Source of the DNA: Microbacterium sp. SLBN-154
Lineage (GTDB): Bacteria > Actinomycetota > Actinomycetes > Actinomycetales > Microbacteriaceae
Length of the DNA: 64,000 nt
Assembly (NCBI RefSeq): GCF_006715565.1
Contig: NZ_VFNL01000001.1
Location: forward strand, 1,860,001-1,924,000
Direction of reading: 5' to 3'
The notes under the pieces were generated by a model. The model searched no databases. It saw only the letters and a program-made list of their open reading frames with translations, and was not told the origin of the DNA. Numbering within the stretch: the stretch's first letter is position 1; every line of letters starts with the position of its first letter. Positions 1 to 64,000 of the stretch are shown piece by piece. The translations under genes were made by a program, and so were the position numbers.

Positions 1-1
1 C

Positions 2-412
2 CCGCGTGTCCGCATCATCAACGACGCCTACAACGCCAGCCCCGACTCGATGTCCGCGGCCCTGCGGACGCTCGCCCAGATCACCGGACCCGGTGAGCGC
101 ATGGTCGCCGTCCTCGGTGCGATGAGCGAGCTGGGGGAGTATGCCGGCGAGGAGCACGACCGCATCGGACTCCAGGCCGTGCGACTGGGCATCCAGCGCA
201 TCGTCGTCATCGGCCCCGAGGCTCGTCGGCTCTTCCTCGCCGCCGTCGGTGAGGGATCGTGGGACGGCGAGGCGGTGTTCTTCGCCACCGCCGACGAGGC
301 CTACGACTATCTCACCGGCGAGCTCCGCGCCGGCGACCGTGTGCTGGTGAAGTCGTCCAACTCCGCGGGCCTGAGGTTCCTCGGCGACCGACTGGGAGAA
401 TTCTTCTCGTGA
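2..412 (+). CDS. murF: UDP-N-acetylmuramoyl-tripeptide--D-alanyl-D-alanine ligase MurF (3' part)
   Basis: This is the C-terminal 136 residues of MurF; the gene begins before the window. MurF adds D-Ala-D-Ala to UDP-MurNAc-tripeptide in the cytoplasm, the last Mur-ligase step of peptidoglycan precursor synthesis. The fragment opens with IINDAYNASPDSM, the conserved loop at the start of the Mur-ligase C-terminal domain. It continues with VLGAMSELG and ends with the DRVLVKSSNSAGL region typical of MurF. The stop codon overlaps the GTG start of mraY by 4 bases (GTGA), so the two genes are translationally coupled at the head of the dcw operon. The identification rests on these motifs and on gene order. 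Confidence 0.95.
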   Translation, partial: PRVRIINDAYNASPDSMSAALRTLAQITGPGERMVAVLGAMSELGEYAGEEHDRIGLQAVRLGIQRIVVIGPEARRLFLAAVGEGSWDGEAVFFATADEAYDYLTGELRAGDRVLVKSSNSAGLRFLGDRLGEFFS

Positions 413-1521
413 GATCCCTCCTGACCGCGGCGGCGATCTCGCTGGCCTTCACGCTCTTCCTCACCCCCGTCTTCCTGCGCCTGTTCCGGCGGTGGGGGTG
501 GGGTCAGGTGATCCGCACTCCCGACGACATCCGCAATCCGAGCCACGGCGAGAAGCGCGGGACGCCCACGATGGGCGGGACGATCTTCATCGCCGGCACC
601 ATCATCGGCTATCTCGTCGGCGGGGTGGCGGGGAACAACCCGCCCACCGTGTCGGGTCTGCTGGTGCTGTGGATGATGGTCGGGTTCGGCACCGTGGGCT
701 TCATCGACGACTTCATGAAGGTCCGCAGTCAGCGCAGTCTCGGCCTGAGTGGATGGCGGAAAATCGTTGGTCAGGTGATCGTCGCGGTGCCGTTCGGCAT
801 CGTCGCGCTGAACTTCCCCAACATCTACAACGAAACGCCCGCGTCGCCCTACATCTCGGTGTTCCGCGACGTCCAGGTGCTGTGGTTCTTCGCCCTTGGC
901 CCCATCCTCGGCTGGTTGCTGTACCTGGCCTGGATCTCCTTCATCGGCGTCGCCGCATCCAACTCGGTGAATGTCAGCGACGGACTGGACGGTCTCGCCG
1001 CGGGAGCCGGCATCTTCGTCGTGGGCGCCTACAGCCTCATCGCCTTCTGGCAGTTCAATCAGGCCTGCTTCGGCGGCGGGGAGTTGAGTCCGGGCGGGCT
1101 GTCGGCCTGTTATGCCACGCGCGACCCGTTCGACCTCGCGATCGTCTCCGCTGCCTTCGTGGGGGCGCTGGTCGGATTCCTCTGGTGGAATGCGCCGAAG
1201 GCGCAGGTCTTCATGGGTGACGTCGGATCGATGGCGATCGGTGGCGTCCTTGCGGCGATGGCGATTCTGACCCGCACCGAACTGCTCATGGTGCTCGTCG
1301 CCGGCGTCTACGTGATCGCCTCGGGCTCGGTCATCCTCCAGCGGGTGTACTTCAAGGTGACGCGCGGCAAGCGGTTGTTCCTCATGAGTCCCCTGCACCA
1401 CCATCTCGAGATGCGCGGGTGGTCGGAGATCACCATCGTGGTGCGGATGTGGATCATCGCCGGGCTCCTCGCGGTCTCGGGCGTCGGGTTCTTCTACGTC
1501 GAATGGCTCTCGCAGACATGA
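409..1521 (+). CDS. mraY: Phospho-N-acetylmuramoyl-pentapeptide-transferase MraY
   Basis: This 370-residue polytopic membrane enzyme transfers phospho-MurNAc-pentapeptide from UDP to undecaprenyl phosphate, making lipid I. It has the expected family landmarks. They are KRGTPTMGG near residue 46, GFIDDFMKV with the catalytic-region aspartates, NSVNVSDGLDGLAAG in the middle, FMGDVGS, and the C-terminal MSPLHHHLEMRGW histidine motif. About ten hydrophobic segments can be read. The GTG start at 409 overlaps the murF stop, and the length fits the family. A longer in-frame reading starting upstream would run through murF and is not credible. Confidence 0.97.
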   Translation: MRSLLTAAAISLAFTLFLTPVFLRLFRRWGWGQVIRTPDDIRNPSHGEKRGTPTMGGTIFIAGTIIGYLVGGVAGNNPPTVSGLLVLWMMVGFGTVGFIDDFMKVRSQRSLGLSGWRKIVGQVIVAVPFGIVALNFPNIYNETPASPYISVFRDVQVLWFFALGPILGWLLYLAWISFIGVAASNSVNVSDGLDGLAAGAGIFVVGAYSLIAFWQFNQACFGGGELSPGGLSACYATRDPFDLAIVSAAFVGALVGFLWWNAPKAQVFMGDVGSMAIGGVLAAMAILTRTELLMVLVAGVYVIASGSVILQRVYFKVTRGKRLFLMSPLHHHLEMRGWSEITIVVRMWIIAGLLAVSGVGFFYVEWLSQT

Positions 1522-3065
1522 CGCGTCTGGACGCACTCACGAGCTGGCACGCGGACTGGTCAGGACTGCGCGTGGCAGTCCTGGGCCTGTCGGTCACGGG
1601 GTTCGCCGCGGCCGACACCCTCGCCGAACTCGGCGCGGAGGTGCGGGTGTTCTCGGAGGCTGCCGAGCCCGAATACGAAAAGCTCCTGCCCGTCATCGGC
1701 GTCGACGCCGTCATCGGGCCCCTCGGCACGGTTCCGGAATCGCTGGGCGCCTTCGCGCCCGAGGTCGTCATCGCCTCGCCGGGCTTCTCTCCGAACCACC
1801 CCGTCATCGCGTGGTGCGCAGAGGAAGGCGTCGCCCTGTGGGGCGACATCGAACTGGCGTGGCGCGTGCGAGACAAGGTGGTCCGCCAGGACGGCAGGCC
1901 CGCCGACTGGGTGCTGGTGACCGGCACCAACGGCAAGACGACCACGACCCGCCTCGTCGCCGAGATGCTCGTCGCGGGTGGACTGCGCGCCGCCCCGGTC
2001 GGCAACATCGGCACGCCCGTGCTCGACGCCGTCCGCGACCCCGGTGGCTTCGACGTCCTCGTCGTCGAGCTCTCCAGCCACCAGCTCTGGTATCTCGGAC
2101 TCCAGACCGGCCCGGCGCCGGTCTCACCGCACGGCAGCGTGTGCCTGAACCTCGCCGAGGACCACCTGGAGTGGCACGGTTCCTTCGCCGACTATCGCGA
2201 CGCGAAGGCGCACGTGTACGACAACACCCGGGTCGCATGCGTCTACAACAAGTCGGATGTCGCGACCCGCACCATGGTGGAGGAGGCGGAGGTCGTCGAG
2301 GGCGCACGCGCCATCGGGTTCGACCTGGGCGTTCCCGGGCCGAGCGACCTCGGCGTCGTCGACGGGATCCTCGTCGACCGGGCCTTCCTCGACGATCGCC
2401 GCACCAGCGCCCTGGAGCTGACGACGGTCGCCGAACTCGCCGAGCGAGGCCTGGCCGCACCGCACATGGTGGCGAACATCCTCGCCGCCGCGGCACTGGC
2501 CCGGGCACTGGAGGTCCCCCCGGCGGCGATCCGCGAGGCGCTCCGCGGGTTCCGGCTCGACCCTCACCGCATCGAGGTCGTCGCGTCGCACCGCGGGATC
2601 GTCTGGGTGGATGATTCGAAGGCCACCAACCCGCACGCCGCGGCCTCGTCGCTCTCGGCCTTCCCCGGGGCGATCTGGATCGTCGGGGGACTGCTGAAGG
2701 GCGTGGAGATCGCCCCGCTCGTCGCCCAGGTCGCCGGGAAGGTGCGCGCGGCCGTCGTCATCGGTGAGGACCGGACCGCGGTCACCGCGGCGTTCTCGCG
2801 ACACGCGCCGCACGTCCCCGTCTACGAGGTGACCCGCGGCGAGACTGAGGACGTCATGACGCAGGCGGTCGAACTGGCCGCGCAGGTCGCTCGTGACGGG
2901 GATGTGGTCCTCCTCGCCCCCGCCGCGGCGTCGTTCGATCAGTTCTCCTCCTACGCCGACCGCGGAAGGAAGTTCTCCGCCGCCGTGCAGCGATGGATCG
3001 AGATGGGGGATGACGGTGACGACGACGCAGACCCGCAGCCCCCGCACCCCGCCGAGCCCGCCTGA
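1518..3065 (+). CDS. murD: UDP-N-acetylmuramoylalanine--D-glutamate ligase MurD
   Basis: MurD adds D-glutamate to UDP-MurNAc-L-Ala in the cytoplasm. The protein has an N-terminal Rossmann-like domain (VLGLSVTGFAAADTL), the ATP-binding TGTNGKTTTTRL loop, the NLAEDHLEWHG region and a C-terminal Mur-ligase domain. That last domain carries VDDSKATNPHAAASSL and the late LLAPAAASFDQFSSYADRGRKF motif. The ATG at 1518 overlaps the mraY stop (ATGA) and was preferred; an in-frame ATG at 1503 would add five residues. The 3' end overlaps the next gene, ftsW, by 56 bases, which is more than elsewhere in this operon. Confidence 0.95.
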   Translation: MTRLDALTSWHADWSGLRVAVLGLSVTGFAAADTLAELGAEVRVFSEAAEPEYEKLLPVIGVDAVIGPLGTVPESLGAFAPEVVIASPGFSPNHPVIAWCAEEGVALWGDIELAWRVRDKVVRQDGRPADWVLVTGTNGKTTTTRLVAEMLVAGGLRAAPVGNIGTPVLDAVRDPGGFDVLVVELSSHQLWYLGLQTGPAPVSPHGSVCLNLAEDHLEWHGSFADYRDAKAHVYDNTRVACVYNKSDVATRTMVEEAEVVEGARAIGFDLGVPGPSDLGVVDGILVDRAFLDDRRTSALELTTVAELAERGLAAPHMVANILAAAALARALEVPPAAIREALRGFRLDPHRIEVVASHRGIVWVDDSKATNPHAAASSLSAFPGAIWIVGGLLKGVEIAPLVAQVAGKVRAAVVIGEDRTAVTAAFSRHAPHVPVYEVTRGETEDVMTQAVELAAQVARDGDVVLLAPAAASFDQFSSYADRGRKFSAAVQRWIEMGDDGDDDADPQPPHPAEPA

Positions 3066-4239
3066 CGTCGACGGGCGGCGTGGACTCGCGGCCCGGGTAT
3101 CGCTCGGCCGGGTCTTCGCCCCGGTGCCGAGCGAGTTCCTCCTCATCGCCTCCACGGCGCTGCTGCTGACGATCTTCGGTCTGGTGATGGTGCTCTCCGC
3201 GACCTCCGCCACCTCCACCGCCGCGGGCCAGGCACCCTGGGATGCCGCGATGAAGCAGGCGGTGTTCGCGGTGATCGGCGTGCCGCTGATGTTCATCGCC
3301 AGTCGCCTGCCGATCAGGTTCTGGAAGCGGATCGCATGGCCTGCCCTCATCGGGGCCGTCGCCTTCCAGCTGCTGGTGTTCACCCCCCTGGGCCACGGCG
3401 CCGACGGCAACCGCAACTGGATCACGCTCGCCGGGTTCCAGGCGCAGCCCTCCGAGTTCCTCAAGCTCGCCCTGGCCCTGTGGGTGGGGTACGTGCTTTA
3501 TCGCAAACGCACGCTTCTGGCGATGTGGCGGCACGTGTACATCCCGCTCGTCCCGGTGGCGGGCCTCGCCATCGCGACGGTGCTCGCCGGTCGCGATCTC
3601 GGCACGGCGATGATCCTCGTGCTGCTCGTGCTCGGGGCGCTGTTCTTCTCGGGCGTTCGGCTCCGCATCTTCATCCTCCCCGCCATCGCCGCGGCAGCGG
3701 CGGTCGCCGTGCTCGCCGTGACGAGCCCCGACCGCATGCGCCGCTTCCTCAGCTTCCTCAATCCCAACTGCCTCGAGGACTACTTCAACGACTGCTATCA
3801 GCCCCTCCACGGCATGTGGGGCCTGGCCGGGGGCGGTGTCTTCGGCCTCGGTCTCGGCAACTCGAAGGAGAAGTACGACTGGCTCCCCGCCGCGGCCAAC
3901 GACTACATCTTCGCCATCGTGGGCGAGGAGCTCGGCCTGATCGGATGCGCCGTGGTGCTCGGCCTCATCGCGCTCTACGCCGTGGGCGCCTTCCACGTGA
4001 TCCGGCGCACCGACGACCCGTTCGTCCGCATCGTGGCCGGCGGTATCACGGTCTGGGTCGTGGGTCAGGCACTGATCAACATCGGCGTGGTCCTCCGTGT
4101 CTTCCCCGTGCTCGGGGTGCCGCTGCCGTTCATGTCGCAGGGCGGGACGTCGCTCGTCTCGGTGCTCGTGGCGTCGGGCGTCCTGCTGGCCTTCGCGCGT
4201 TCGCTCCCACCCAGACGGGCGGTTAGTGTCGTCGGGTGA
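3010..4239 (+). CDS. ftsW: Peptidoglycan glycosyltransferase FtsW
   Basis: FtsW is a SEDS-family septal peptidoglycan polymerase that works with a class B PBP at the division site. The 409-residue protein has a cytoplasmic, proline- and arginine-rich N-terminus of about 40 residues and then about ten membrane segments. Conserved SEDS sequences include GHGADGNRNWITLAGFQAQPSEFLKLAL and VFPVLGVPLPFMSQGGTS near the C-terminus. The ATG at 3010 follows a GGGGG stretch and lies inside the end of murD. No good start exists between 3066 and the first membrane segment except GTG 3124, which would remove the N-terminal tail. It is coupled to murG, whose start overlaps its stop. Confidence 0.94.
   Translation: MTVTTTQTRSPRTPPSPPDVDGRRGLAARVSLGRVFAPVPSEFLLIASTALLLTIFGLVMVLSATSATSTAAGQAPWDAAMKQAVFAVIGVPLMFIASRLPIRFWKRIAWPALIGAVAFQLLVFTPLGHGADGNRNWITLAGFQAQPSEFLKLALALWVGYVLYRKRTLLAMWRHVYIPLVPVAGLAIATVLAGRDLGTAMILVLLVLGALFFSGVRLRIFILPAIAAAAAVAVLAVTSPDRMRRFLSFLNPNCLEDYFNDCYQPLHGMWGLAGGGVFGLGLGNSKEKYDWLPAAANDYIFAIVGEELGLIGCAVVLGLIALYAVGAFHVIRRTDDPFVRIVAGGITVWVVGQALINIGVVLRVFPVLGVPLPFMSQGGTSLVSVLVASGVLLAFARSLPPRRAVSVVG
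4224..4229 (+). promoter_or_regulatory. Putative -10 element of an internal leaderless promoter for murG
   Basis: TAGTGT lies inside the last codons of ftsW, exactly 6 nt before the murG GTG. This is the spacing of a -10 element when transcription starts at the start codon. No convincing -35 is seen. It is one of a series of similar sites in this window, which is the main reason for listing it. Confidence 0.4.
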
Positions 4240-5327
4240 CGACCTACCTTCTGGCCGGCGGCGGCACCGCCGGGCACGTCAATCCTCTGCTGGCGGTCGC
4301 CGACGCCCTGCGCGCGCGCGAGCCCGACGCCGAGGTGCTCGTCCTCGGTACGCGAGAGGGTCTGGAGGCCCGCCTCGTGCCCGAACGCGGGTACGAGCTC
4401 CTGTTCGTCGACAAGGTGCCCTTCCCCCGGCGTCCTGATCGCGCCGCCGCGATGTTTCCGCAGCGCTTCGGGCGGGCAGTCGCGCAGGTGCGGCGCCATC
4501 TGCGCGACCGGGGGGTGGAGGTCGTCGTCGGCTTCGGTGGATACGCCGCGGCGCCGGGCTACGTCGCGGCCCGGCGCGAGCGCATCCCGACCGTCGTCCA
4601 TGAGGCCAACGCGCGTCCGGGGCTCGCCAACGTGCTCGGCGCACGACGCGCGGCGGCGGTGGGCGTGGCCTTCCCGGGGACGCGCCTGCGCGGTGCCCGG
4701 GTCGTCGGCATGCCGCTGCGCCGGGAGATCGTCGACCTCGACGCCGCCGCCCGACGCGGCGAGGCGGCGGAGGCCTTCGGTATCGACCCGGCACGGCCCG
4801 TGCTGCTGGTGTTCGGCGGGTCGCTCGGCGCGCAGCGACTCAACGAGGCCTTCGGCGACGACGGCGGCGCCGCCTGGCGGGACGTGCTCGACGCCGGCTG
4901 GCAGCTGCTGCACGTCACGGGCGAGCGGAGCGCGACCCCCGACCCGGGAGTCGCCGGGTACTGCGTTCGCCGCTACATCGATCGCATGGATCTCGCGTTC
5001 GCGGTGGCCGACGCGGTGGTCTCCCGCGCCGGGGCGGCGACCGTCAGCGAGATCAGCGCGCTCGGCATCCCCGCGGTCTACGTTCCCTATGCGGTCGGCA
5101 ACGGCGAGCAGGCGCTCAACGCGGCATCAGCGGTCGCCGCGGGGGCGGCCGCACTGATCCTGGATGCGGACTTCACCGCCGAGCGGGTGCGTCGAGAGGT
5201 CATCCCGCTCCTCGCGGAGCCGGCGCGCCTGGAGTCGATGCGCCGGGCTGCAGCATCCGTCGGCACGCGCTCGGGAAGCGAGGCGGTCCTCGCCCTCATC
5301 GACGAGGCGCTCGCTCGCGGCCGGTGA
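4236..5327 (+). CDS. murG: Undecaprenyldiphospho-muramoylpentapeptide beta-N-acetylglucosaminyltransferase MurG
   Basis: MurG adds GlcNAc to lipid I on the inner membrane face, giving lipid II. The 363-residue protein starts with the glycine-rich loop LAGGGTAGHVNPLLAVADAL. It has FGGYAAAPGYVAA and VHEANARPGLAN in the acceptor domain, and VFGGSLGAQRLNEAF in the C-terminal domain. The UDP-GlcNAc-binding VVSRAGAATVSEISALGIPAVYVPYAVGNGEQALNA segment follows. The start is GTG, overlapping the ftsW stop by four bases. About 50 bp separate it from murC. Confidence 0.96.
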   Translation: MTTYLLAGGGTAGHVNPLLAVADALRAREPDAEVLVLGTREGLEARLVPERGYELLFVDKVPFPRRPDRAAAMFPQRFGRAVAQVRRHLRDRGVEVVVGFGGYAAAPGYVAARRERIPTVVHEANARPGLANVLGARRAAAVGVAFPGTRLRGARVVGMPLRREIVDLDAAARRGEAAEAFGIDPARPVLLVFGGSLGAQRLNEAFGDDGGAAWRDVLDAGWQLLHVTGERSATPDPGVAGYCVRRYIDRMDLAFAVADAVVSRAGAATVSEISALGIPAVYVPYAVGNGEQALNAASAVAAGAAALILDADFTAERVRREVIPLLAEPARLESMRRAAASVGTRSGSEAVLALIDEALARGR

Positions 5328-5380
5328 CCTCAGCGCGCCGGGAGGGGGTGCGCAGGAGGCCGATCTAGGATTGACGGGCC

Positions 5381-6850
5381 ATGATCAGACCTGACCTGTC
5401 CCTGCCGATCCCGGATGACATCCGCGCCGCCCACTTCATCGGCATCGGGGGATCCGGGATGTCGGGGCTGGCCCGGATGTTCCTGGCCCGAGGAATCCGG
5501 GTGTCCGGCTCCGACCGAGCCGACAGCCCGTCCCTCCGGGCCCTCGCGGAGCTCGGTGCGACGGTGCACGTCGGCCACGACGCCGCGCACCTCGGCGACG
5601 CCGACACGGTCGTGCACACGGGAGCGATCTGGCCGGAGAACCCCGAGTACGTCACGGCGAAACAGCGCGGTCTCGCTGTCATCCACCGTTCGCAGGCGCT
5701 GCACTGGCTCATCGGCGGGCGCCGACTGGTGTCCGTCGCCGGTGCGCACGGCAAGACCACCTCGACGGGCATGATCGTCACCTCGCTGCAGGCTCTCGGC
5801 GCGGACCCCACCTTCGTCAACGGGGGTGTCATCGCTCAGCTCGGCGTCTCCAGCGGAACGGGAGCCGACGAGCTGTTCGTCATCGAAGCAGACGAATCCG
5901 ACGGTACCTTCCTTCTCTACGACACCTCGGTCGCCCTCATCACCAACGTCGACCCCGACCACCTCGACCATTACGGATCCGCCGAGGCCTTCGTCCAGGC
6001 CTTCGCCCGTTTCGGCGGCGAAGCCCGCGAGGCAGTGGTGATCTCCGCCGACGATCCCGGCGCGAAAGAGGTCGCAGCGCTGCTCGATCACCCTCGCGTG
6101 ATCACGTTCGGCCGGGACTCCGGGGCCGATGTGCGCCTGAGCGACATCGACGCGCACGGGCCCGTCGGGTTCCGGCTGACGCATGAGGGCGAGACGGTCG
6201 AGGTCCGTCTGCGCATCCCCGGAGTGCACAACGCCGTCAACGCCGCGGGTGCGGTCGCCGTGCTGATCGGCCTCGGCTTCCCGCTCGGCTCCGCGGCGGA
6301 CGCGGTCGCCGGCTTCGCCGGAACCGACCGGCGGTTCGAACTGCACGGCAGCGAGCGCGGGGTGAGCGTGTACGACGACTACGCCCACCACCCGACCGAG
6401 GTCGCCGCCGCCCTTGCCGGCGCTCGGAGCGTGATCGGCGACGGTCGCATCATCGCCGTCCACCAGCCCCACACCTACTCTCGTACGCAGCACATGTACC
6501 GCGAATTCGCCGAGGTGCTCGAGCAGCATGCCGACCACACCGTCGTCCTCGACGTGTACGGCGCGAGGGAGGATCCCGTCCCCGGGGTCACGGGCGATCT
6601 CGTCGCCCACGCCTTCACCGACCCCGATCGGGTGCGCTTCGTCGCCGACTGGCAGCGTGCTGCAGACCACGCCGCGGCGCTCGCGCGACCGGGCGACTAC
6701 GTCATCACCCTCGGATGCGGCAACGTGAACCTCATCGTCCCGCAGATCCTCGAGGCGCTGACCCGCATCCGTCCGGGCGCCGACGATCCTGCGGTCCTCC
6801 GCCGCGCCCCTGTCTCCCGCGACACCGATACCGCCGCCGTCGAAGGCTGA
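5381..6850 (+). CDS. murC: UDP-N-acetylmuramate--L-alanine ligase MurC
   Basis: MurC catalyses the first amino-acid addition (L-Ala) to UDP-MurNAc. The 489-residue protein opens with [26 protein letters not shown] (UDP-MurNAc-binding Rossmann fold). It has the ATP loop [45 protein letters not shown], and in the C-terminal domain [15 protein letters not shown] and [16 protein letters not shown] element 9 nt before the ATG may give it its own short-leader promoter. ftsQ follows after only four bases. Confidence 0.96.
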
Positions 6851-6854
6851 CCCG

Positions 6855-7892
6855 ATGGTCCGTCGGCCGTCCCCCCTCCCGCCGCCGGCCACGCCGGCGC
6901 GGCGCGAGCCTGCTGCGGCGTCGGCGGACGACACGCTCGACGGTGACGACGGCTCGGGCGTCATCCTCCCGCTCCCGACGGCCGTCGGCTCCACCGCGGG
7001 CCCGCGCGGGAGAGCACGGGGACGTTCCGGCGGGCAGGACGCCGGCGAGGTGCGCGGATCGGAGCCCGACGGGTCGGCGCCGGGAGGGTCGGACGCCCCG
7101 CCCCCCGAGGACGTCGAGCCGACGGAGCAGCCCGTCGGGCTGCTGGCGGTGTGGCGCGCGTCGCGTGCCCGGCGGAAGGCGCTGCGCGCAGAAGTCCGGC
7201 GTTTCACCGTCCGCCAGCGCCGTCGGCGTGCGCTGTGGGTGTCGGCGATCGGCGCGATCCTGGTCGTGGCGGGGGTGACCGCCGCCGTGGCATACAGTCC
7301 GCTCTTCGCCGTCGAACGTGTGCGGGTCGTCGGTGCGGTTCAGCTCGACGCCGGCGGGGTCGAGGCGGCGCTGTCGTCGCAGCTGGGCACCCCGCTTCCG
7401 CTCGTCGATGAAGCGGCCATCCAGGACACGCTCTCGGACTTCCCGTTCGTGCAGAGTTACACCCTCGAGGCGCGGCCGCCGCACGAACTCGTGGTCCGGA
7501 TCGTCGAACGCGCGCCCATCGGCGCGATCGCATCGGCCTCGGGATACTCCGTCGTCGATGCCGCAGGGGTCGTCCTGTCCGCCAGCACGGAGCCGCCGCC
7601 CGGCGAGCCGGTCCTGGATGTCCGCGGCGGGGTCGACGGCGACGCGTTCGCGGCCGTCGGCAGGGTGATGAGGGCGCTTCCCGCCTCGATCGGCGACCAG
7701 GTGACGGCCGTGAGTGCGACGTCGGCCTTCGACGTGACGTTGACGTTGACCTCGTCCTCCCGCGTGGTGTGGGGGAGTGCGGAGGAGTCGGCGATGAAGG
7801 CCCGCGTTCTCGAGACCGTCATGGCCGCGCGGCCGGCCGACACCGTCACGGAGTACGACGTGTCCTCGCCCGACGCGGTCGTGATCCGCTGA
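6855..7892 (+). CDS. ftsQ: Cell division protein FtsQ (DivIB family)
   Basis: FtsQ is a bitopic divisome protein linking FtsL/FtsB to the septal synthase. The 345-residue protein has a cytoplasmic proline/glycine/acidic N-terminus of about 120 residues. One transmembrane helix follows (ALWVSAIGAILVVAGVTAAVAYSPLF, about residues 131-156). Next come a POTRA domain (VERVRVVGAVQLDAGGVEAALSSQLGTPL) and the beta domain (RIVERAPIGAIASASGYSVVDAAGVVL). Its position between murC and ftsZ is the classic one. The long disordered N-terminus is usual in actinobacteria. It ends about 200 bp before ftsZ. Confidence 0.9.
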   Translation: MVRRPSPLPPPATPARREPAAASADDTLDGDDGSGVILPLPTAVGSTAGPRGRARGRSGGQDAGEVRGSEPDGSAPGGSDAPPPEDVEPTEQPVGLLAVWRASRARRKALRAEVRRFTVRQRRRRALWVSAIGAILVVAGVTAAVAYSPLFAVERVRVVGAVQLDAGGVEAALSSQLGTPLPLVDEAAIQDTLSDFPFVQSYTLEARPPHELVVRIVERAPIGAIASASGYSVVDAAGVVLSASTEPPPGEPVLDVRGGVDGDAFAAVGRVMRALPASIGDQVTAVSATSAFDVTLTLTSSSRVVWGSAEESAMKARVLETVMAARPADTVTEYDVSSPDAVVIR

Positions 7893-8026
7893 CACGCTTC
7901 TGACCGGCGGGAGCCGCGCAGGATCGGGGGTGCACCCGGTCGTCTGCGCCACCGGGAGATCAGGATGTCGCGACACGCCGCGACCCTCCGCGCCGAGCCG
8001 CGCTGGCCGCTTACCTTCAAGAACAG

Positions 8027-8067
8027 GAATTGCATACCGAGCAATTCTTTATACCTCTAGTAGAGGT
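8027..8067 (+). promoter_or_regulatory. ftsZ leader with two inverted repeats
   Basis: Two dyads lie next to each other in an unusually AT-rich patch about 30-70 bp before ftsZ. The first is GAATTGC (8027-8033), a 7-nt spacer, then GCAATTC (8041-8047). The second is ACCTCTA (8053-8059), one G, then TAGAGGT (8061-8067). A TATACC element at 8050-8055 sits between them. The arrangement suggests a promoter or operator region, or an RNA structure, controlling ftsZ. Which of these it is cannot be told from sequence. Confidence 0.5.
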
Positions 8068-8094
8068 TGAAGGTTCGGGAAGACGGAGGCCGGC

Positions 8095-9255
8095 ATGAGC
8101 CAGAACCAGAACTACCTCGCCGTGATCAAGGTGGTCGGTGTGGGTGGCGGCGGCGTGAACGCCGTCAACCGCATGATCGAACTCGGGTTGCGCGGCGTGG
8201 AGTTCATCGCGATCAACACCGACGCCCAGGCGCTGCTCATGAGCGACGCCGACGTCAAGCTCGACGTCGGACGGGAGCTCACGCGTGGGCTCGGCGCCGG
8301 CGCCGACCCCGAGGTGGGTCGTCGAGCGGCGGAGGACCACGCGGAGGAGATCGAGGAGGCCCTGCGCGGTGCCGACATGGTCTTCGTCACCGCGGGTGAA
8401 GGTGGTGGCACCGGCACCGGTGGTGCGCCGGTCGTCGCCAAGATCGCGAAGTCCATCGGAGCCCTCACCATCGGTGTGGTCACCAAACCCTTCTCCTTCG
8501 AAGGTCGTCGTCGACAGAGCCAGGCCGAGGCCGGTGTCGCTCGGCTGAAGGAAGAGGTCGACACCCTCATCGTCGTGCCGAACGATCGTCTGCTCGAGAT
8601 CAGCGACCGCGGCATCTCGATGGTGGAGGCCTTCGCCACCGCCGATCAGGTGCTCCTGGCCGGTGTGCAGGGCATCACCGACCTGATCACGACCCCGGGT
8701 CTGATCAACCTCGACTTCGCCGACGTCAAGTCGGTCATGCAGGGCGCCGGGTCGGCGCTCATGGGCATCGGCTCCGCCCGCGGCGCCGACCGCGCCATCA
8801 AGGCCGCAGAGCTCGCCGTCGAATCGCCCCTCCTCGAAGCGTCGATCGAGGGCGCGCACGGTGTGCTGCTGTCGATCCAGGGCGGGTCGAACCTCGGAAT
8901 CTTCGAGATCAACGACGCCGCTCAGCTGGTGAAGGAGGCCGCGCACCCCGAGGCCAACATCATCTTCGGAACGGTCATCGACGACACCCTCGGCGACGAG
9001 GTGCGCGTCACCGTCATCGCGGCGGGATTCGACGGCGGCGAGCCGTCGCTGCGGATCGATCCGGTCGCCGCGGCCCGCCCGGCCAGTGTGCCCGTCGTGC
9101 CCGCGATGCCGGCTGTCGATGCCGCGCGGGAGGTCGAGCCGGAGCGGGTCGAGCCGAAGAAGGAATCGGTCGCGGTGGGGGCGCCTCTGCCCGACACCGG
9201 CTACGACTCGGCATTCGGCGACGACGATCTCGACATCCCCGATTTCCTGAAGTGA
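8095..9255 (+). CDS. ftsZ: Cell division GTPase FtsZ
   Basis: FtsZ is the tubulin-like GTPase that forms the Z ring. The 386-residue protein has [17 protein letters not shown] at the N-terminus and the tubulin signature [13 protein letters not shown] near residues 103-115. It also has the synergy (T7) loop [11 protein letters not shown] and the C-terminal subdomain [12 protein letters not shown] variable linker ends in the conserved tail peptide [10 protein letters not shown] (377-386), the docking site for SepF. A strong GGAGG ribosome-binding site precedes the ATG. No ftsA is present; SepF, encoded downstream, is the expected membrane anchor in actinobacteria. Confidence 0.98.
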
Positions 9256-9271
9256 TCCGCATCGCCTCGCG

Positions 9272-9994
9272 ATGACCGGACCCGCGACTCTCGGCGAGCC
9301 GCCGGACGAGGACGACCTCGCCCGGCGGCTCGCCGACGTGGATGCGCGCATCGTCGAGGCGGCGCGCTCCTCCGGTCGTCATCCCGAGGAGATCACCCGG
9401 ATCGTGGTGACCAAGTTCCACCCCGCGCGTCTCGTGGAGAGGCTGCACGGGCTCGGCGTCCGGGATGTGGGAGAGAACCGTCAGCAGGAGCTCTCCGCCA
9501 AGCACGAGGCCGTAGGCCCGCTGCCCGGCCTTCGCTGGCACTTCATCGGTCAGGCGCAGACCAACAAAGCCCGCGCGATCCGTTCCGCCGCCTCTGTCGT
9601 GCACTCGGTGGATCGTCCGAAGATCGCCGACGCCCTCGAGCGCGTCGCCGAGGAATCCGATCCCCGGCTGGATGTCTTCCTGCAGGTCAACCTCACCGAC
9701 GACCCCGGCCGCGGAGGAGTCGCCCCGGGCGAACTGATCGCCCTCGCCGACCACACCGCGCGCTGCGGCACCCTGCGCGTGCGCGGAGTCATGGCCGTCG
9801 CCCCCCTCGACGAGCCCCCCGCCGCGGCGTTCGAGCGCCTCGCGCGGTATGCCGAGGCGGTGCGCACCGCGGTTCCCGACGCGACCTGGTTGTCGGCGGG
9901 GATGACCGGAGACTTCGCCGAGGCGATCGCCGTCGGCGCGACACACCTACGCATCGGTACGGCAATCACCGGCCCGCGGCCCGAGCGCGGTTAA
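9272..9994 (+). CDS. YggS family pyridoxal phosphate-binding (PLP homeostasis) protein
   Basis: This 240-residue single-domain protein is related to the alanine-racemase N-terminal barrel and maintains PLP pools without a known catalytic reaction. The PLP lysine is K48 in IVVTKFHPA. GENRQQELSAKHE, WHFIGQAQTNKAR, VNLTDDPGRGGV, RGVMAVAP and LSAGMTGDFAEAIAVGATHLRIGTAI are all characteristic. It lies between ftsZ and sepF, where it is found in most Gram-positive dcw clusters. Its TAA stop is the beginning of a TAACCT sequence that may be the sepF -10 element. Confidence 0.93.
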   Translation: MTGPATLGEPPDEDDLARRLADVDARIVEAARSSGRHPEEITRIVVTKFHPARLVERLHGLGVRDVGENRQQELSAKHEAVGPLPGLRWHFIGQAQTNKARAIRSAASVVHSVDRPKIADALERVAEESDPRLDVFLQVNLTDDPGRGGVAPGELIALADHTARCGTLRVRGVMAVAPLDEPPAAAFERLARYAEAVRTAVPDATWLSAGMTGDFAEAIAVGATHLRIGTAITGPRPERG

Positions 9995-9997
9995 CCT
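9992..9997 (+). promoter_or_regulatory. Putative -10 element for sepF
   Basis: TAACCT begins at the TAA stop of the YggS-family gene and lies 30 nt before the sepF ATG. This leaves a leader of about 24 nt that carries a GGAGG ribosome-binding site. It is one of five places in the window where a stop codon forms the start of a TANNNT element. Confidence 0.35.
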
Positions 9998-10027
9998 CGG
10001 AAACGACACGAGCAAACGGAGGATCCG

Positions 10028-10483
10028 ATGTCGAACCCGCTCAAGAAGACCATGGTGTACCTGGGCCTCGCCGACGAGGAAGAGGTCTACGAGGAGCCCA
10101 CGTCGCAGCCCGCTGCCCGGCAGAAGCCGCAGGCCGTCGAGAAGGCCGCACCCATCACCCCGATCCACCGTCCGGCCGTCGTCCGTCAGCCCGCGCCGAC
10201 CGCGGTGAGCGAGATCCTGACCGTGCACCCCAAGCAGTACCGCGACGCACAGGTGATCGCCGAGAACTTCCGCGACGGCATCCCCGTGATCATCAACCTG
10301 TCGCAGATGTCCGACGCCGATGCGCGCCGCCTCATCGACTTCGCCAGCGGCCTGTCGCTGGGTCTGTACGGGCGAATCGAGCGTGTCACCAGCAAGGTCT
10401 TCCTGCTCTCGCCGGAGAACGTCGCCGTGTCCGGGGACGGTGCCATCGCGCACGCGGACCCGGAGGCCGTGCCCTTCTCGTAG
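10028..10483 (+). CDS. sepF: Cell division protein SepF
   Basis: SepF (151 residues) binds the FtsZ tail and tethers the Z ring to the membrane through an N-terminal amphipathic helix ([19 protein letters not shown]). An acidic and proline-rich linker follows. The conserved C-terminal domain reads [83 protein letters not shown] precedes the ATG. Its place between yggS and yggT is the conserved actinobacterial order. Confidence 0.96.
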
Positions 10484-10486
10484 CCT
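10481..10486 (+). promoter_or_regulatory. Putative -10 element (leaderless) for the YggT-family gene
   Basis: TAGCCT begins exactly at the TAG stop codon of sepF and lies 6 nt before the GTG start at 10493. This is leaderless spacing. Confidence 0.4.
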
Positions 10487-10492
10487 AGGTAC

Positions 10493-10795
10493 GTGCCCGT
10501 CATCGCGTTCATCGCTTCCATCCTCAACGCGATCCTCTTCATCTACGTCTTCGTCCTGCTCGGACGCCTGGTGCTCGAGTGGATCCCCTTCTTCAACCGC
10601 GAATGGCGGCCGAAGGGCGTAGGCCTGGTGCTCGCCGAGGTCGTCTACACCGTCACGGATCCGCCGATCAAGATGTTCCGGCGCTTCATCCCGCCGCTGC
10701 GGGTGGGGCCCGTCGCTCTCGATTTCGGCTTCGCGCTGACGATGCTGCTCTGCTTCATCCTGCTCGCCGTCACCCGTTCGCTCACGATGGTCTGA
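10493..10795 (+). CDS. YggT family membrane protein
   Basis: This 100-residue integral membrane protein has two or three hydrophobic segments (VIAFIASILNAILFIYVFVLLGRLVL and VALDFGFALTMLLCFILLAVTRSL). The family signature VTDPPIKMFRRFIPPLRVGPVALDFG lies between them. YggT proteins are almost always encoded between sepF and divIVA and have been linked to division or osmotic tolerance, but their biochemistry is unknown. The start is GTG, ten bases after the sepF stop. Confidence 0.88.
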   Translation: MPVIAFIASILNAILFIYVFVLLGRLVLEWIPFFNREWRPKGVGLVLAEVVYTVTDPPIKMFRRFIPPLRVGPVALDFGFALTMLLCFILLAVTRSLTMV

Positions 10796-10809
10796 GCCCC
10801 TCCGGCGCC

Positions 10810-10839
10810 TTCGACACGTCCCGGGCCCGGGGCTATGCT
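10810..10839 (+). promoter_or_regulatory. Putative sigma70-type promoter for divIVA
   Basis: TTCGAC at 10810-10815 and TATGCT at 10834-10839 are separated by 18 bp, about 77 bp before the divIVA ATG. The spacing is good but the -35 is only a partial match. Confidence 0.35.
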
Positions 10840-10915
10840 TGGCTGGATACGACCGCCGCAGGACGGTGGGAGGGCCGCGACGTCGGCCAACGACCAGCTC
10901 GAAAGAGGAATCACC

Positions 10916-11509
10916 ATGGCATTGACCCCCGATGACGTCGTCACCAAGCAGTTCCAGCACGTCCGCTTCAAGGAGGGTTTCGACCCGGACGAGGTCGATG
11001 ACTTCCTCGACGAGATCGTCGTCGAATGGCGCAAGACGATCGCCGAGAACGAGGAGCTGAAGGCCAAGATCGCCGCCCTCGAGTCCGGCGAGTCCGCCGG
11101 CCCGGCCACGGTCGCCGCCCCGGTCGCCGAGGTCCCCGCCGCCGTGTCCGAGCCCGCGCCCGCCGCGGACGCCGGTTCGCCGAGCGCCGCCAGCGCCGGC
11201 ATCATCGAGCTCGCGCAGCGCCTGCACGACGAGCACGTCGCCGAAGGCCGCGCCAAGCGCGATCAGCTCATCTCCGACGCTCAGGCGCAGGCCACGTCGA
11301 TCGTCTCCGAGGCCGAGGCCCGCGGACGCGACGAGATGGCTCGCCTCGAGAAGGAGCGCGCCACCCTCGAGGGCCGCATCAGCGAGCTGCGCCAGTTCGA
11401 GCGCGATTACCGCACGCAGCTCCGCAGCTACATCGAGGGGCACCTGCGCGACCTGGACGCGTCGTCGACCGCCACCGGGTCTGCGCCCGTGCCGGCCGTC
11501 GGCCTGTAA
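10916..11509 (+). CDS. DivIVA domain-containing polar growth protein (Wag31-like)
   Basis: This coiled-coil protein recognises curved membrane at poles and septa and organises apical wall growth in actinobacteria. The 197 residues start with the DivIVA lipid-binding domain (MALTPDDVVTKQFQHVRFKEGFDPDEVDDFLDEIVVEWRKTI, residues 1-42). A first coiled coil, an alanine/proline linker (about 60-90) and a long charged coiled coil (AEARGRDEMARLEKERATLEGRISELRQFERDYRTQLRSYIEGHL) follow. It is shorter than mycobacterial Wag31. The ATG at 10916 has an AAAGAGGA site. It could be named divIVA or wag31. Confidence 0.93.
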   Translation: MALTPDDVVTKQFQHVRFKEGFDPDEVDDFLDEIVVEWRKTIAENEELKAKIAALESGESAGPATVAAPVAEVPAAVSEPAPAADAGSPSAASAGIIELAQRLHDEHVAEGRAKRDQLISDAQAQATSIVSEAEARGRDEMARLEKERATLEGRISELRQFERDYRTQLRSYIEGHLRDLDASSTATGSAPVPAVGL

Positions 11510-11512
11510 TCC

Positions 11513-12094
11513 TTGACCGGTCGAACCCCGCTTCACCGGGCGGCGGCCAGCATCATCGTCGTGATCCTCGCGACGGTCGTGCTGGCCGCCGACCAGTTCA
11601 CGAAGTACCTCGCCATCGAGAACCTGCCCTACCAGGAGCCGGTCCGCATCCTGGGGGACTTCCTGATCTTCTATCTCACCCGCAACCCCGGGGCCGCGTT
11701 CTCCCTCGGTGAGGACGTCACCTGGATCTTCACGATCGCCCTGGCGGTGGTGGCGGTCGTGATCGTGTTCCTCGCGGTCACCCGCCTGCGCTCGCGCATC
11801 TGGGCGGTCGTCCTGGGGCTCCTCCTGGGCGGCGTGCTCGGCAATCTCACCGATCGCCTTCTCCGTGAGCCCGGGTTCCCCGTCGGTCACGTGGTGGACT
11901 TCATCAACACCCCGTGGATGATGCCCGCGATCTACAACGTCGCCGACATCTTCATCGTCACCATGATGATCTCGGTCGCCGCCCTCGTCCTGTTCGGTCC
12001 GCACCTGGACGGGACGCCGCAGGAGCGCTCGCCCCGCAAGGGAGAACCGGCACCCGCCGATCCCGCGGCACGCTCAGAGCGCTCGGCCGACTGA
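11513..12094 (+). CDS. lspA: Lipoprotein signal peptidase LspA
   Basis: LspA is a membrane aspartyl protease that cleaves lipoprotein signal peptides after lipidation. The 193-residue protein has four hydrophobic helices. It carries the motifs [43 protein letters not shown] (catalytic Asp in NLTDR) and [12 protein letters not shown] (catalytic Asp in VADIF). No ATG or GTG lies before the first helix, so translation probably starts at TTG 11513, three bases after the divIVA stop. Several lipoproteins encoded in this window are its likely substrates. Confidence 0.94.
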
Positions 12095-12095
12095 C

Positions 12096-13016
12096 GTGGA
12101 GTCGCGACACCTCCCCGTTCCGGACGGGCTCGACGGCACCCGCGCCGACGCCGCGCTGGCGAAGATGCTGGGGTTCTCCCGCACCTTCGCGGTGGACGTC
12201 CTCGATGCCGGCGGTGCGCGCATGGACGGGCGTGCCCTGGGGAAGTCGGATCGCCTCCGCGGCGGCGCCTGGCTCGAGGTCGAATGGGCGGCCAAGGAGG
12301 ACCCCCGCGTCATCCCTATGGAGGTCCCCGATCTCGGGGTGGTGCATCAGGACGACGACCTGATCGTCGTGGACAAGCCGGCAGGAGTCGCGGCGCATCC
12401 GTCGGTCGGCTGGGAGGGACCCACGGTCCTCGGCGCCCTTGCGGCGGCCGGTGTGCGCGTCGCGACGACGGGAGCGGCTGAGCGGCAGGGCGTGGTCCAC
12501 CGGTTGGACGTCGGTACGAGCGGTCTCATGGTGGTCGCCAAGACCGAGGCGGCCTACACCGCTCTCAAGCGCGCGTTCAAAGAGCGCGAGGTCGAGAAGA
12601 TCTACCACGCCGTCGTGCAGGGGCACCCCGATCCGCTGGCGGGCACGATCGAGGCGCCGATCGGGCGCCACCCCACGCATTCCTGGAAGTTCGCGGTCAT
12701 CCCCTCCGGTAAGGATTCGGTCACCCACTACGAGACCCTCGAGGCCTTCCCGGGCGCATCGCTGCTGGAGATCCACCTCGAAACCGGCCGGACCCATCAG
12801 ATCCGCGTGCACATGGCCGCCCACCGGCACCCGTGTGCCGGAGACCCCCTGTACGGTGCCGATCCCACCCTCAGCGCGCGCCTGGGTCTGACCAGGCAAT
12901 GGCTGCACGCGCATCACCTCGCCTTCACCCACCCCGCCACGGGGGAGTGGGTCGCCTTCACGTCGGACTACCCGGCCGATCTCGCCGCAGCGCTGGAGAC
13001 CCTCCGCGGCGAGTGA
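12096..13016 (+). CDS. RluA/RluD family pseudouridine synthase
   Basis: This 306-residue enzyme converts uridine to pseudouridine in rRNA. An N-terminal S4-like RNA-binding domain (about 1-70; [34 protein letters not shown]) precedes the catalytic domain. The latter has [25 protein letters not shown], the [16 protein letters not shown] catalytic-aspartate motif, [11 protein letters not shown] and [27 protein letters not shown]. The GTG start follows the lspA stop by one base. lspA followed by an rluD-like gene is a very common order. The modified position is inferred to be in 23S rRNA but is not proven. Confidence 0.92.
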
Positions 13017-13054
13017 CGGTGCCGGTGTCGGTCGGGCCGCGGCAGAGTGGAGCC

Positions 13055-13624
13055 ATGGCCATCCAGGTGAGACCGGCGACGGTGTTCGATGACATCCGCG
13101 CCGTGGTCGGCCCGAAGAATCCGGCGTCCAACGTCTGCTGGTGCCTGAGCTACCGCATCCCCGGCACCGAGAATCGCGAGCTGCGCGGGCCTGCACGCGG
13201 CGAGAGAGTGCGACAGCTGCTCGCCGCCGGCCCACCGGGCGTTCTGGCCTACGACGGCGGAGAGGTGGTGGGCTGGGCCGCTGTGCATCCCCGCGCCGAC
13301 ACGTCGTTCGCCACGAACCGGAAGATCCCCCATGTGGACGAGAAGGATGTGTGGAGCGTGTGGTGCATCCGCGTGCGGCCCGGATTCCGCGGGCGCGGCA
13401 TCTCCCACGCTCTGCTGGACGGCGCGGTCCGATTCGCGCGCGAAAGCGGCGCACCCGCGATCGAGGGATACCCCGCCGACAACCGCGGGGCGAAGGTCGA
13501 CCTGACGATGGCCTACGTGGGCACCCGCGCGCTGTTCGAGCGGGCCGGTTTCGTCCACGCGGCCGACACGACGTCCGTCCTGAACGGCTTCCCGCGGGTG
13601 CTCATGCGGCGCGACCTCGGCTGA
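13055..13624 (+). CDS. GNAT family N-acetyltransferase
   Basis: This 189-residue acetyl-CoA-dependent acetyltransferase has an unknown substrate. The acetyl-CoA-binding motif A reads VWCIRVRPGFRGRGISHALLDGAVRFARESGAPAIEGYP (about residues 101-140). GEVVGWAAVHP before it and RALFERAGFVHAADTTSVLNGFPRVLMRRDL after it complete the fold. The N-terminal NVCWCLSYRIPG resembles a subgroup common in actinobacteria. The ATG at 13055 is preferred to an upstream GTG. It is convergent with the NUDIX gene, with an 11-bp gap. Confidence 0.85.
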   Translation: MAIQVRPATVFDDIRAVVGPKNPASNVCWCLSYRIPGTENRELRGPARGERVRQLLAAGPPGVLAYDGGEVVGWAAVHPRADTSFATNRKIPHVDEKDVWSVWCIRVRPGFRGRGISHALLDGAVRFARESGAPAIEGYPADNRGAKVDLTMAYVGTRALFERAGFVHAADTTSVLNGFPRVLMRRDLG

Positions 13625-13635
13625 GACTCCGGCGC

Positions 13636-14109
13636 TCACCGACCCTGGAGGAAGACGGCCGGACCGTCCTCGAGCGCACGGCGGACGCGTTCGGCCATGT
13701 CGTCGTCAAGCAGGCGCTCGACCGCGGTGATCGGGTACCAGCCGACCTCGGTCATCTCGCCGTCCACCGGTGCGGGCGAGCCCGAGATCCACTCGCAGCG
13801 GAAGGTGAGATCGAGATAGTCGCTCTGATCGCCGTTGTCGTAGGTGATCCGGGGGATCTGGTGCACGAAGGCGAGTCGGACCGCGCGGACGACGACCCCC
13901 GCCTCCTCCTCCGCCTCACGGCAGGCGGCGTCCGCGGGCTCCTCGCCGGGATCGACGATGCCGGTGACGGGGGTGAGCCGGCCATTGTCGCTGCGGCGCC
14001 CGAGCAGCACGGCGCCGTCGCGCTCGATCACGGCGGTCACACCCACGAGGGGGAGGGGGCGGGTCCCCACGTGACGGCGCAGCTCCAGGACGAAATCCGG
14101 TGTCGGCAT
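13636..14109 (-). CDS. NUDIX domain-containing hydrolase
   Basis: This 157-residue protein hydrolyses a nucleoside diphosphate linked to some moiety; the substrate is not known. The Nudix box reads GIVDPGEEPADAACREAEEEAGVVV (GX5EX7REUXEEXGU, about residues 48-72), and SDYLDLTFRCEW follows. The start is the ATG at 14109, preceded by an AGAGGGAG ribosome-binding site. It is divergent from dnaE; the 75-bp gap holds promoters for both. Its promoter region shares a 16-bp identical string with the upstream region of the gene at 37600. Confidence 0.88.
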   Translation of the reverse strand: MPTPDFVLELRRHVGTRPLPLVGVTAVIERDGAVLLGRRSDNGRLTPVTGIVDPGEEPADAACREAEEEAGVVVRAVRLAFVHQIPRITYDNGDQSDYLDLTFRCEWISGSPAPVDGEMTEVGWYPITAVERLLDDDMAERVRRALEDGPAVFLQGR

Positions 14110-14132
14110 TGCGGTCTCCCTCTGTCCGGCTG

Positions 14133-14148
14133 CCACGCTATCCGACAC
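14133..14148 (-). promoter_or_regulatory. Putative promoter of the NUDIX gene, 16-bp string repeated at 37580-37595
   Basis: Read on the minus strand this is GTGTCGGATAGCGTGG, which contains the -10-like TAGCGT. The same 16 bases in the same orientation precede the gene at 37600. Here they are followed by a leader with a ribosome-binding site, not directly by the start codon. Confidence 0.4.
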
Positions 14149-14155
14149 GCCGCCG

Positions 14156-14178
14156 GTGTCCGACCTGCCGCGTACGCT
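14156..14178 (+). promoter_or_regulatory. Putative leaderless promoter of dnaE, related to the uvrA/uvrB type
   Basis: TACGCT at 14173-14178 lies 6 nt before the dnaE GTG. GTGTCCGAC at 14156-14164 lies 8 nt further upstream. The layout copies the TTGTCRGTG-N8-TANNNT damage promoter, but the 9-mer matches only at the TGTC core and one G. The -10 is more secure than the upstream element. Confidence 0.4.
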
Positions 14179-14184
14179 GGTTCC

Positions 14185-17100
14185 GTGGCATCCGACTCCT
14201 TCGTTCACCTGCACGTGCACAGCGAATACTCGATGCTCGACGGGGCGGCCAAGATCGGCGCCATGACGCAGGCGGCCGCCGACTACGGCATGCCGGCCAT
14301 CGCCGTCACCGACCACGGCAACACCTTCGCCGCGTTCGAGTTCTACAACGCCGCCAAGGCCTCGGGCATCAAGCCGATCATCGGTCTCGAGGCCTATGTC
14401 ACGCCCGGCACGCACCGCAGCGACAAGTCCCGCGTGCAGTGGGGCACCCCCGAGCAGCGCAGCGACGATGTCTCCGGCTCGGGCGCGTACACGCACATGA
14501 CGATGTGGAGTCAGAGCACCGAGGGCATGCACAATCTCTTCCGGCTCAGCTCGTTGTCGAGCATGGAGGGGTACTACTTCAAGCCGCGCATGGACCGCGA
14601 GCTGCTCGAGACCTACGGCAAGGGGCTCATCGCGACGACGGGGTGCCCGTCGGGCGAGGTGCAGACGCGACTGCGTCTCGGCCAGTACGACGCCGCGCGA
14701 GCGGCGGCCGCGGAGTTCCAGGACATCTTCGGCAAGGAGAACTACTTCGCCGAGATCATGGATCACGGGCTCTCCATCGAGCGCCGGGTCATGACCGATC
14801 TGATCCGCATCTCGAAGGATCTCGGCATCCCGCTGGTGGCGACCAACGACTCCCACTACACCCACCAGCACGAGGCCGACGCGCACGCGGCGCTGCTGTG
14901 CGTGCAGTCGGGATCGACCCTCGACGACCCCAACCGCTTCAAGTTCGACGGCGACGGGTACTACGTCAAGACGGCGCAGGAGATGCGGCAGATCTTCCGC
15001 GAGCACCCCGAGGCGTGCGACAACACCCTCCTCATCGCCGAGCGATGCGACGTCGAGTTCAACACGAGCGCCAACTACATGCCGCGCTTCCCCGTGCCCG
15101 ACGGCGAGACCGAGGACAGCTGGCTGGTCAAGGAGGTCGAGAAGGGCCTTCACTACCGGTACCCGAACGGCATCCCGGACAACGTCCGCAAGCAGGCCGA
15201 GTACGAGACCGGCATCATCCTCCAGATGGGGTTCCCCGGCTACTTCCTGGTCGTCGCCGACTTCATCAACTGGGCGAAGGACAACGGCATCCGCGTCGGC
15301 CCGGGCCGTGGCTCCGGTGCGGGCTCGATGGTCGCGTACGCCATGCGCATCACCGACCTCGACCCGCTCGAGCACGGCCTGATCTTCGAGCGCTTCCTCA
15401 ACCCCGATCGCGTCTCGATGCCCGACTTCGATGTCGACTTCGACGACCGGCGCCGCGGCGAGGTGATCGACTACGTCACCGAGAAGTACGGCTCCGAGCG
15501 GGTCGCGCAGATCGTGACGTACGGCACCATCAAGTCCAAGCAGGCTCTGAAGGACGCGGGGCGGGTGCTGGGCTTCCCGTTCAGCATGGGGGAGCGGCTG
15601 ACGAAGGCGATGCCGCCGGCGGTCATGGGCAAGGACATGCCGCTGAGCGGCATGTACGACGCACAGCATCCGCGCTTCAAGGAGGCCAGCGAGTTCCGCG
15701 CCCTCATCGACTCCGATCCCGAGGCGAAGACGGTCTTCGATCGGGCGCTCGGACTCGAGGGGCTGAAGCGTCAATGGGGCGTCCACGCCGCGGGCGTCAT
15801 CATGTCGTCGGAGCCCCTGCTCGACATCATCCCGATCATGCGTCGCGAGCAGGACGGCCAGATCGTCACGCAGTTCGACTACCCGTCGTGCGAAACCCTC
15901 GGCCTGATCAAGATGGACTTCCTCGGGCTTCGCAACCTCACGATCATCTCGGACGCGCTCGACAACATCCGGATGAACCGGGGCGAGGAGCTCGACCTCG
16001 AGCACCTCGCGCTCGACGACACAGCGGCGTACGAGCTGCTCACCCGTGGCGACACCCTCGGCGTGTTCCAGCTCGACGGCGGTCCGATGCGTTCGCTGCT
16101 GCGACTTCTCAAGCCCGACAACTTCGAAGACGTGTCGGCCGTCATCGCGCTCTACCGCCCGGGCCCCATGGGTGCGAACTCCCACATCAACTACGCCCTC
16201 CGCAAGAACGGGCAGCAGGAGGTCACGCCGATCCACCCCGAGCTCGAGGAGCCGCTCAAGGACATCCTCGACATCAGCTACGGCCTGATCATCTATCAGG
16301 AGCAGGTCATGGCCATCGCGCAGAAGGTGGCGGGCTTCTCACTCGGCCAGGCGGACATCCTCCGCCGTGCGATGGGGAAGAAGAAGAAGTCCGAGCTCGA
16401 CAAGCAGTACGAGGGCTTCTCGGGCGGTATGAAGGAGCGCGGCTACGGCGACGGGGCCATCAAGGCGCTGTGGGACATCCTGCTGCCCTTCTCGGATTAC
16501 GCCTTCAACAAAGCCCACTCGGCTGCGTACGGCCTGGTCTCGTACTGGACGGCGTATCTGAAGGCCCATTATCCGGCCGAGTACATGGCGGCGCTCCTGA
16601 CGAGCGTCGGTGACTCCAAGGACAAGATGGCCGTCTACCTCAACGAGTGCCGACGCATGGGCATCAAGGTGCTGCCACCGGACGTGGGGGAGTCGATCCG
16701 CTATTTCGCGGCCGTCGGCGAAGACATCCGCTTCGGACTGGGCGCGGTGCGCAATGTCGGCGCGAACGTGGTCGACGCCATCGTCGCGGCCCGCCAGGAG
16801 GCGCGCTTCACGTCCTTCCACGACTTCCTGTCGAAGGTTCCCGTGCCCGTCGCTAACAAACGGACCGTCGAGTCGCTGATCAAGGCGGGCGCGTTCGACT
16901 CGCTCGGGGCGACGCGTCGTGCGCTGATGGAGATCCATGAGGATGCCACCGAGCAGGCCGTCCTCGACAAGCGGCGTGAGGCCAACGGCGAGGTCGGATT
17001 CGACTTCGATTCCCTGTGGGACGAACCGCAGCAGGTGCAGAAGGTGCCCGACCGGCCGGAGTGGACCAAGAAGGACAAGCTGGCCTTCGAGCGCGAGATG

Positions 17101-17697
17101 CTCGGGCTCTACGTCTCCGACCACCCGCTCGCGGGGTTGGAGATCCCGCTGGCCAAGCACGCCTCGCTGTCGATCCACGACCTGTTGGCCTCGGAGGACA
17201 TCGCCGACGGCGAGCAGGTGACCGTCGCCGGCCTCGTCACGAGCGTGCAGCACCGGGTGGCCAAATCCAGCGGCAACCCGTACGGCATGATCACCGTCGA
17301 GGACTTCGACGGTGAGGTCACCGTGATGTTCATGGGTAAGACCTACACCGAGTTCCAGTCCATGCTCCAGGCCGACTCGATCCTCGTGGTCCGCGGACGC
17401 GTGTCGCGACGCGATGACGGCATGAATCTGCACGCCGTCTCGGCCTTCGTGCCCGATCTCGGTGCGGTGGATGCCTCCGGTCCGCTCGTTCTCCTCGTCC
17501 CCGAGCATCGGGCGACCGAGACGGTGGTGACCGAACTCGCTCAGGTGCTGACCCGTCACCGAGGCGACACCGAGGTGACCCTGCGCCTGCACAAGGGCGG
17601 GGTGGCGAAGGTGTTCGAGGTCCCGCTGCCGGTGACGGTGACCGCCGACCTGTACGGCGAGCTGAAAGGTCTTCTCGGGCCCCAGTGCCTCGGTTGA
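14185..17697 (+). CDS. dnaE: DNA polymerase III subunit alpha (DnaE)
   Basis: This 1170-residue protein is the catalytic subunit of the replicative polymerase. The N-terminal PHP domain begins FVHLHVHSEYSMLDGAAKIGAM (residues 4-25). The polymerase palm carries GPGRGSGAGSMVAYAM and the catalytic aspartates in PDFDVDFDDRRRGEV (D416 and D418). Finger and thumb sequences such as GVFQLDGGPMR, IALYRPGPMG and YQEQVMAIAQ follow. FNKAHSAAYGLVSYWTAYLKAHYPAEYMAALL precedes the HhH region, and a C-terminal OB domain (VTVAGLVTSVQHR) is present. The length and full PHP domain fit the main DnaE1 rather than the mutagenic DnaE2. The start is GTG, matching a leaderless promoter. Confidence 0.97.
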   Translation: MASDSFVHLHVHSEYSMLDGAAKIGAMTQAAADYGMPAIAVTDHGNTFAAFEFYNAAKASGIKPIIGLEAYVTPGTHRSDKSRVQWGTPEQRSDDVSGSGAYTHMTMWSQSTEGMHNLFRLSSLSSMEGYYFKPRMDRELLETYGKGLIATTGCPSGEVQTRLRLGQYDAARAAAAEFQDIFGKENYFAEIMDHGLSIERRVMTDLIRISKDLGIPLVATNDSHYTHQHEADAHAALLCVQSGSTLDDPNRFKFDGDGYYVKTAQEMRQIFREHPEACDNTLLIAERCDVEFNTSANYMPRFPVPDGETEDSWLVKEVEKGLHYRYPNGIPDNVRKQAEYETGIILQMGFPGYFLVVADFINWAKDNGIRVGPGRGSGAGSMVAYAMRITDLDPLEHGLIFERFLNPDRVSMPDFDVDFDDRRRGEVIDYVTEKYGSERVAQIVTYGTIKSKQALKDAGRVLGFPFSMGERLTKAMPPAVMGKDMPLSGMYDAQHPRFKEASEFRALIDSDPEAKTVFDRALGLEGLKRQWGVHAAGVIMSSEPLLDIIPIMRREQDGQIVTQFDYPSCETLGLIKMDFLGLRNLTIISDALDNIRMNRGEELDLEHLALDDTAAYELLTRGDTLGVFQLDGGPMRSLLRLLKPDNFEDVSAVIALYRPGPMGANSHINYALRKNGQQEVTPIHPELEEPLKDILDISYGLIIYQEQVMAIAQKVAGFSLGQADILRRAMGKKKKSELDKQYEGFSGGMKERGYGDGAIKALWDILLPFSDYAFNKAHSAAYGLVSYWTAYLKAHYPAEYMAALLTSVGDSKDKMAVYLNECRRMGIKVLPPDVGESIRYFAAVGEDIRFGLGAVRNVGANVVDAIVAARQEARFTSFHDFLSKVPVPVANKRTVESLIKAGAFDSLGATRRALMEIHEDATEQAVLDKRREANGEVGFDFDSLWDEPQQVQKVPDRPEWTKKDKLAFEREMLGLYVSDHPLAGLEIPLAKHASLSIHDLLASEDIADGEQVTVAGLVTSVQHRVAKSSGNPYGMITVEDFDGEVTVMFMGKTYTEFQSMLQADSILVVRGRVSRRDDGMNLHAVSAFVPDLGAVDASGPLVLLVPEHRATETVVTELAQVLTRHRGDTEVTLRLHKGGVAKVFEVPLPVTVTADLYGELKGLLGPQCLG

Positions 17698-17767
17698 TCG
17701 AGTGTGACGGCTCGTCGCCCGCGCGGGCTGTCGCGATGACGCCCGTGAGGAGGATGGGCGGCGCGGG

Positions 17768-17773
17768 TAAGAT
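17768..17773 (+). promoter_or_regulatory. Putative -10 element for the membrane protein gene at 17813
   Basis: TAAGAT lies about 40 nt before the ATG at 17813, leaving a leader with a GGGAAGG ribosome-binding site. No clear -35 is seen. Confidence 0.3.
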
Positions 17774-17812
17774 CGGGATTCGCCGTGCGGACCGCGCGGC
17801 TCCCCGGGAAGG

Positions 17813-18997
17813 ATGACTGTGACCGACGGAATCAGCAACGACGAACCGACCGTGGACACCCCCGCCACGACCGCCGCGACCGATGACGCACCCACCGTCG
17901 CCGGCGGCCCGTCCGACACCGGGGTGCAGTACGGCGTGGGGCCCTTCTCGCTGCGCGAGGTGATCCTGGGCGGCGTCTGGCTCGTGGCCTTCGTCGTGTC
18001 GTTCTTCTCGTTCAGCACCGTGCAGTTCAGCTCGGTTTGGACCACCGGTCTGTGGTGGATCCTCACGATCGGCGCGCCCACGGCCGCGGTCTTCCTGCTG
18101 GCGCTGCGCCGCCTGTCGCCCGAGGGCATCCGACGCGTCGGCTCGCTCGGAATCGACCAGTTCGCCTCCGTGGCCTTCACCGTCTCGGCTGTCATCTGGC
18201 TTCACCTGATCTGGGAGACCGTCGCCATCGTGGTCGCCGGCGGGCCGTGGCTGCGCGGCTGGGTCATCTGGGTGGAGTTCTTCCTCATGCTCGCCGGTGT
18301 CGTCCTCACCGTGTTCGCGCCGCTGATCCCTGCCCTCGCCGAGGACTTCCGAGACCGTCGCGAGGTCGTCGCCCACCGCTTCGCCCGCCCCGCGCGGCCG
18401 GTCACGCCGCGTCCGCGCACCCCGCGTGCTCAGAAGCCCGTGCCGGCCCCCGCCGCCGCGCCGGCACAGGACAGCGCCCCCGACACCGCCGCCGACGACA
18501 CCGGACCGTACGACACCGGCGCGTACGGCGTGAACCCCTACGCACCCGCCTCCGCCGGCGCGCACGCCTCTGCGGGTGTCCCGGTCGGACCCGAGGCGAT
18601 GAGCGGATCGGACGCGGATGCCGACCGTGCGAGCCAGACAGGCGATCTCGAGGCGATGTTCGGGCCCTCGCGCACCGAGCGCCCCGACGCCGATGACGAC
18701 CAGCCGAAGACGGCGGTCGCCGACACCGTGGCCACCGACGTCACTCCCGACGACGATGCTCGGGATGCCGACCAGACGGCCACCACGGTGATCGAACCCG
18801 AGACGCGCTACCAGGCGTTCTGGGCCCTCGTGCCCGAGGAGCGCGACATCGTCGACGAGAAGGGCGCCACGCTGTTCCGCATCGGTCCGACGGCGTGGGC
18901 TCTCGTGATCGAGGACCGCCAGAGCCACTTCGTCGTCCGTCACGAAGACGGCCGCACCGGGTACCTGCACGACGTCTCCGGCGTCACCCGCGGCTGA
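17813..18997 (+). CDS. Conserved actinobacterial membrane protein of unknown function
   Basis: I do not recognise a named family for this 394-residue protein. Residues 1-45 are acidic and threonine/alanine-rich. About four transmembrane helices follow (EVILGGVWLVAFVVSFFSF; WWILTIGAPTAAVFLLALRRL; FASVAFTVSAVIWLHLIWETVAIVVAGG; WVIWVEFFLMLAGVVLTVFAPLIPAL). A long disordered Pro/Ala/Asp-rich stretch (about 185-325) comes next. A compact C-terminal segment ends the protein (FWALVPEERDIVDEKGATLFRIGPTAWALVIEDRQSHFVVRHEDGRTGYLHDVSGV). It lies between dnaE and hisD. A sensory or wall-associated role is possible but unproven. Confidence 0.8.
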   Translation: MTVTDGISNDEPTVDTPATTAATDDAPTVAGGPSDTGVQYGVGPFSLREVILGGVWLVAFVVSFFSFSTVQFSSVWTTGLWWILTIGAPTAAVFLLALRRLSPEGIRRVGSLGIDQFASVAFTVSAVIWLHLIWETVAIVVAGGPWLRGWVIWVEFFLMLAGVVLTVFAPLIPALAEDFRDRREVVAHRFARPARPVTPRPRTPRAQKPVPAPAAAPAQDSAPDTAADDTGPYDTGAYGVNPYAPASAGAHASAGVPVGPEAMSGSDADADRASQTGDLEAMFGPSRTERPDADDDQPKTAVADTVATDVTPDDDARDADQTATTVIEPETRYQAFWALVPEERDIVDEKGATLFRIGPTAWALVIEDRQSHFVVRHEDGRTGYLHDVSGVTRG

Positions 18998-19010
18998 GGA
19001 CCCCATCCCC

Positions 19011-20309
19011 ATGCGCACCATCGATCTGCGGGGGCAGGCTCTCACCCCCGCTGAGCTGCTCGCCGCCGTCCCGCGTGCGGCCGGTACTCGCGAGGCGGCG
19101 TTCACCGCCGCCTCCGACATCGTCGCCGACGTCGCGGCGCGTGGCGAGGCGTCGCTGCGTGAGCAGGCGGAGCGATTCGACGGGGTCACCGGACACGACA
19201 TCCGGGTGCCGGCAGCGCACCTCGATGAGGCGCTGACGGGCCTCGCCCCCGACATCCGCGCAGCGCTCGAGGAGGCGATCGACCGCGTGCGCCTCGGTTC
19301 GGCGGCCCAGGTCCCGGCGGAGATCGTCACCATGATCCGTCCCGGCGCGCGCATCGTGCAGCGGTGGCAGCCCGTACGTCGCGTGGGCCTGTACGTTCCC
19401 GGGGGCAAGGCCGTCTACCCGTCGAGCGTCGTGATGAACGTCGTCCCCGCGCAGATCGCCGGGGTCGTCGAGGTCGCGCTCGCCTCGCCTCCGCAGCGTG
19501 AGTACGGCGGGCGGGTGCACCCCGTCATCCTCGCCGCCGCGCGACTTCTGGGCGTCGCCGAGGTCTACGCGATGGGCGGTGCCGGGGCGATCGGCGCCTT
19601 CGCCCATGGTGCCACCGCCATCGGGCTGGAGCCTGTCGATGTGGTGACCGGACCCGGCAACAACTTCGTCGCAGCGGCCAAGCGCGCCGTCGCGGGTCTG
19701 GTCGGTACCGACTCCGAGGCCGGGGCCACCGAGATCCTCATCGTCGCGGACGAATCCGCTGACGCCGACATCGTCGCGGCTGACCTCATCAGTCAGGCGG
19801 AGCACGACGAACAGGCATCCGCCGTCCTCGTCACCACGTCGCCCGCTCTCGCCGACGCGGTTGCGGCGGCGGTCGCATCGAAGGCAGCCGCCACCCGTCA
19901 TGCGACGCGCGTGCAGACCGCCCTCGCCGGCGCGCAATCCGCCATCGTGCTGGTGGACGATCGGGCTGCTGCCACGGCGTTCAGCAACGCCTACGCCCCC
20001 GAGCACCTCGAACTCCACCTCGCCGACCCCCGCCCGGAGGACTTCGTCCACGCCGGCGCGATCTTCGTCGGTCGCCACACACCGGTGAGTCTCGGCGACT
20101 ACCTCGCGGGGAGCAATCACGTCCTTCCGACGGGGGGACAGGCCCGCTACGCTGCCGGGCTGTCGGCGTCGACATTCCTCCGGCCGCAGCAGGTGGTGAC
20201 GTACGACGAGCAGGCACTGGCCGAGGTGCGCGACGCGATCGTGACGCTCGCCGATGCCGAGGACCTGCCCGCGCACGGCGAGGCCGTGACCGCACGCTTC
20301 TCGGCGTAA
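19011..20309 (+). CDS. hisD: Histidinol dehydrogenase HisD
   Basis: HisD oxidises L-histidinol to L-histidine in two NAD-dependent steps, ending histidine synthesis. The 432-residue protein has GLYVPGGKAVYPSSVVMNVVPAQIAGV and VTGPGNNFVAAAKRAVAGLVGTDSEAGATEILIVADESA. QAEHDEQASAVLVTTS (zinc-site residues) and NAYAPEHLELHLADP follow, with SLGDYLAGSNHVLPTGGQARYAAGLSASTFLR near the end. No other his genes are in the window. Its TAA stop starts the -10-like TAACCT before nrdR. Confidence 0.97.
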   Translation: MRTIDLRGQALTPAELLAAVPRAAGTREAAFTAASDIVADVAARGEASLREQAERFDGVTGHDIRVPAAHLDEALTGLAPDIRAALEEAIDRVRLGSAAQVPAEIVTMIRPGARIVQRWQPVRRVGLYVPGGKAVYPSSVVMNVVPAQIAGVVEVALASPPQREYGGRVHPVILAAARLLGVAEVYAMGGAGAIGAFAHGATAIGLEPVDVVTGPGNNFVAAAKRAVAGLVGTDSEAGATEILIVADESADADIVAADLISQAEHDEQASAVLVTTSPALADAVAAAVASKAAATRHATRVQTALAGAQSAIVLVDDRAAATAFSNAYAPEHLELHLADPRPEDFVHAGAIFVGRHTPVSLGDYLAGSNHVLPTGGQARYAAGLSASTFLRPQQVVTYDEQALAEVRDAIVTLADAEDLPAHGEAVTARFSA

Positions 20310-20312
20310 CCT
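20307..20312 (+). promoter_or_regulatory. Putative -10 element for nrdR
   Basis: TAACCT begins at the hisD TAA stop and lies 9 nt before the nrdR ATG, giving at most a very short leader. Confidence 0.35.
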
Positions 20313-20321
20313 GTTCTCGCC

Positions 20322-20807
20322 ATGCATTGTCCCTTCTGTCGTCATTCCGACTCCCGCGTCATCGACTCGCGTACCAGCGACGACGGACTGAGCATCAAGC
20401 GCCGCCGGCAGTGCCCGGAGTGCGGCGGCCGGTTCTCCACGATCGAGACGGCGAGTCTGAATGTGATCAAGCGGTCCGGGGTGATCGAACCGTTCAGCCG
20501 CGAGAAGGTCATGTCGGGTGTCCGCAAGGCCTGCCAGGGACGCCCTGTCACCGAGGGCGATCTCGCGGTCCTCGCCCAGACCGTCGAAGAGGCGGTACGT
20601 CAGACCGGCGCCTCGCAGATCGACACCAACGAGATCGGCCTGGCGATCCTCGGCCCGCTCCGCGAGCTCGACGAGGTCGCCTTCCTGCGTTTCGCCAGCG
20701 TCTACCAGGCCTTCGATTCCCTGGAGGACTTCGAATCGGCCATCGCCGGCCTCCGTGCCGACCACGCCGATCGCGTGCGGACGGGTGAGAGCGAGCCGAC
20801 TCGCTAG
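20322..20807 (+). CDS. nrdR: Transcriptional repressor NrdR
   Basis: NrdR represses ribonucleotide reductase genes according to the dATP/ATP state. The 161-residue protein has an N-terminal zinc ribbon with two CXXC pairs ([17 protein letters not shown] and [12 protein letters not shown], residues 3-43). An ATP-cone domain follows ([29 protein letters not shown] through [28 protein letters not shown]). The next gene, pyrD, begins ten bases after the TAG stop. Confidence 0.97.
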
Positions 20808-20810
20808 CCT
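20805..20810 (+). promoter_or_regulatory. Putative -10 element (leaderless) for pyrD
   Basis: TAGCCT begins at the nrdR TAG stop and lies 7 nt before the pyrD ATG. If it is used, the GGAGGGG between them is not transcribed and cannot act as a ribosome-binding site. Confidence 0.4.
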
Positions 20811-20830
20811 GGAGGGGATGTATCCCCTCC
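20811..20830 (+). promoter_or_regulatory. Perfect inverted repeat across the pyrD start codon
   Basis: The arms are GGAGGGGAT (20811-20819) and ATCCCCTCC (20822-20830), with only GT between them. The left arm contains a strong ribosome-binding sequence and the first two bases of the ATG. In a leadered transcript the stem would hide both. As DNA it could be an operator overlapping the +1 site. Confidence 0.6.
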
Positions 20831-21858
20831 TGTTCCGCACGGTCCTCGCGCGCATGGACCCCGAGACCGCGCACCACGCCGCGGTCGTCGTCATCCGGGC
20901 GCTCGGCGTGCGGCCGCTGTCCGCACTCGCAGCCCGATTCACCCGGCCGGCTCCGACACTGGAGACCTCGGCGCTCGGCCTGACGTTCCCGACGCCGTTC
21001 GGCGTCGCAGCCGGGTTCGACAAGGACGTCCGCGCGGCGCGTGGACTGGCCGCACTCGGATTCGGTCACATCGAGGTGGGCACGATCACCGCCCACCCGC
21101 AGCCCGGGAACCCCCGCCCACGCCTGTTCCGCCTGATCCCCGACCGTGCGGTGATCAACCGGATGGGCTTCAACAACGCCGGTGCCGAGGCCGCTGCCGC
21201 GCGATTGGTCGCCCTCCGCCGACGTCGACGCCGGCCCGTCATCGGGGTGAACATCGGCAAGAGCCGCGTCGTCGAGGTGGCCGATGCGACCGCCGACTAT
21301 GTGCGCAGCACGACGCTGCTCGCCCCCCTCGCCGACTACCTCGTGGTCAACGTGTCCTCACCCAACACTCCGGGCCTGCGCGACCTTCAGTCCGTCGCGA
21401 GCCTCGGGCCCCTGTTGACGGCCGTCAAGGATGCCGCCGGCGACACGCCCCTGCTGGTGAAGATCGCCCCGGACCTCGCAGACGAAGACATCGTCGAGGT
21501 CGCCCGGCTCGCCGTCGACGGCGGTCTCGCGGGCATCATCGCCACGAACACCACCATCGGACGCGAGGGGCTGGTCACGGATCCGCAGACCGTCGCCGCG
21601 GCCGGCGCAGGCGGCCTCTCCGGAGCGCCGCTGCGCGATCGCTCGCTCGAGGTGCTGCGACTGCTGCGCGGAAGCGTTCCCGCATCCTTCGCGGTGATCT
21701 CCGTCGGCGGGGTGGAGACGGGGGAGGACGTGCGCGAGCGGCTGGAGGCCGGCGCCACCCTCGTCCAGGGCTACACCGGATTCCTCTATCGCGGTCCGCT
21801 CTGGGCGCGTCAGATCAATCGAGCGCTCGCCCGCTCGGTCCCGCACCCGTCGGTCTGA
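20818..21858 (+). CDS. pyrD: Quinone-dependent dihydroorotate dehydrogenase (class 2)
   Basis: This enzyme oxidises dihydroorotate to orotate with FMN and passes electrons to the membrane quinone pool, the fourth step of UMP synthesis. The 346-residue protein has the class-2 N-terminal membrane-associating helices (MYPLLFRTVLARMDPETAHHAAVVVIRAL). The FMN barrel carries TPFGVAAGFDKDVRAARGLAALGFGHIEVGTITAHPQPGNPRPRLFRL and INRMGFNNAGAEAAAARL. GVNIGKSR, VVNVSSPNTPGLRDLQ (catalytic Ser region), PLLVKIAPDL, ATNTTIGR and GGVETGEDVRERLEAGATLVQGYTGFLYRGP follow. Its expression may be controlled at the palindrome over the start codon. Confidence 0.97.
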   Translation: MYPLLFRTVLARMDPETAHHAAVVVIRALGVRPLSALAARFTRPAPTLETSALGLTFPTPFGVAAGFDKDVRAARGLAALGFGHIEVGTITAHPQPGNPRPRLFRLIPDRAVINRMGFNNAGAEAAAARLVALRRRRRRPVIGVNIGKSRVVEVADATADYVRSTTLLAPLADYLVVNVSSPNTPGLRDLQSVASLGPLLTAVKDAAGDTPLLVKIAPDLADEDIVEVARLAVDGGLAGIIATNTTIGREGLVTDPQTVAAAGAGGLSGAPLRDRSLEVLRLLRGSVPASFAVISVGGVETGEDVRERLEAGATLVQGYTGFLYRGPLWARQINRALARSVPHPSV

Positions 21859-21859
21859 G

Positions 21860-22459
21860 TCAGGCGATCCGCCCGCCACGGAAGCCGCGACGCTTCACCT
21901 GGGGCTTGGGAAGGCGTAGGAACCGCATCTGGATGCTGCGCATCGCGGCGTACCATCCCAGGCCCTTCTCCATCTTGTCGGCCCCGAACTTCTCCCGGGC
22001 GCCGCGCTTGACGCGGATCGAGGTGATGATCATGTCGCCGATGACGAACAGGATGAAGATCCACAGCACCACGAACGACCAGTACTGCACGGCGAGCACG
22101 GGGACGAAGGTCGCCACGATCACCAGGACCATGGCGGGCATCACCGCTTCGCCCAGGTGGAAGCCCGAATCGACGAAGTCGCGGACCCAGCGGCGCTGCG
22201 GGCCCTTGTCGCGCACCGGGAGATAGCGCTCGTCTCCGGCCGCCATGCCGGCGCGCGCCTTCTCGCGCTGCGCGGCCAGGTCGGCGCGCGCGCGTGCCTT
22301 GGCCTCCTTGGTGTCGGGAACCAGGGGGCGCTTGCGAGCGGCCTCGCGCTCGGCGCGGGTCGGCGTCGCGCGACCCTTCCCCGTCGCGGACGCGGCGCCC
22401 TCGGGCGCGTCCTTCGGTGTGGAAGCTGCGGGGGTGGGTGCGCCGGGAGTCTTGGCCAC
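21860..22459 (-). CDS. DUF3043 domain-containing membrane protein
   Basis: This 199-residue protein belongs to an actinobacterial family of unknown function that I recognise as DUF3043. The first 75 residues are basic and disordered (KGRATPTRAEREAARKRPLVPDTKEAKARARADLAAQREKARAGMAAGDERYLPVRDKGPQRRWVRDFVDS). Two transmembrane helices follow (AVMPAMVLVIVATFVPVLAVQYWSFVVLWIFILFVIGDMII), then a basic tail (KRGAREKFGADKMEKGLGWYAAMRSIQMRFLRLPKPQVKRRGF). The GTG at 22459 is preceded by AAGGATCT. It is divergent from the dipeptidase and convergent with pyrD. Confidence 0.88.
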   Translation of the reverse strand: MAKTPGAPTPAASTPKDAPEGAASATGKGRATPTRAEREAARKRPLVPDTKEAKARARADLAAQREKARAGMAAGDERYLPVRDKGPQRRWVRDFVDSGFHLGEAVMPAMVLVIVATFVPVLAVQYWSFVVLWIFILFVIGDMIITSIRVKRGAREKFGADKMEKGLGWYAAMRSIQMRFLRLPKPQVKRRGFRGGRIA

Positions 22460-22494
22460 GGGAGATCCTTGGAAGCGGAGAACGGGTGTCCGCT

Positions 22495-22503
22495 TAAGAT
22501 TAC
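22495..22503. promoter_or_regulatory. Overlapping divergent -10 elements
   Basis: On the plus strand TAAGAT (22495-22500) lies 7 nt before the dipeptidase ATG. On the minus strand TAATCT (22498-22503 reversed) can serve the DUF3043 gene, about 38 nt before its GTG. The two hexamers share three base pairs, so both promoters could hardly be occupied at once. Confidence 0.4.
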
Positions 22504-22507
22504 CCGC

Positions 22508-23902
22508 ATGACCTCCACCCCCACCCGGCGTGATGTCGTCCGCGACGCCGCGCTCTCCGGCATCCCCACCGCCCTGGCCGATCTCGGCGCGCTCGTGCGC
22601 ATCCCCTCGGTGGCGTTCCCCGGTTTCGATCACGCCGAGGTGCGCCGATCGGCCGAGGCGGTGGCGACCCTCGCGCGCGAGACCGGGGTCTTCGACGACG
22701 TGCGGATCGTGGACGCCGCCGTCCCCGACACCGGAGAGCGGGGGATGCCGGCGGTCCTGGCCACGCGCCCCGCGGCGCCCGGGCGGCCGACCATCCTGCT
22801 CTACGCCCACCATGACGTCCAGCCTGTCGGTGATGAGTCGCTGTGGGATTCACCGCCCTTCGAGCCCACCGTGCGAGACGGGCGGCTCTACGGGCGGGGC
22901 GCCGCCGACGACAAGGCGGGCGTGATGGCCCACATCGCCGCGGTTCGGGCGCTCCGCGATGCTGCGGGCGAAGACCTCGGTCTCGGCATCGCCCTGTTCA
23001 TCGAAGGGGAGGAGGAGGCGGGCTCGCGTTCGTTCGCGCAGTTCCTCTCCGACAACGCCGAGACGCTGCGCGCCGATGTGATCGTCGTCGCGGACTCGGG
23101 CAACTGGGACGCGCGGACGCCGGCCCTGACCGTGTCGTTGCGCGGCAATGTGCGCTTCACGCTGACCGTGCGAACCCTCGATCACGCCTCGCACTCGGGG
23201 ATGTTCGGCGGTGCCGTGCCCGACGCCATGCTCGCCACCATCCGACTGCTGTCCACGCTCTGGGGCGCCGACGGGTCGGTCGCGGTCGAGGGGCTCGCTC
23301 GCCGGGACGCGGCCACGCCCGAGTACACGGAGGAGACCCTGCGCGACGAGGCCGGCCTGCTCGACGGCGTGAGCCCGATCGGGTCGGGGTCGATCCTGAG
23401 CCGCATCTGGAACCAGCCGTCGGTGACGGTCACCGGCATCGACGCGCCGAGCGTGAAGAACGCCTCCAACACGCTGAGCCCGGAGGTCTCGGTCGTCGTC
23501 AGCGCGCGCATCGCGCCGGGCCAGTCGGCGTCGGAGGCGTACGAGGCCCTCCGTGCCCATCTCCAGCAGCACGCGCCGTTCGGTGCCCGACTCGCCTTCG
23601 GCGATGTCGACCTCGGCGACGGCTTCCTCGTCGACACCAGCGGCTGGGCCGTGGAGTCGGTCCGGACCGCCTTCGCCGAAGGCTACGGCGTCGACCCGGT
23701 GGACCTGGGTGTCGGCGGATCTATCCCGTTCATCGCCGACCTCGTCCGGGAGTTCCCCACCGCCCAGATCCTCGTCACCGGTGTCGAAGACCCCCACGCC
23801 CGCGCCCACGCGCCGAATGAGTCGCTCCACCTCGACACGTTCCGGAACGCCGTCGTCTCGGAGGCGCTGCTTCTGGAGGAGCTTGATCGCAGAGTCTCTT
23901 GA
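22508..23902 (+). CDS. M20/M25/M40 family dipeptidase
   Basis: This 464-residue zinc peptidase probably cleaves dipeptides in the cytoplasm. Metal ligands lie in LLYAHHDVQPVGDESLW, GRGAADDKAGVMAHIAAV and FIEGEEEAGSRSF (catalytic Glu pair). A lid or dimerisation domain starts around NVRFTLTVRTLDHASHSGMFGGAVPDAM. The C-terminal part has SVKNASNTLSPEVSVVVSARIAPG and the final metal ligand in GVEDPHARAHAPNESLHLDTFRNAVVSEALLLEEL. The ATG at 22508 is supported by the -10 element just upstream. Substrate range cannot be judged. Confidence 0.93.
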   Translation: MTSTPTRRDVVRDAALSGIPTALADLGALVRIPSVAFPGFDHAEVRRSAEAVATLARETGVFDDVRIVDAAVPDTGERGMPAVLATRPAAPGRPTILLYAHHDVQPVGDESLWDSPPFEPTVRDGRLYGRGAADDKAGVMAHIAAVRALRDAAGEDLGLGIALFIEGEEEAGSRSFAQFLSDNAETLRADVIVVADSGNWDARTPALTVSLRGNVRFTLTVRTLDHASHSGMFGGAVPDAMLATIRLLSTLWGADGSVAVEGLARRDAATPEYTEETLRDEAGLLDGVSPIGSGSILSRIWNQPSVTVTGIDAPSVKNASNTLSPEVSVVVSARIAPGQSASEAYEALRAHLQQHAPFGARLAFGDVDLGDGFLVDTSGWAVESVRTAFAEGYGVDPVDLGVGGSIPFIADLVREFPTAQILVTGVEDPHARAHAPNESLHLDTFRNAVVSEALLLEELDRRVS

Positions 23903-23940
23903 TGGGCGTGCTATCCCGTCCTGAAGGAGGGGTCGGGGCG

Positions 23941-23947
23941 TAGAATC
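23941..23947 (+). promoter_or_regulatory. Putative -10 element for the Fe-S carrier gene
   Basis: TAGAAT lies here, about 45 nt before the ATG at 23993. The leader ends in a strong GGAGGATCTGAA ribosome-binding site. Confidence 0.35.
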
Positions 23948-23992
23948 GGTTCACCGAGCCCTGTCTCGCGCACTGCACCCGGAGGATCTGAA

Positions 23993-24355
23993 ATGACCGA
24001 CACCGCTCTGTCCACCGACACCGCGCGCGCACACGGCGTGCTTCTCACCGATGCCGCCGCGCTGAAGGTGAAGAACCTGCTCGACCAGGAAGGTCGCGAC
24101 GACCTGCGACTCCGCGTCGCCGTCCAGCCGGGCGGATGCAGCGGGTTGATCTACCAGCTCTACTTCGACGAGCGCCTCCTCGAGGGCGACAAGACCGTCG
24201 ACTTCGACGGCGTCGAGGTCATCGTCGACGACATGAGCGTCCCCTACCTCGACGGTGCGACGATCGACTTCAAGGACACCATCTCCGAGCAGGGCTTCAC
24301 GATCGACAACCCGAACGCGGCCGGCAGCTGCGCCTGCGGCGACAGCTTCCACTGA
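23993..24355 (+). CDS. erpA: A-type iron-sulfur cluster insertion/carrier protein (ErpA/HesB family)
   Basis: This 120-residue protein carries or inserts Fe-S clusters into client apoproteins. The three conserved cysteines are in QPGGCSGLIYQLYFDE and in the C-terminal CACGDSFH (C-X-C). The core VLLTDAAALKVKNLLDQEGRDDLRLRVAV and the FDGVEVIVDDMSVPYLDGATIDFKDTISEQGFTIDNPNA segment are typical. It stands alone upstream of the cytochrome oxidase operon, with a terminator-like hairpin between. Iron-sulfur clients close by include the Rieske protein QcrA. Confidence 0.92.
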   Translation: MTDTALSTDTARAHGVLLTDAAALKVKNLLDQEGRDDLRLRVAVQPGGCSGLIYQLYFDERLLEGDKTVDFDGVEVIVDDMSVPYLDGATIDFKDTISEQGFTIDNPNAAGSCACGDSFH

Positions 24356-24387
24356 CCCGCTCGTGACCGCTCATCTCACCTCGGCGA

Positions 24388-24411
24388 CCCATCGTCGAGG
24401 GCGACGATGGG
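24388..24411 (+). terminator. Terminator-like hairpin after the Fe-S carrier gene
   Basis: The arms are CCCATCGTCG (24388-24397) and CGACGATGGG (24402-24411) with an AGGG loop, 33 bp after the stop. There is no T tract, as is usual for high-GC actinobacteria. Confidence 0.6.
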
Positions 24412-24479
24412 CGTGTCCCCGCGGTCGAACAACCTGGGCGTCAGGCCAGAACGCGCCCAGAGGTTGCCCTAGACTAGCC

Positions 24480-24485
24480 ACGGAA
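24480..24485 (+). promoter_or_regulatory. Putative -10 element for the ctaC operon
   Basis: TAGACT lies 25 nt before the GTG start of ctaC. The leader carries GGAAAGG. Confidence 0.35.
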
Positions 24486-24510
24486 ACACACTGAACGGAA
24501 AGGTGCGCAC

Positions 24511-25440
24511 GTGCCCTCGAAACGCCGTCTCCGCTGGGCGTTCGTCCCGGTCGGGATCGCCGCGGCCCTCGTGCTCGCGGGATGCACTCCGACCGAGTTG
24601 AACGGGTACCTGCCCGGCTTCGTCGAGGAGGGTACGCCGGCGACCAACCGGACCGAACTCGTCTCGGGTCTCTGGGTCAACTCCTGGATCGTCCTCCTCG
24701 CCGTCGGCGTGGTGACCTGGGGCCTCATGGGCTGGGCGGCGATCGCCTACCGGCGGCGCAAGGGTCAGACCGGCCTTCCCGTCCAGCTGCGGTACAACAT
24801 GCCGATCGAGATCTTCTACACGATCGTGCCGTTGATCCTCGTCGTCGGCTTCTTCGCCTTCACCGCCCGCGATCAGGCGATCATCGAGACGCAGTACGAA
24901 GACCCCGATGTCTCGATCACCGCGATCGGCAAGCAGTGGGCGTGGGATTTCCAGTACAACGGCGAGGACGAGGACAACTCCGACGCCGTGTGGAGCATGG
25001 GCGTGCAGGCCGAGCCCGACGCGCGCGGCGACTACGACCAGGCGGCGCTGCCGACCCTGTACCTTCCCGTGAACCAGACGGTGAAGATCGATCTCGAAGC
25101 CCGCGACGTCATCCACAGCTTCTGGATCATCGACTTCCTCTACAAGAAGGACATGTACATCGGCAAGGACAACGAATGGTCCTTCACGCCGACCCGAGAG
25201 GGCACGTACGCCGGCAAGTGCGCCGAGCTCTGCGGCGAGTACCACTCCGCGATGCTCTTCAACGTCGAGGTCGTCAGCGAGGCGGAGTACGAGCAGTACC
25301 TCGACTCTCTCCGCGATCGCGGCCAGACCGGTGACATCACCGATGCGTACGACCGGTTGCAGAACCTTCCCGGCACCGGGGCGGGCTCCGAGACGGAGAC
25401 CAGCTCGAGCGGGGAAACGAGCACAGAGGATCAGGGCTGA
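24511..25440 (+). CDS. ctaC: Cytochrome c oxidase subunit II (CtaC)
   Basis: Subunit II of the aa3 oxidase accepts electrons at its CuA centre. It is made as a lipoprotein precursor: a basic start and hydrophobic stretch end in the lipobox LAGC, with Cys25 as the lipidated residue. Two transmembrane helices follow ([27 protein letters not shown] and [21 protein letters not shown]). The cupredoxin domain contains [27 protein letters not shown] and the CuA ligands in [14 protein letters not shown]. The 309-residue length is normal. A serine/glutamate-rich tail ends the protein. ctaD begins two bases after its stop. Confidence 0.97.
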
Positions 25441-25442
25441 TC

Positions 25443-27206
25443 ATGGCGACGACACTGCCACTGCAGGAATCCACCCCCGGCCGCTCGACCACGCTGCCGC
25501 CGCGACAGGCCGCGCTGCTGAGCTCGTCCCGCGTCGAGCAGAAGGGCAACATCGTCGTCAAGTGGATCACCTCCACTGACCACAAGACGATCGGGTACAT
25601 GTACCTGATCGCGTCGGTGGTGTTCTTCATGTTCGCCGGCGTGATGGCCCTCATCATCCGTGCCGAGCTGTTCGAGCCCGGCATGCAGGTCGTTCCGACC
25701 AAGGAGCAGTACAACCAGCTGTTCACGATGCACGGCACCGTGATGCTCCTGATGTTCGCGACGCCGCTGTTCGCGGGCTTCGCCAACGCCATCCTTCCCC
25801 TGCAGATCGGCGCCCCCGACGTGGCCTTCCCGCGTCTGAACGCCTTCGCCTTCTGGCTGTTCCTGTTCGGTTCGCTGATCGCGGTCTCGGGCTTCCTGAC
25901 CCCGGCAGGTGCGGCCTCGTTCGGCTGGTTCGCCTACCAGCCGTTGGCGAGTGCGACCTTCTCACCAGGTGTCGGTGGAAACCTCTGGATGCTCGGCCTC
26001 GGCATGAGCGGTTTCGGCACGATCCTGGGTGCCGTGAACTTCATCACGACCATCATCACGATGCGTGCCCCGGGCATGACGATGTGGCGCATGCCGATCT
26101 TCACCTGGAACACCCTCGTCACCAGCATCCTGATCCTGATGGCCTTCCCGGTCCTCGCCGCCGCCATCCTCGCCGCCGGCTCGGATCGCATCTTCGGCTC
26201 GCACGTCTACGACCCCGAGAACGGCGGCGTGCTGCTGTGGCAGCACCTGTTCTGGTTCTTCGGCCACCCCGAGGTCTACATCATCGCGCTGCCGTTCTTC
26301 GGCATCGTCTCCGAGGTGTTCCCGGTGTTCAGCCGCAAGCCGATCTTCGGTTACAAGACCCTCGTCTACGCGACCATCGCCATCGCCGCCCTCTCCGTGG
26401 CCGTGTGGGCGCACCACATGTACGTCACCGGCGGCGTGCTCCTGCCGTTCTTCGCGCTGATGACGATGCTCATCGCCGTTCCCACAGGCGTGAAGATCTT
26501 CAACTGGATCGGCACGATGTGGCGGGGGTCGGTGACCTTCGAGACGCCCATGGTGTTCGCACTCGGCTTCCTGGTCTCCTTCGTCTTCGGCGGTCTGACC
26601 GGCGTCATCCTCTCGTCGCCGCCGCTGGACTTCCACCTCTCCGACTCGTACTTCGTCGTGGCGCACTTCCACTACGTCGTCTTCGGCACGGTCGTGTTCG
26701 CGATGTTCGCCGGCTTCTACTTCTGGTGGCCGAAGTGGACGGGTCGCATGCTGAACGAGCGCCTCGGCATCATCCACTTCTGGCTGCTGTTCATCGGCTT
26801 CCACATGACCTTCCTCATCCAGCACTGGCTGGGCGTGGACGGCATGGTCCGTCGCTACGCCGACTACTCCGCCGCGGACGGGTGGACCTGGCAGAACCAG
26901 GTCTCCACCATCGGTGCGATGATCCTCGGTGCGTCGATGATCCCGTTCCTCTTCAACGTCTGGATCACCGCGCGCAAGGCGCCGAAGGTCACCGTCAACG
27001 ACCCGTGGGGCTACGGCGCCTCGCTCGAGTGGGCGACCTCGTGCCCGCCGCCGCGGCACAACTTCACCTCGATCCCGCGCATCCGCAGCGAGCGTCCGGC
27101 GTTCGACCTGAACCACCCCGAGGCGGGCCTCCCCGTCGGCGTGGGCCCGGCGAAGGACGCGCCCGACACGCCCGTGGTCGACCTGGCACAGGGAGAGGTC
27201 AAGTAA
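25443..27206 (+). CDS. ctaD: Cytochrome c oxidase subunit I (CtaD)
   Basis: This 587-residue heme-copper subunit has about twelve transmembrane helices and holds heme a and the heme a3-CuB site. Diagnostic segments are [38 protein letters not shown] (heme a ligand) and [27 protein letters not shown] (CuB His and the cross-linked His-Tyr). [10 protein letters not shown] (CuB His pair) and [27 protein letters not shown] (heme ligands) follow. The N-terminal 25 residues and the proline-rich C-terminal tail are cytoplasmic. Translation is probably coupled to ctaC and ctaF. Confidence 0.98.
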
Positions 27207-27647
27207 GTGCGTACCAACGTCGGACTCTGGTGGCTGCTCAGCGGCTTCTTCCTGCTGGTCTTCGCGTTCTACACGGTGTGGAACATCATCTCCTACACGA
27301 CCGCCGAGGTCCCGTGGTTCTCGGCGATCGAGTGGGTCGGCTCCGTCGCGCTGCTGTTCACGGCCTTCATGGCGGCTCTGATCGCGTTCTACATCCAGCG
27401 CGTGCACGTCGCTCAGGGTGGCGAACTTCCCGAGGACGTGCTCACCGCCGATATCGATGACGGCGACCCCGAGATGGGCGAGTTCAGCCCGTGGTCGTGG
27501 TGGCCCATCGTGCTGGCCTTCTCTGCGGGTCTCGCCTTCATCGGCCTGGCCGTGGGCGCGTGGATGGTGCCGATCGGCCTCGGAGTCTTCGCCGTCGCGA
27601 TCGTCGGCTGGGTGTACGAGTACTACCGCGGATACTTCGCCCGCTGA
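27207..27647 (+). CDS. ctaF: Cytochrome c oxidase subunit 4 (CtaF)
   Basis: This small actinobacterial oxidase subunit (146 residues) has four hydrophobic helices (GLWWLLSGFFLLVFAFYTVWNIISY; AIEWVGSVALLFTAFMAALIAFYIQR; WWPIVLAFSAGLAFIGLAVGAWMVPIG; LGVFAVAIVGWVYEYYRGYFAR). An acidic loop between helices 2 and 3 contains GGELPEDVLTADIDDGDPEMGEFSPWSWW, which is typical of the family. It starts with GTG directly after the ctaD TAA stop, with no gap. Confidence 0.93.
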   Translation: MRTNVGLWWLLSGFFLLVFAFYTVWNIISYTTAEVPWFSAIEWVGSVALLFTAFMAALIAFYIQRVHVAQGGELPEDVLTADIDDGDPEMGEFSPWSWWPIVLAFSAGLAFIGLAVGAWMVPIGLGVFAVAIVGWVYEYYRGYFAR

Positions 27648-27649
27648 CG

Positions 27650-28450
27650 GTGGGGTTCCGACTGGAGTCCGTCGCGGCGTCCGCCTCGGGCCCGCGACCG
27701 AGCAACCAGGATTCGGCGTTCGCGGCGCCCTGGGGTGCGGGAGTTGCCGACGGCGTCGGCGGTGGTCCCGCCGGAGATCTCGCGTCAGCCGCTTTCGTGC
27801 ACCGTCTGGTGGCGGGGTGGCACCAGTCTCCGGATGCCGAGATGCTGACCGAGCGCACGCTGATGGCCAACTGGGACATCGCGGCCCATGGGCACCGCGA
27901 TCCACGGCTCGTCGGAATGGCGACGACCTTCACGGGCCTCTTCGTCGGATATCGGAACCGGCTCCTCCTCGCCCACATCGGAGATTCCCGCGCCTACTCT
28001 CTCCGGTCGGGAACGATGACCCGGATGACGCGCGACGACTCGTTCGTCCAGGCGCTGGTCGACGGCGGCCATGTGCGCGCCGAGGACGCCATGAGCCATC
28101 CGCACCGTAACCTGATCACGGCCTCCATGTCCGGCGGCCCTGATGACCTTCCGCTGGTGACGTGGGTCGATACTCTCCAGGACGACCGCTGGCTCCTGTG
28201 CAGCGATGGACTCACCGACTACGTCGACGACGTCGCGGTGAGCGAGGTCTTGAGTCGGGATGACCGCGAGGAAGCGGCGTCAGAGCTGATCGACCTGGCG
28301 CTCGATGCCGGCGCTTCCGACAACGTCACCGTCGTGGTCGCCGACGTGATCGCTTCCGACGACGCCCCGCCGAGGAAGACGCCGGTGTTCGTCGGCGCCG
28401 CGGCGCGACGCTTCACGCTCGACGATCCGTTCCGCGACGTCGCCGTCTGA
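27650..28450 (+). CDS. PP2C family serine/threonine protein phosphatase
   Basis: This 266-residue metal-dependent phosphatase shows the PP2C motifs in order. They are GPRPSNQDSAFAAPWGAGVADGVGGGPAGDLASAAFV (metal ligands Asp and Gly), MATTFTGLFVGYRNRLLLAHIGDSRAYSLRSGTMTRMTRDDSFVQ, and NLITASMSGG. DDRWLLCSDGLTDYV and ASDNVTVVVADV follow. It starts at GTG 27650, overlapping the end region of ctaF. It may be cotranscribed with the oxidase operon. No kinase gene is next to it, so its targets are unknown. Confidence 0.87.
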   Translation: MGFRLESVAASASGPRPSNQDSAFAAPWGAGVADGVGGGPAGDLASAAFVHRLVAGWHQSPDAEMLTERTLMANWDIAAHGHRDPRLVGMATTFTGLFVGYRNRLLLAHIGDSRAYSLRSGTMTRMTRDDSFVQALVDGGHVRAEDAMSHPHRNLITASMSGGPDDLPLVTWVDTLQDDRWLLCSDGLTDYVDDVAVSEVLSRDDREEAASELIDLALDAGASDNVTVVVADVIASDDAPPRKTPVFVGAAARRFTLDDPFRDVAV

Positions 28451-28477
28451 GTCGGGTCGCGTCTCGCGGCGCGCCGG

Positions 28478-28903
28478 TCAGCGAGCCGCAGACGTCTGCG
28501 CCCGCACGACCATGACGGTCGGGTCGAACGTTCGGGGGAGAGGGCCCTCGTCGTTCTCGGTGGGCTGTCCTTCTCTGACCCAGTATTCGTACCCGCCGAT
28601 CATCTCCCGCACCGCGATGCCGAGGCCGGCAAGGGCGGCCGCCGCCTTGGTGCCGGCGTTGCAACCGGGGCTCCAGCAGTAGACGATGACCTCTCTCACC
28701 CCCGCCAGCTCCTGGGGCGCCCGCGTGGGGATCTCGCGATAGGGGAGATGCCGGGCGCCGGTGATGCGCCCCTGCCGCCACGCCTCGTCGCTGCGCACGT
28801 CGAGGAGGACGACGTCCTCGCCCGCGCGTTGCGCGGCGTAGACGTCGGAGGCGTCGGTCTCGTAGGCGAGCTTGGCGGCGAAGTACGAGGCGGCGTCGAT
28901 CAT
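28478..28903 (-). CDS. Rhodanese-like domain-containing protein
   Basis: This 141-residue single rhodanese domain may carry a persulfide on the loop cysteine in VIVYCWSPGCNAGTKAAAALAGLG. Upstream motifs are AQRAGEDVVLLDVRSDEAWRQGRITGARHLPYREI, with the standard DVR-W--G-I-GA-HLPYREI pattern. The loop lacks the usual arginine of the CXXGXR active site, so sulfurtransferase activity is uncertain. It starts at ATG 28903, with TACAGT 6 nt upstream, so it is probably leaderless. It is convergent with the PP2C gene. Confidence 0.86.
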   Translation of the reverse strand: MIDAASYFAAKLAYETDASDVYAAQRAGEDVVLLDVRSDEAWRQGRITGARHLPYREIPTRAPQELAGVREVIVYCWSPGCNAGTKAAAALAGLGIAVREMIGGYEYWVREGQPTENDEGPLPRTFDPTVMVVRAQTSAAR

Positions 28904-28909
28904 GCGCCC

Positions 28910-28915
28910 ACTGTA
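28910..28915 (-). promoter_or_regulatory. Putative -10 element (leaderless) for the rhodanese gene
   Basis: On the minus strand TACAGT lies exactly 6 nt before the ATG at 28903. Confidence 0.4.
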
Positions 28916-29054
28916 GGAGGCGGACGGCCGACGTCGCGATCTGCGTGACGGTCATCGACCGGTGGTTTCCTGCCGTTCCGCGAGGATGCGTCTACCCGGG
29001 GGCGGCGGGGACACGAGCCGGGCGGATGCACCGGCCACCCGCGACGGCCGACAT

Positions 29055-29098
29055 GGTGAAGGGCCCTACCCTCCCGGGGGAGTGCAGGGCCCTTCACC
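29055..29098 (-). terminator. Terminator-like hairpin after the ctaE-qcrCAB operon
   Basis: The arms are GGTGAAGGGCCCT (29055-29067) and AGGGCCCTTCACC (29086-29098), 13 perfect bp around an 18-nt loop, 9 bp past the qcrB stop. The remainder of the 28904-29107 gap shows no gene. Confidence 0.7.
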
Positions 29099-29107
29099 GT
29101 GAACGGA

Positions 29108-30952
29108 TCAGTCCTTGTCGCGCGTGGGGGGACGGGTCTCCTCGGCGACGATGACGTTCGAGGGGCGAACCGCCGTCTCCGAGCGGCTGCCGTCGTCGAT
29201 GGGCACATGCGGAGCGTCGGGGACCCCGGCGCGCTCGTGGGCGCCCTGCAACTCGGCATCCTTCTCGCTGGCGACGTGGTCGAGCGTGTGGTGCTGGTGC
29301 TCCAGCGCCGCGTCGAGTTCCGTCTGCGTGAGCGGGGTGAGGCGGTCCTCGAAGAACCACCGGGAGATGGATGCGCGCACGTTCTGGTGCCACGGGATGC
29401 GGCCCTTCGCGTTCGGACGCACCACCAGGGGCTCGTACACGTCGGTCTCGATGAGCTTCCAGCGCTCGTACTCGTCGACCGGCTGGTGGACCTCGATGTA
29501 CTCGCCGCCCGGGAGCCGCACGATGCGGCCCGACTCGTAGCCGTGCAGGAGGATCTCGCGGTCCTTCTTCTGCAGCGCGATGCAGATGCGCTTGGTGACG
29601 AAGTAGGCGATGATCGGGCCGAGGATGAGCGCCACCTGCAGGGTGTGGATGACACCCTCCATGGTGAGCCAGAAGTGGGTTGCGATCAGGTCGGAAGACG
29701 CTGCCGCCCACATCACCGCGTAGAAGGTGACACCGGCAGCGCCGATGGCGGTGCGGGTCGCCGCGTTGCGGGGACGCTGGGCGATGTGGTGCTCGCGCTT
29801 GTCACCCGTGATCCATGCCTCGATGAAGGGGTAGAGGGCCACCACGACGAGGAAGAGCCCGAGGATCGTGATCGGGATGATGATGTTCCACGACCAGGTG
29901 CGGTCGAGGAAGACCGTCTCCAGGTGCGGAGGGATCAGACGCAGCATCCCGTCGGCGAAGCCGATGTACCAGTCCGGCTGGGTTCCCGCCGACACCGGCG
30001 ACGGGTCGTACGGGCCGTAGTTCCAGATCGGGTTGATGGTGAACAGCGACGCCACCAGCACGATCACGCCGAACGTGATGAAGAAGAAGCCGCCCATCTT
30101 GGACATGTAGACCGGCATCATCGGGTAGCCCACGACGTTGTCGTTCGTGCGGCCGGGGCCGGCGAACTGCGTGTGCTTGTTGATGATCATCAGCATCAGG
30201 TGCGCGACGAGCAAGGCCACCAGGATGGCGGGCAGCAGCAGGATGTGCAGCGCGTAGAGGCGACCGACGATGGCGGTGCCCGGGAACTCGCCGCCGAAGA
30301 GCAGGAACGAGGTCCACGTGCCGATCAGGGGGATGCCCTTGATCATTCCGTCGATGATGCGGAGGCCATTGCCCGAGAGCACGTCGTCGGGGAGCGAGTA
30401 GCCGGTGAAGCCCTCACCCATCGCGAGGACGAACAGCACGAAGCCGATGACCCAGTTGAGCTCGCGGGGCTTGCGGAACGCGCCGGTGAAGAACACGCGG
30501 AGCATGTGCACGCCGATGCCGGCGATGAAGACCAGCGCGGCCCAGTGGTGGATCTGGCGGACCAGGAGGCCGCCTCGGATGTCGAACGAGATCTCGAGCG
30601 TCGAGGCCATGGCAGCCGACATCTCGATACCGCGCATCGGCAGCCACGACCCGGTGTAGTGGGTCTCGACCATGGACGCGTCGAAGAAGAACGTCAGGAA
30701 CGTCCCCGAGATGAGGACGACGACGAAGCTCCACAGCGCGATCTCACCGAGCATGAACGACCAGTGGTCGGGGAAGATCTTGCGACCCAGCTCTTTGACG
30801 AGGCCGGAGACGCTCGTGCGCTCATCGACGTAGTTGGCCGCCCAGCCGACGAATCGGCCTCCCAGCGGCTTGCCGTCGGTTGTGCCCTGGGTTCCGTCCG
30901 TCATGGCCGGCTCGAGGGTCACGTTCTCTGTGGGGTGGTTCCCGGTGCTCAT
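29108..30952 (-). CDS. qcrB: Menaquinol:cytochrome c reductase cytochrome b subunit (QcrB)
   Basis: This di-heme cytochrome b subunit of the bcc complex has 614 residues, longer than canonical cytochrome b, as usual in actinobacteria. Heme-ligand histidines are in QIHHWAALVFIAGIGVHMLRVFFTGAFRKPRELNW and in LLPAILVALLVAHLMLMIINKHTQF. The Qo-site motif is PDWYIGF rather than PEWY, a known actinobacterial variant. GFTGYSLPDDVLSG is also typical. A long C-terminal extension of about 200 residues contains the later membrane helices and a charged tail. The ATG overlaps the qcrA stop by four bases. Confidence 0.97.
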   Translation of the reverse strand: MSTGNHPTENVTLEPAMTDGTQGTTDGKPLGGRFVGWAANYVDERTSVSGLVKELGRKIFPDHWSFMLGEIALWSFVVVLISGTFLTFFFDASMVETHYTGSWLPMRGIEMSAAMASTLEISFDIRGGLLVRQIHHWAALVFIAGIGVHMLRVFFTGAFRKPRELNWVIGFVLFVLAMGEGFTGYSLPDDVLSGNGLRIIDGMIKGIPLIGTWTSFLLFGGEFPGTAIVGRLYALHILLLPAILVALLVAHLMLMIINKHTQFAGPGRTNDNVVGYPMMPVYMSKMGGFFFITFGVIVLVASLFTINPIWNYGPYDPSPVSAGTQPDWYIGFADGMLRLIPPHLETVFLDRTWSWNIIIPITILGLFLVVVALYPFIEAWITGDKREHHIAQRPRNAATRTAIGAAGVTFYAVMWAAASSDLIATHFWLTMEGVIHTLQVALILGPIIAYFVTKRICIALQKKDREILLHGYESGRIVRLPGGEYIEVHQPVDEYERWKLIETDVYEPLVVRPNAKGRIPWHQNVRASISRWFFEDRLTPLTQTELDAALEHQHHTLDHVASEKDAELQGAHERAGVPDAPHVPIDDGSRSETAVRPSNVIVAEETRPPTRDKD

Positions 30953-32028
30953 CGGCGCTCCCAGAAGCTCGGGCCAACGGGTTCGGTGAAGTCACTCTGG
31001 GCCACGAGGTAGCCCTCGTCGTCCACCGTGATCGGTAGCTGCGGCAGCGGCCGCGCGGCCGGGCCGAAGATCACCCGTGCGCCGTTGGCCACGTCGAACT
31101 GCGACTGGTGGCACGGGCACAGCAGGTGGTGGGTCAGCTGCTCGTAAAGAGCGACGGGGCAGCCGACGTGGGTGCAGACCTTGGAGTAGGCCACGATCCC
31201 GTCGTAGGTCCAGTCCAGACGGTTGGTCTCGGCGGGGAGGTCCTCGGGGCGCAGGCGCATGAGGAGGACGATCGCCTTGGCCTTCTCCTCGAGATAGCCC
31301 TCTTCGTGCGACAGCTCGGCGAGGGGCTCGGGGATGACGTGGAAAGCGGAGCCGAGCGTGACGTCGGCGGCCCGGATGGGCTCGCCGGTCGGGTCGAGGG
31401 CCAGACGCATGCCCTCCCCCCACATGGTGTGCTCCAGAAGGGCGACGGGGTTTCCGGCGATCGGGTTCTCGGTGGAGTTGAACGGAGCGAGACCGCGGAA
31501 CAGCGTGATGCCCGGGAGGATCGAGGCGACCAGCGCGGCGAAGAGGCCGTTGCGGATCAGCGCGCGGCGGCCGAAGCCGGACTCCTCGTTCGCGGTGCGG
31601 AACGATTCCACGACTGCTGCTCGGGTCGTGTCCTTGCCGCGGGTGGCGTGACGGGGCTCGACGTGCTCCTTGTCGGCCATGATCGCCTTGGACCAGTGGA
31701 TGGCGGCGATGCCGATGGCCAGGAGCGCCAGGGCGATCCCCAGACCGATGAAGAGGTTGTTGTACCGGATGTCGGTCAGGCGGCCACTCTCGATCGGGAA
31801 CGCGAAGTACGCCACGATCGCTGCGATGCTGCCGGCGACCGACAGGTAGAACAGGGTGTAGACCGTGCGGACCGCCCGCTTCATCGCGGCGGGATCCTTG
31901 TCCGTCATCCGCTCACGGTGGGGCGGCAGAGCCGGTGCTTTCACCGGATCCTTGACGGCCACGGCAAGACCGCTCGAGGGCTGCCAGGAAGCCCTCTCGT
32001 GGGCGAGCGCGTCGTCCTCGTGTGCCAT
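30949..32028 (-). CDS. qcrA: Menaquinol:cytochrome c reductase Rieske iron-sulfur subunit (QcrA)
   Basis: This 359-residue Rieske protein carries the [2Fe-2S] cluster of the bcc complex. It has the three-helix N-terminal membrane domain of actinobacterial QcrA (AVRTVYTLFYLSVAGSIAAIVAYFAF; NNLFIGLGIALALLAIGIAAIHW; ALIRNGLFAALVASILPGITLF). The second and third helices are joined by a charged loop. Cluster ligands are in VCTHVGCPVALYE and LCPCHQSQFD. The TAT-like RR in GFGRRALIRNG precedes the third helix. The ATG at 32028 was chosen for its position after the qcrC stop. Confidence 0.97.
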   Translation of the reverse strand: MAHEDDALAHERASWQPSSGLAVAVKDPVKAPALPPHRERMTDKDPAAMKRAVRTVYTLFYLSVAGSIAAIVAYFAFPIESGRLTDIRYNNLFIGLGIALALLAIGIAAIHWSKAIMADKEHVEPRHATRGKDTTRAAVVESFRTANEESGFGRRALIRNGLFAALVASILPGITLFRGLAPFNSTENPIAGNPVALLEHTMWGEGMRLALDPTGEPIRAADVTLGSAFHVIPEPLAELSHEEGYLEEKAKAIVLLMRLRPEDLPAETNRLDWTYDGIVAYSKVCTHVGCPVALYEQLTHHLLCPCHQSQFDVANGARVIFGPAARPLPQLPITVDDEGYLVAQSDFTEPVGPSFWERR

Positions 32029-32057
32029 GGTGCTCCTCGTTGCTGTGTCGTGTCGGG

Positions 32058-32858
32058 TCAGTTGGATTTCGCCGTGACCCACACGGTGATGGCGATCAGC
32101 GAACCGATGCCGAAGATCCAGATGAACAGACCCTCGGAGACCGGGCCCAGCGAACCGAGCTCGAACCCACCGGGGGACCGGTTTTCCTGTATGTAGAGCA
32201 GGTAGGTGATGATGTCCCGCTTCTCCTCGAGGGAGAGGTTCATGTTGTTGAACACCGGCATGTTCTGCGGGCCGGTCACCATCGCGGCGTAGATGTTCAG
32301 CGGCGTCGTGCCGTTCAGCGCCGGAGCGTACTTGCCCTCCGTCAGCGCACCGCCCGCGCCGGCGACGTTGTGGCACATCGCGCAGTTGATGCGGAACAGC
32401 TCGCCACCGTGGGACGCGTCGCCCTCACCGTCGAGGACTTCCTCGGCCGGGAACTCGGGACCCGGGGCGACCGACTGGACGTACTCGGCGAGAGCCTGGG
32501 TCTGCGCCTCGGTGAACTGCACGGGCTTCTGCGGAGCCTGCGGGCCCTGCGCCTGCAGCGGCATGCGTCCGGTGCTGACCTGGAAGTGGACCGACAGCTC
32601 GCCGACGCCGTACAGCGACGGGCCGGCCTCGGAGCCCTGCAGGTCCAGGCCGTGGCAGGTGGCGCAGTTGGCCTGGAACAGCAGCTCGCCGTCTTCGACC
32701 GTGAGCTCCTGCGTCGAGCCACCGTCGTCGGTGGCCGCGACGGCTGCGGAGGCGCCGGCGTAGACGCCGCCGGTGATCAGCAGGCCGATGCCGATGAGGG
32801 CTGCGGCGGCCCAGGGGCTGCGGCGACCGGTCGCGCGGTGTGATTTCTTGCGTGCCAT
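32058..32858 (-). CDS. qcrC: Menaquinol:cytochrome c reductase di-heme cytochrome c subunit (QcrC)
   Basis: This 266-residue di-heme cytochrome c fused to the bcc complex replaces a soluble cytochrome c and passes electrons straight to CuA of the oxidase. It has an N-terminal signal anchor (SPWAAAALIGIGLLITGGVYAGASAAVA). The two heme sites are CATCHG and CAMCHN. Axial methionines are likely in GRMPLQ and NMPVF. A C-terminal transmembrane helix is present (EGLFIWIFGIGSLIAITVWV). The ATG at 32858 lies 20 bp after the ctaE stop. Confidence 0.97.
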   Translation of the reverse strand: MARKKSHRATGRRSPWAAAALIGIGLLITGGVYAGASAAVAATDDGGSTQELTVEDGELLFQANCATCHGLDLQGSEAGPSLYGVGELSVHFQVSTGRMPLQAQGPQAPQKPVQFTEAQTQALAEYVQSVAPGPEFPAEEVLDGEGDASHGGELFRINCAMCHNVAGAGGALTEGKYAPALNGTTPLNIYAAMVTGPQNMPVFNNMNLSLEEKRDIITYLLYIQENRSPGGFELGSLGPVSEGLFIWIFGIGSLIAITVWVTAKSN

Positions 32859-32878
32859 GTCGGGGTTCAGCTCCGCTC

Positions 32879-33514
32879 TCACTTGAGGAAGTAGATGACG
32901 AGGAAGAGGGCGATCCAGACGACGTCGACGAAGTGCCAGTAGTACGACACGACGATCGCCGAAGTCTCTTCCTTGCGCCCGAAGTTGCGGACCGCGTAGG
33001 CACGGCCGATGACGAGGAGGAAGGCGATGAGACCACCTGTGACGTGCAGGGCGTGGAACCCGGTGGTGAGGTAGAAGGCCGAGGCGTACGAGTCGGAATC
33101 GATCGTCATGCCTTCGTAGACGAGCTGGGCGTACTCCCACACCTGACCCGACACGAAGATCGCGCCGAGCGCGAAGGTGAGCCAGAACCACTCGACCATG
33201 CCCCAGCGGTTCCAGAAGCGGTTCGACTTCACCGTGTACGGCTGTGCGCGCTCAGCGGCGAAGACGCCCATCTGGCATGTCACCGATGACAGCACCAGGA
33301 TGATCGTGTTGACGGTCGCATACGGCACGTTCAGCAGCTCGGTGCGGTCGGCCCAGAGCTCGGGCGAGGTGCTGCGGAGGGTGAAGTAGATCGCGAACAG
33401 TCCCGCGAAGAACATCACCTCCGAACCGAGCCAGACGATCGTTCCGACGGCGACCGGATCGGGTCGCTTGACGGACCGCATGGCCTGGGAGTAGGTGGCA
33501 GGGGTGGTCGTCAC
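32879..33514 (-). CDS. ctaE: Cytochrome c oxidase subunit III (CtaE)
   Basis: This five-helix subunit III of the aa3 oxidase has about 211 residues. Typical segments are [83 protein letters not shown] and [22 protein letters not shown]. It heads the ctaE-qcrC-qcrA-qcrB operon. Start choice: GTG 33514 has CATAAT 7 nt upstream and fits a leaderless transcript. An in-frame ATG at 33523 would add three residues but would overlap that -10. Confidence 0.95.
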
Positions 33515-33521
33515 GCTCCCC

Positions 33522-33527
33522 ATTATG
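33522..33527 (-). promoter_or_regulatory. Putative -10 element for ctaE-qcrCAB
   Basis: On the minus strand CATAAT lies 7 nt before GTG 33514. It argues against the ATG at 33523, which lies within it. Confidence 0.35.
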
Positions 33528-33656
33528 TCTGAGATCGGGCCGTCGATCGCCCAACGGATCGGGTGGATCTCTCACCGTCGAACCAATCCTGGGGCTGCAT
33601 GATCGCTGAGGTTCCCCTCACAAAAGCCCACGAAATGGCTTGACGGCCGTCGACAG

Positions 33657-33662
33657 TAGGCT
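33657..33662 (+). promoter_or_regulatory. Putative -10 element for trpD
   Basis: TAGGCT lies 7 nt before ATG 33670 and favours that start over ATG 33664. Confidence 0.35.
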
Positions 33663-33669
33663 GATGGCC

Positions 33670-34734
33670 ATGGCGGAGCTGTATTCGTGGCCGGGTGTGC
33701 TGACGAGCCTGTTGGATCGACGCGACCTCAGCGTGTCCGAGTCCACCTGGGCGATGCGTCAGATCATGACGGGCGACGCGACCCCCGCGCAGATCGGCGG
33801 CTTCCTCACCGCCCTGCGCGCGAAGGGCGAGACGGTCGACGAGATCGTCGGGTTCCGCGACGCGATCCTCGAGGCGGCGGTGCCCCTCGACGTGCCGGCC
33901 GATGTCCTCGACATCGTCGGCACCGGTGGCGACAGGTTCGGCACGGTCAACGTCTCGACCATGGCTGCCGTCGTCGCCGCGGCATCCGGAATCCCCGTCG
34001 TCAAGCACGGCAATAAGGCCGCGAGCTCGTCGTCGGGATCCTCCGACGTGCTGTCCGCCCTCGGTATCGATCTCACCCTCGATCCCGCAGCCGTCGCAGA
34101 AAGCCTCTCCCGCGCGGGCATCACCTTCGCCTTCGCCACGGCGTTCCACCCCGGATTCCGCCACGCCGGTCCGGTGCGGCGCGAGCTCGGCGTACCGACG
34201 GTGTTCAACTTCCTCGGGCCGCTGTGCAACCCCGCCCGCGCCGAGGCGAACGCCGTAGGGGTGGCAAACCTCGACCGCGTCCCCCTCATCACCGGCGTCT
34301 TCCGCACGCGAGGCGCGACCGCGCTGGTCTTCCGCGGCGACGACGGATTGGATGAGCTCACCACCACCGGTCACAGCCGGTTGTGGGAGATCAGCCTCGG
34401 CGACGTGCACGAGCACGACCTGGATCCGCGCGACCTGGGCATCCCGCTCGCCGACATCGACGATCTGCTCGGCGGTCAGCCCGAGGAGAACGCCGCGGTC
34501 GTGCGTCGCGTGTTCGACGGCGAGAGCGGTCCGGTGCGCGACATCGTGCTGCTCAACGCCGCCGCGGGCATCGTCGCCTACCGGCTCTTCCGCGATCCCG
34601 GCCAGGCGGGTCGCCCGATCCTCGAGCGGCTGGCGGAGGCTCGGGATGTCGCTGCGGCGGCCATCGACGACGGCGCGGCCGCCGGCAAGCTCGACGAGTG
34701 GGTCACCACGTCGCAGGCGCTCGCGGGGGCATGA
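33670..34734 (+). CDS. trpD: Anthranilate phosphoribosyltransferase TrpD
   Basis: TrpD joins anthranilate and PRPP in tryptophan synthesis. The protein (about 354 residues) has the PRPP loop VDIVGTGGDRFGTVNVSTMAAVVAAASGIPVVKHGNKAASSSSGSSDVLSALGIDL. The anthranilate-site segment ITFAFATAFHPGFRHAGPVRRELGVPTVFNFLGPLCNPA and the downstream LGDVHEHDLDPRDLG match the family. An in-frame ATG at 33664 and a TTG at 33640 are alternatives. Other trp genes are absent, so trpD stands alone, as often in Microbacteriaceae. The PHP gene overlaps its stop (ATGA). Confidence 0.96.
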   Translation: MAELYSWPGVLTSLLDRRDLSVSESTWAMRQIMTGDATPAQIGGFLTALRAKGETVDEIVGFRDAILEAAVPLDVPADVLDIVGTGGDRFGTVNVSTMAAVVAAASGIPVVKHGNKAASSSSGSSDVLSALGIDLTLDPAAVAESLSRAGITFAFATAFHPGFRHAGPVRRELGVPTVFNFLGPLCNPARAEANAVGVANLDRVPLITGVFRTRGATALVFRGDDGLDELTTTGHSRLWEISLGDVHEHDLDPRDLGIPLADIDDLLGGQPEENAAVVRRVFDGESGPVRDIVLLNAAAGIVAYRLFRDPGQAGRPILERLAEARDVAAAAIDDGAAAGKLDEWVTTSQALAGA

Positions 34735-35726
34735 ACCCGCACGACGCGCTGACCGAGATCGCGCGACTCCTCGAACGCGAGCGGTCGTCGCGCTACAAGT
34801 CCAAGGCCTTCCGGACGGCGGCGGACGCCATCGCCGACCTCGACGACGCGCAGCTGCGCGACACCGCCGCGTTGAAGCGGAAGAAGGGCATCGGCGATTC
34901 GACCTTCGCCGTGATCCAGGAGGCGCTGGCGGGCCGGGTTCCGCAGTATCTGACGGATCTGCGCGCCAAGGCCGGGGGAGAGCGCATGTCTGCGCTGCGG
35001 CCCCTCCTGCGGGGCGACCTGCACGCGCACAGCGAGTGGTCGGACGGACTCACCTCCATCGACCTGATGGTCGCCGCGGCGAACGACCTGGGGCACGAGT
35101 ACTTCGCGCTGACCGATCATTCCCCGCGGCTGCGCGTGGCGAACGGACTGTCGGCCGAGCGGCTCCGTGAACAGCTGAAGGTCGTCCGGTCGCTTCCCTC
35201 CGGCGGTGTCACCGTCCTCACCGGCATCGAGGTCGACATCCTCGATGACGGCGGTCTGGATCAGGAAGACGACCTGCTCCACGAGCTCGACGTGGTCGTC
35301 GCGTCGGTGCATTCCCACCTGCGCATGGAGCGGGGACCGATGACACGGCGGATGGTCGCGGCGGTCTCGAGCGGTCGCGTCGACGTGCTCGGGCACGTCA
35401 CGGGGCGGCTGGTCGAAGGATCGCGCGGCACGCGTCCGCCGTCGGAGTTCGACGCGCGCGCGGTGTTCGAGGCCTGCGCGGCACGCGGGGTGGCGGTGGA
35501 GATCAACTCCCGCCCCGAGCGCCAGGATCCGCCCGACGACCTCATCGCGATCGCCCTCGACGCCGGCTGCCTGTTCTCCATCGATTCCGATGCCCATGCG
35601 CCCGGACAGCTGTCGCTGCTGGACTACGGCGCCGAACGTGCCGAGAAGGCCGGGATCCCCGCGGAGCGGATCGTCACCACGTGGCCGCTGGCGAAGCTCC
35701 GGGAGTGGACAGGCTCCCGGCGGTGA
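34731..35726 (+). CDS. PHP domain protein with a PolX-like N-terminal helical domain
   Basis: This 331-residue protein has residues 1-85 like the 8-kDa helix-hairpin-helix start of family-X polymerases (IARLLERERSSRYKSKAFRTAADAIADL and LKRKKGIGDSTFAVIQEAL). A PHP phosphoesterase domain follows directly. Its metal motifs are GDLHAHSEWSDG (H98, H100), FALTDHSPRL, TGIEVDIL, VVASVHSHL, VLGHVTGRL, VEINSRPER and SIDSDAHA. The nucleotidyltransferase core that lies between these parts in bacterial PolX is absent. It may therefore be a DNA-directed phosphatase or nuclease rather than a polymerase. It is coupled to trpD. A histidinol-phosphatase-type role is the alternative. Confidence 0.82.
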   Translation: MNPHDALTEIARLLERERSSRYKSKAFRTAADAIADLDDAQLRDTAALKRKKGIGDSTFAVIQEALAGRVPQYLTDLRAKAGGERMSALRPLLRGDLHAHSEWSDGLTSIDLMVAAANDLGHEYFALTDHSPRLRVANGLSAERLREQLKVVRSLPSGGVTVLTGIEVDILDDGGLDQEDDLLHELDVVVASVHSHLRMERGPMTRRMVAAVSSGRVDVLGHVTGRLVEGSRGTRPPSEFDARAVFEACAARGVAVEINSRPERQDPPDDLIAIALDAGCLFSIDSDAHAPGQLSLLDYGAERAEKAGIPAERIVTTWPLAKLREWTGSRR

Positions 35727-37021
35727 ATCGCTCCTTCCCCTGGTTCGTCATCGCCGGCGTCCTCACCGCTTCCCTGAGCCTTCGTGGACCCATCGTCTCG
35801 CCGACACCGGTGCTGCGCGACATCGAAGCCGACCTCGGCATCACCGGCGCGACCGCCGGGCTCCTCACCACGGCGCCCGTGCTCATGTTCGCGCTGCTCA
35901 CCCCGCTCGCTGCGGTCTTCGTCCGCCGCACGGGTGCCGAGATGGCTCTCCTCGTATCCCTGTCGGGTGTGCTCCTGGGCACGGTCATCCGCGCCGTGCC
36001 CGATTTCGGCTTCATGCTCGCCGGGATGGTGGTGATCGGAGCATCGATCACGATCGGGAACGTCGTGATCCCGGTGATCATCCGGCGCGATGTGCCGCCC
36101 GAGCGGGTCGCGGTCGTGACCGCCGGGTACGCGGCGACCATGAACGTCGGGTCGCTCATGACATCGTCCTTGACCGCACCGCTGGCGTCGCTCATCGGCT
36201 GGCCTTGGGCGCTGCTGTCGTGGTCGCTCATCACGATCGCGGGCATCGTGCTCTGGGGTGCGCATCTCGCGCGGTCGCGGCGACAGGGTGAAGACGCGGA
36301 GCGTTACTCCGGAGACGTGACACGTGGGCGCGACGGCTCGGGCGGGGCATCCGCTCTCGACATCGACCCCGCCACGATCACCGGCCCGCTGCCGGTCGTC
36401 GCCTCTCGGCGCGAGGAGAGGTCGATGATGCGCCGGCCCGTCACCTGGCTGCTGGTGGCGTCGTTCGGGTTGCAGAGCTTCCTGTATTACGGCCTATCGA
36501 CCTGGATGCCCGCGATCGCCTCCGACGAACTCGGGGTCGGGCCTGACGCGGCCGGGGTGCTCGCCTCGATCTACCAGGGGGCGGGGATCCTAGGAGCGTT
36601 CGTGGTCCCGTTCCTCGCCCGGTGGACGCCCCGGTTGGTGCCACCGGTGGTCATCTGCGTGTCGTGGGTCGTGCTGGGCATCGGACTGCTCGCGGCGCCC
36701 GGTCTTCTGGGCCTGTGGCTCGCGATCGGCGCCATCGGGCATGCGGGCGGGTTCGTCGTGATCTTCTCGGTGCTGGTCGCGGTGGCGCGCAGTGACAGCG
36801 AAGCGGCCGGTCTCTCGGCTTTCGTGCAGGGTGGCGGATACGTCGTCGCGGCCGCCGGTGGGCCCCTCTTCGGCCTGCTGCACGACCTCACCGGCAGCTG
36901 GACGCCGGCGCTCGTGCTCGTGCTGGCGCTGGTCGGGGTCTATTCCGCAGTGCTGATCGGGGCTAGCGTCGCCTCCGTGCGGAGCGGACCGCGGGGAGGG
37001 ACGAGGGGCGGACGAGGATGA
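35723..37021 (+). CDS. MFS transporter, CynX/NimT-like
   Basis: This 432-residue major facilitator protein has about twelve hydrophobic segments. The opening NRSFPWFVIAGVLTASLSLRGPIVSPTPVLRDIEADLGIT and the paired halves separated by a polar loop (about 185-230) resemble the CynX cyanate/nitroimidazole-type subgroup. GPLFGLLHDLTGSWTPALVLVLAL closes the second half. Substrate is unknown. The GTG at 35723 overlaps the PHP gene's stop (GTGA); longer in-frame starts at 35681 or 35705 exist. A lipoprotein gene overlaps its 3' end. Confidence 0.83.
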   Translation: MNRSFPWFVIAGVLTASLSLRGPIVSPTPVLRDIEADLGITGATAGLLTTAPVLMFALLTPLAAVFVRRTGAEMALLVSLSGVLLGTVIRAVPDFGFMLAGMVVIGASITIGNVVIPVIIRRDVPPERVAVVTAGYAATMNVGSLMTSSLTAPLASLIGWPWALLSWSLITIAGIVLWGAHLARSRRQGEDAERYSGDVTRGRDGSGGASALDIDPATITGPLPVVASRREERSMMRRPVTWLLVASFGLQSFLYYGLSTWMPAIASDELGVGPDAAGVLASIYQGAGILGAFVVPFLARWTPRLVPPVVICVSWVVLGIGLLAAPGLLGLWLAIGAIGHAGGFVVIFSVLVAVARSDSEAAGLSAFVQGGGYVVAAAGGPLFGLLHDLTGSWTPALVLVLALVGVYSAVLIGASVASVRSGPRGGTRGGRG

Positions 37022-37542
37022 CGCGGCATCGGCGTCTTGCTGAAATGGCCGGCTTCGCCCTCGTCCTGGGGTGCGCGGTGTCGGTCCTCGCAGGATGTGC
37101 CGGCGGGGGAGTGCAGGTCTCGGCCGAATCCAGGGCGGGCAGTCCGACGCCGACGGCGGCGTGTCCTGCCGTGCCGGGGGTCGAGCTTCCGCCCGAGTGC
37201 GCTCCTTACGACCCCGACGCCGCGATGGCCGCCAACGATGGCTATCGGGAGCGCATGCCGCTGTCGGACGAGGCTGTCGCGGCGAACCGCGAGCTGCTTC
37301 CGGAGGTCGTCGTGGCGTTGGACTCGCTGCGAAGCGACGGGGCGGTCACCCCGGAGTCGGTCGTCGCGACGCTGCACGATGCGGGGCTCACGGACGTGCA
37401 GACGCGGGGCGATTCCAACGGTCTTCTCTTCGGGGCGGTGGGCGTGGCTGGGGGGTGCTTCTACGGAGAGATCTCCGTGCAGACCGTGCAGATCGAGGTC
37501 GGCGGGCTCATTCTCGACGGCGGCTGTCTGCCGGCGCAGTGA
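37018..37542 (+). CDS. Small secreted lipoprotein of unknown function
   Basis: This 174-residue protein begins with arginines and a hydrophobic stretch ending in the lipobox VLAGC (Cys27), so it should be lipidated and exported. The mature part has a low-complexity start, then CPAVPGVELPPECAPYDPDAAMAANDGYRERMPLSDEAVAANRELLPEVVVALDSLR. A C-terminal domain with GGCFYGEISVQTVQIEVGGLILDGGCLPAQ follows. Four cysteines in the mature part may form disulfides. The start overlaps the MFS stop (ATGA). I do not recognise the family. Confidence 0.75.
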   Translation: MTRHRRLAEMAGFALVLGCAVSVLAGCAGGGVQVSAESRAGSPTPTAACPAVPGVELPPECAPYDPDAAMAANDGYRERMPLSDEAVAANRELLPEVVVALDSLRSDGAVTPESVVATLHDAGLTDVQTRGDSNGLLFGAVGVAGGCFYGEISVQTVQIEVGGLILDGGCLPAQ

Positions 37543-37587
37543 CGTCGTGGTGGCTCTCGCACAGCGTTCCCGCTCGGTGGTGTCGGA

Positions 37588-37593
37588 TAGCGT
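37588..37593 (+). promoter_or_regulatory. Putative -10 element (leaderless) for the gene at 37600
   Basis: TAGCGT lies exactly 6 nt before the ATG at 37600, inside the 16-bp string GTGTCGGATAGCGTGG (37580-37595) that also precedes the NUDIX gene. Confidence 0.45.
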
Positions 37594-37599
37594 GGGCCG

Positions 37600-38034
37600 A
37601 TGAGCACCGACCGCGTACGGGAGGTCCGCGTCCGAGCGGGGCGCGTGCAACCGTCAGGCTCCTGGATCTACGTCTGGATCGACGTCGTGACGAACGCAGT
37701 GGCCTACGTCGGCGGCACGGGGTTCGATCCCGAGCTGCGTGCATATCTGCACGTCACCAGCGACGACCCGGATATCGGTCGGGTCCGCGCAGCGATCCCG
37801 CGGTATGAGGAGAGGAACTTCGACGTCCTCGCGTTCGCGGTGCCCGGCCACATCGACCGGGCCGAGGCAAGATCGGCGCTCGCCGCCGACGTGACGTGCG
37901 GTGGGCAGCCGGCGGCGTCGTCATCTCGGGAGGTCGCGGAGTTCGTCGGGCGGATCCTCAGCGAGCTCGACGCTCGCGGGGTGAAGAGGATGCTGGGCGA
38001 CGCGGCGCGACCCGAACACGGTTCGCCGAGATGA
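37600..38034 (+). CDS. Small protein with a possible divergent GIY-YIG-like domain
   Basis: This 144-residue protein has a central segment WIYVWIDVVTNAVAYVGGTGFDPELRAYLHV (residues 26-57). It resembles the GIY-YIG nuclease start, with two Y/V-rich strands separated by a turn and then a G-TG---R--H pattern. A catalytic glutamate is not obvious, though IPRYEERNFDVLAFAV contains candidates. The C-terminal AEFVGRILSELDARGVKRMLGD looks helical. It overlaps the next gene by four bases (ATGA), and the two probably work together. The domain call is tentative; it may simply be an unknown family. Confidence 0.65.
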   Translation: MSTDRVREVRVRAGRVQPSGSWIYVWIDVVTNAVAYVGGTGFDPELRAYLHVTSDDPDIGRVRAAIPRYEERNFDVLAFAVPGHIDRAEARSALAADVTCGGQPAASSSREVAEFVGRILSELDARGVKRMLGDAARPEHGSPR

Positions 38035-38681
38035 TGTACGTTCGCCCGTCCTTCGCGACACTGACCTTCCGAGACCGGGACGGTCGCGTCATCGACTATG
38101 GCAACAGGTGGCACGGTTCGCCGCCGGACGACACGTATTCGGTGGTGACGCATCCGGAACGGTTCGCGCCATTGCACGCCGTTGCCGACGCTCTGATCGA
38201 GCATCTCCGACTCACATATGACGTTGTCATCGCGCAGGGCGACGACCTCGTTGCGGACCTTCTGCACCCAATTCATCACGACGTCGTGAAGGGGGTGCGG
38301 CTTCGGCCCGTCGATGCTTCGTGTGCCGCGCTGACCTTCATCTTCCACGACCATCCGGGCGTGCATGTCCATGCGGGCCTCCTTCATGACTTCGCGTACC
38401 CGGTGTGTGGCTGTGATGCCTGCGACTCGACGTGGGAACGCGAGGCCGATGAACTCGAACGACTGGTGGGTGCGGTGGTGACCGGTCACTACAGGGAAGC
38501 GATCTCTTTCCGGGAGGGAGACCCCTGGCTCGCCTTCGCATTCGAGTCGCCGGACAGCCGTTCATCCGGGGGATTCCGAGCGCAGGGCATGTCGCGAGAA
38601 GACGCTCAGATGGCGCTGGATGCCCTCCAGAGCATCTCCGGACCCTGGTCTGCCTGGCCGCCCGCCTCGACGGTGGTGTGA
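38031..38681 (+). CDS. Conserved hypothetical protein, possibly DUF6226
   Basis: This 216-residue protein has no signal peptide or membrane segment. Distinct features are the N-terminal YVRPSFATLTFRDRDGRVIDYGNRWHGSPPDDTYSVVTHPERFAPLHAVADALIEHL. A histidine-rich middle (DLLHPIHHDVVKGVRL, FHDHPGVHVHAGLLHDF) is followed by PVCGCDACDSTWEREADELE. The C-G-C-x-x-C cluster and the histidines suggest a metal site. I recall this pattern as an actinobacterial family (DUF6226), but I could not check. It is coupled to the gene upstream and convergent with the exonuclease gene, with a 6-bp gap. Confidence 0.7.
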   Translation: MMYVRPSFATLTFRDRDGRVIDYGNRWHGSPPDDTYSVVTHPERFAPLHAVADALIEHLRLTYDVVIAQGDDLVADLLHPIHHDVVKGVRLRPVDASCAALTFIFHDHPGVHVHAGLLHDFAYPVCGCDACDSTWEREADELERLVGAVVTGHYREAISFREGDPWLAFAFESPDSRSSGGFRAQGMSREDAQMALDALQSISGPWSAWPPASTVV

Positions 38682-38687
38682 GGGTAG

Positions 38688-39617
38688 CTACGCGCCTGCG
38701 AGGCCGATCGCCGCAAGAACACGATCCATCGATCCGCCCAGCGCCCAGCGCTCGACGAGCTCGCGCGCGGCCTCCGTGGCCTGGGAATCGAGGGGAGTCA
38801 GATCGTCACCGGTCACGGTGAGATCGAGATCACGTGCCACGCCGACGACCCGCGGTGCCACGTCGAGGTAGGGGAGTGCGGCCAGGATCTTGGATCGCAC
38901 CCCCGCGGACATGCCCTCGCCGGCCTCGGCCGCCGCGATGATGCCCGCAAGATCGTCGTGCTGCGACAGGAGGCCGGCCGCGGTCTTCTCTCCCACGCCG
39001 CTCACGCCGGGAAGACCGTCCGAGGAGTCCCCGCGCAGTATGGAGAAGTCGGCGTACTGGTCAGGTCGCACCCCGTACTTCTTCTCCACCACCTCGCCGG
39101 TGATCACTTCGAGATTGCTCATTCCCCGGGCGGTGTAGATGACGCGGACGCCGCGTTCGTCGTCCACGAGTTGAAAGAGGTCGCGGTCGCCGGTGACGAT
39201 GTCGACCGGCACCGTCGCTGTCGTCGCCAGCGTGCCGATGACGTCGTCTGCTTCGTAGTCGGATGCCCCGGCGATCGGAATCCGCAGCGCGTCGAGCGTC
39301 TGGCGAATCATCGGCACCTGTGCTTCGAGCGGATCGGGCACCACCTCGACATCGTGCCCGCCCGCGACGATCTCGGCGACGCGATGCGCCTTATAGGAGG
39401 GAATGAGATCGACACGCCACTGCGGGCGCCAGTCGTCATCCCAGCACGCCACCAGTCTCGTCGGCTCGTACGTCGTCACCAGCTTGGCGATGATGTCGAG
39501 GAAACCGCGTACGGCGTTCACGGGCGTGCCGTCGGGTGCTTTGACCGTGTCGGGCACGCCGTAGAACGCGCGGAAGTACAGGGACGCGGAGTCGAGCAGC
39601 ATCAGGCGATCCGGCAT
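38688..39617 (-). CDS. 5'-3' exonuclease (PolI N-terminal/FEN-like)
   Basis: This 309-residue stand-alone 5'-3' exonuclease is related to the N-terminal domain of DNA polymerase I and probably removes flaps or RNA primers. Motifs are RLMLLDSASLYFRAFYG (metal Asp), TRLVACWDDDWRPQWRVDLIPSYKAHRV, and ASDYEADDVIGTLATTATVPVDIVTGDRDLFQLVDD (metal Asp/Glu cluster). The H3TH motif YADFSILRGDSSDGLPGVSGVGEKTAAGLL follows. The ATG at 39617 is supported by CAGGAT 6 nt upstream; a GTG at 39623 would add two residues. No polymerase domain follows. Confidence 0.93.
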   Translation of the reverse strand: MPDRLMLLDSASLYFRAFYGVPDTVKAPDGTPVNAVRGFLDIIAKLVTTYEPTRLVACWDDDWRPQWRVDLIPSYKAHRVAEIVAGGHDVEVVPDPLEAQVPMIRQTLDALRIPIAGASDYEADDVIGTLATTATVPVDIVTGDRDLFQLVDDERGVRVIYTARGMSNLEVITGEVVEKKYGVRPDQYADFSILRGDSSDGLPGVSGVGEKTAAGLLSQHDDLAGIIAAAEAGEGMSAGVRSKILAALPYLDVAPRVVGVARDLDLTVTGDDLTPLDSQATEAARELVERWALGGSMDRVLAAIGLAGA

Positions 39618-39623
39618 GGGCAC

Positions 39624-39629
39624 ATCCTG
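39624..39629 (-). promoter_or_regulatory. Putative -10 element (leaderless) for the exonuclease gene
   Basis: On the minus strand CAGGAT lies 6 nt before ATG 39617. It is a weaker -10 than the TANNNT sites. Confidence 0.25.
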
Positions 39630-39658
39630 TCACGTCGACCGAGTTCAGTTGCGTCCGA

Positions 39659-40420
39659 TCAACAGCCCGGACCGGCCGGGTCCTCCCGGCACGTCCGGTC
39701 CACCAGTGCCGTTCGTACCTCGCGGACGTCGACCTCGTAGCCTCCGGCCGAAGAGGTGACGACCCCGGGCACAGGGCGCCACGTCGACCCGAAGGTGACG
39801 GCGGCGGTGTACTCCACCGTCACCGTCACCGGGTACACCCCGCGCTCGGCGTAGACATGGCTGGTCGCGGTGGGCGTGAACTGCGGCTGCCCGAGGGCCG
39901 ACCACGACGACCCGCCTGAGGAGGACCGCGTGGTCGTGCCGTCGCCATAGGAGAACACATACGCCGCCGGCTCGAACCGGACCACCACATCCCAGCCGAG
40001 GATCTCGCCGGGGATCTCCTGCGCACTCGCGGATGCGTACACATTCGTCGGCATCCCGACCACACCGAACCCGGAAGGCTCGCCGCCGAGGTGCGGCACC
40101 GCCGGACGGAACGAGGCGAGATCCTCGATCGTCACCTCGGGAGGAGCCTCGACCTGATAGTTGATGTCGCATCTCCGCAGTTCGACGACGCAGTCGGGTT
40201 CGACAGGATCGGCGACGTCCGCACTCTCCGATCCGCCTCCGCGAGGGGCATCGCCGACCTGCGCACCGCCTCCGCCCGAGCCCGTGCTGGCGCCGACGTT
40301 GACCTCGGTACCGGTGTTGCCGACCTCGCACGCTGTCCACGCATCTTGTGCACCGCACCCGGTCGAGCTAACCGCAACCATCAGCGGGACGGTGATTAGT
40401 AGGGCGCTTAGGAATCGCAT
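39659..40420 (-). CDS. Exported protein with a PKD-like domain
   Basis: This 253-residue protein starts with a signal sequence (MRFLSALLITVPLMVAVSS) and then TGC. The lipobox is poor, so it may be secreted or lipidated. A glycine/serine-rich linker (about 39-65) follows. The C-terminal half has PKD features: PAAYVFSYGDGTTTRSSSGGSSWSALGQPQFTPTATSHVYAERGVYPVTVTVEYTAAV carries the -Y-WxFGDG-like and HxY--xGxYxVTxTV patterns. Cysteines in VEPDCVVELRRCDI and the C-terminal CREDPAGPGC may pair. Its start overlaps the previous lipoprotein gene by 13 bases, so the two form an operon. A role in surface structure or binding is a guess. Confidence 0.72.
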   Translation of the reverse strand: MRFLSALLITVPLMVAVSSTGCGAQDAWTACEVGNTGTEVNVGASTGSGGGGAQVGDAPRGGGSESADVADPVEPDCVVELRRCDINYQVEAPPEVTIEDLASFRPAVPHLGGEPSGFGVVGMPTNVYASASAQEIPGEILGWDVVVRFEPAAYVFSYGDGTTTRSSSGGSSWSALGQPQFTPTATSHVYAERGVYPVTVTVEYTAAVTFGSTWRPVPGVVTSSAGGYEVDVREVRTALVDRTCREDPAGPGC

Positions 40421-40983
40421 ATTGGCGAATCAATCGCTGTGCTTTCGGAGATCTTCAGCCCGGTGGCGGCATCAGCTGCGCTGAAGCTAACCCTTACGGG
40501 CTGGCGATCGGCCCGGGTCTCAGGCACGACAGAGTCGCCCTCCGCATTCTTTACGTCCACGCTCGTGACGTCCAGGCAGAGATCTGCGATGACTCGTTCT
40601 ATCTCGCCGGTCGGAGTGAAATCGATCGGGGTGAAGGAGTCGAATGCGGTGGCGCCGGTCACGGACCAGTTGTCGGCGAACATCTGAGAGAAGGATTCGC
40701 GGCTTGAGGCGTATGCGTCGCCGGTCGTCCACTCGTAGACGGGCTCGAAGGTCTCAGGATCGCTCAGGTCGACGGCGTTGAGCGCGTCGACGTAGTTGCG
40801 GTACGTCTCCTCGGCGGCGGCGAAGGCCTCTTCCTCTGTCGCGAAGGGCTCTTCGGACTCCACCGGCTCGGGCTGCGGTGCGCACCCGGCCGTGAGCACG
40901 AGCACCAGGCCGAGCGTCACACCGGCGACCCCTTTCACCGTGCCTCGTGCTCCTGATCCACCCCGGCTTTTCACGGACACCAC
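40408..40983 (-). CDS. Lipoprotein with a conserved tail-anchor-like NTF2-type region
   Basis: This 191-residue lipoprotein has a hydrophobic signal (GVAGVTLGLVLVLTAGC) with Cys34 as the lipid site. A short acidic linker (PQPEPVESEEPFATEEEAF) follows. The domain AFAAAEETYRNYVDALNAVDLSDPETFEPVYEWTTGDAYASSRESFSQMFADNWSVTGATAF looks like the NTF2-like lipoproteins common in Microbacteriaceae. It ends with the strand-rich ISESTAIDSPICDS. The start is one of several in-frame GTG codons near 40983. It forms a two-gene operon with the PKD-like protein. The NTF2-type reading is inference from pattern. Confidence 0.68.
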   Translation of the reverse strand: MVSVKSRGGSGARGTVKGVAGVTLGLVLVLTAGCAPQPEPVESEEPFATEEEAFAAAEETYRNYVDALNAVDLSDPETFEPVYEWTTGDAYASSRESFSQMFADNWSVTGATAFDSFTPIDFTPTGEIERVIADLCLDVTSVDVKNAEGDSVVPETRADRQPVRVSFSAADAATGLKISESTAIDSPICDS

Positions 40984-41013
40984 CGTAGTGCGCGGCCGCG
41001 CGGACTCTCGGAG

Positions 41014-41022
41014 TTATCCACA
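41014..41022 (+). promoter_or_regulatory. Perfect DnaA-box match
   Basis: TTATCCACA is an exact match to the strongest DnaA box, in the 144-bp gap between the divergent lipoprotein operon and the nonulosonate locus. I saw no cluster of boxes, so this is not an origin. It could be a regulatory or titrating site, or chance. Confidence 0.35.
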
Positions 41023-41127
41023 CCCGATACCGGCACCGGACGTTCACCTGCTCGTCGACCGACCGACCCCCAGGGGAGTGCTCACCGTTCACCTGCGCGC
41101 TCGACGCTGGACGCTCTGGGAGGTGGC

Positions 41128-42063
41128 ATGAACCGAGACGCCGTGCTGGCGTGGGTGGAGTCACCCCTGCAACTGATCGGCGCCGCCGAGTGGGCCGCCG
41201 CACATCGCATCACCGTCCCGGTCGCGGGGCGCCTGACGCCGCAGATGTCCGAGACGGCCGACCTCCTCCTCGCGCGCGGAGCGCGGTTCGGTGAGATGGA
41301 GCCCTACCTCGGTATCCCGTGGAAGCTGCTCGCGCAGCATCCGCACTGGCTCGTCGGCGACGGATTCTCCGGACAGTTCCGTCTCGCCGCCGCCGTCCTG
41401 CGTCCCCGCACCCTCACGTTCCTCGACGACGGCGCCATCGCACTGCCCTTCGCCGACACCCTCCTCCAACGCCGCCCCTATGCCCGCCCTCACGTGACCG
41501 AGAAGGGCCTGACCTCTCTGGTCGCGCCGTTCACCGCCGAGACGATCGCCCGCCGCGCGCGCTCCCGTGCCGCCCGGTTGTTCACGGCCTTCGACCTCGG
41601 CCCGGATCGCGAAGCCGCGCTCGCCGATCGGGGCTTCGCGATCGAGCGGCACCGATTCGCCTGGACGCGCGCCACCGCTCCCTCGCCGGTCGATCTCGGC
41701 ACCCGCGTGATCCTCGGAAGCGCCCGCCCGGTCGACGGACGGATGACACGTGACGCCTACCTCACATGGCTCGCCGAGGTGACCGAGGCCGCGCCGACCG
41801 GCGCCGAACCTGCGACCTACCTCCCGCACCGGCGCGAGACCGCCGAACAGCTCGACGCCGTCCGCCGCGTTCCCGGTGTCGCGGTCGCCGCGGCATCCGT
41901 CCCCGTCGAACTGATCCTCGCCGGCGCGACCCGACCGCTGCAGCTGCACACCCTTCCCTCGACGACGTCGACCACTCTTCCGCTCATCCTCGCCGGCACC
42001 GGCTCGACCATCAACGGCGAACCGGTGCCGACCGGCCAGGCGCGGGCGGGGGCCGAACGATGA
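41128..42063 (+). CDS. Sialyltransferase-like glycosyltransferase (polysialyltransferase-type fold)
   Basis: This 311-residue protein opens DAVLAWVESPLQLIGAAEWAA. The ESPLQL motif (residues 11-16) is a hallmark of bacterial alpha-2,8-polysialyltransferase and LOS-sialyltransferase-like proteins. TFLDDGAIAL (about residues 98-107) matches the conserved -DDG- of that group. The C-terminal THLP-like TYLPHRRETAEQLD and the HTLPSTTSTTLPLILAGTGSTI end (an S-T-x-P motif used for CMP binding in related enzymes) support the call. A GGGAGG ribosome-binding site precedes the ATG. It is coupled to the CMP-sugar synthetase gene, consistent with a transferase using CMP-nonulosonate. Confidence 0.75.
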   Translation: MNRDAVLAWVESPLQLIGAAEWAAAHRITVPVAGRLTPQMSETADLLLARGARFGEMEPYLGIPWKLLAQHPHWLVGDGFSGQFRLAAAVLRPRTLTFLDDGAIALPFADTLLQRRPYARPHVTEKGLTSLVAPFTAETIARRARSRAARLFTAFDLGPDREAALADRGFAIERHRFAWTRATAPSPVDLGTRVILGSARPVDGRMTRDAYLTWLAEVTEAAPTGAEPATYLPHRRETAEQLDAVRRVPGVAVAAASVPVELILAGATRPLQLHTLPSTTSTTLPLILAGTGSTINGEPVPTGQARAGAER

Positions 42064-43259
42064 GCGACGTCGTCGCGATCATCCCCGCCCGGGGCGGGTC
42101 GAAGGGTGTTCCCCGCAAGAATCTGCGTCGCGTCGGCGGCATCCCGCTCATCGGACGCGCGATCCAGGCAGCCCGGCGCTGCGATCTCATCGACCGCGTC
42201 TGCGTCTCGACCGACGACGACGAGATCGCCGCCGTCGCGGAAGAGTGGGGAGCCGAGGTCATCCGGCGCCCCGCCGACCTCTCGGGCGACACCGCGAGCT
42301 CCGAGTCGGCGATCCTCCACGCCCTCGACGACCTCGAGGCGCGCGACGTCAACGTCGGCGTCGTGGCGTTCCTGCAGGCCACCTCGCCGTTCATCGACAG
42401 CGAAGCCCTCGCCGGCGCCATCCGCCTGGTGCAGCAGCGCCGCCGCGACAGCGTGTTCTCGGCGATCGAGACGTACGGCTTCCTCTGGCGCAAAGGCACC
42501 GGCGACTGCGCCGAGGCGATCAACCACCGCGCCGAGCACCGTCCGCGCCGGCAGGACCGCGAACCGCACTACCTCGAGACGGGCGCGTTCTACGTCATGC
42601 GAGCCCGGGGGTTCCGCACGGTCCGGCACCGCTTCTTCGGCAGCATCGGGATCGCCGCGGTGCCCGAGCGCACCGCGATCGAGATCGACTCCTTCGCCGA
42701 GCTCGAGCTCGCACGCGCCCTCGCTCCTCTCATCGACGCACCTGAACCCCTCGATGTCGATGCGGTCGTCACCGACTTCGACGGCGTGCACACCGACGAC
42801 ACCGTCACCGTCACCGAGTCCGGTGTGGAGGCGGTGCGCGTCAGCCGCTCCGACGGCATGGGCGTCGCGCGCCTGCGCGCCGCGCAGATCCCCGTTCTCA
42901 TCCTCTCGACCGAAGAGAACCCGGTCGTCAGCGCCCGGGGGCGGAAACTCCGCGTCGAGGTCGTCCAGGGCGTCGGCGACAAGGCCGGGGCGCTCCGCGG
43001 CTGGGCCGATGCCGCACGCATCCCGCTGTCGCGGATCGCCTACCTCGGCAACGACGTCAACGACGTGCCGGCGATGGACATCGTGGGCTGGCCCGTCGCC
43101 GTCGGTGACGCCGACCCCGTCGTCCTGAGCGCCGCGCGCGTCGTCCTCGACCGACACGGCGGCGACGGCGCCGTGCGCGAGCTCGCCGAGCGTGTGCTCC
43201 GCGCCCGCCGCGGCCCGACATCCCTTCCCTACCTCCAGGAGAACAGGACCACCCCATGA
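42060..43259 (+). CDS. Acylneuraminate cytidylyltransferase fused to a HAD (KdsC-like) phosphatase
   Basis: This 399-residue bifunctional protein has residues 1-225 as a CMP-nonulosonate synthetase. They include VVAIIPARGGSKGVPRKNLRRVGGIPLIGRAI, STDDDEIAAVAEEWGAEVIRRPADLSGDTASSESAILHAL, LQATSPFIDSEAL and the late IEIDSFAELELARAL. Residues about 232-395 form a HAD phosphatase like KdsC: VVTDFDGVHTDD (D239 nucleophile, D241), ILSTEENPVVSARGRKL and IAYLGNDVNDVPAMDIVGWPVAVGDA. The phosphatase probably dephosphorylates a nonulosonate 9-phosphate before CMP activation. ATGA overlaps link it to the genes on both sides. Confidence 0.9.
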   Translation: MSDVVAIIPARGGSKGVPRKNLRRVGGIPLIGRAIQAARRCDLIDRVCVSTDDDEIAAVAEEWGAEVIRRPADLSGDTASSESAILHALDDLEARDVNVGVVAFLQATSPFIDSEALAGAIRLVQQRRRDSVFSAIETYGFLWRKGTGDCAEAINHRAEHRPRRQDREPHYLETGAFYVMRARGFRTVRHRFFGSIGIAAVPERTAIEIDSFAELELARALAPLIDAPEPLDVDAVVTDFDGVHTDDTVTVTESGVEAVRVSRSDGMGVARLRAAQIPVLILSTEENPVVSARGRKLRVEVVQGVGDKAGALRGWADAARIPLSRIAYLGNDVNDVPAMDIVGWPVAVGDADPVVLSAARVVLDRHGGDGAVRELAERVLRARRGPTSLPYLQENRTTP

Positions 43260-44128
43260 CCGTCACCATCGGCTCCCGCGTCATCGGAGGCGGCCACCCC
43301 GCCTACGTCATCGGCGAGATCGGACTGAACCATAACGGCGATGTCGAGATCGCCAAACGTCTCATCGACGTCGCCGCCGACGCGGGCGTCGACGCCGTGA
43401 AGTTCCAGAAGCGCACGCCCGAGATCTCGACCCCGGAGCACATGCGCGACATCCCGCGCGAGACGCCGTGGGGAACGATGAGCTACCTCGACTACCGTCG
43501 CCGTGTCGAGTTCGATCGCGATCAGTACATCGAGATCTCCGACCACGCCATCCTGCGAGGACTGGAGTGGTTCGCCTCGCCATGGGATGTGCCGAGCGTG
43601 GCGTTCCTGGAAGACCTGGGCGTCGGTGCGCACAAGGTCGCCTCCGCGTGCCTGACCGACCGCGCGCTGCTGAGCGCCCTCTGCGACACCGGCAAGCCGG
43701 TCATCCTCTCCACCGGCATGTCGACGATGGCGCAGATCAGCGCGGCCGTCGACGTTCTCGGCACCGATGACCTCGTGCTGCTGCACGCCACCTCCACCTA
43801 CCCGATGGAGCCCGAGGAGGCCAACCTGCGCATGATCCCCGCGCTGCGCGACCGCTTCCCCGGAGTGCCCGTGGGGTACTCCGGCCACGAACGCGGCCTC
43901 CAGGTCTCGCTCGCCGCGGTCGCTCTGGGCGCGGTCGCCGTCGAACGCCACATCACGCTCGATCGCACGATGTGGGGCTCCGACCATGCCGCCTCCCTCG
44001 AACCCGCCGGCCTGCAGCACCTCGTGCGCGACATCCGGATTATCGAGGCAGCTCTGGGAGACGGCGTCAAGCGCGTGTACGACAGTGAGCGAGGCCCCCT
44101 GGCCAAGCTCCGCCGCGTCCCGACGTGA
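43256..44128 (+). CDS. N-acetylneuraminate synthase family protein (NeuB-like), SAF domain absent
   Basis: This 290-residue TIM-barrel enzyme condenses PEP with a hexose or hexosamine substrate to give a nine-carbon sugar. Conserved motifs are VIGEIGLNHNGDVEIAKRLIDVAADAGVDAVKFQKRTPE, FASPWDVPSVAFLEDLGVGAHKVASA and KPVILSTGMSTMAQISAAVDVL. The metal histidines are H211 in YSGHERG and H232 in ERHITLDRTMWGSDHAASLEP. Typical NeuB proteins reach about 340-350 residues with a C-terminal SAF domain. This one stops after the barrel. It is coupled to the synthetase/phosphatase gene by an ATGA overlap. Confidence 0.9.
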   Translation: MTVTIGSRVIGGGHPAYVIGEIGLNHNGDVEIAKRLIDVAADAGVDAVKFQKRTPEISTPEHMRDIPRETPWGTMSYLDYRRRVEFDRDQYIEISDHAILRGLEWFASPWDVPSVAFLEDLGVGAHKVASACLTDRALLSALCDTGKPVILSTGMSTMAQISAAVDVLGTDDLVLLHATSTYPMEPEEANLRMIPALRDRFPGVPVGYSGHERGLQVSLAAVALGAVAVERHITLDRTMWGSDHAASLEPAGLQHLVRDIRIIEAALGDGVKRVYDSERGPLAKLRRVPT

Positions 44129-44141
44129 CGGGTTCTCCCTC

Positions 44142-45446
44142 GTGACAGGCGCGGCCGCCGGCATACTGCCGCCGCGGAGGATCCGGGTCGTCGGTATCGC
44201 CGACACCGACTCGTACGTGAAGTGGGCGGCGGCGCTTGTGGGAAGCGCTCCGGCCACCTGGGACCGCTCGATGCGGATCCTCGATACGCCGCTGGCGGTA
44301 TCGGACGACCAGCTGCGCGCGGCTTTGACCACGAGCGGCCTGTCCGTCGACGCCGTCGCGCGGCTGACGCTCGCGCAGCTGGAGGAGAGCGTCGCCGACG
44401 ATCCGCCGGATGTGGTGATCATCGGCGCGCGCGGCCCGTTGGCCCGCGTTCTCGTGCGTCTGTTCGCCACCCTTCCGGGGCGACCGGTCGTGGTGACGGG
44501 GCTTCCCGGCATCTCCGTCCCGGCCACCAGGAAAGCTCTGTTCTACCGGCAGGGAGCCGATCTCTTCGTCGTGCACTCCCGGCGCGAGCGGACGGAGTTC
44601 GCAGCGCTGTCGGCGACCACCGGTCTGCCCCACCGCTTCGCCCTGGCCACCCTGCCCTTCGCTGCCGCGGCCGCGCGGGCGGGCGGTCAGGGGCGTGCCC
44701 CCGAGGCGACCGACATCGTCTTCGCCGCCCAGGCCATCGTGCCGAGTGACCGGGAAGATCGCGTGAGGTTGGCCGGGATGCTCCGGAGCCTCGCATCGGC
44801 GGACAGCTCACGGCGCGTCGTGGTCAAGCTTCGCGCCGCAGCGGGGGAGCACCAGACCCACCTCGAGCGCGACGCGTTTCCCGAGCTCCTGCGCTCCCTC
44901 GGTGAGTCGCCGGAGAACCTCGTCCTGTCGACGGCGCCGATGCAGGCGGCCCTCGATCAAGCCGCCGGACTGGTCACGGTCAGCTCGACCGCGGCGATCG
45001 AGGCCATCGCCCGCGGCATCCCGGTTCTGGCGCTCGATACATTCGGCGTCTCGCCCGCGCTCATCAACGTGGTCTTCGAGGGCAGCGGCCTCCTCGGGGG
45101 CGAGGACGACCTGCTCGCGGGTCGATTCCGGCTCCCGGCGGCGTCGTGGTTGCGGGAGAACTACCTGCACGACCCGGCAGAGGATGACTGGATCCCGGCC
45201 GTCGAGCGGATGGTCGGGTTCCGGCGACAGGGGCTGCTGGCTCACCCCGCGCTCCCCACGGGACGCGGAGGGCGCCTGCGTCTGGCCTGGGAGCGGAAGT
45301 CCGTGTTCGGGGAGATGGACCGTTCACCGGCCGGGCGATGGGCGCTCGCGGTCGGGGTGCCCGCGCGAACCGTCGTGCGGACGGCGCGGCGCGTCCGCAC
45401 CCGGCTTCAGGTGTCGCGTTCGGCCGGGCCGATGTCTTCGCGGTGA
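44142..45446 (+). CDS. DUF6716 putative glycosyltransferase
   Basis: This 434-residue protein resembles GT-B enzymes annotated as DUF6716. The N-terminal half has IRVVGIADTDSYVKWAAALVG and PPDVVIIGARGPLARVLVRLFATLPGRPVVVTGLPGISVPATRKALFYRQGADLFVVHSRRE. The C-terminal half has IVFAAQAIVPSDREDRVRLAGML, VVVKLRAAAGEHQTHLE and the donor-site-like GLVTVSSTAAIEAIARGIPVLALDTFGVSPALINVVFEGSGLLGG. The start is GTG, 13 bp after neuB. The 3' end overlaps the antisense MetS-like gene by 40 bp. Presence in the nonulosonate locus suggests it extends or modifies the same glycan. Confidence 0.82.
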   Translation: MTGAAAGILPPRRIRVVGIADTDSYVKWAAALVGSAPATWDRSMRILDTPLAVSDDQLRAALTTSGLSVDAVARLTLAQLEESVADDPPDVVIIGARGPLARVLVRLFATLPGRPVVVTGLPGISVPATRKALFYRQGADLFVVHSRRERTEFAALSATTGLPHRFALATLPFAAAAARAGGQGRAPEATDIVFAAQAIVPSDREDRVRLAGMLRSLASADSSRRVVVKLRAAAGEHQTHLERDAFPELLRSLGESPENLVLSTAPMQAALDQAAGLVTVSSTAAIEAIARGIPVLALDTFGVSPALINVVFEGSGLLGGEDDLLAGRFRLPAASWLRENYLHDPAEDDWIPAVERMVGFRRQGLLAHPALPTGRGGRLRLAWERKSVFGEMDRSPAGRWALAVGVPARTVVRTARRVRTRLQVSRSAGPMSSR

Positions 45447-45574
45447 TCATCCGTCCCACCCGGGGGGTACTCGCTGGGCTCGGGGCGCGAGCGAAGGAAG
45501 AGGATGCTGACGGCCAGCCCTCCCCAGACGATGACGATCGACAGGATCAGGAATGTGATGGCGAGACCGGTCAT
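45407..45574 (-). CDS. Methionine/alanine importer small subunit (MetS-like)
   Basis: This 55-residue protein has one transmembrane helix (MTGLAITFLILSIVIVWGGLAVSILFL) and a charged, proline-rich tail. Single-helix partners of this kind are needed by NSS-family methionine/alanine importers of actinobacteria (MetS of MetPS). The ATG at 45574 overlaps the stop of the transporter gene by four bases (ATGA), as expected for coupled subunits. The last 40 bp overlap tail to tail with the DUF6716 gene. Confidence 0.85.
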   Translation of the reverse strand: MTGLAITFLILSIVIVWGGLAVSILFLRSRPEPSEYPPGGTDDHREDIGPAERDT

Positions 45575-47163
45575 TTCGCGTGCTCCTTCCGGGTCTCCGC
45601 CTGGCCTTCGGGCGGGAACGACGGCCACGCGCGGAAGTCATCCGGCGAGTCGCGCCACTTCAGCGCCGACATCACGATGGCAGCGACCACGATGAAACCG
45701 ATCGTGCCCCAGCCGAACACCAGCAGGTACCACTCGGGAAGTCCGCCGTACCCCTCCACGATCAGCACGACGATGCGCTGGATCAGCATGTAGGCCAGCA
45801 CGATCGGTGCGAGGACTCCCACGAGCACCACCCACACGCGCCCGACCTGGAATGTCGACACCGCATTGAGGTGGTAGCGGAGCTCGGGGCCGCCGCGCAG
45901 CACCCAGATCACCACGATCGTGGTCAGCACCGCCGAGGCGACGATGCCCACATTGTTGGCGTACTGGTCGGTGACGTCGAGGGCCAGGAGGCCGGTGGTG
46001 GTGGAGAAGAGCAGGATCGACAGCACCGCCGAGACCGAACCCACGGCGGTGGCCGCCACCCGCGGTGTCAGTCGGAACTTCTCCTGGAACGCCGCCGAGA
46101 CGACCTGCAGGACCGAGATCAGCGACGTGAAGCCGGCGAGGGTGAGGGAGCCGAAGAACAGGCAGCCGAACAGCGGCCCGCCGGGCATCTGCGACACGAT
46201 CGCGGGGAAGGTGATGAACGACAGACCCACGCCGGTCAGGCCCTCGAGCTCGGCGACCTGGATGCCCTGCTGGAAGGCGAAGAACCCCAGCGTGGCGAAG
46301 ACGCCGATGCCGGCGAGGATCTCGAAAGACGAGTTCGCGAATGCCACGACCAGGCCGGGCGAGGTCAGATTCGACCGCCGACGCCGGTAGGAGGCATAGG
46401 TGATCATGATGCCGAACGCGATCGACAGCGAGAAGAAGATCTGGCTGTACGCCGCGATCCACACATTCGGATCGCCCAGGGCCGCCCAGTTCGGCGTGAA
46501 GAGGGCGTTCAGCCCGTCGGCTGCGCCGTCGAGGAAGAGGGCGCGGACGACGAGGACCAGGAAGGCCGCGATGAGGATGGGGAGGAAGATGACGTTCGCC
46601 CGCTGCAGGCCCTTTGCTACTCCCGCGGCGAGCACGAGGATCGCCGCGATCCACACCACTGCGAGGGGGATGAGCACGCCCGGGACGAACTCCAGGCTCA
46701 ACCCGGGGTCGCCGACCTGCAGGTAGTCGGCCTGGAAGAAGGTCGCCGGGTCATCTCCCCAGCGCAGGTCGAAGGAGAAGACGAAGTAGCTGAGCGCCCA
46801 GGCGATCACGGCCGTGTAGTAGAGGCCGATGACGAAGGCGATCGCCACCTGGAACCATCCGAGCGACTCGGTGAAGCGCCCGATCGATCGGCCGATGCGC
46901 CGGAAGGCGGTGGGGGCAGCACCCCGGAACCGGTGCCCGAGGGCGTAATCGAGGAACAGGATCGGGATGCCCGCGGTCAGGAGCGCGACCAGATAGGGGA
47001 TGAGGAACGCCCCACCGCCGTTCTCGTAGGCGACCCCCGGGAAACGCCAGATGTTGCCGAGGCCGACCGCCGACCCGATGGCCGAGAGGATGAAGCCGAC
47101 CTGGCCGGTCCACTGCTCGCGGGGCCGGGCCGTAGCCGAAGGGGCGGGGGCGTTCTGAGTCAC
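45571..47163 (-). CDS. NSS family sodium-dependent amino-acid transporter (MetP-like)
   Basis: This 530-residue LeuT-fold symporter probably imports methionine and/or alanine. It begins with a disordered start and then WTGQVGFILSAIGSAVGLGNIWRFPGVAYENGGGAFLIPYLVALLTAGIPILFLDYALGH, the canonical NSS helix-1 sodium/substrate motif. Twelve helices can be read; FSLSIAFGIMITYASYRRR and GLSFITFPAIVSQMPGG are characteristic. The GTG at 47163 follows a perfect GGAGG ribosome-binding site at good spacing. An upstream in-frame ATG would add 25 arginine-rich residues and is less likely. It is paired with the small subunit gene. Confidence 0.92.
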   Translation of the reverse strand: MTQNAPAPSATARPREQWTGQVGFILSAIGSAVGLGNIWRFPGVAYENGGGAFLIPYLVALLTAGIPILFLDYALGHRFRGAAPTAFRRIGRSIGRFTESLGWFQVAIAFVIGLYYTAVIAWALSYFVFSFDLRWGDDPATFFQADYLQVGDPGLSLEFVPGVLIPLAVVWIAAILVLAAGVAKGLQRANVIFLPILIAAFLVLVVRALFLDGAADGLNALFTPNWAALGDPNVWIAAYSQIFFSLSIAFGIMITYASYRRRRSNLTSPGLVVAFANSSFEILAGIGVFATLGFFAFQQGIQVAELEGLTGVGLSFITFPAIVSQMPGGPLFGCLFFGSLTLAGFTSLISVLQVVSAAFQEKFRLTPRVAATAVGSVSAVLSILLFSTTTGLLALDVTDQYANNVGIVASAVLTTIVVIWVLRGGPELRYHLNAVSTFQVGRVWVVLVGVLAPIVLAYMLIQRIVVLIVEGYGGLPEWYLLVFGWGTIGFIVVAAIVMSALKWRDSPDDFRAWPSFPPEGQAETRKEHAK

Positions 47164-47255
47164 TGTCGTCCTCCGTCGTGGCTGTGGTGCGTCACCGCGG
47201 TGCCCCCGCACGCTACCAGTCCCGAGGGCGGGCGACACCCCTCATCGACCGCCCG

Positions 47256-48299
47256 TCACGGATTCCCCTCGCTGAGCTGATCGTGGATGCGGCGCAGGTC
47301 TTCCATCAACGAACCCACGACGATCCAGTTCGTCGCCGACGGCGCGGTCAGCCGCAGGGGTGCGGTCAGCGCCGGGATCGTCGTCGTCGCCGTCGGCTCC
47401 GCGTCACCCGACCGGGGGGCGCGGCGCAGATCCAGGCGGATGTCGTGCGCCGCGCGACGCAGCTGATCGGCGATCGCGAGGACAGCGGGCTCGGTGGCGA
47501 GAGTGGCGTCGTAGTGGTCGTAGACAGCACGCGTCATCCCGATCGTCTGGGTCACGATGGGACCGAAGAGGGCGAGGAGCTGCTCGACCTCGCCGAGCTC
47601 GCGTCGATACCGCCGGGCCCGCGGATTGAGCGAGAGCGAGTCGCGCGCCGTCGCGATGGCCTCGTCGGCGTCGACCACCATCGGCCGCAGCAGCCGGACG
47701 GTGAGCATGAGCTCTTCGATCTGCGGACGCGTCTGCTGCGCGGTGAGAGCATCGGCGAGGCGTTCGAGGGATCGGGCGAGTTCCTCCCCGACCCGGTCGA
47801 CGGCTTCGTGTGCAGGAGCCACGGCGACCGGCGGCACCATCACGATGTGGACCACCATTCCGATGAGGGCGCCGATGATGGTCTCGAGGATGCGGTCGAC
47901 GGCGTAATCAGGGGTGGTGGCGCCCAGGGCGAGCACGAGCACCGCGCTGATGGCGACCTGGTTCGCCGTTCCCGCCGTCACGCGAGCCGCCCAGGCCACG
48001 ATCAGGGCGACGATGATCGCGACCAGGACCACCCAGGTGGCATCGCCGAACACCATCCCGAGCCCCGAGGCGATGGCCACACCCACGATGACCCCGACGC
48101 TGCGTTCGATCGCCTTCGCGAACGACTGGTTGAGGCTCGGCTGCACCACGAGAAGCGCGGCGATCGCGGCGAACACCGGGGGAGGACCCTGGATCAGCCA
48201 GCCGGCGACGAGCCAGGCAGCCACGGTCGCGATCGCCGATTTGGCCACCTGCAGCACAGGCGCGCGACGCGGCGCGCGGATCGCCGAGGTCAGTCGCAT
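47256..48299 (-). CDS. FUSC family membrane protein (aromatic acid exporter-like)
   Basis: This 347-residue protein has an N-terminal membrane half with about five to six helices. It includes KSAIATVAAWLVAGWLIQGPPPVFAAIAALLVVQPSLNQSFAKAIERSVGVIVGVAIASGLGMVFG, the FUSC signature. A cytoplasmic helical half follows (VDRVGEELARSLERLADALTAQQTRPQIEELM and later). Family members export aromatic acids or affect the envelope; the substrate here is unknown. The ATG at 48299 has TAGCGT 6 nt upstream, so it may be leaderless. It is divergent from the NAD(P)-binding protein gene. Confidence 0.85.
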   Translation of the reverse strand: MRLTSAIRAPRRAPVLQVAKSAIATVAAWLVAGWLIQGPPPVFAAIAALLVVQPSLNQSFAKAIERSVGVIVGVAIASGLGMVFGDATWVVLVAIIVALIVAWAARVTAGTANQVAISAVLVLALGATTPDYAVDRILETIIGALIGMVVHIVMVPPVAVAPAHEAVDRVGEELARSLERLADALTAQQTRPQIEELMLTVRLLRPMVVDADEAIATARDSLSLNPRARRYRRELGEVEQLLALFGPIVTQTIGMTRAVYDHYDATLATEPAVLAIADQLRRAAHDIRLDLRRAPRSGDAEPTATTTIPALTAPLRLTAPSATNWIVVGSLMEDLRRIHDQLSEGNP

Positions 48300-48305
48300 A
48301 CCTCA

Positions 48306-48311
48306 ACGCTA
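48306..48311 (-). promoter_or_regulatory. Putative -10 element (leaderless) for the FUSC gene
   Basis: On the minus strand TAGCGT lies exactly 6 nt before ATG 48299. Confidence 0.4.
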
Positions 48312-48384
48312 GCCACGTCGGGCGGGGTTGACAGCGCCGACGACGCCCGATGGGCTGAGGGTTCGTCGAAGAGAAGGAGAGCGG

Positions 48385-49044
48385 ATGTCTCGGGTGCTGG
48401 TTTTCGGTGGACACGGCAAGGTCGCGATGCTCCTGGCGCCGCTGCTGGTCTCGCGGGGGGACGAGGTGACCGCGGTCATCCGGAATCCCGCCCACGTCGA
48501 GGAGGTCGAGGGCACGGGTGCGACGCCGCGCGTGGCCGACATCGAGCAGCTCGACACCGAGGCGCTCGCCGAGCTGGTGGCGGGCCACGACGCGATCGTC
48601 TGGTCGGCCGGTGCCGGCGGCGGCGACGCCGCGCGCACGTACGCGGTGGACCGCGATGCGGCGATCCGCTCGATGGACGCCGCGGGCCGGGCGGGTGTCG
48701 AACGATACGTGATGGTGTCGTGGCTGGGCTCCAAGGCCGATCACGGCGTGCCCGAAGACGACGACTTCTTCCCCTACGCCGATGCCAAGCTCGCCGCCGA
48801 CGATCATCTGCGCGGCACCGAACTGGAGTGGACGGTGCTCGGACCGGGCGCACTCCTGGATGAACCCGGCACAGGACGGATCACCATCGATCCCGACGGC
48901 CGCGGTGCGGTACCGCGCGCCGACGTCGCCGCCGCCGTCGCGGCGGCGCTGGTCGAGCCCGCGACGGTCCGGCGGACGCTGCGCTTCGGCGGGGGAGAGC
49001 AGCCGATCGCCGAGGCCTTCGTCGCCGCATCCGACGCGCGATAG
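48385..49044 (+). CDS. NAD(P)H-binding protein (atypical SDR)
   Basis: This 219-residue Rossmann protein resembles the YwnB/BLVRB-like atypical short-chain dehydrogenases. The dinucleotide motif is SRVLVFGGHGKVAMLLAPLLVSRGDEVTAVIRNPAHVEEVEGTGATPRVADIEQLD (GGHGKVA in place of GGxGxxG). GHDAIVWSAGAGGGD, RAGVERYVMVSWLGS and the YADAKLAADDHLRGTELEWTVLGPGALLDEPGTGRI block follow. A GAGAAGGAGA ribosome-binding site precedes the ATG. The reaction is unknown. Confidence 0.87.
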   Translation: MSRVLVFGGHGKVAMLLAPLLVSRGDEVTAVIRNPAHVEEVEGTGATPRVADIEQLDTEALAELVAGHDAIVWSAGAGGGDAARTYAVDRDAAIRSMDAAGRAGVERYVMVSWLGSKADHGVPEDDDFFPYADAKLAADDHLRGTELEWTVLGPGALLDEPGTGRITIDPDGRGAVPRADVAAAVAAALVEPATVRRTLRFGGGEQPIAEAFVAASDAR

Positions 49045-49080
49045 CGCTCCGGGACGCAGCTCACCCCTCGTGGCGTCCGC

Positions 49081-49086
49081 TACGGT
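49081..49086 (+). promoter_or_regulatory. Putative -10 element (leaderless) for the MarR gene
   Basis: TACGGT lies exactly 6 nt before the ATG at 49093. Confidence 0.4.
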
Positions 49087-49092
49087 CGAAGT

Positions 49093-49590
49093 ATGAGCGG
49101 GGAGGCCCGGGAGAGGGATGACGACGTCGATCTGCTGATCGACGCGTGGTCCCGTCGGCTCCCCGACGTCGATCTCACTCCGCTTGATGTCATGTCGCGA
49201 CTGAGGCGCGTCGCGCTGCGACTCGCCCGCCTGCGCGCCGAGGCCTTCTTCAGCGCAGGTCTGTCGGTATGGGAGTTCGATGTGCTGGCCGCTCTGCGTC
49301 GAGCGGAGGACCCTCACGAGCTGAGCCCTGCGCAGCTGATCGAATCCACCATGATCGGCAGCGCGGCGATGACCAACCGTCTGGAGAAGCTCGCCGCACG
49401 CGGCCTCGTCGAGCGGCGGCCGAACCCGCGCGACGGTCGCGGCGTGCTCGTGCGCCTGAGTCCCGAGGGCACCGAGCGCGTCGACGCCGCAATGACGGAG
49501 CTCGTCCGCCGGGAGGCCGAGGAGCTCGCGGGGCTGTCGCGCGAGGAGCAGGGCCTGCTGACCCGTCTCCTGGGCCGGCTCCTGGTCTGA
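49093..49590 (+). CDS. MarR family winged-helix transcriptional regulator
   Basis: This 165-residue regulator has a helical dimerisation start (DPVD-like DVDLLIDAWSRRLPDVDLTPLDVMSRLRRVALRLARLRAEAFFSAGLSVWEFDVLAALRRAEDPHELSPAQLI). The DNA-binding helix is ESTMIGSAAMTNRLEKLAARGLVERRPNPRDGRGVLVRLSPEG, which is typical of MarR. Its targets are not known. The nearest candidates are the NAD(P)-binding protein gene just upstream and the downstream lipoprotein gene. No clear palindrome was found at its own promoter. Confidence 0.9.
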   Translation: MSGEARERDDDVDLLIDAWSRRLPDVDLTPLDVMSRLRRVALRLARLRAEAFFSAGLSVWEFDVLAALRRAEDPHELSPAQLIESTMIGSAAMTNRLEKLAARGLVERRPNPRDGRGVLVRLSPEGTERVDAAMTELVRREAEELAGLSREEQGLLTRLLGRLLV

Positions 49591-49673
49591 GGCGGACATC
49601 CGGCGGTGTCCTCGCGGAGCCCCCGGCTGCCGCATCCTTTCCTTTCCGCACCCGCTCCTGCCATTGTGAGATC

Positions 49674-50063
49674 ATGCGCAGCCCGAAGCTCGTCCTCGCC
49701 GCCCTCTCCGCGGCGGCATTCGCCCTCTCGCTCAGCGCCTGCGCACCCGGCGCGGCGAATCCCGGGAGCACGTCCGTGATCGCCCCCGTCACCGAGTCGG
49801 CCAACGACCTGCAGGGTGCCACGGTCGAGCTCATCGTCGGTCAGGTGCTCAACATCGACACCGGTGACCTCGCGATCGACAGCTACGAGGGGGAGGTGGC
49901 AGACCCCGCGGTGGCGGAGTTCGTCCAGGGCAGGGATGACGGCAGCGCCACCTTCAACCCCGGCGTGCGTGCGCTCGCCGAGGGCACGACGACGGTGACG
50001 ATGATCAATCAGGACGGCGGGATCCAGCCGCTGGAGTTCACCGTCGAGGTCTCCGCGGGCTGA
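49674..50063 (+). CDS. Small lipoprotein of unknown function
   Basis: This 129-residue protein has the signal peptide MRSPKLVLAALSAAAFALSLSAC (lipobox LSAC, Cys23). A short linker comes next. A beta-rich domain follows, VELIVGQVLNIDTGDLAIDSYEGEVADPAVAEFVQGRDDGSATFNPGVRALAEGTTTVTMINQDGGIQPLEFTVEV. It looks like a bacterial Ig-like fold ending in a typical TTTVTMxxxDG...LEFTVEV strand pair. CATTGT lies 6 nt before the ATG. It precedes rpsA. Confidence 0.75.
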   Translation: MRSPKLVLAALSAAAFALSLSACAPGAANPGSTSVIAPVTESANDLQGATVELIVGQVLNIDTGDLAIDSYEGEVADPAVAEFVQGRDDGSATFNPGVRALAEGTTTVTMINQDGGIQPLEFTVEVSAG

Positions 50064-50073
50064 CGCTGTCTGA

Positions 50074-50098
50074 TAACCTGAAGTGTCACGCGTGTGAC
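50074..50098 (+). promoter_or_regulatory. Putative rpsA promoter with an adjacent dyad
   Basis: TAACCT (50074-50079) could be a -10. The dyad GTCAC-GCGT-GTGAC (50085-50098) lies just downstream, where an operator could sit. About 170 nt of leader follow before the rpsA ATG, with no gene. No good -35 is seen. Confidence 0.35.
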
Positions 50099-50267
50099 GG
50101 TTCCACCATGCCCGGTTTCGATCTCGGGATGACGTGTGGGCCGGTGCGCCACATGTGACGCCGTACGACCACAATCCGCTCCGCCTCGGGGCCGGAACCC
50201 GTCCGCTTCCGCGTGCGGATCAGGCAGCCGAGGCCCGAACACCACACCACCAAGGACAACCCACTAC

Positions 50268-51722
50268 ATGACTACCGCAACGACCGCCCCGGCCACCAAG
50301 CAGGTCGCGATCAACGACATCGGATCTGCCGAGGACTTCCTGGCCGCGGTCGAAAAGACCCTGAAGTTCTTCAACGACGGAGACCTCATCGAAGGCACCG
50401 TCGTGAAGATCGACCGCGACGAGGTCCTCCTCGACGTCGGCTACAAGACCGAGGGTGTCATCCCCTCGCGCGAGCTTTCGATCAAGCACGACGTCGACCC
50501 CAACGAGGTCGTCAACGTCGGCGACCACGTCGAGGCGCTCGTCCTCCAGAAGGAGGACAAGGAAGGGCGTCTGATCCTGTCCAAGAAGCGCGCGCAGTAC
50601 GAGCGCGCCTGGGGCGACGTGGAGAAGATCAAGGAGACCGACGGCGTGGTCACCGGTCAGGTGATCGAGGTCGTCAAGGGCGGCCTCATCGTCGACATCG
50701 GCCTGCGCGGATTCCTCCCCGCCTCGCTCATCGAGCTGCGCCGCGTCCGCGACCTCACCCCGTACCTGGGTCAGGAGATCGAGGCGAAGATCCTCGAGCT
50801 CGACAAGAACCGCAACAACGTCGTGCTCTCGCGTCGCGCTCTGCTCGAGCAGACCCAGTCCGAGTCGCGCACCACGTTCCTCAACAACCTGCACAAGGGT
50901 CAGGTCCGCAAGGGGACGGTCTCGTCGATCGTCAACTTCGGTGCCTTCGTGGACCTCGGCGGCGTGGACGGCCTCGTGCACGTCTCCGAGCTGTCGTGGA
51001 AGCACATCGAGCACGCCTCCGAGGTCGTCGAGGTGGGCCAGGAGGTCACCGTCGAGATCCTCGAGGTCGACCTCGACCGCGAGCGCGTCTCCCTGTCGCT
51101 GAAGGCGACGCAGGAGGACCCGTGGCAGGTCTTCGCCCGCACCCACGCGATCGGCCAGATCGCGCCGGGCAAGGTCACCAAGCTCGTGCCGTTCGGGGCG
51201 TTCGTCCGCGTCGCGGACGGCATCGAGGGTCTCGTGCACATCTCCGAGCTCTCGGGCAAGCACGTCGAGCTCGCCGAGCAGGTCGTGTCGGTCGGCGAAG
51301 AGGTCTTCGTCAAGATCATCGACATCGACCTCGAGCGTCGCCGCATCTCGCTGTCGCTGAAGCAGGCCAACGAGTCGGTCGACCCCTACGGCACCGAGTT
51401 CGACCCGGCCCTCTACGGCATGGTCACCGAGTACGACGAGAACGGGGAGTACAAGTACCCCGAGGGCTTCGACCCGGAGACCAACCAGTGGAAGGAAGGC
51501 TTCGACGAGCAGCGCGAGGCCTGGGAGCAGGACTACGCCGCCGCGCAGGCGCGCTGGGAGGCCCACAAGGCCGCCGTCGTCAAGGCCCTCGAGGCCGAGG
51601 CCAACGCGCCGGCCGTCGAGTCGACGGGTTCGTCCTCGTTCTCGTCCGACACGTCGGGCGGCGGAACGCTGGCCGACGACGAGGCGCTTGCCGCGCTTCG
51701 TGAGAAGCTCTCTGGTCGCTGA
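50268..51722 (+). CDS. rpsA: 30S ribosomal protein S1 (RpsA)
   Basis: S1 helps bind mRNA to the 30S subunit. The 484-residue protein has four S1/OB repeats, starting near residues 35 (GDLIEGTVVKIDRDEVLLDVGYKTEGVIPSREL), 122 (GVVTGQVIEVVKGGLIVDIGLRGFLPASLIELRRV), 207 (GQVRKGTVSSIVNFGAFVDLGGVDGLVHVSELSWKH) and 292 (GQIAPGKVTKLVPFGAFVRVADGIEGLVHISELSGKH). An acidic and alanine-rich tail follows. The long leader and the absence of a ribosome-binding site just before the ATG are notable. Many actinobacterial genes in this window are leaderless and would be less dependent on S1. Confidence 0.97.
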   Translation: MTTATTAPATKQVAINDIGSAEDFLAAVEKTLKFFNDGDLIEGTVVKIDRDEVLLDVGYKTEGVIPSRELSIKHDVDPNEVVNVGDHVEALVLQKEDKEGRLILSKKRAQYERAWGDVEKIKETDGVVTGQVIEVVKGGLIVDIGLRGFLPASLIELRRVRDLTPYLGQEIEAKILELDKNRNNVVLSRRALLEQTQSESRTTFLNNLHKGQVRKGTVSSIVNFGAFVDLGGVDGLVHVSELSWKHIEHASEVVEVGQEVTVEILEVDLDRERVSLSLKATQEDPWQVFARTHAIGQIAPGKVTKLVPFGAFVRVADGIEGLVHISELSGKHVELAEQVVSVGEEVFVKIIDIDLERRRISLSLKQANESVDPYGTEFDPALYGMVTEYDENGEYKYPEGFDPETNQWKEGFDEQREAWEQDYAAAQARWEAHKAAVVKALEAEANAPAVESTGSSSFSSDTSGGGTLADDEALAALREKLSGR

Positions 51723-51737
51723 GCCCGCACCATCCGC

Positions 51738-51776
51738 GCACAGGGCCGGAACCCGTCAAGGGTTCCGGCCCTGTGC
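51738..51776 (+). terminator. Strong terminator-like hairpin after rpsA
   Basis: The arms are 17 bp (51738-51754 and 51760-51776) around a GTCAA loop. The core is GGGCCGGAACCC/GGGTTCCGGCCC. It starts 15 bp after the rpsA stop and has no T tract. Confidence 0.75.
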
Positions 51777-51809
51777 CGTGTGCGAACGAACGTGACGGGA
51801 TGAACCGCG

Positions 51810-51815
51810 TAGCGT
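51810..51815 (+). promoter_or_regulatory. Putative -10 element for the MFS gene at 51823
   Basis: TAGCGT lies 7 nt before the ATG. Confidence 0.35.
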
Positions 51816-51822
51816 CGGACCG

Positions 51823-53031
51823 ATGAGCGACGCGACCGGGCACCTGCCGGGGAGTCGCGCGTACCGGCGTCTCCTCGTCGCCCTGTTCTTCGCCGGGATC
51901 GCCACCTTCGCGCAGCTGTACTCGCCCCAGGCTGTGCTGCCGCTCATCTCCGCCGACCTCGACGTCTCACCGCCGACCGCCTCCCTCGCGGTGTCGGCGA
52001 CGACGCTGGGTCTGGCCGCCGCCGTCATCCCGTGGTCCATCGTCGCCGACCGCTTCGGTCGCGTGCCGGCCATGACCGTCGGGATCTGCACGGCCACCGT
52101 CCTCGGTCTGCTGGCACCGCTGGCAAACGACATCGGCGTGTTCCTCGGCATCCGACTCGCCGAGGGGGTGGCGCTCGGCGCGATACCCGCCATCGCCCTG
52201 GCCTATCTCAGCGAGGAGGTCGACGCGCGCCACACGGCGTCCGCGGCAGGAAGCTACATCGCCGGCACGACCGTCGGCGGGCTGTCGGGGCGGCTGGTGT
52301 CCGGGCCGGTCGCCGACCTCGTCGAATGGCGGGCCGGAATGTGGGCGGTGGCGATCCTGTGCGCGGCTTCGGCCGTCGTCTTCCTCTGGCTCGTCCCGCG
52401 GGCGCGGGGTTTCATCGCCCACCGCCACCGGCCGGAGCGCGGGCTCGGCCAGCGGCTCTCCGCGCTCCTGCGAACGCCCGCCCAGCTCGCGATCGACGCG
52501 CAGGGATTCCTCCTCATGGGGGCGTTCGTCGCGGTGTTCAACTACCTCGGTTTTCACCTCGCGGAGCCCCCGTTCTCCCTGCCGGGCTGGCTGGCGACCC
52601 TGCTGTTCCTCTCCTACCTCGCCGGGACGGTCTCGTCCCCCTGGGCGGGTGCGCTCGCCGTGCGTCACGGCCGGCTCCCGGTGCTCCTCGGCGGCATCTC
52701 GGCGATGCTCGTGGGGTTGGGGGCGCTGCTGGCGCCCGCAACCGTGGTCGTCCTCCTCGGCCTCCTCGTCTTCACCGCGGGGTTCTTCGCGGCCCACGCC
52801 GTGGCATCGGGGTGGGCCCCCGCGGCCGCCTCGGCCGACACCCGGGCGCAAGCGTCCTCGCTGTACTATCTCGCCTACTACGGCGGGTCGAGCCTGTTCG
52901 GCTGGTGCCTCGGCTTCGTCTACGCCGGGTCCGGGTGGACGGCCTTCATCGGCGCACTCGCGGCGATGTGCGCCGCTGCGGCGGTCACCGCTGCGGTGGC
53001 GCTGCGCACCGCAGGTCTCGCGCCTCGATAA
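51823..53031 (+). CDS. MFS transporter (12-helix, YnfM-like)
   Basis: This 402-residue major facilitator protein has the motif-A loop VADRFGRVPAMTVGICTATVL after helix 2. LYSPQAVLPLISADLDVSPPTASLAVSATTLGLAAAVIPWSI precedes it, and a central cytoplasmic loop (RARGFIAHRHRPERGLGQRLSALLRTPAQ, about 190-220) separates the halves. The arrangement resembles drug- or metabolite-exporter MFS proteins such as YnfM. Substrate unknown. Its TAA stop contributes to the -10 of the next gene. Confidence 0.86.
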   Translation: MSDATGHLPGSRAYRRLLVALFFAGIATFAQLYSPQAVLPLISADLDVSPPTASLAVSATTLGLAAAVIPWSIVADRFGRVPAMTVGICTATVLGLLAPLANDIGVFLGIRLAEGVALGAIPAIALAYLSEEVDARHTASAAGSYIAGTTVGGLSGRLVSGPVADLVEWRAGMWAVAILCAASAVVFLWLVPRARGFIAHRHRPERGLGQRLSALLRTPAQLAIDAQGFLLMGAFVAVFNYLGFHLAEPPFSLPGWLATLLFLSYLAGTVSSPWAGALAVRHGRLPVLLGGISAMLVGLGALLAPATVVVLLGLLVFTAGFFAAHAVASGWAPAAASADTRAQASSLYYLAYYGGSSLFGWCLGFVYAGSGWTAFIGALAAMCAAAAVTAAVALRTAGLAPR

Positions 53032-53034
53032 AGT
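53029..53034 (+). promoter_or_regulatory. Putative -10 element (leaderless) for the DHA2-type MFS gene
   Basis: TAAAGT begins at the TAA stop of the upstream MFS gene and lies exactly 6 nt before the GTG at 53041. Confidence 0.45.
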
Positions 53035-53040
53035 GAGCGC

Positions 53041-54642
53041 GTGACTCAGACGCGCGCGGGCGACGCAGACCTCGGCACGGTCCCGCCCCGGGCGCCCGTC
53101 GTCCTGACGGCCCTGATCCTGGCCGCGCTGGTGTGCAACATCAACCTCGCCGCGGCCAACGTCGCTCTTCCCGATGTCGGAGACGCCTTCGGCGCCACCC
53201 AGACCGCGCTGAATCTCGTCGCCGTCGGATGCGGGCTGGGGCTTGCGATGTCGGTGCTGTACCTCGGGGCTCTGGCCGACCGTTACGGACGCAAGCAGCT
53301 GCTTCTGCTCGGCTTGGCCCTCACCGTCGTCGCAAGCTTCCTCTCCGCCTTCTCCCCGTCGGTGGAGATGCTCATCGCCGCGCGGATCTTCACCGGTGTC
53401 GCGGCGGGGATGGCCTTTCCCACCACCCTTTCGCTGATCACCGCCCTGTGGGCCCAGGGGCCCCGGCGCACCGTGGCGATCGCCCTCTGGTCGGGCGTCA
53501 GCGCCACGGCTGCGGTCATCGGCTCCGTGCTCGCCGGGTTGCTGCTGACGATCTGGTGGTGGGGCTCGGCCTTCCTGCTGGCGGCGCCCATCGCCGCGAT
53601 CGCGTTCGTGCTCGTCGCACTCTTCGTGCCCTCGCACGTCAAGGAATCGGACGAACCCGTCGACCATCTCGGAGGGGTCCTCGCGACCCTCGCGATCGCG
53701 GCGCTCGTGCTCGGAGTGAGTCTGGTCTTCGCGCCCGGCCAGACGGTGCTCGGGCTGATCCTGCTCGGCGCCGCGGTGGTGCTCCTGGCACTGTTCGCCT
53801 GGCGCCAGATCGCGGCGCGGCATCCGATCTACGAACTGAAGGTCGCCCGGCGCCGCATGTTCTGGGTGCCGGCCACCGGCGGCACGATCGTCTTCGGGTC
53901 GCTGATGGGGGCGATGTTCGTCGGGCAGCAGTTCCTCCAGAACATCCTCGGGTACAGCACCCTCGAAGCCGGGCTGGCGGTGGTGCCGGCCGCGGTCGGT
54001 CTGCTGCTGTGCGCACCGCTGTCCGCGCGGCTCCTCACCTCCCGCGGCTCGCGCGCGACCATGCTGGCGGGGTACGCGCTGGTCCTGCTGGGCTTTCTCA
54101 CCACCCTGTTGTGGGGGGAGTCCACGCCGTACGTGCTCGTCGGCGCCGGCTTCCTCTTCATCGGCAGTGGTGCCGCGTTCGCGATGACTCCGGCCTCGCG
54201 CGCGCTCACCGAGAGCACGCCGGTGAGACGTGTCGGAATGGCCTCAGCGACGTCGGACCTGCAGCGCGACCTGGGCGGATCGATCATGCAGGCCCTCCTC
54301 GGGGCGGTTCTCGCCGCCGGCTTCGCCGCCTCGTTCGCTCGTCAGATCGCCGCGTCGGCGGAGGCGCAGTCGGTGAGCGCCGAGGTGACGCAGGCGCTGC
54401 AGGCCTCCTACGCCTCCGCATTGCGGGTCGCCGAGCAATACCCGCAGTACGCCGGCGAGATCACCCAGGCGGCGACGCAGTCGCTGCTCGACGGCGCGTT
54501 CTTCGCCTATCTGATCGGGGCGGTGGCGATCATCGTCGGCGCGACGGTCGTGGCGGTCTTCCTGCCCCGCTTCGCCCGCGAGCAGGAGCTCGTCGCGGAC
54601 TACGCGCGGGAAGACGCCGACCCCTCGGCAAGCCGGTCGTAG
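53041..54642 (+). CDS. MFS transporter, DHA2 (14-helix) drug-export type
   Basis: This 533-residue transporter has about fourteen hydrophobic segments. It has the DHA2 signature ANVALPDVGDAFGATQTALNLVAVGCGLGLAMSVLYLGALADRYGRKQLLLLGL. ARIFTGVAAGMAFPTTLSLITALW and the second-half GYALVLLGFLTTLLWGE also fit. The extracytoplasmic segment before the last helix (SAEAQSVSAEVTQALQASYASALRVAEQYPQYAGEITQAATQSLL) is unusual in length. The start is GTG. Related proteins export drugs or lipid-linked compounds; the actual substrate is unknown. Confidence 0.87.
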   Translation: MTQTRAGDADLGTVPPRAPVVLTALILAALVCNINLAAANVALPDVGDAFGATQTALNLVAVGCGLGLAMSVLYLGALADRYGRKQLLLLGLALTVVASFLSAFSPSVEMLIAARIFTGVAAGMAFPTTLSLITALWAQGPRRTVAIALWSGVSATAAVIGSVLAGLLLTIWWWGSAFLLAAPIAAIAFVLVALFVPSHVKESDEPVDHLGGVLATLAIAALVLGVSLVFAPGQTVLGLILLGAAVVLLALFAWRQIAARHPIYELKVARRRMFWVPATGGTIVFGSLMGAMFVGQQFLQNILGYSTLEAGLAVVPAAVGLLLCAPLSARLLTSRGSRATMLAGYALVLLGFLTTLLWGESTPYVLVGAGFLFIGSGAAFAMTPASRALTESTPVRRVGMASATSDLQRDLGGSIMQALLGAVLAAGFAASFARQIAASAEAQSVSAEVTQALQASYASALRVAEQYPQYAGEITQAATQSLLDGAFFAYLIGAVAIIVGATVVAVFLPRFAREQELVADYAREDADPSASRS

Positions 54643-54646
54643 TCGC

Positions 54647-56332
54647 ATGGACGTCACCCCCACCGCATCCGTTCCCTCCGCCGCCCCCGATACGCGCCGC
54701 TGGATCGATGTCGTTCTCGCCGATCGCACCCGCGGGCGTTCGCCCGCTCTCACCCAGCTCCTCCTCGGCGCCCTCGTGCTGGCGGTTGCGATCGCCGTCC
54801 TCGCGACCGATCTCGTCGGGAGCATGCCGGTCTTCTTCGCCGGGGTGATCGGGATCTTCATCCTCACCGGACTCGCCCTCGTGGTGCCGTGGGACCGCAT
54901 GTCTTCGTGGTGGCTGATGGCGATCCCGCTGGCCGACATCGTCGCCGTCGGTGTCATCCGGAGTGCCGCCCCCGCCCTCGGGACGGGATTGCTCTTCATC
55001 TTCCCGGTGATGTGGCTGGCGACCGGCTTCGGACTCGCGGGCCTCATCTCGGGCGTCGTCACGGCCAGCGTGACGTACTGGATCACCGTTGCCATCGGGC
55101 CGCCGACCGGGGCTTTGCTGAGCACCATCCTCCTTCCCGTCGTCCTCGTCGCCGTCGGGCTCACCTCCTTCGTCGCCGCGCGGCGGGCTGCGGCACAGCG
55201 GATGCTGCTGGACAAGCAGGCCGCGCTGCTGCGGCAGTCGGCCGAGCGGGCCCGGCGGCAGGAGCAGCTCGTGACCGAGGTGCTCGACGCCGTCGACTTC
55301 GGCATCATCCGCATCGACGAGACCGGCGCGATCACGGTGACCAACGACGCCCATGCGCGCCTGCAGCAGGTGCTGGCCGACGTCGAGGCGGAGGACCAAC
55401 TCGAGGCCTATCGCATGGATCGCACGACCCGTCTGCCCCGCGAAGAGCTCCCGCTCGAGCGGGCGCGCCGCGGCGCGGTCTTCCAGGACGAACGCGTGTG
55501 GTTCGGCTCGCCGGGCGGGCTGCAGCGGGCGTTGAGCTTCACCGCACGACGACTGCGCGATTCCGACGGTCGGGATGCCGGGGCGGTCGTCGTCTCCCGC
55601 GACGTCACCGTTGAGATGCTCGCGGCACGGGCGCGCGACGAGGTGATCTCGTCGGTGTCGCACGAGCTGCGGACGCCGCTGACGTCGATCCTCGGCTACA
55701 TCGAGCTCGCCATCGACGACCCCGAGACACCGTCCCGGATCCGATCGAACCTCCAGATCGCCGACCGGAACGCCGAGCAGCTGCTCGAACTCGTCTCCGA
55801 CGTCCTGACGGCATCGGCGGCTGCCGACGACCGCGTCGAGCTCGTCATGCAGCCGGAGGTCGTGGAGGTCTCCGAGGTCATCCGCGCTGCCGTCGAATCG
55901 CTGGTGCTTCGCGCGGGCGAGCGCGGCGTCACCATCGACACGACCCGGCTGCGTCCGGCGCACGCCTATGTCGACCCGCGTCGGCTCGCCCAGGTGATCG
56001 ACAACCTGCTCTCCAACGCCGTCAAATACAACCGCGAGGGTGGGCGGGTGTCCCTGCAATCGGCGACGACGGGGCGATGGACCGCGATCGTCATCGAGGA
56101 CAGCGGCGTGGGCATGACGGAGGATGACGTCGAAGCACTCTTCCAGCGCTATTACCGCGGTGTCGCGGTGCGCTCCTCGCCCGTGTCGGGCACGGGCCTC
56201 GGCCTCGCGATCAGTCGTGACATCGTTCGCGGACACGGCGGAGACATCACGGTCAGCAGTGTGCTCGGGGTGGGCTCGACGTTCACCGTCACCCTCCCCG
56301 CGACCCGTCCGGGTGGAGGGGGAGAGGCCTGA
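54647..56332 (+). CDS. Membrane sensor histidine kinase with PAS domain
   Basis: This 561-residue protein has an N-terminal membrane domain of about six helices (residues 35-180). A PAS-like domain follows (VTEVLDAVDFGIIRIDETGAITVTNDAHARLQQVL, from about 207). The HisKA helix is ARDEVISSVSHELRTPLTSILGYIELA with phosphoacceptor H339. The ATPase domain has NLLSNAVKYNREGG (N box), IEDSGVGMTEDDVEALFQRYYRG (G1/F) and GTGLGLAISRDIVRGHGG (G2). No DNA-binding regulator is next to it. A lone receiver protein (minus strand, 57514) is the nearest candidate partner. It overlaps the next gene by one base (TGATG). Confidence 0.92.
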   Translation: MDVTPTASVPSAAPDTRRWIDVVLADRTRGRSPALTQLLLGALVLAVAIAVLATDLVGSMPVFFAGVIGIFILTGLALVVPWDRMSSWWLMAIPLADIVAVGVIRSAAPALGTGLLFIFPVMWLATGFGLAGLISGVVTASVTYWITVAIGPPTGALLSTILLPVVLVAVGLTSFVAARRAAAQRMLLDKQAALLRQSAERARRQEQLVTEVLDAVDFGIIRIDETGAITVTNDAHARLQQVLADVEAEDQLEAYRMDRTTRLPREELPLERARRGAVFQDERVWFGSPGGLQRALSFTARRLRDSDGRDAGAVVVSRDVTVEMLAARARDEVISSVSHELRTPLTSILGYIELAIDDPETPSRIRSNLQIADRNAEQLLELVSDVLTASAAADDRVELVMQPEVVEVSEVIRAAVESLVLRAGERGVTIDTTRLRPAHAYVDPRRLAQVIDNLLSNAVKYNREGGRVSLQSATTGRWTAIVIEDSGVGMTEDDVEALFQRYYRGVAVRSSPVSGTGLGLAISRDIVRGHGGDITVSSVLGVGSTFTVTLPATRPGGGGEA

Positions 56333-57510
56333 TGCTCGCGGAACTCGATCTGGTGACGAGCGCGGTGATGACCGCCCTCGTCGTCTTCGTCGCGGGGACG
56401 GTGTTCCTCCTCGAGACCGTGCTTCGTCGGGATGAGGCTGCCGGGCGGGCGTGGGCGCTGGGATTCCTCGGCGCCATCCTGACCTCCCTGCTCTACCTTG
56501 CCTGGGCTGCCGATCCCACCGCCCTCTGGGCGGTCGTGGCAGGAAACTCCGCGTTCGTCGCCGGAACCGGGGCGATGTGGATCGGCTGCCGTCTCTACAA
56601 CGGTCGACGAAACGGGACGGCCGTCGGCGTGATCGCCGCGCTCAGCGCGGTCACCGCCGTGGCCACCGTGCTCGAACAGCCCAGCCTCGACGACTGGGCG
56701 GGGGCGGCGTGGACGTTCGCCGCTCTCGTCTTCGTCGCCGGTGCGGCGGGGATCGAGTGCTTCCGCGGTTCGCTCGGCGGCATGCGGACGGCGTGGGTGC
56801 TCGGCGCCGTGTTCGGCATCGAAGCCGTCTACTTCTCCTTCCGTCTCGTCGCGTTCCTTCTGCTCGGCCCGGACGACCCGTTCTTCCAGACGTGGTTCGG
56901 CAGCGTCGTCGTGGGCATGCTGACGGTCCTGCTGATGATCGTCGCCGTGGTCGTGACCTCCGTGCTCCGCGCCGGACGGGCGGAGCTGCGTCACCAGCGT
57001 GCGCTGGCCGGAGCAGAGGATGTCGTGACGGGGATCCTCACCGAGAAGCGTCTCCGCGCGGCCCTGGACTCGCTGACGACCACCGCCGAAGCCCGGGGAG
57101 TGGCGCTCGCGGTGATCGAGGTCAGACTCGACGACCTGGCGCACATCGCCACCGCCTTCGGTGAAGACGCGCGCCGCGAAGCGATCGTGGTGTGGCGCGA
57201 GGCGGTCCGCAGTCACGCACCTCTGTTCTCGGTGATGGGGGAGGACGGCGAGGACGGCATCGCCCTGGTCACGACCGCGTCCTCGCCGAGCACTGCTCGC
57301 CGGGAGGCCATGACGCTGTATCGCGGCAGTTTCGACGCGCTCGGTCAGCTTTCGGGCGTCGGTCTCCCCGTCGTCGGCGTCGGCGTCGCCCTGACAGAGG
57401 TCGTCGGATACGAGCCTGAAGCGCTTCTTCGGGTGGCGCGCACGAGCGCCGTGAGCGGATTCTCCAGCGCCGACTCGGCCGTGGTGGTCGCGCGCACCGC
57501 CGACGGCTGA
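56332..57510 (+). CDS. Membrane protein with a degenerate GGDEF-like domain
   Basis: This 392-residue protein has about seven hydrophobic helices in residues 1-225. The C-terminal domain begins EDVVTGILTEKRLRAALDSLTTTAEARGVALAVIEVRLDDLAHIATAFGEDARREAIVVWREAVRSHAPLFSVMGEDGEDGIALV. It has the order of a GGDEF domain (D-LTG-L-, a -L-D-D- in place of the Mg-binding D-D-FK, then GEDGED where GGDEF is expected). Substitution of the signature makes diguanylate cyclase activity very unlikely; a GTP-binding or regulatory role is possible. It is translationally coupled to the kinase. Confidence 0.72.
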   Translation: MLAELDLVTSAVMTALVVFVAGTVFLLETVLRRDEAAGRAWALGFLGAILTSLLYLAWAADPTALWAVVAGNSAFVAGTGAMWIGCRLYNGRRNGTAVGVIAALSAVTAVATVLEQPSLDDWAGAAWTFAALVFVAGAAGIECFRGSLGGMRTAWVLGAVFGIEAVYFSFRLVAFLLLGPDDPFFQTWFGSVVVGMLTVLLMIVAVVVTSVLRAGRAELRHQRALAGAEDVVTGILTEKRLRAALDSLTTTAEARGVALAVIEVRLDDLAHIATAFGEDARREAIVVWREAVRSHAPLFSVMGEDGEDGIALVTTASSPSTARREAMTLYRGSFDALGQLSGVGLPVVGVGVALTEVVGYEPEALLRVARTSAVSGFSSADSAVVVARTADG

Positions 57511-57513
57511 GGC

Positions 57514-57885
57514 CTACTCGGGTCGGCGGGTCGTCGTCAGCGCCTCGATGCGGGCGCGCAGCTCGCGCGGCCGGAAGGGCTTGCGCAGATACTCGTCGGC
57601 GCCGGCGTCCAGCCCCTCCTGCGCATCGGACTCCTGCACGAAGGCCGTGATCATGATGATGTGGGTGTCACTGAAGCGGCGGATGCGCCGGGCGGTCTCA
57701 TAGCCGTCGATCCCGGGCATGCTGATGTCGAGGGTGACCACCTCGGGTGACACGCGACGCACCAGCTCCACGCCGTCCAGGCCGTTGTCGGCGGCGTGGA
57801 CGTTGTAACCCGCCGACTCCAGGACGAGCGAGATGAGCGACCGGATGTCGGCCTCATCTTCGATCACGACGGCTGACTGTGGCAC
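57514..57885 (-). CDS. Single-domain response regulator (CheY-like receiver)
   Basis: This 123-residue receiver has no output domain: AVVIEDEADIRSLISLVLESAGYNVHAADNGLDGVELV, the phosphoacceptor D53 in VVTLDISMPGIDG, Thr in MITAFVQ and Lys in YLRKPFRPREL. The GTG at 57885 is preferred. An in-frame ATG at 57939 overlaps a TAGAAT sequence that looks like the -10. The gene is convergent with the kinase/GGDEF operon (3-bp gap) and divergent from coaE. It may take phosphate from that kinase. Confidence 0.88.
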   Translation of the reverse strand: MPQSAVVIEDEADIRSLISLVLESAGYNVHAADNGLDGVELVRRVSPEVVTLDISMPGIDGYETARRIRRFSDTHIIMITAFVQESDAQEGLDAGADEYLRKPFRPRELRARIEALTTTRRPE

Positions 57886-57937
57886 CGCGTTGCCTCGCTC
57901 GCTTCGGACGCGTTCGGGGGATGCGTCCGATCGGCCC

Positions 57938-57943
57938 ATTCTA
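57938..57943 (-). promoter_or_regulatory. Putative -10 element for the receiver gene
   Basis: On the minus strand TAGAAT lies about 52 nt before GTG 57885. It overlaps the alternative ATG at 57939, which argues for the GTG start. Confidence 0.35.
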
Positions 57944-57994
57944 GAGTGCGCAGCCCTCCGGCGTCCCACGACGTCGGCGTGGCATGCTCGGAAC

Positions 57995-58621
57995 ATGCCT
58001 CTGCTCGCACTCACCGGCGGGATCGCCTCGGGGAAGTCGACCATCGCCCGGCGGTTCGCCGACCACGGGGCCGTCGTCGTCGACGCCGACGCGATCGTGC
58101 GGCACGTCCAGCTGCCGGGCTCCCCCGTCCTCACCGCGCTCGCCGCGGAGTTCGGCGACGACATCCTCCGCGAGGACGGATCGCTGGACCGGGCCGCCCT
58201 GGCCGGCCGCACCTTCGGTGATGCCGCGGCGGTCGAGCGGATGAACGCCATCGTGCACCCCGCCGTCCGGGCGGAGTCGGCCCGACGCTTCGCCGAGGCG
58301 TTCACGGCGGACCCCGAGGCGGTGGTCGTCTACGACGTCCCCCTGCTGGCAGAGGCCCGCGCCGCGGACCCCTGGGATCTGATCGTGGTCGCCCACGCGC
58401 CCGCGGAGATCCGACGGCGACGGTTGGTCGACCTCCGGGGCTTCACGGAGCCGGACGCGGCCGCCCGGATCGCCGCGCAGGTGACCGACGACGAGCGCCT
58501 TGCGCTCGCCGACGTTGTGGTCGACACGGCGGTGCCGCTGGCGGACACGCTCTCCCAGGTCGACCGGCTCTGGCAGGAGCTTCCCCGACGGATAGCAGAG
58601 AAAAACGCCGGACGCCGCTGA
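57995..58621 (+). CDS. coaE: Dephospho-CoA kinase CoaE
   Basis: CoaE phosphorylates dephospho-CoA, the last step of coenzyme A synthesis. The 208-residue protein has the P-loop LALTGGIASGKSTIARRF, then VVDADAIVRHVQLPGSPVL, AALAGRTFGDAAAVERMNAIVHPAVRAE, VYDVPLLAEARAADPWDLIVVAHAPAEIRRRRLVDLRGFTEPDAAARIAAQVTDDERLALADVVVDT. It lacks the C-terminal extension found on CoaE of some actinobacteria. CATGCT lies 6 nt before the ATG. coaE close upstream of uvrB is a conserved arrangement. Confidence 0.96.
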   Translation: MPLLALTGGIASGKSTIARRFADHGAVVVDADAIVRHVQLPGSPVLTALAAEFGDDILREDGSLDRAALAGRTFGDAAAVERMNAIVHPAVRAESARRFAEAFTADPEAVVVYDVPLLAEARAADPWDLIVVAHAPAEIRRRRLVDLRGFTEPDAAARIAAQVTDDERLALADVVVDTAVPLADTLSQVDRLWQELPRRIAEKNAGRR

Positions 58622-58661
58622 GTTCGGCGTACCCTGTCGCTACCGATCAGGAGGAGCCGAC

Positions 58662-59270
58662 ATGGGTGTGCTCTGGAGATTCCGTCGGCGGCGGAGGGCG
58701 CCGTACCGCGCGGTCACCGAGGAGGAGCAGATCTCACGCTACGTGTACCTGCTCAACACGCTGCCGGCATCGGTCATCGAGAGCGCGCACGCCGCGGCCT
58801 TCCGCGACCTTCCCCTCGAGCGCCGGCGAGAAATGCTCGCGGAGCTCCGACCGTTCCTCAGGGACGACGAGAGGCGGGATGCCGAGGCTGAGCCGGGTCT
58901 GCTGGCGAAACTCGTACGCCGTGCCGAGCAGTACCGCAGCGATCAGGCCGACGATCGGATGACGCTCGAGACGGGCGACCCGCGGCAGGCGGCCGACCCC
59001 CGATCGATCCTGATGAGCGCCGGGGTCATGACGGTCGTCGCGCAGCAATTCCTCCTGACACAGGCGGTCACGGCCTACTTCACCGTCGGTGCGGGATCGC
59101 TCATGCTCGCCGAGCAGCCGGGATGGCTCGTCGACACCGTCGACCCTGCAGCGGCGTCCGTCGACGCCGGCGCATACGGCGGCGACGGGGGATTCGGCGG
59201 CGGCGCGTTCGGCGACGGCGGCGGCTTCGGCGGGATGGACGCGGGAGGATTCGGCGGCGGTTTCGGCTGA
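58662..59270 (+). CDS. Conserved protein with a glycine-rich tail
   Basis: This 202-residue protein has an unknown family. It has a basic start ([18 protein letters not shown]). A helical region follows ([49 protein letters not shown]). A hydrophobic segment comes next ([34 protein letters not shown], possibly membrane-associated). The tail of about 40 residues is built of GG[FD]GG-type repeats ([31 protein letters not shown]). A GGAGGAG ribosome-binding site precedes the ATG. It lies between coaE and uvrB. The tail may be adhesive or phase-separating, but nothing proves it. Confidence 0.75.
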
Positions 59271-59278
59271 CGGACCGG

Positions 59279-59301
59279 ATGTCGGAGGGCGCGCCTACCC
59301 T
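59279..59301 (+). promoter_or_regulatory. uvrB promoter of the RecA-independent damage (PafBC) type
   Basis: ATGTCGGAG (59279-59287), 8 nt, TACCCT (59296-59301), then 6 nt and the GTG. This fits TTGTCRGTG-N8-TANNNT with two mismatches in the first element. The same layout lies before uvrA. Confidence 0.7.
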
Positions 59302-59307
59302 GGAACA

Positions 59308-61386
59308 GTGCAGACCACACGATCCGTCAGGCCCTTCGAGGTCGTCAGCGAGTACGAGCCGTCCGGCGACCAGCCGTCGGCGATCGCCGACCTCGCCGCC
59401 CGCATCAACGCCGGCGAAACCGACGTCGTCCTGCTGGGAGCGACCGGAACGGGAAAGTCCGCCACCACCGCGTGGCTGATCGAGGCGGTGCAGCGGCCCA
59501 CCCTGGTGCTGGCGCACAACAAGACCCTGGCCGCCCAGCTGGCCAACGAGTTCCGCGAGCTCATGCCCCACAACGCGGTCGAGTACTTCGTGTCGTACTA
59601 CGACTACTACCAGCCCGAGGCCTACGTGCCGCAGACCGATACCTTCATCGAGAAGGACTCCTCCATCAACGCCGAAGTCGAGCGGCTGCGCCACTCGACG
59701 ACGAACTCGCTGCTGTCCCGACGTGACGTCGTGGTGGTCTCGACCGTCTCGTGCATCTACGGGCTCGGCGCGCCCGAGGAGTACCTGCGTGCGATGGTGG
59801 CGCTGCAGGTGGGCGAGGTCTACGACCGTGACGCGCTGATCCGCAAATTCATCTCCATGCAGTACAACCGCAACGATGTGGACTTCTCACGAGGGAACTT
59901 CCGCGTCCGGGGCGACACGATCGAGATCATCCCGGTGTACGAGGAGTACGCCATCCGGATCGAGATGTTCGGCGACGAGATCGAGGCGCTGTACATGCTC
60001 CACCCCCTCACGGGCGACGTCGTGCAGCGCATGGAGTCGGTTCCGATCTTCCCCGCCTCCCACTACGTCGCGGGCACGGAGACCGTTCAGCGCGCGATCG
60101 GGACGATCGAGCACGAGCTCGCCGAGCGCCTGAAGGAGCTGGAGTCGCAGAACAAGCTGCTCGAAGCGCAACGGCTGCGGATGCGGACGACGTTTGACCT
60201 CGAGATGCTTCAGCAGCTGGGTTTCTGCTCGGGTATCGAGAACTACTCGCGTCATCTGGACGGACGGATGCCGGGGGAGCCGCCGCACACTCTGCTGGAC
60301 TTCTTCCCCGACGACTTCCTCATGGTCATCGACGAATCGCACGTGACCGTTCCGCAGATCGGCGCGATGTACGAGGGCGATGCCTCTCGAAAGCGCACGC
60401 TGGTGGAGCACGGGTTCCGGCTCCCCAGCGCGCTGGACAACCGACCGCTGCGGTGGGACGAGTTCAAGGAGCGCATCGGACAGACGGTCTACCTCTCGGC
60501 GACCCCCGGGCGATATGAGATGGGCATCGCCGACGGGGTGGTCGAGCAGATCATCCGACCCACCGGACTGATCGACCCGCAGATCGTGGTCAAGCCGTCG
60601 AAGGGCCAGATCGATGACCTCCTCGAAGAGATCCGCCTGCGTGTGGAGCGCGACGAGCGCGTGCTGGTGACGACCCTGACCAAGAAGATGGCCGAGGAGC
60701 TCACCGACTTCCTCGGCGAGCACGGCGTGCGCGTGCGGTACCTGCACTCCGACGTCGACACCCTGCGACGGGTGGAGCTGCTGACCGAACTGCGCGCGGG
60801 CGTGTACGACGTCCTGGTCGGCATCAACCTGCTTCGCGAGGGTCTCGACCTGCCGGAGGTTTCGCTGGTATCGATCCTGGATGCCGATAAGGAGGGCTTC
60901 CTCCGATCCGGCACCTCCCTCATCCAGACCATCGGCCGTGCGGCGCGGAATGTCTCGGGTGAGGTGCACATGTATGCCGACACCATCACCGATTCGATGC
61001 GGAACGCCATCGACGAGACCAACCGTCGACGCGACAAGCAGATCGCGTACAACCTCGAGCACGGCATCGATCCGCAGCCCCTGCGCAAGCGGATCGCCGA
61101 CATCACCGAGGTGCTCGCTCGCGAGGCGGACGACACCAAAGCCCTGCTGAACCGCAAGGATGCGCGAGTGAAGTCGGGGAAGGGCAAGTCGCCCACGCCG
61201 CAGCTGCGACGGGAGGGCATCGCAGCCGAGGGTGCCGAGCAGTTGGAGGCCACGATCGCCGACCTCTCCGGCCAGATGCTTGCGGCCGCGGGGGAGCTGA
61301 AGTTCGAGCTCGCGGCGCGCCTGCGTGACGAGGTGCAGGACCTCAAGAAGGAGCTTCGCGCGATGGAGCGCGCCGGTCATGCCTGA
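59308..61386 (+). CDS. uvrB: Excinuclease ABC subunit UvrB
   Basis: UvrB verifies damage and loads UvrC in nucleotide excision repair. The 692-residue protein has Walker [14 protein letters not shown] (K50), and the beta-hairpin [52 protein letters not shown]. It also has DEXX-type [21 protein letters not shown] and motif [13 protein letters not shown]-terminal UvrC-binding coiled coil ([36 protein letters not shown]) closes the protein. The GTG start at 59308 is fixed by the leaderless promoter. The next gene overlaps its end by eight bases. Confidence 0.97.
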
Positions 61387-61816
61387 CGTGGGGATGGCAC
61401 AGCGTGTCAGCCTCATCACTCTGGGTGCAGCGGACCTCGAACGCGCGTTGGCCTTCTACCGCGCGCTGGGGTGGTCGCCGCACGAACAGTCGATCGACGG
61501 TGTGGTCGCCTTCTTCCAGCTCGACGGGTTCGTCCTCGCGCTGTGGGGGAGGGCAGAGCTCGCCGAGGATTCCGGTGTGGACGACCCCGGCGGATGGGGC
61601 GGGGTGACTCTGGCGCACAACGTGTCCTCCGTCTCCGCCGTCGACGCCCTTCTCGCCGCGGCCGCGGACGCGGGTGCCCGGATCAGTCGTCCGGCTGGGC
61701 CGACCACGTGGGGCGGCTATTCGGGTGTCTTCGTCGATCCGGACGGTCACCCGTGGGAGGTCGCGCACAATCCCGGATGGCGGCTCGACGCCGCGGGGCG
61801 GGTGTCGATCGGCTGA
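61379..61816 (+). CDS. VOC (glyoxalase/bleomycin resistance) family protein
   Basis: This 145-residue vicinal-oxygen-chelate protein has [54 protein letters not shown]. It continues with [60 protein letters not shown]. The two half-domains and final DPDGHPWEV are typical. Substrate is unknown. The ATG overlaps the uvrB stop; an internal ATG at 61394 would drop five residues. It sits between uvrB and uvrA. Confidence 0.86.
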
Positions 61817-61860
61817 GAGGATCGTGCCGAGGTTCTCGCTCGGCGCGAACGCCGGACTCC

Positions 61861-61883
61861 ATGTCGGAGGCCCCACCTACACT
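61861..61883 (+). promoter_or_regulatory. uvrA promoter of the RecA-independent damage (PafBC) type
   Basis: ATGTCGGAG (61861-61869), 8 nt, TACACT (61878-61883), then 6 nt and the GTG. The first element, the spacer and the distance to the start are identical to the uvrB promoter. Confidence 0.7.
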
Positions 61884-61889
61884 TGACGG

Positions 61890-64000
61890 GTGCCCATCGT
61901 TCCCGTCGCCCTGCCCGGTTCTCCAGCTTCCACAGGCCTTCCGACCGGCTCCGCATCCGGCGGTAATCACTCTTTCGGGTCGTCCGGAAAGCTCAGCGTC
62001 CGAGGCGCGCGCGTCCACAATCTGAAGGACGTCGACCTCGACATCCCTCGTGACTCGCTCGTCGTCTTCACCGGCCTGTCGGGGTCGGGGAAATCCAGCC
62101 TCGCCTTCGACACGATCTTCGCCGAAGGTCAGCGCCGATACGTCGAGTCGCTGAGCGCCTACGCCCGCCAGTTCCTCGGCCAGGTCGACCGGCCAGACGT
62201 GGACTTCATCGAGGGCTTGAGCCCCGCCGTCTCGATCGATCAGAAGTCGACCAACCGCAACCCCCGGTCGACGGTAGGCACGATCACCGAGATCCATGAC
62301 TACATGCGTCTGCTGTGGGCCCGCATCGGCATACCGCACTGCCCCGAGTGCGGCGAGATCATCCAACGGCAGACCGTGCAGCAGATCGCCGATCAGCTGA
62401 TGGAGCTCCCCGAGCGCACCCGATATCAGATCGTCGCGCCGGTGGTCTCGCAGAAGAAGGGCGAGTTCGTCGACCTCTTCAAGGAGTTGAGCGCCAAGGG
62501 CTACTCGCGGGCCATCGTCGACGGCGACATGGTTCAGCTCGCCGACGCCCCGGCGCTGAAGAAGAGCTACAAGCACGACATCGCGGTGGTCGTCGACCGC
62601 CTGGTCGCAAGCCCCGACATCCTCTCTCGGGTCACCGACTCGGTGGAGACGGCACTGGGCCTGGCCGGCGGAGTCATGCAGGTCAATTTCGTCGACCGCG
62701 AGGGCGATGAGGCCTGGCAGTCCTTCTCCGAGAAGCTGGCGTGCCCGAACGGGCATCCGCTGCAACTCACCGAGATCGAACCGCGCACGTTCTCCTTCAA
62801 CGCTCCGTTCGGCGCCTGTCCCGCCTGCTCGGGTCTCGGCACCCGCATGTCGGTGGACGTCGAGCTCATGATCGGCGACGAGGACCTCTCGATCCGCGAC
62901 GGCGTGCTGATCCCGTGGACGACACAGGGCAAGGGGCTCTTCCAGTACTACGAGCGGCTGTTGGAGGGGCTGGCCCGCGACCTGGACTTCTCGCTCGACA
63001 CCCCGTGGCGCAAGCTCCCCGCCGACATCAAGGACGCAGTCCTGCGCGGCGAGAACTACAAGGTCACCGTCCGGTGGAAGAACCGGTACGGGCGGGAGAT
63101 GCGGTACTCCTCGGGCTTCGAGGGCGTCGTCCCCTACATCGAGCGACAGTATCTCCAGGCCGAGTCCGACACACAGCGGCAGCGGTGGGCGGAGTTCCTC
63201 CGAGAGGTCCCCTGCCCGGTCTGCGACGGCGCGCGGCTGAAGCCCGAGGTGCTGGCGGTGCAGGTGCACGGACATTCCATCGCGGAGGCCTCACGGCTGA
63301 GCTTGGGTGACGCCCACGCGTTCTTCGCCGACCTCGAGCTCACCCCGCGAGAAGCCAAGATCGCCGCGCAGGTGCTGCGCGAGATCCGCCTCCGGCTCGA
63401 CTTCCTCATCCAGGTGGGGCTGAACTACCTCAACCTCAGTCGTTCGGCCGGTTCGCTGTCGGGGGGAGAGGCGCAGCGCATCCGCCTCGCGACGCAGATC
63501 GGCTCGGGCCTCACCGGCGTGCTCTACGTCCTCGACGAGCCCTCCATCGGCCTGCACCAGCGTGACAACCGTCGCCTGATCGAGACCCTGGTCAAGCTGC
63601 GCGACCTCGGCAACACCCTGATCGTCGTCGAGCACGACGAGGAGACGATCCACGCCGCGGACTGGATCGTCGACATCGGTCCGCGCGCCGGCGTCGACGG
63701 CGGCGAGGTGGTGCACTCCGGACCGCTCGATGCGCTCCTGGCCGACCCGCAGTCGATCACCGGCGACTATCTCTCCGGTCGGCGCGCGATCCCGACGCCC
63801 AAGAAGCGGCGCCGGATCGATCGCTCGCGCAAGATCAGCGTCGTGGGCGCCCGGGCCAACAACCTCCGCAACGTCACGGTCGACTTCCCCCTCGGTGTGC
63901 TCACGGCCGTGACCGGGGTCAGCGGTTCGGGCAAGTCGTCACTGGTGAACGACATCCTGTATCAGGTCCTGGCCTCGCGGCTCAACGGTGCGCGCACCGT
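61890..64000 (+). CDS. uvrA: Excinuclease ABC subunit UvrA (5' part)
   Basis: UvrA recognises DNA damage as a dimeric ABC ATPase. The window holds the first ~703 codons; the gene continues beyond it. A 33-residue Ser/Gly/Pro-rich extension precedes the family start [20 protein letters not shown]. Seen are Walker [47 protein letters not shown] and the zinc cysteines CPECG and CPAC. The first ABC signature region [45 protein letters not shown] and the second Walker [12 protein letters not shown] also appear. The GTG start is set by the leaderless damage promoter. Confidence 0.96.

Follow-up and report, generated by a model that had tools for sequence, protein, structure and literature searches.

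A compact actinobacterial operon as a probable module for CMP-Kdn formation and Kdn transfer

A four-gene nonulosonate locus in Microbacterium sp. SLBN-154 lacks NeuC, which raises the question of which sugar it makes and from which precursor. The locus lies within a window of 64,000 nucleotides, the whole stretch of DNA that was analysed. The original prediction held that it makes CMP-Kdn, or a similar deaminated nonulosonate, directly from central metabolism and attaches it to a surface glycan, and our results support this. From sequence comparison, the operon is likely to be a compact actinobacterial module for CMP-Kdn formation and Kdn transfer, whose genes correspond by orthology to the core genes of the teichulosonic-acid cluster in Streptomyces. 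This reading is well supported but not proven. It draws on the orthology to the Streptomyces Kdn-polymer cluster, a genome without NeuC, the contrast in linkage between NeuC and NeuB, the constant presence of mannose-6-phosphate isomerase and the residues of the phosphatase; it is weakened by a NanE gene in the genome and by the loss of the phosphatase domain in Curtobacterium and two other lineages.

The positions and junctions of the four open reading frames, all on the forward strand, were as originally described. The first gene, GT1 (41128–42063), encodes the ESPLQL protein, had no Pfam match, and probably specifies a CMP-nonulosonate transferase of the sialyltransferase type, as judged by its AlphaFold model and a fold search. 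It overlaps the NeuA-HAD fusion gene (42060–43259) by an ATGA at 42060–42063. The fusion consists of a CMP-nonulosonate synthetase domain (42060–42734; CTP_transf_3, 103.6 bits; matches to the CMP-sialic acid synthetases 9t4z and 1qwj) and a domain resembling KdsC and Kdn-9-phosphate phosphatases (42735–43256; HAD Pfam match and residue alignment). A second ATGA overlap (43256–43259) leads into the NeuB-type synthase (43256–44128; PF03102, 270 bits), which is followed by a 13-base gap (44129–44141) and, from a GTG start at 44142, by the DUF6716 gene (44142–45446; PF20471, 427 bits), a probable transferase of a nonulosonate or a partner sugar. The gene identities originally proposed were confirmed by Pfam for NeuA-HAD, NeuB and DUF6716; the predicted fold of GT1 is sialyltransferase-like. 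No polymer exporter or ligase was found within the window's locus.

The recurrence of the gene set among relatives, which the original prediction had suggested looking for, was observed across Actinobacteria, and the arrangement is therefore not due to chance. The loci named here were selected as the best 80 of 586 candidates, which tilts the sample towards close relatives. Among these, nine other Microbacterium loci carried a GT2 gene and a PF07388 polysialyltransferase-type gene in place of GT1; this pair was absent from the neighbourhood in the window. In 12 Streptosporangiaceae loci of the same sample, NeuA, HAD and NeuB formed a single reading frame, the fusion of Planobispora or Nonomuraea measuring 686 residues, and no description of such a chain was found in the literature searched.

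Canonical NeuB and PseI synthases carry a C-terminal SAF domain. The NeuB of the window is 290 residues long and lacks this domain, as judged by its length and by where the match ends; its shortness had gone unmentioned in the original prediction. Phylogenetic analysis placed it in a SAF-less clade (support 100/99) whose 26 members were all 282–312 residues long, while the 14 rows outside the clade, where the tree has long branches, all measured 337–362 residues. The complete genome (3.57 Mb) contained one NeuB and no NeuC match, in genome-wide searches that covered NeuB, NeuC and NanE. Across 249 family genomes, NeuC was found within 10 kb of none of the 70 NeuB copies of the SAF-less clade (two of them partial, G130 and G176), whereas it adjoined the other NeuB type in all seven NeuC-bearing genomes. 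The count used 104 of 108 NeuB rows, omitting the second pieces of split matches (G067, G111, G204) and a weak fragment (G021); 43 sub-threshold epimerase rows were entered, including those found in clade genomes. Mannose-6-phosphate isomerase was present in 69 of 69 clade genomes. The combination of SAF-less NeuB and DUF6716 offers a marker by which sequence alone may distinguish organisms that presumably make Kdn from those that make sialic acid by way of NeuC.

The original statement that no UDP-GlcNAc 2-epimerase or amino-sugar enzymes lie nearby is true locally, and for NeuC it extends to the whole genome; the genome does, however, encode a NanE above the cut-off at 2052970. This gene could supply ManNAc-6-phosphate for an animal-like route, in which NeuB would form Neu5Ac-9-phosphate, the HAD domain would dephosphorylate it and NeuA would activate Neu5Ac. 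The human synthase accepts both mannose 6-phosphate and ManNAc-6-phosphate, according to a passage of PMC6200933, which adds to the plausibility of such a route. Against it, NanE was not enriched in the clade genomes (11/69 over the cut-off, compared with 25/180 of the others), the orthologues belong to the Streptomyces Kdn-polymer cluster, and the NanE gene is followed by one for a GH38 alpha-mannosidase, a neighbourhood whose predicted functions mark it as a glycan-degrading context. We therefore regard Neu5Ac synthesis by this route as unlikely.

The Kdn reading also assigns a role to the phosphatase. The HAD half carries the catalytic residues D239, D241, S283, K308, D332 and D335, together with E285 and K296, and all eight were invariant in 69 of 69 loci drawn from the best 80 of 586 candidates. 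In an alignment that included two KdsC-type chains (1j8d and 3n1u), E285 and K296 were absent from both chains and shared with BT1713, where they correspond to E56 and K67, which we take to be the specificity residues of Kdn-9-phosphate phosphatase; 4hgq differed from BT1713 at E56. The best NCBIfam model was likewise that of Kdn-9-phosphate phosphatase (NF058599), at 94.6 bits against a cut-off of 180, and the KdsC models came next (86.1 and 76.4 bits), also below their cut-offs. Kdo synthesis of the KdsC type was set aside, as the condensing enzyme of the Kdo route is KdsA and the one encoded here is of the NeuB type.

Vertebrate CMP-sialic acid synthetase (CMAS) has the same order of a NeuA domain followed by a KdsC-like module, and its structure 3ewi matched the HAD half. 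The CMAS module is reportedly structural, forming a tetramerisation interface (so the title of a 2009 paper by Oschlies, cited in PMC13214540), and by this precedent the HAD half could be merely structural and the pathway could run on unphosphorylated sugars. The domain has indeed been lost from the locus in Curtobacterium and two other lineages while NeuB stayed 73–78% identical, and no full-length HAD match was found elsewhere in any of the eight HAD-less genomes tested. Against this, the six catalytic and two specificity residues are kept without exception in the 69 loci, and the losses can be explained by a redundant phosphatase, as has been argued, in passages of the respective sources, for P. 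parvum (PMC6200933) and for human NANP (PMC13214540). A purely structural role is accordingly quite improbable, and the conserved residues argue for an active Kdn-9-phosphate phosphatase.

Bacterial sialyltransferases are grouped in the families GT38, GT52 and GT80. The GT1 model (pLDDT 92.5) adopts the GT-B fold of bacterial sialyltransferases, and its nearest solved folds were those of the bacterial polysialyltransferase 5wc6/5wcn; no solved structure was matched when GT1 was searched by profile. DUF6716 was the constant partner of the clade NeuB (67 of 70 copies) and was not mentioned in the literature searched. Its profile search against solved structures gave weak matches only (best E 0.12), and no relation between GT1 and DUF6716 was detectable by profile. 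The DUF6716 model (pLDDT 92.8) has a GT-B fold and resembled UDP-GlcNAc 2-epimerases and GT-B enzymes, and a viral structure search added mostly generic glycosyltransferases. Since the structure search ranked the epimerases first, we weighed seriously whether DUF6716 is a disguised NeuC-type epimerase, with the locus making Neu5Ac from UDP-GlcNAc. This was rejected by a residue test at positions R9, D94, E116, E130 and H207, which we presume to be catalytic in the epimerases. Across 32 DUF6716 rows, R9 and H207 were replaced in every row, aspartate was never found at D94, and an acid occurred at E130 in four rows and at E116 in none, the latter being glutamate in only 8 of 14 epimerase rows themselves. 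On this residue pattern, a hidden epimerase is very improbable indeed.

Two PHO-box-like units precede the operon on the forward strand. The first, GTTCACCTGC (41042–41051), recurs letter for letter as a 10-mer within the box that precedes a pstS-like gene of this genome (L126:1501–1518), and the second, again GTTCACCTGC (41087–41096), lies 45 bp downstream; a 45-bp pair with GTTCACG as the second unit was seen in L044, L046 and L050. Among the best 80 of 586 loci, the PHO-box core GTTCACC preceded 19 of 22 GT1- or GT2-led operon heads, namely 11 of 13 GT1-first heads (the exceptions being L060 and L068, the latter added after an initial test of 12 heads) and 8 of 9 GT2-first heads, in a test that took in eight loci whose first gene was not NeuA. 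In this sample the core occurred at 3 of 14 NeuA-led heads (L055, L069, L087), among which one of six Curtobacterium heads had it, and at none of 12 triple-fusion heads, so the regulation claim is weaker for operons that are not led by GT1 or GT2. When GKTCAYY was required to repeat at strictly 11 or 22 bp, the 1.56 Mb of the 80 loci gave 11 sites and one mononucleotide shuffle gave none. Four of these sites were assigned to the 700 bp preceding one of the five query genes (L053, L061, L064, L081), four more lay 47 bp from GT2 match starts (L112, L120, L121, L123) and three fell elsewhere; the window, with its two boxes 45 bp apart, contained none. The two box-like units ahead of the operon suggest that PhoP may well induce it under phosphate limitation.

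Taken together, the SAF-less NeuB would condense mannose 6-phosphate with PEP to Kdn-9-phosphate, the HAD half would remove the 9-phosphate and the NeuA half would form CMP-Kdn, the last two steps being assigned on the grounds of protein family and conserved residues. Kdn may then be transferred to a phosphate-free acidic surface glycan by GT1 and, probably, by DUF6716 as well. A broader proposal, which we offer tentatively and hold somewhat more doubtful than secure, is that the module is largely Pho-regulated across Actinobacteria, runs from mannose 6-phosphate to CMP-Kdn through a distinct SAF-less synthase and replaces phosphate-rich wall polymers with a phosphate-free acidic sugar; the Streptosporangiaceae fusion would be a single-chain CMP-Kdn synthase, and DUF6716, the module's only constant transferase, would found a new family of CMP-nonulosonate transferases. 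Such a one-chain enzyme, if real, would be a useful tool for glycan synthesis. The Kdn wall polymers of actinomycetes are chemically known, and the literature searched held no assay of CMP-Kdn formation for them. The operon provides a minimal testable set, in which two proteins carry three activities (a single protein in Streptosporangiaceae), and suggests that phosphate saving through wall remodelling reaches past Streptomyces.

Several known systems share parts of this design. The three chemical steps expected here are also those of the Kdn pathway of Bacteroides thetaiotaomicron, with BT1713 (Kdn-9-phosphate phosphatase) and BT1714 (Kdn-9-phosphate synthase), and the HAD half shares its catalytic residues and the E56/K67 pair with BT1713; here, however, the phosphatase forms one chain with NeuA, in some loci with NeuB as well, and the SAF-less clade of the synthase is a possible further difference. 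Unlike the module of vertebrate CMAS, the HAD domain described here keeps its catalytic residues. The neuA-neuB-headed capsule regions KL1 and KL2 of Serratia marcescens make Kdn, with neuB needed for sialic acid, and, unlike here, their NeuB carries an isomerase/epimerase domain; some Neu5Ac is formed too, at about 1:20 (from passages of PMC9000132).

The closest known system, which the original prediction had not named, is probably the teichulosonic-acid cluster of Streptomyces, of which the operon appears to be a trimmed relative. The Streptomyces coelicolor cluster, SCO4873–SCO4882, was reportedly described by Ostash in 2014. Orthologous DUF6716, NeuA-HAD, NeuB and GT1 genes were found in Streptomyces loci (among L101–L123), where the order polyST-GT2 followed by DUF6716-NeuA/HAD-NeuB-GT1 fits SCO4877–4882, the four shared genes being SCO4879–4882; this putative mapping was drawn from gene order and published tables. 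It is linked through locus L085, five genes of which fit the Planobispora rosea Pho-regulon genes that are matched to SCO4877/78/79/80/82 in a passage of PMC8269224. A passage of PMC13011467 refers to the SCO genes as the teichulosonic cluster, and the polymer is stated to hold Kdn in PMC11481543. The Streptomyces cluster is PhoP-dependent, and the window operon is preceded by PHO-box-like sites; it differs in lacking the GT2 and PF07388 genes and in placing GT1 first and DUF6716 last.

The four genes are densely packed on the forward strand (41128-45446) of a complete 3.57-Mb Microbacterium genome, and the compact layout described in the original prediction was confirmed, with the open reading frames located as stated. 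The Pfam search identified a CTP_transf_3 domain followed by a HAD match in gene 2 (NeuA-HAD; 42060-43259), NeuB in gene 3 (43256-44128) and DUF6716 in gene 4 (44142-45446); no family match was obtained for gene 1 (the transferase GT1; 41128-42063). The five flanking genes scanned, encoding a 5'-3' exonuclease, two small proteins, an SNF-family transporter and an NAD-binding protein according to Pfam, do not suggest polymer synthesis. The CMP-Kdn pathway proposed in the original prediction is the best reading of this locus, and quite probably the right one.

The window NeuB is a 290-aa protein without a SAF domain, and its nearest relatives are found in Microbacterium sp. AK009 (97% identity), M. 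kunmingense and M. invictum (both 96%), which places the window in Microbacterium. Among 40 NeuB loci from two genome searches, 26 shared at least 50% identity with it and measured 282-312 aa, whereas the remaining 14 measured 337-362 aa. The 26 sequences form a clade on one side of a tree branch (support 100/99), and the window synthase is, by its sequence, a separate kind of NeuB. The 249 family genomes contained 70 clade copies (two partial) in 69 genomes. DUF6716 lay within 5 kb of NeuB in 67 of the 70, compared with 0 of 34 other NeuB places. NeuC exceeded the cut-off in seven of the 249 genomes, adjoining the other NeuB type in every case, and was found within 10 kb of none of the 70 clade copies. 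Both NeuB systems coexisted in one genome (G057), each having a partner of its own. Near the Nesterenkonia cluster, the other strand carries a second NeuB match, a distant one at 33% (L119:17004-17822).

Mannose 6-phosphate is the likely common precursor, because mannose-6-phosphate isomerase was present in all 69 clade genomes and NanE in 11 (25/180 in genomes without the clade); of the routes represented by these two enzymes, it is the one predicted to be available to all. NanE of the window's own genome (G000:C1:2052970-2053554; locus L002) is probably catabolic, since a GH38 alpha-mannosidase gene follows it; the pair is apparently a glycan-degradation operon.

Residues of the HAD half were compared across the 69 HAD-matching loci among the best 80 of 586 candidates. 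The six catalytic residues (two aspartates each in motifs I and IV, a serine in motif II and a lysine in motif III) were invariant, as were E285 and K296. The latter correspond in the alignment to E56 and K67, which set specificity in the Bacteroides Kdn-9-P phosphatase BT1713; in the two chains aligned, KdsC 1j8d and KdsC-like 3n1u, these positions show R/D and A/Q. Entry 4hgq deviates from BT1713 at E56. The best NCBIfam model was Kdn-9-P phosphatase, at a score far below the model cut-off. The HAD half thus looks like a working Kdn-9-P phosphatase, as a predicted activity. Eight of the best 80 loci have a NeuA without this half (six from Curtobacterium, two others: L055, L057, L059, L063, L065, L066, L068, L076), which would speak against a strict requirement for the fused phosphatase. 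A search for a full-length KdsC-like HAD match elsewhere gave none in these eight genomes, with weak partial matches in three, and recovered one in both control genomes. The simplest explanation is a redundant phosphatase, as a P. parvum Kdn paper likewise argues (PMC6200933).

The fusions are informative on the sequence of pathway steps. Twelve of the best 80 loci (L073, L074, L077, L080, L082, L085, L086, L088, L091, L092, L097, L098) encode NeuA, HAD and NeuB in one frame with no internal stop. Their hosts are Herbidospora, Acrocarpospora, Nonomuraea, Microtetraspora, Planobispora and Microbispora (Streptosporangiaceae), and also Streptosporangium. The Planobispora protein (L085) has 686 aa, and Pfam detects all three domains. 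No fusion is present in L100 and L102, two loci of Nocardiopsidaceae type belonging to the same order, and L078 is truncated. Because three predicted activities are joined on one chain, the fusion argues that hexose 6-phosphate could be converted to CMP-nonulosonate with no further enzyme in between.

The transferases vary among these best 80 loci. In nine from Microbacterium (L045, L048, L049, L051, L053, L056, L058, L062, L064), GT1 is replaced by a family-2 transferase (GT2) and a PF07388 polysialyltransferase-type gene (polyST). Among the queried genes, the six Curtobacterium loci showed only NeuA, NeuB and DUF6716, GT1 being absent. In a Demequina locus, an ABC-2 transporter pair lies immediately upstream of GT1, which fits a predicted polymer export. 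DUF6716 matches were doubled in L087, L093 and L102.

PHO boxes of Streptomyces consist of repeated 11-nt units whose core is GTTCACC (PMC6988585; PMC4415409). In the window's genome, a PBP_like_2 (pstS-like) gene has two of these units upstream of it, set 11 nt apart, and the 10-mer GTTCACCTGC of this box recurs upstream of GT1 at 41042 and 41087. Exact sense GTTCACC was scanned over 260 bp upstream of the first gene (300 bp for GT2). It preceded 11 of 13 GT1-led operons (window included) and 8 of 9 GT2-led ones among the best 80 of 586, counts given without probability as the sequences are related and hence not independent; antisense GTTCACC occurred upstream of none of these, and the motif occurs in 3% of random 260-bp windows. 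Allowing one mismatch, units are spaced 44-45 bp apart in the window, L044, L046, L050 and L052, and 22 bp apart in L061, L067, L070 and L071. Streptomyces GT2/DUF6716 intergenic regions carry GTTCAYY on the GT2 strand in 17 of 18 cases; elsewhere GTTCACC was scarce (3/14 NeuA-led and 0/12 triple-fusion operons), all among the same 80. These box-like sites make a fair case for predicted Pho regulation of the window operon; for the entire module the case is mixed, given the few NeuA-led and absent triple-fusion sites.

The window operon's genes recur in Streptomyces, as a search of relatives revealed: among the best 80 loci, polyST and GT2 lie on one strand and DUF6716, NeuA-HAD, NeuB and GT1 on the opposite one. 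In a Planobispora rosea study, the table of the Pho regulon gives SCO4880 for a sialic acid synthase, SCO4878 for a family-2 transferase and SCO4877, 4879 and 4882 for hypothetical proteins (PMC8269224). L085, from a different P. rosea strain, holds five fitting genes (the fusion, GT2, polyST, DUF6716, GT1), the last four contiguous, as the published locus tags demand. Because these genes fit the table, GT1 is most likely SCO4882, DUF6716 SCO4879, NeuA-HAD SCO4880 and NeuB SCO4881. The literature describes SCO4873-4882 as the PhoP-controlled teichulosonic-acid cluster (PMC13011467; see also PMC2267785) and its polymer as Kdn with galactose (PMC11481543; PMC7831098). The features most likely to interest a specialist, all of predicted function, are DUF6716, the single-chain fusion and the clade of SAF-less synthases. 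This kind of cluster is already known, and the window operon is a new form within it: from gene content, a trimmed orthologue of the Streptomyces teichulosonic-acid cluster, from which it differs in gene order.
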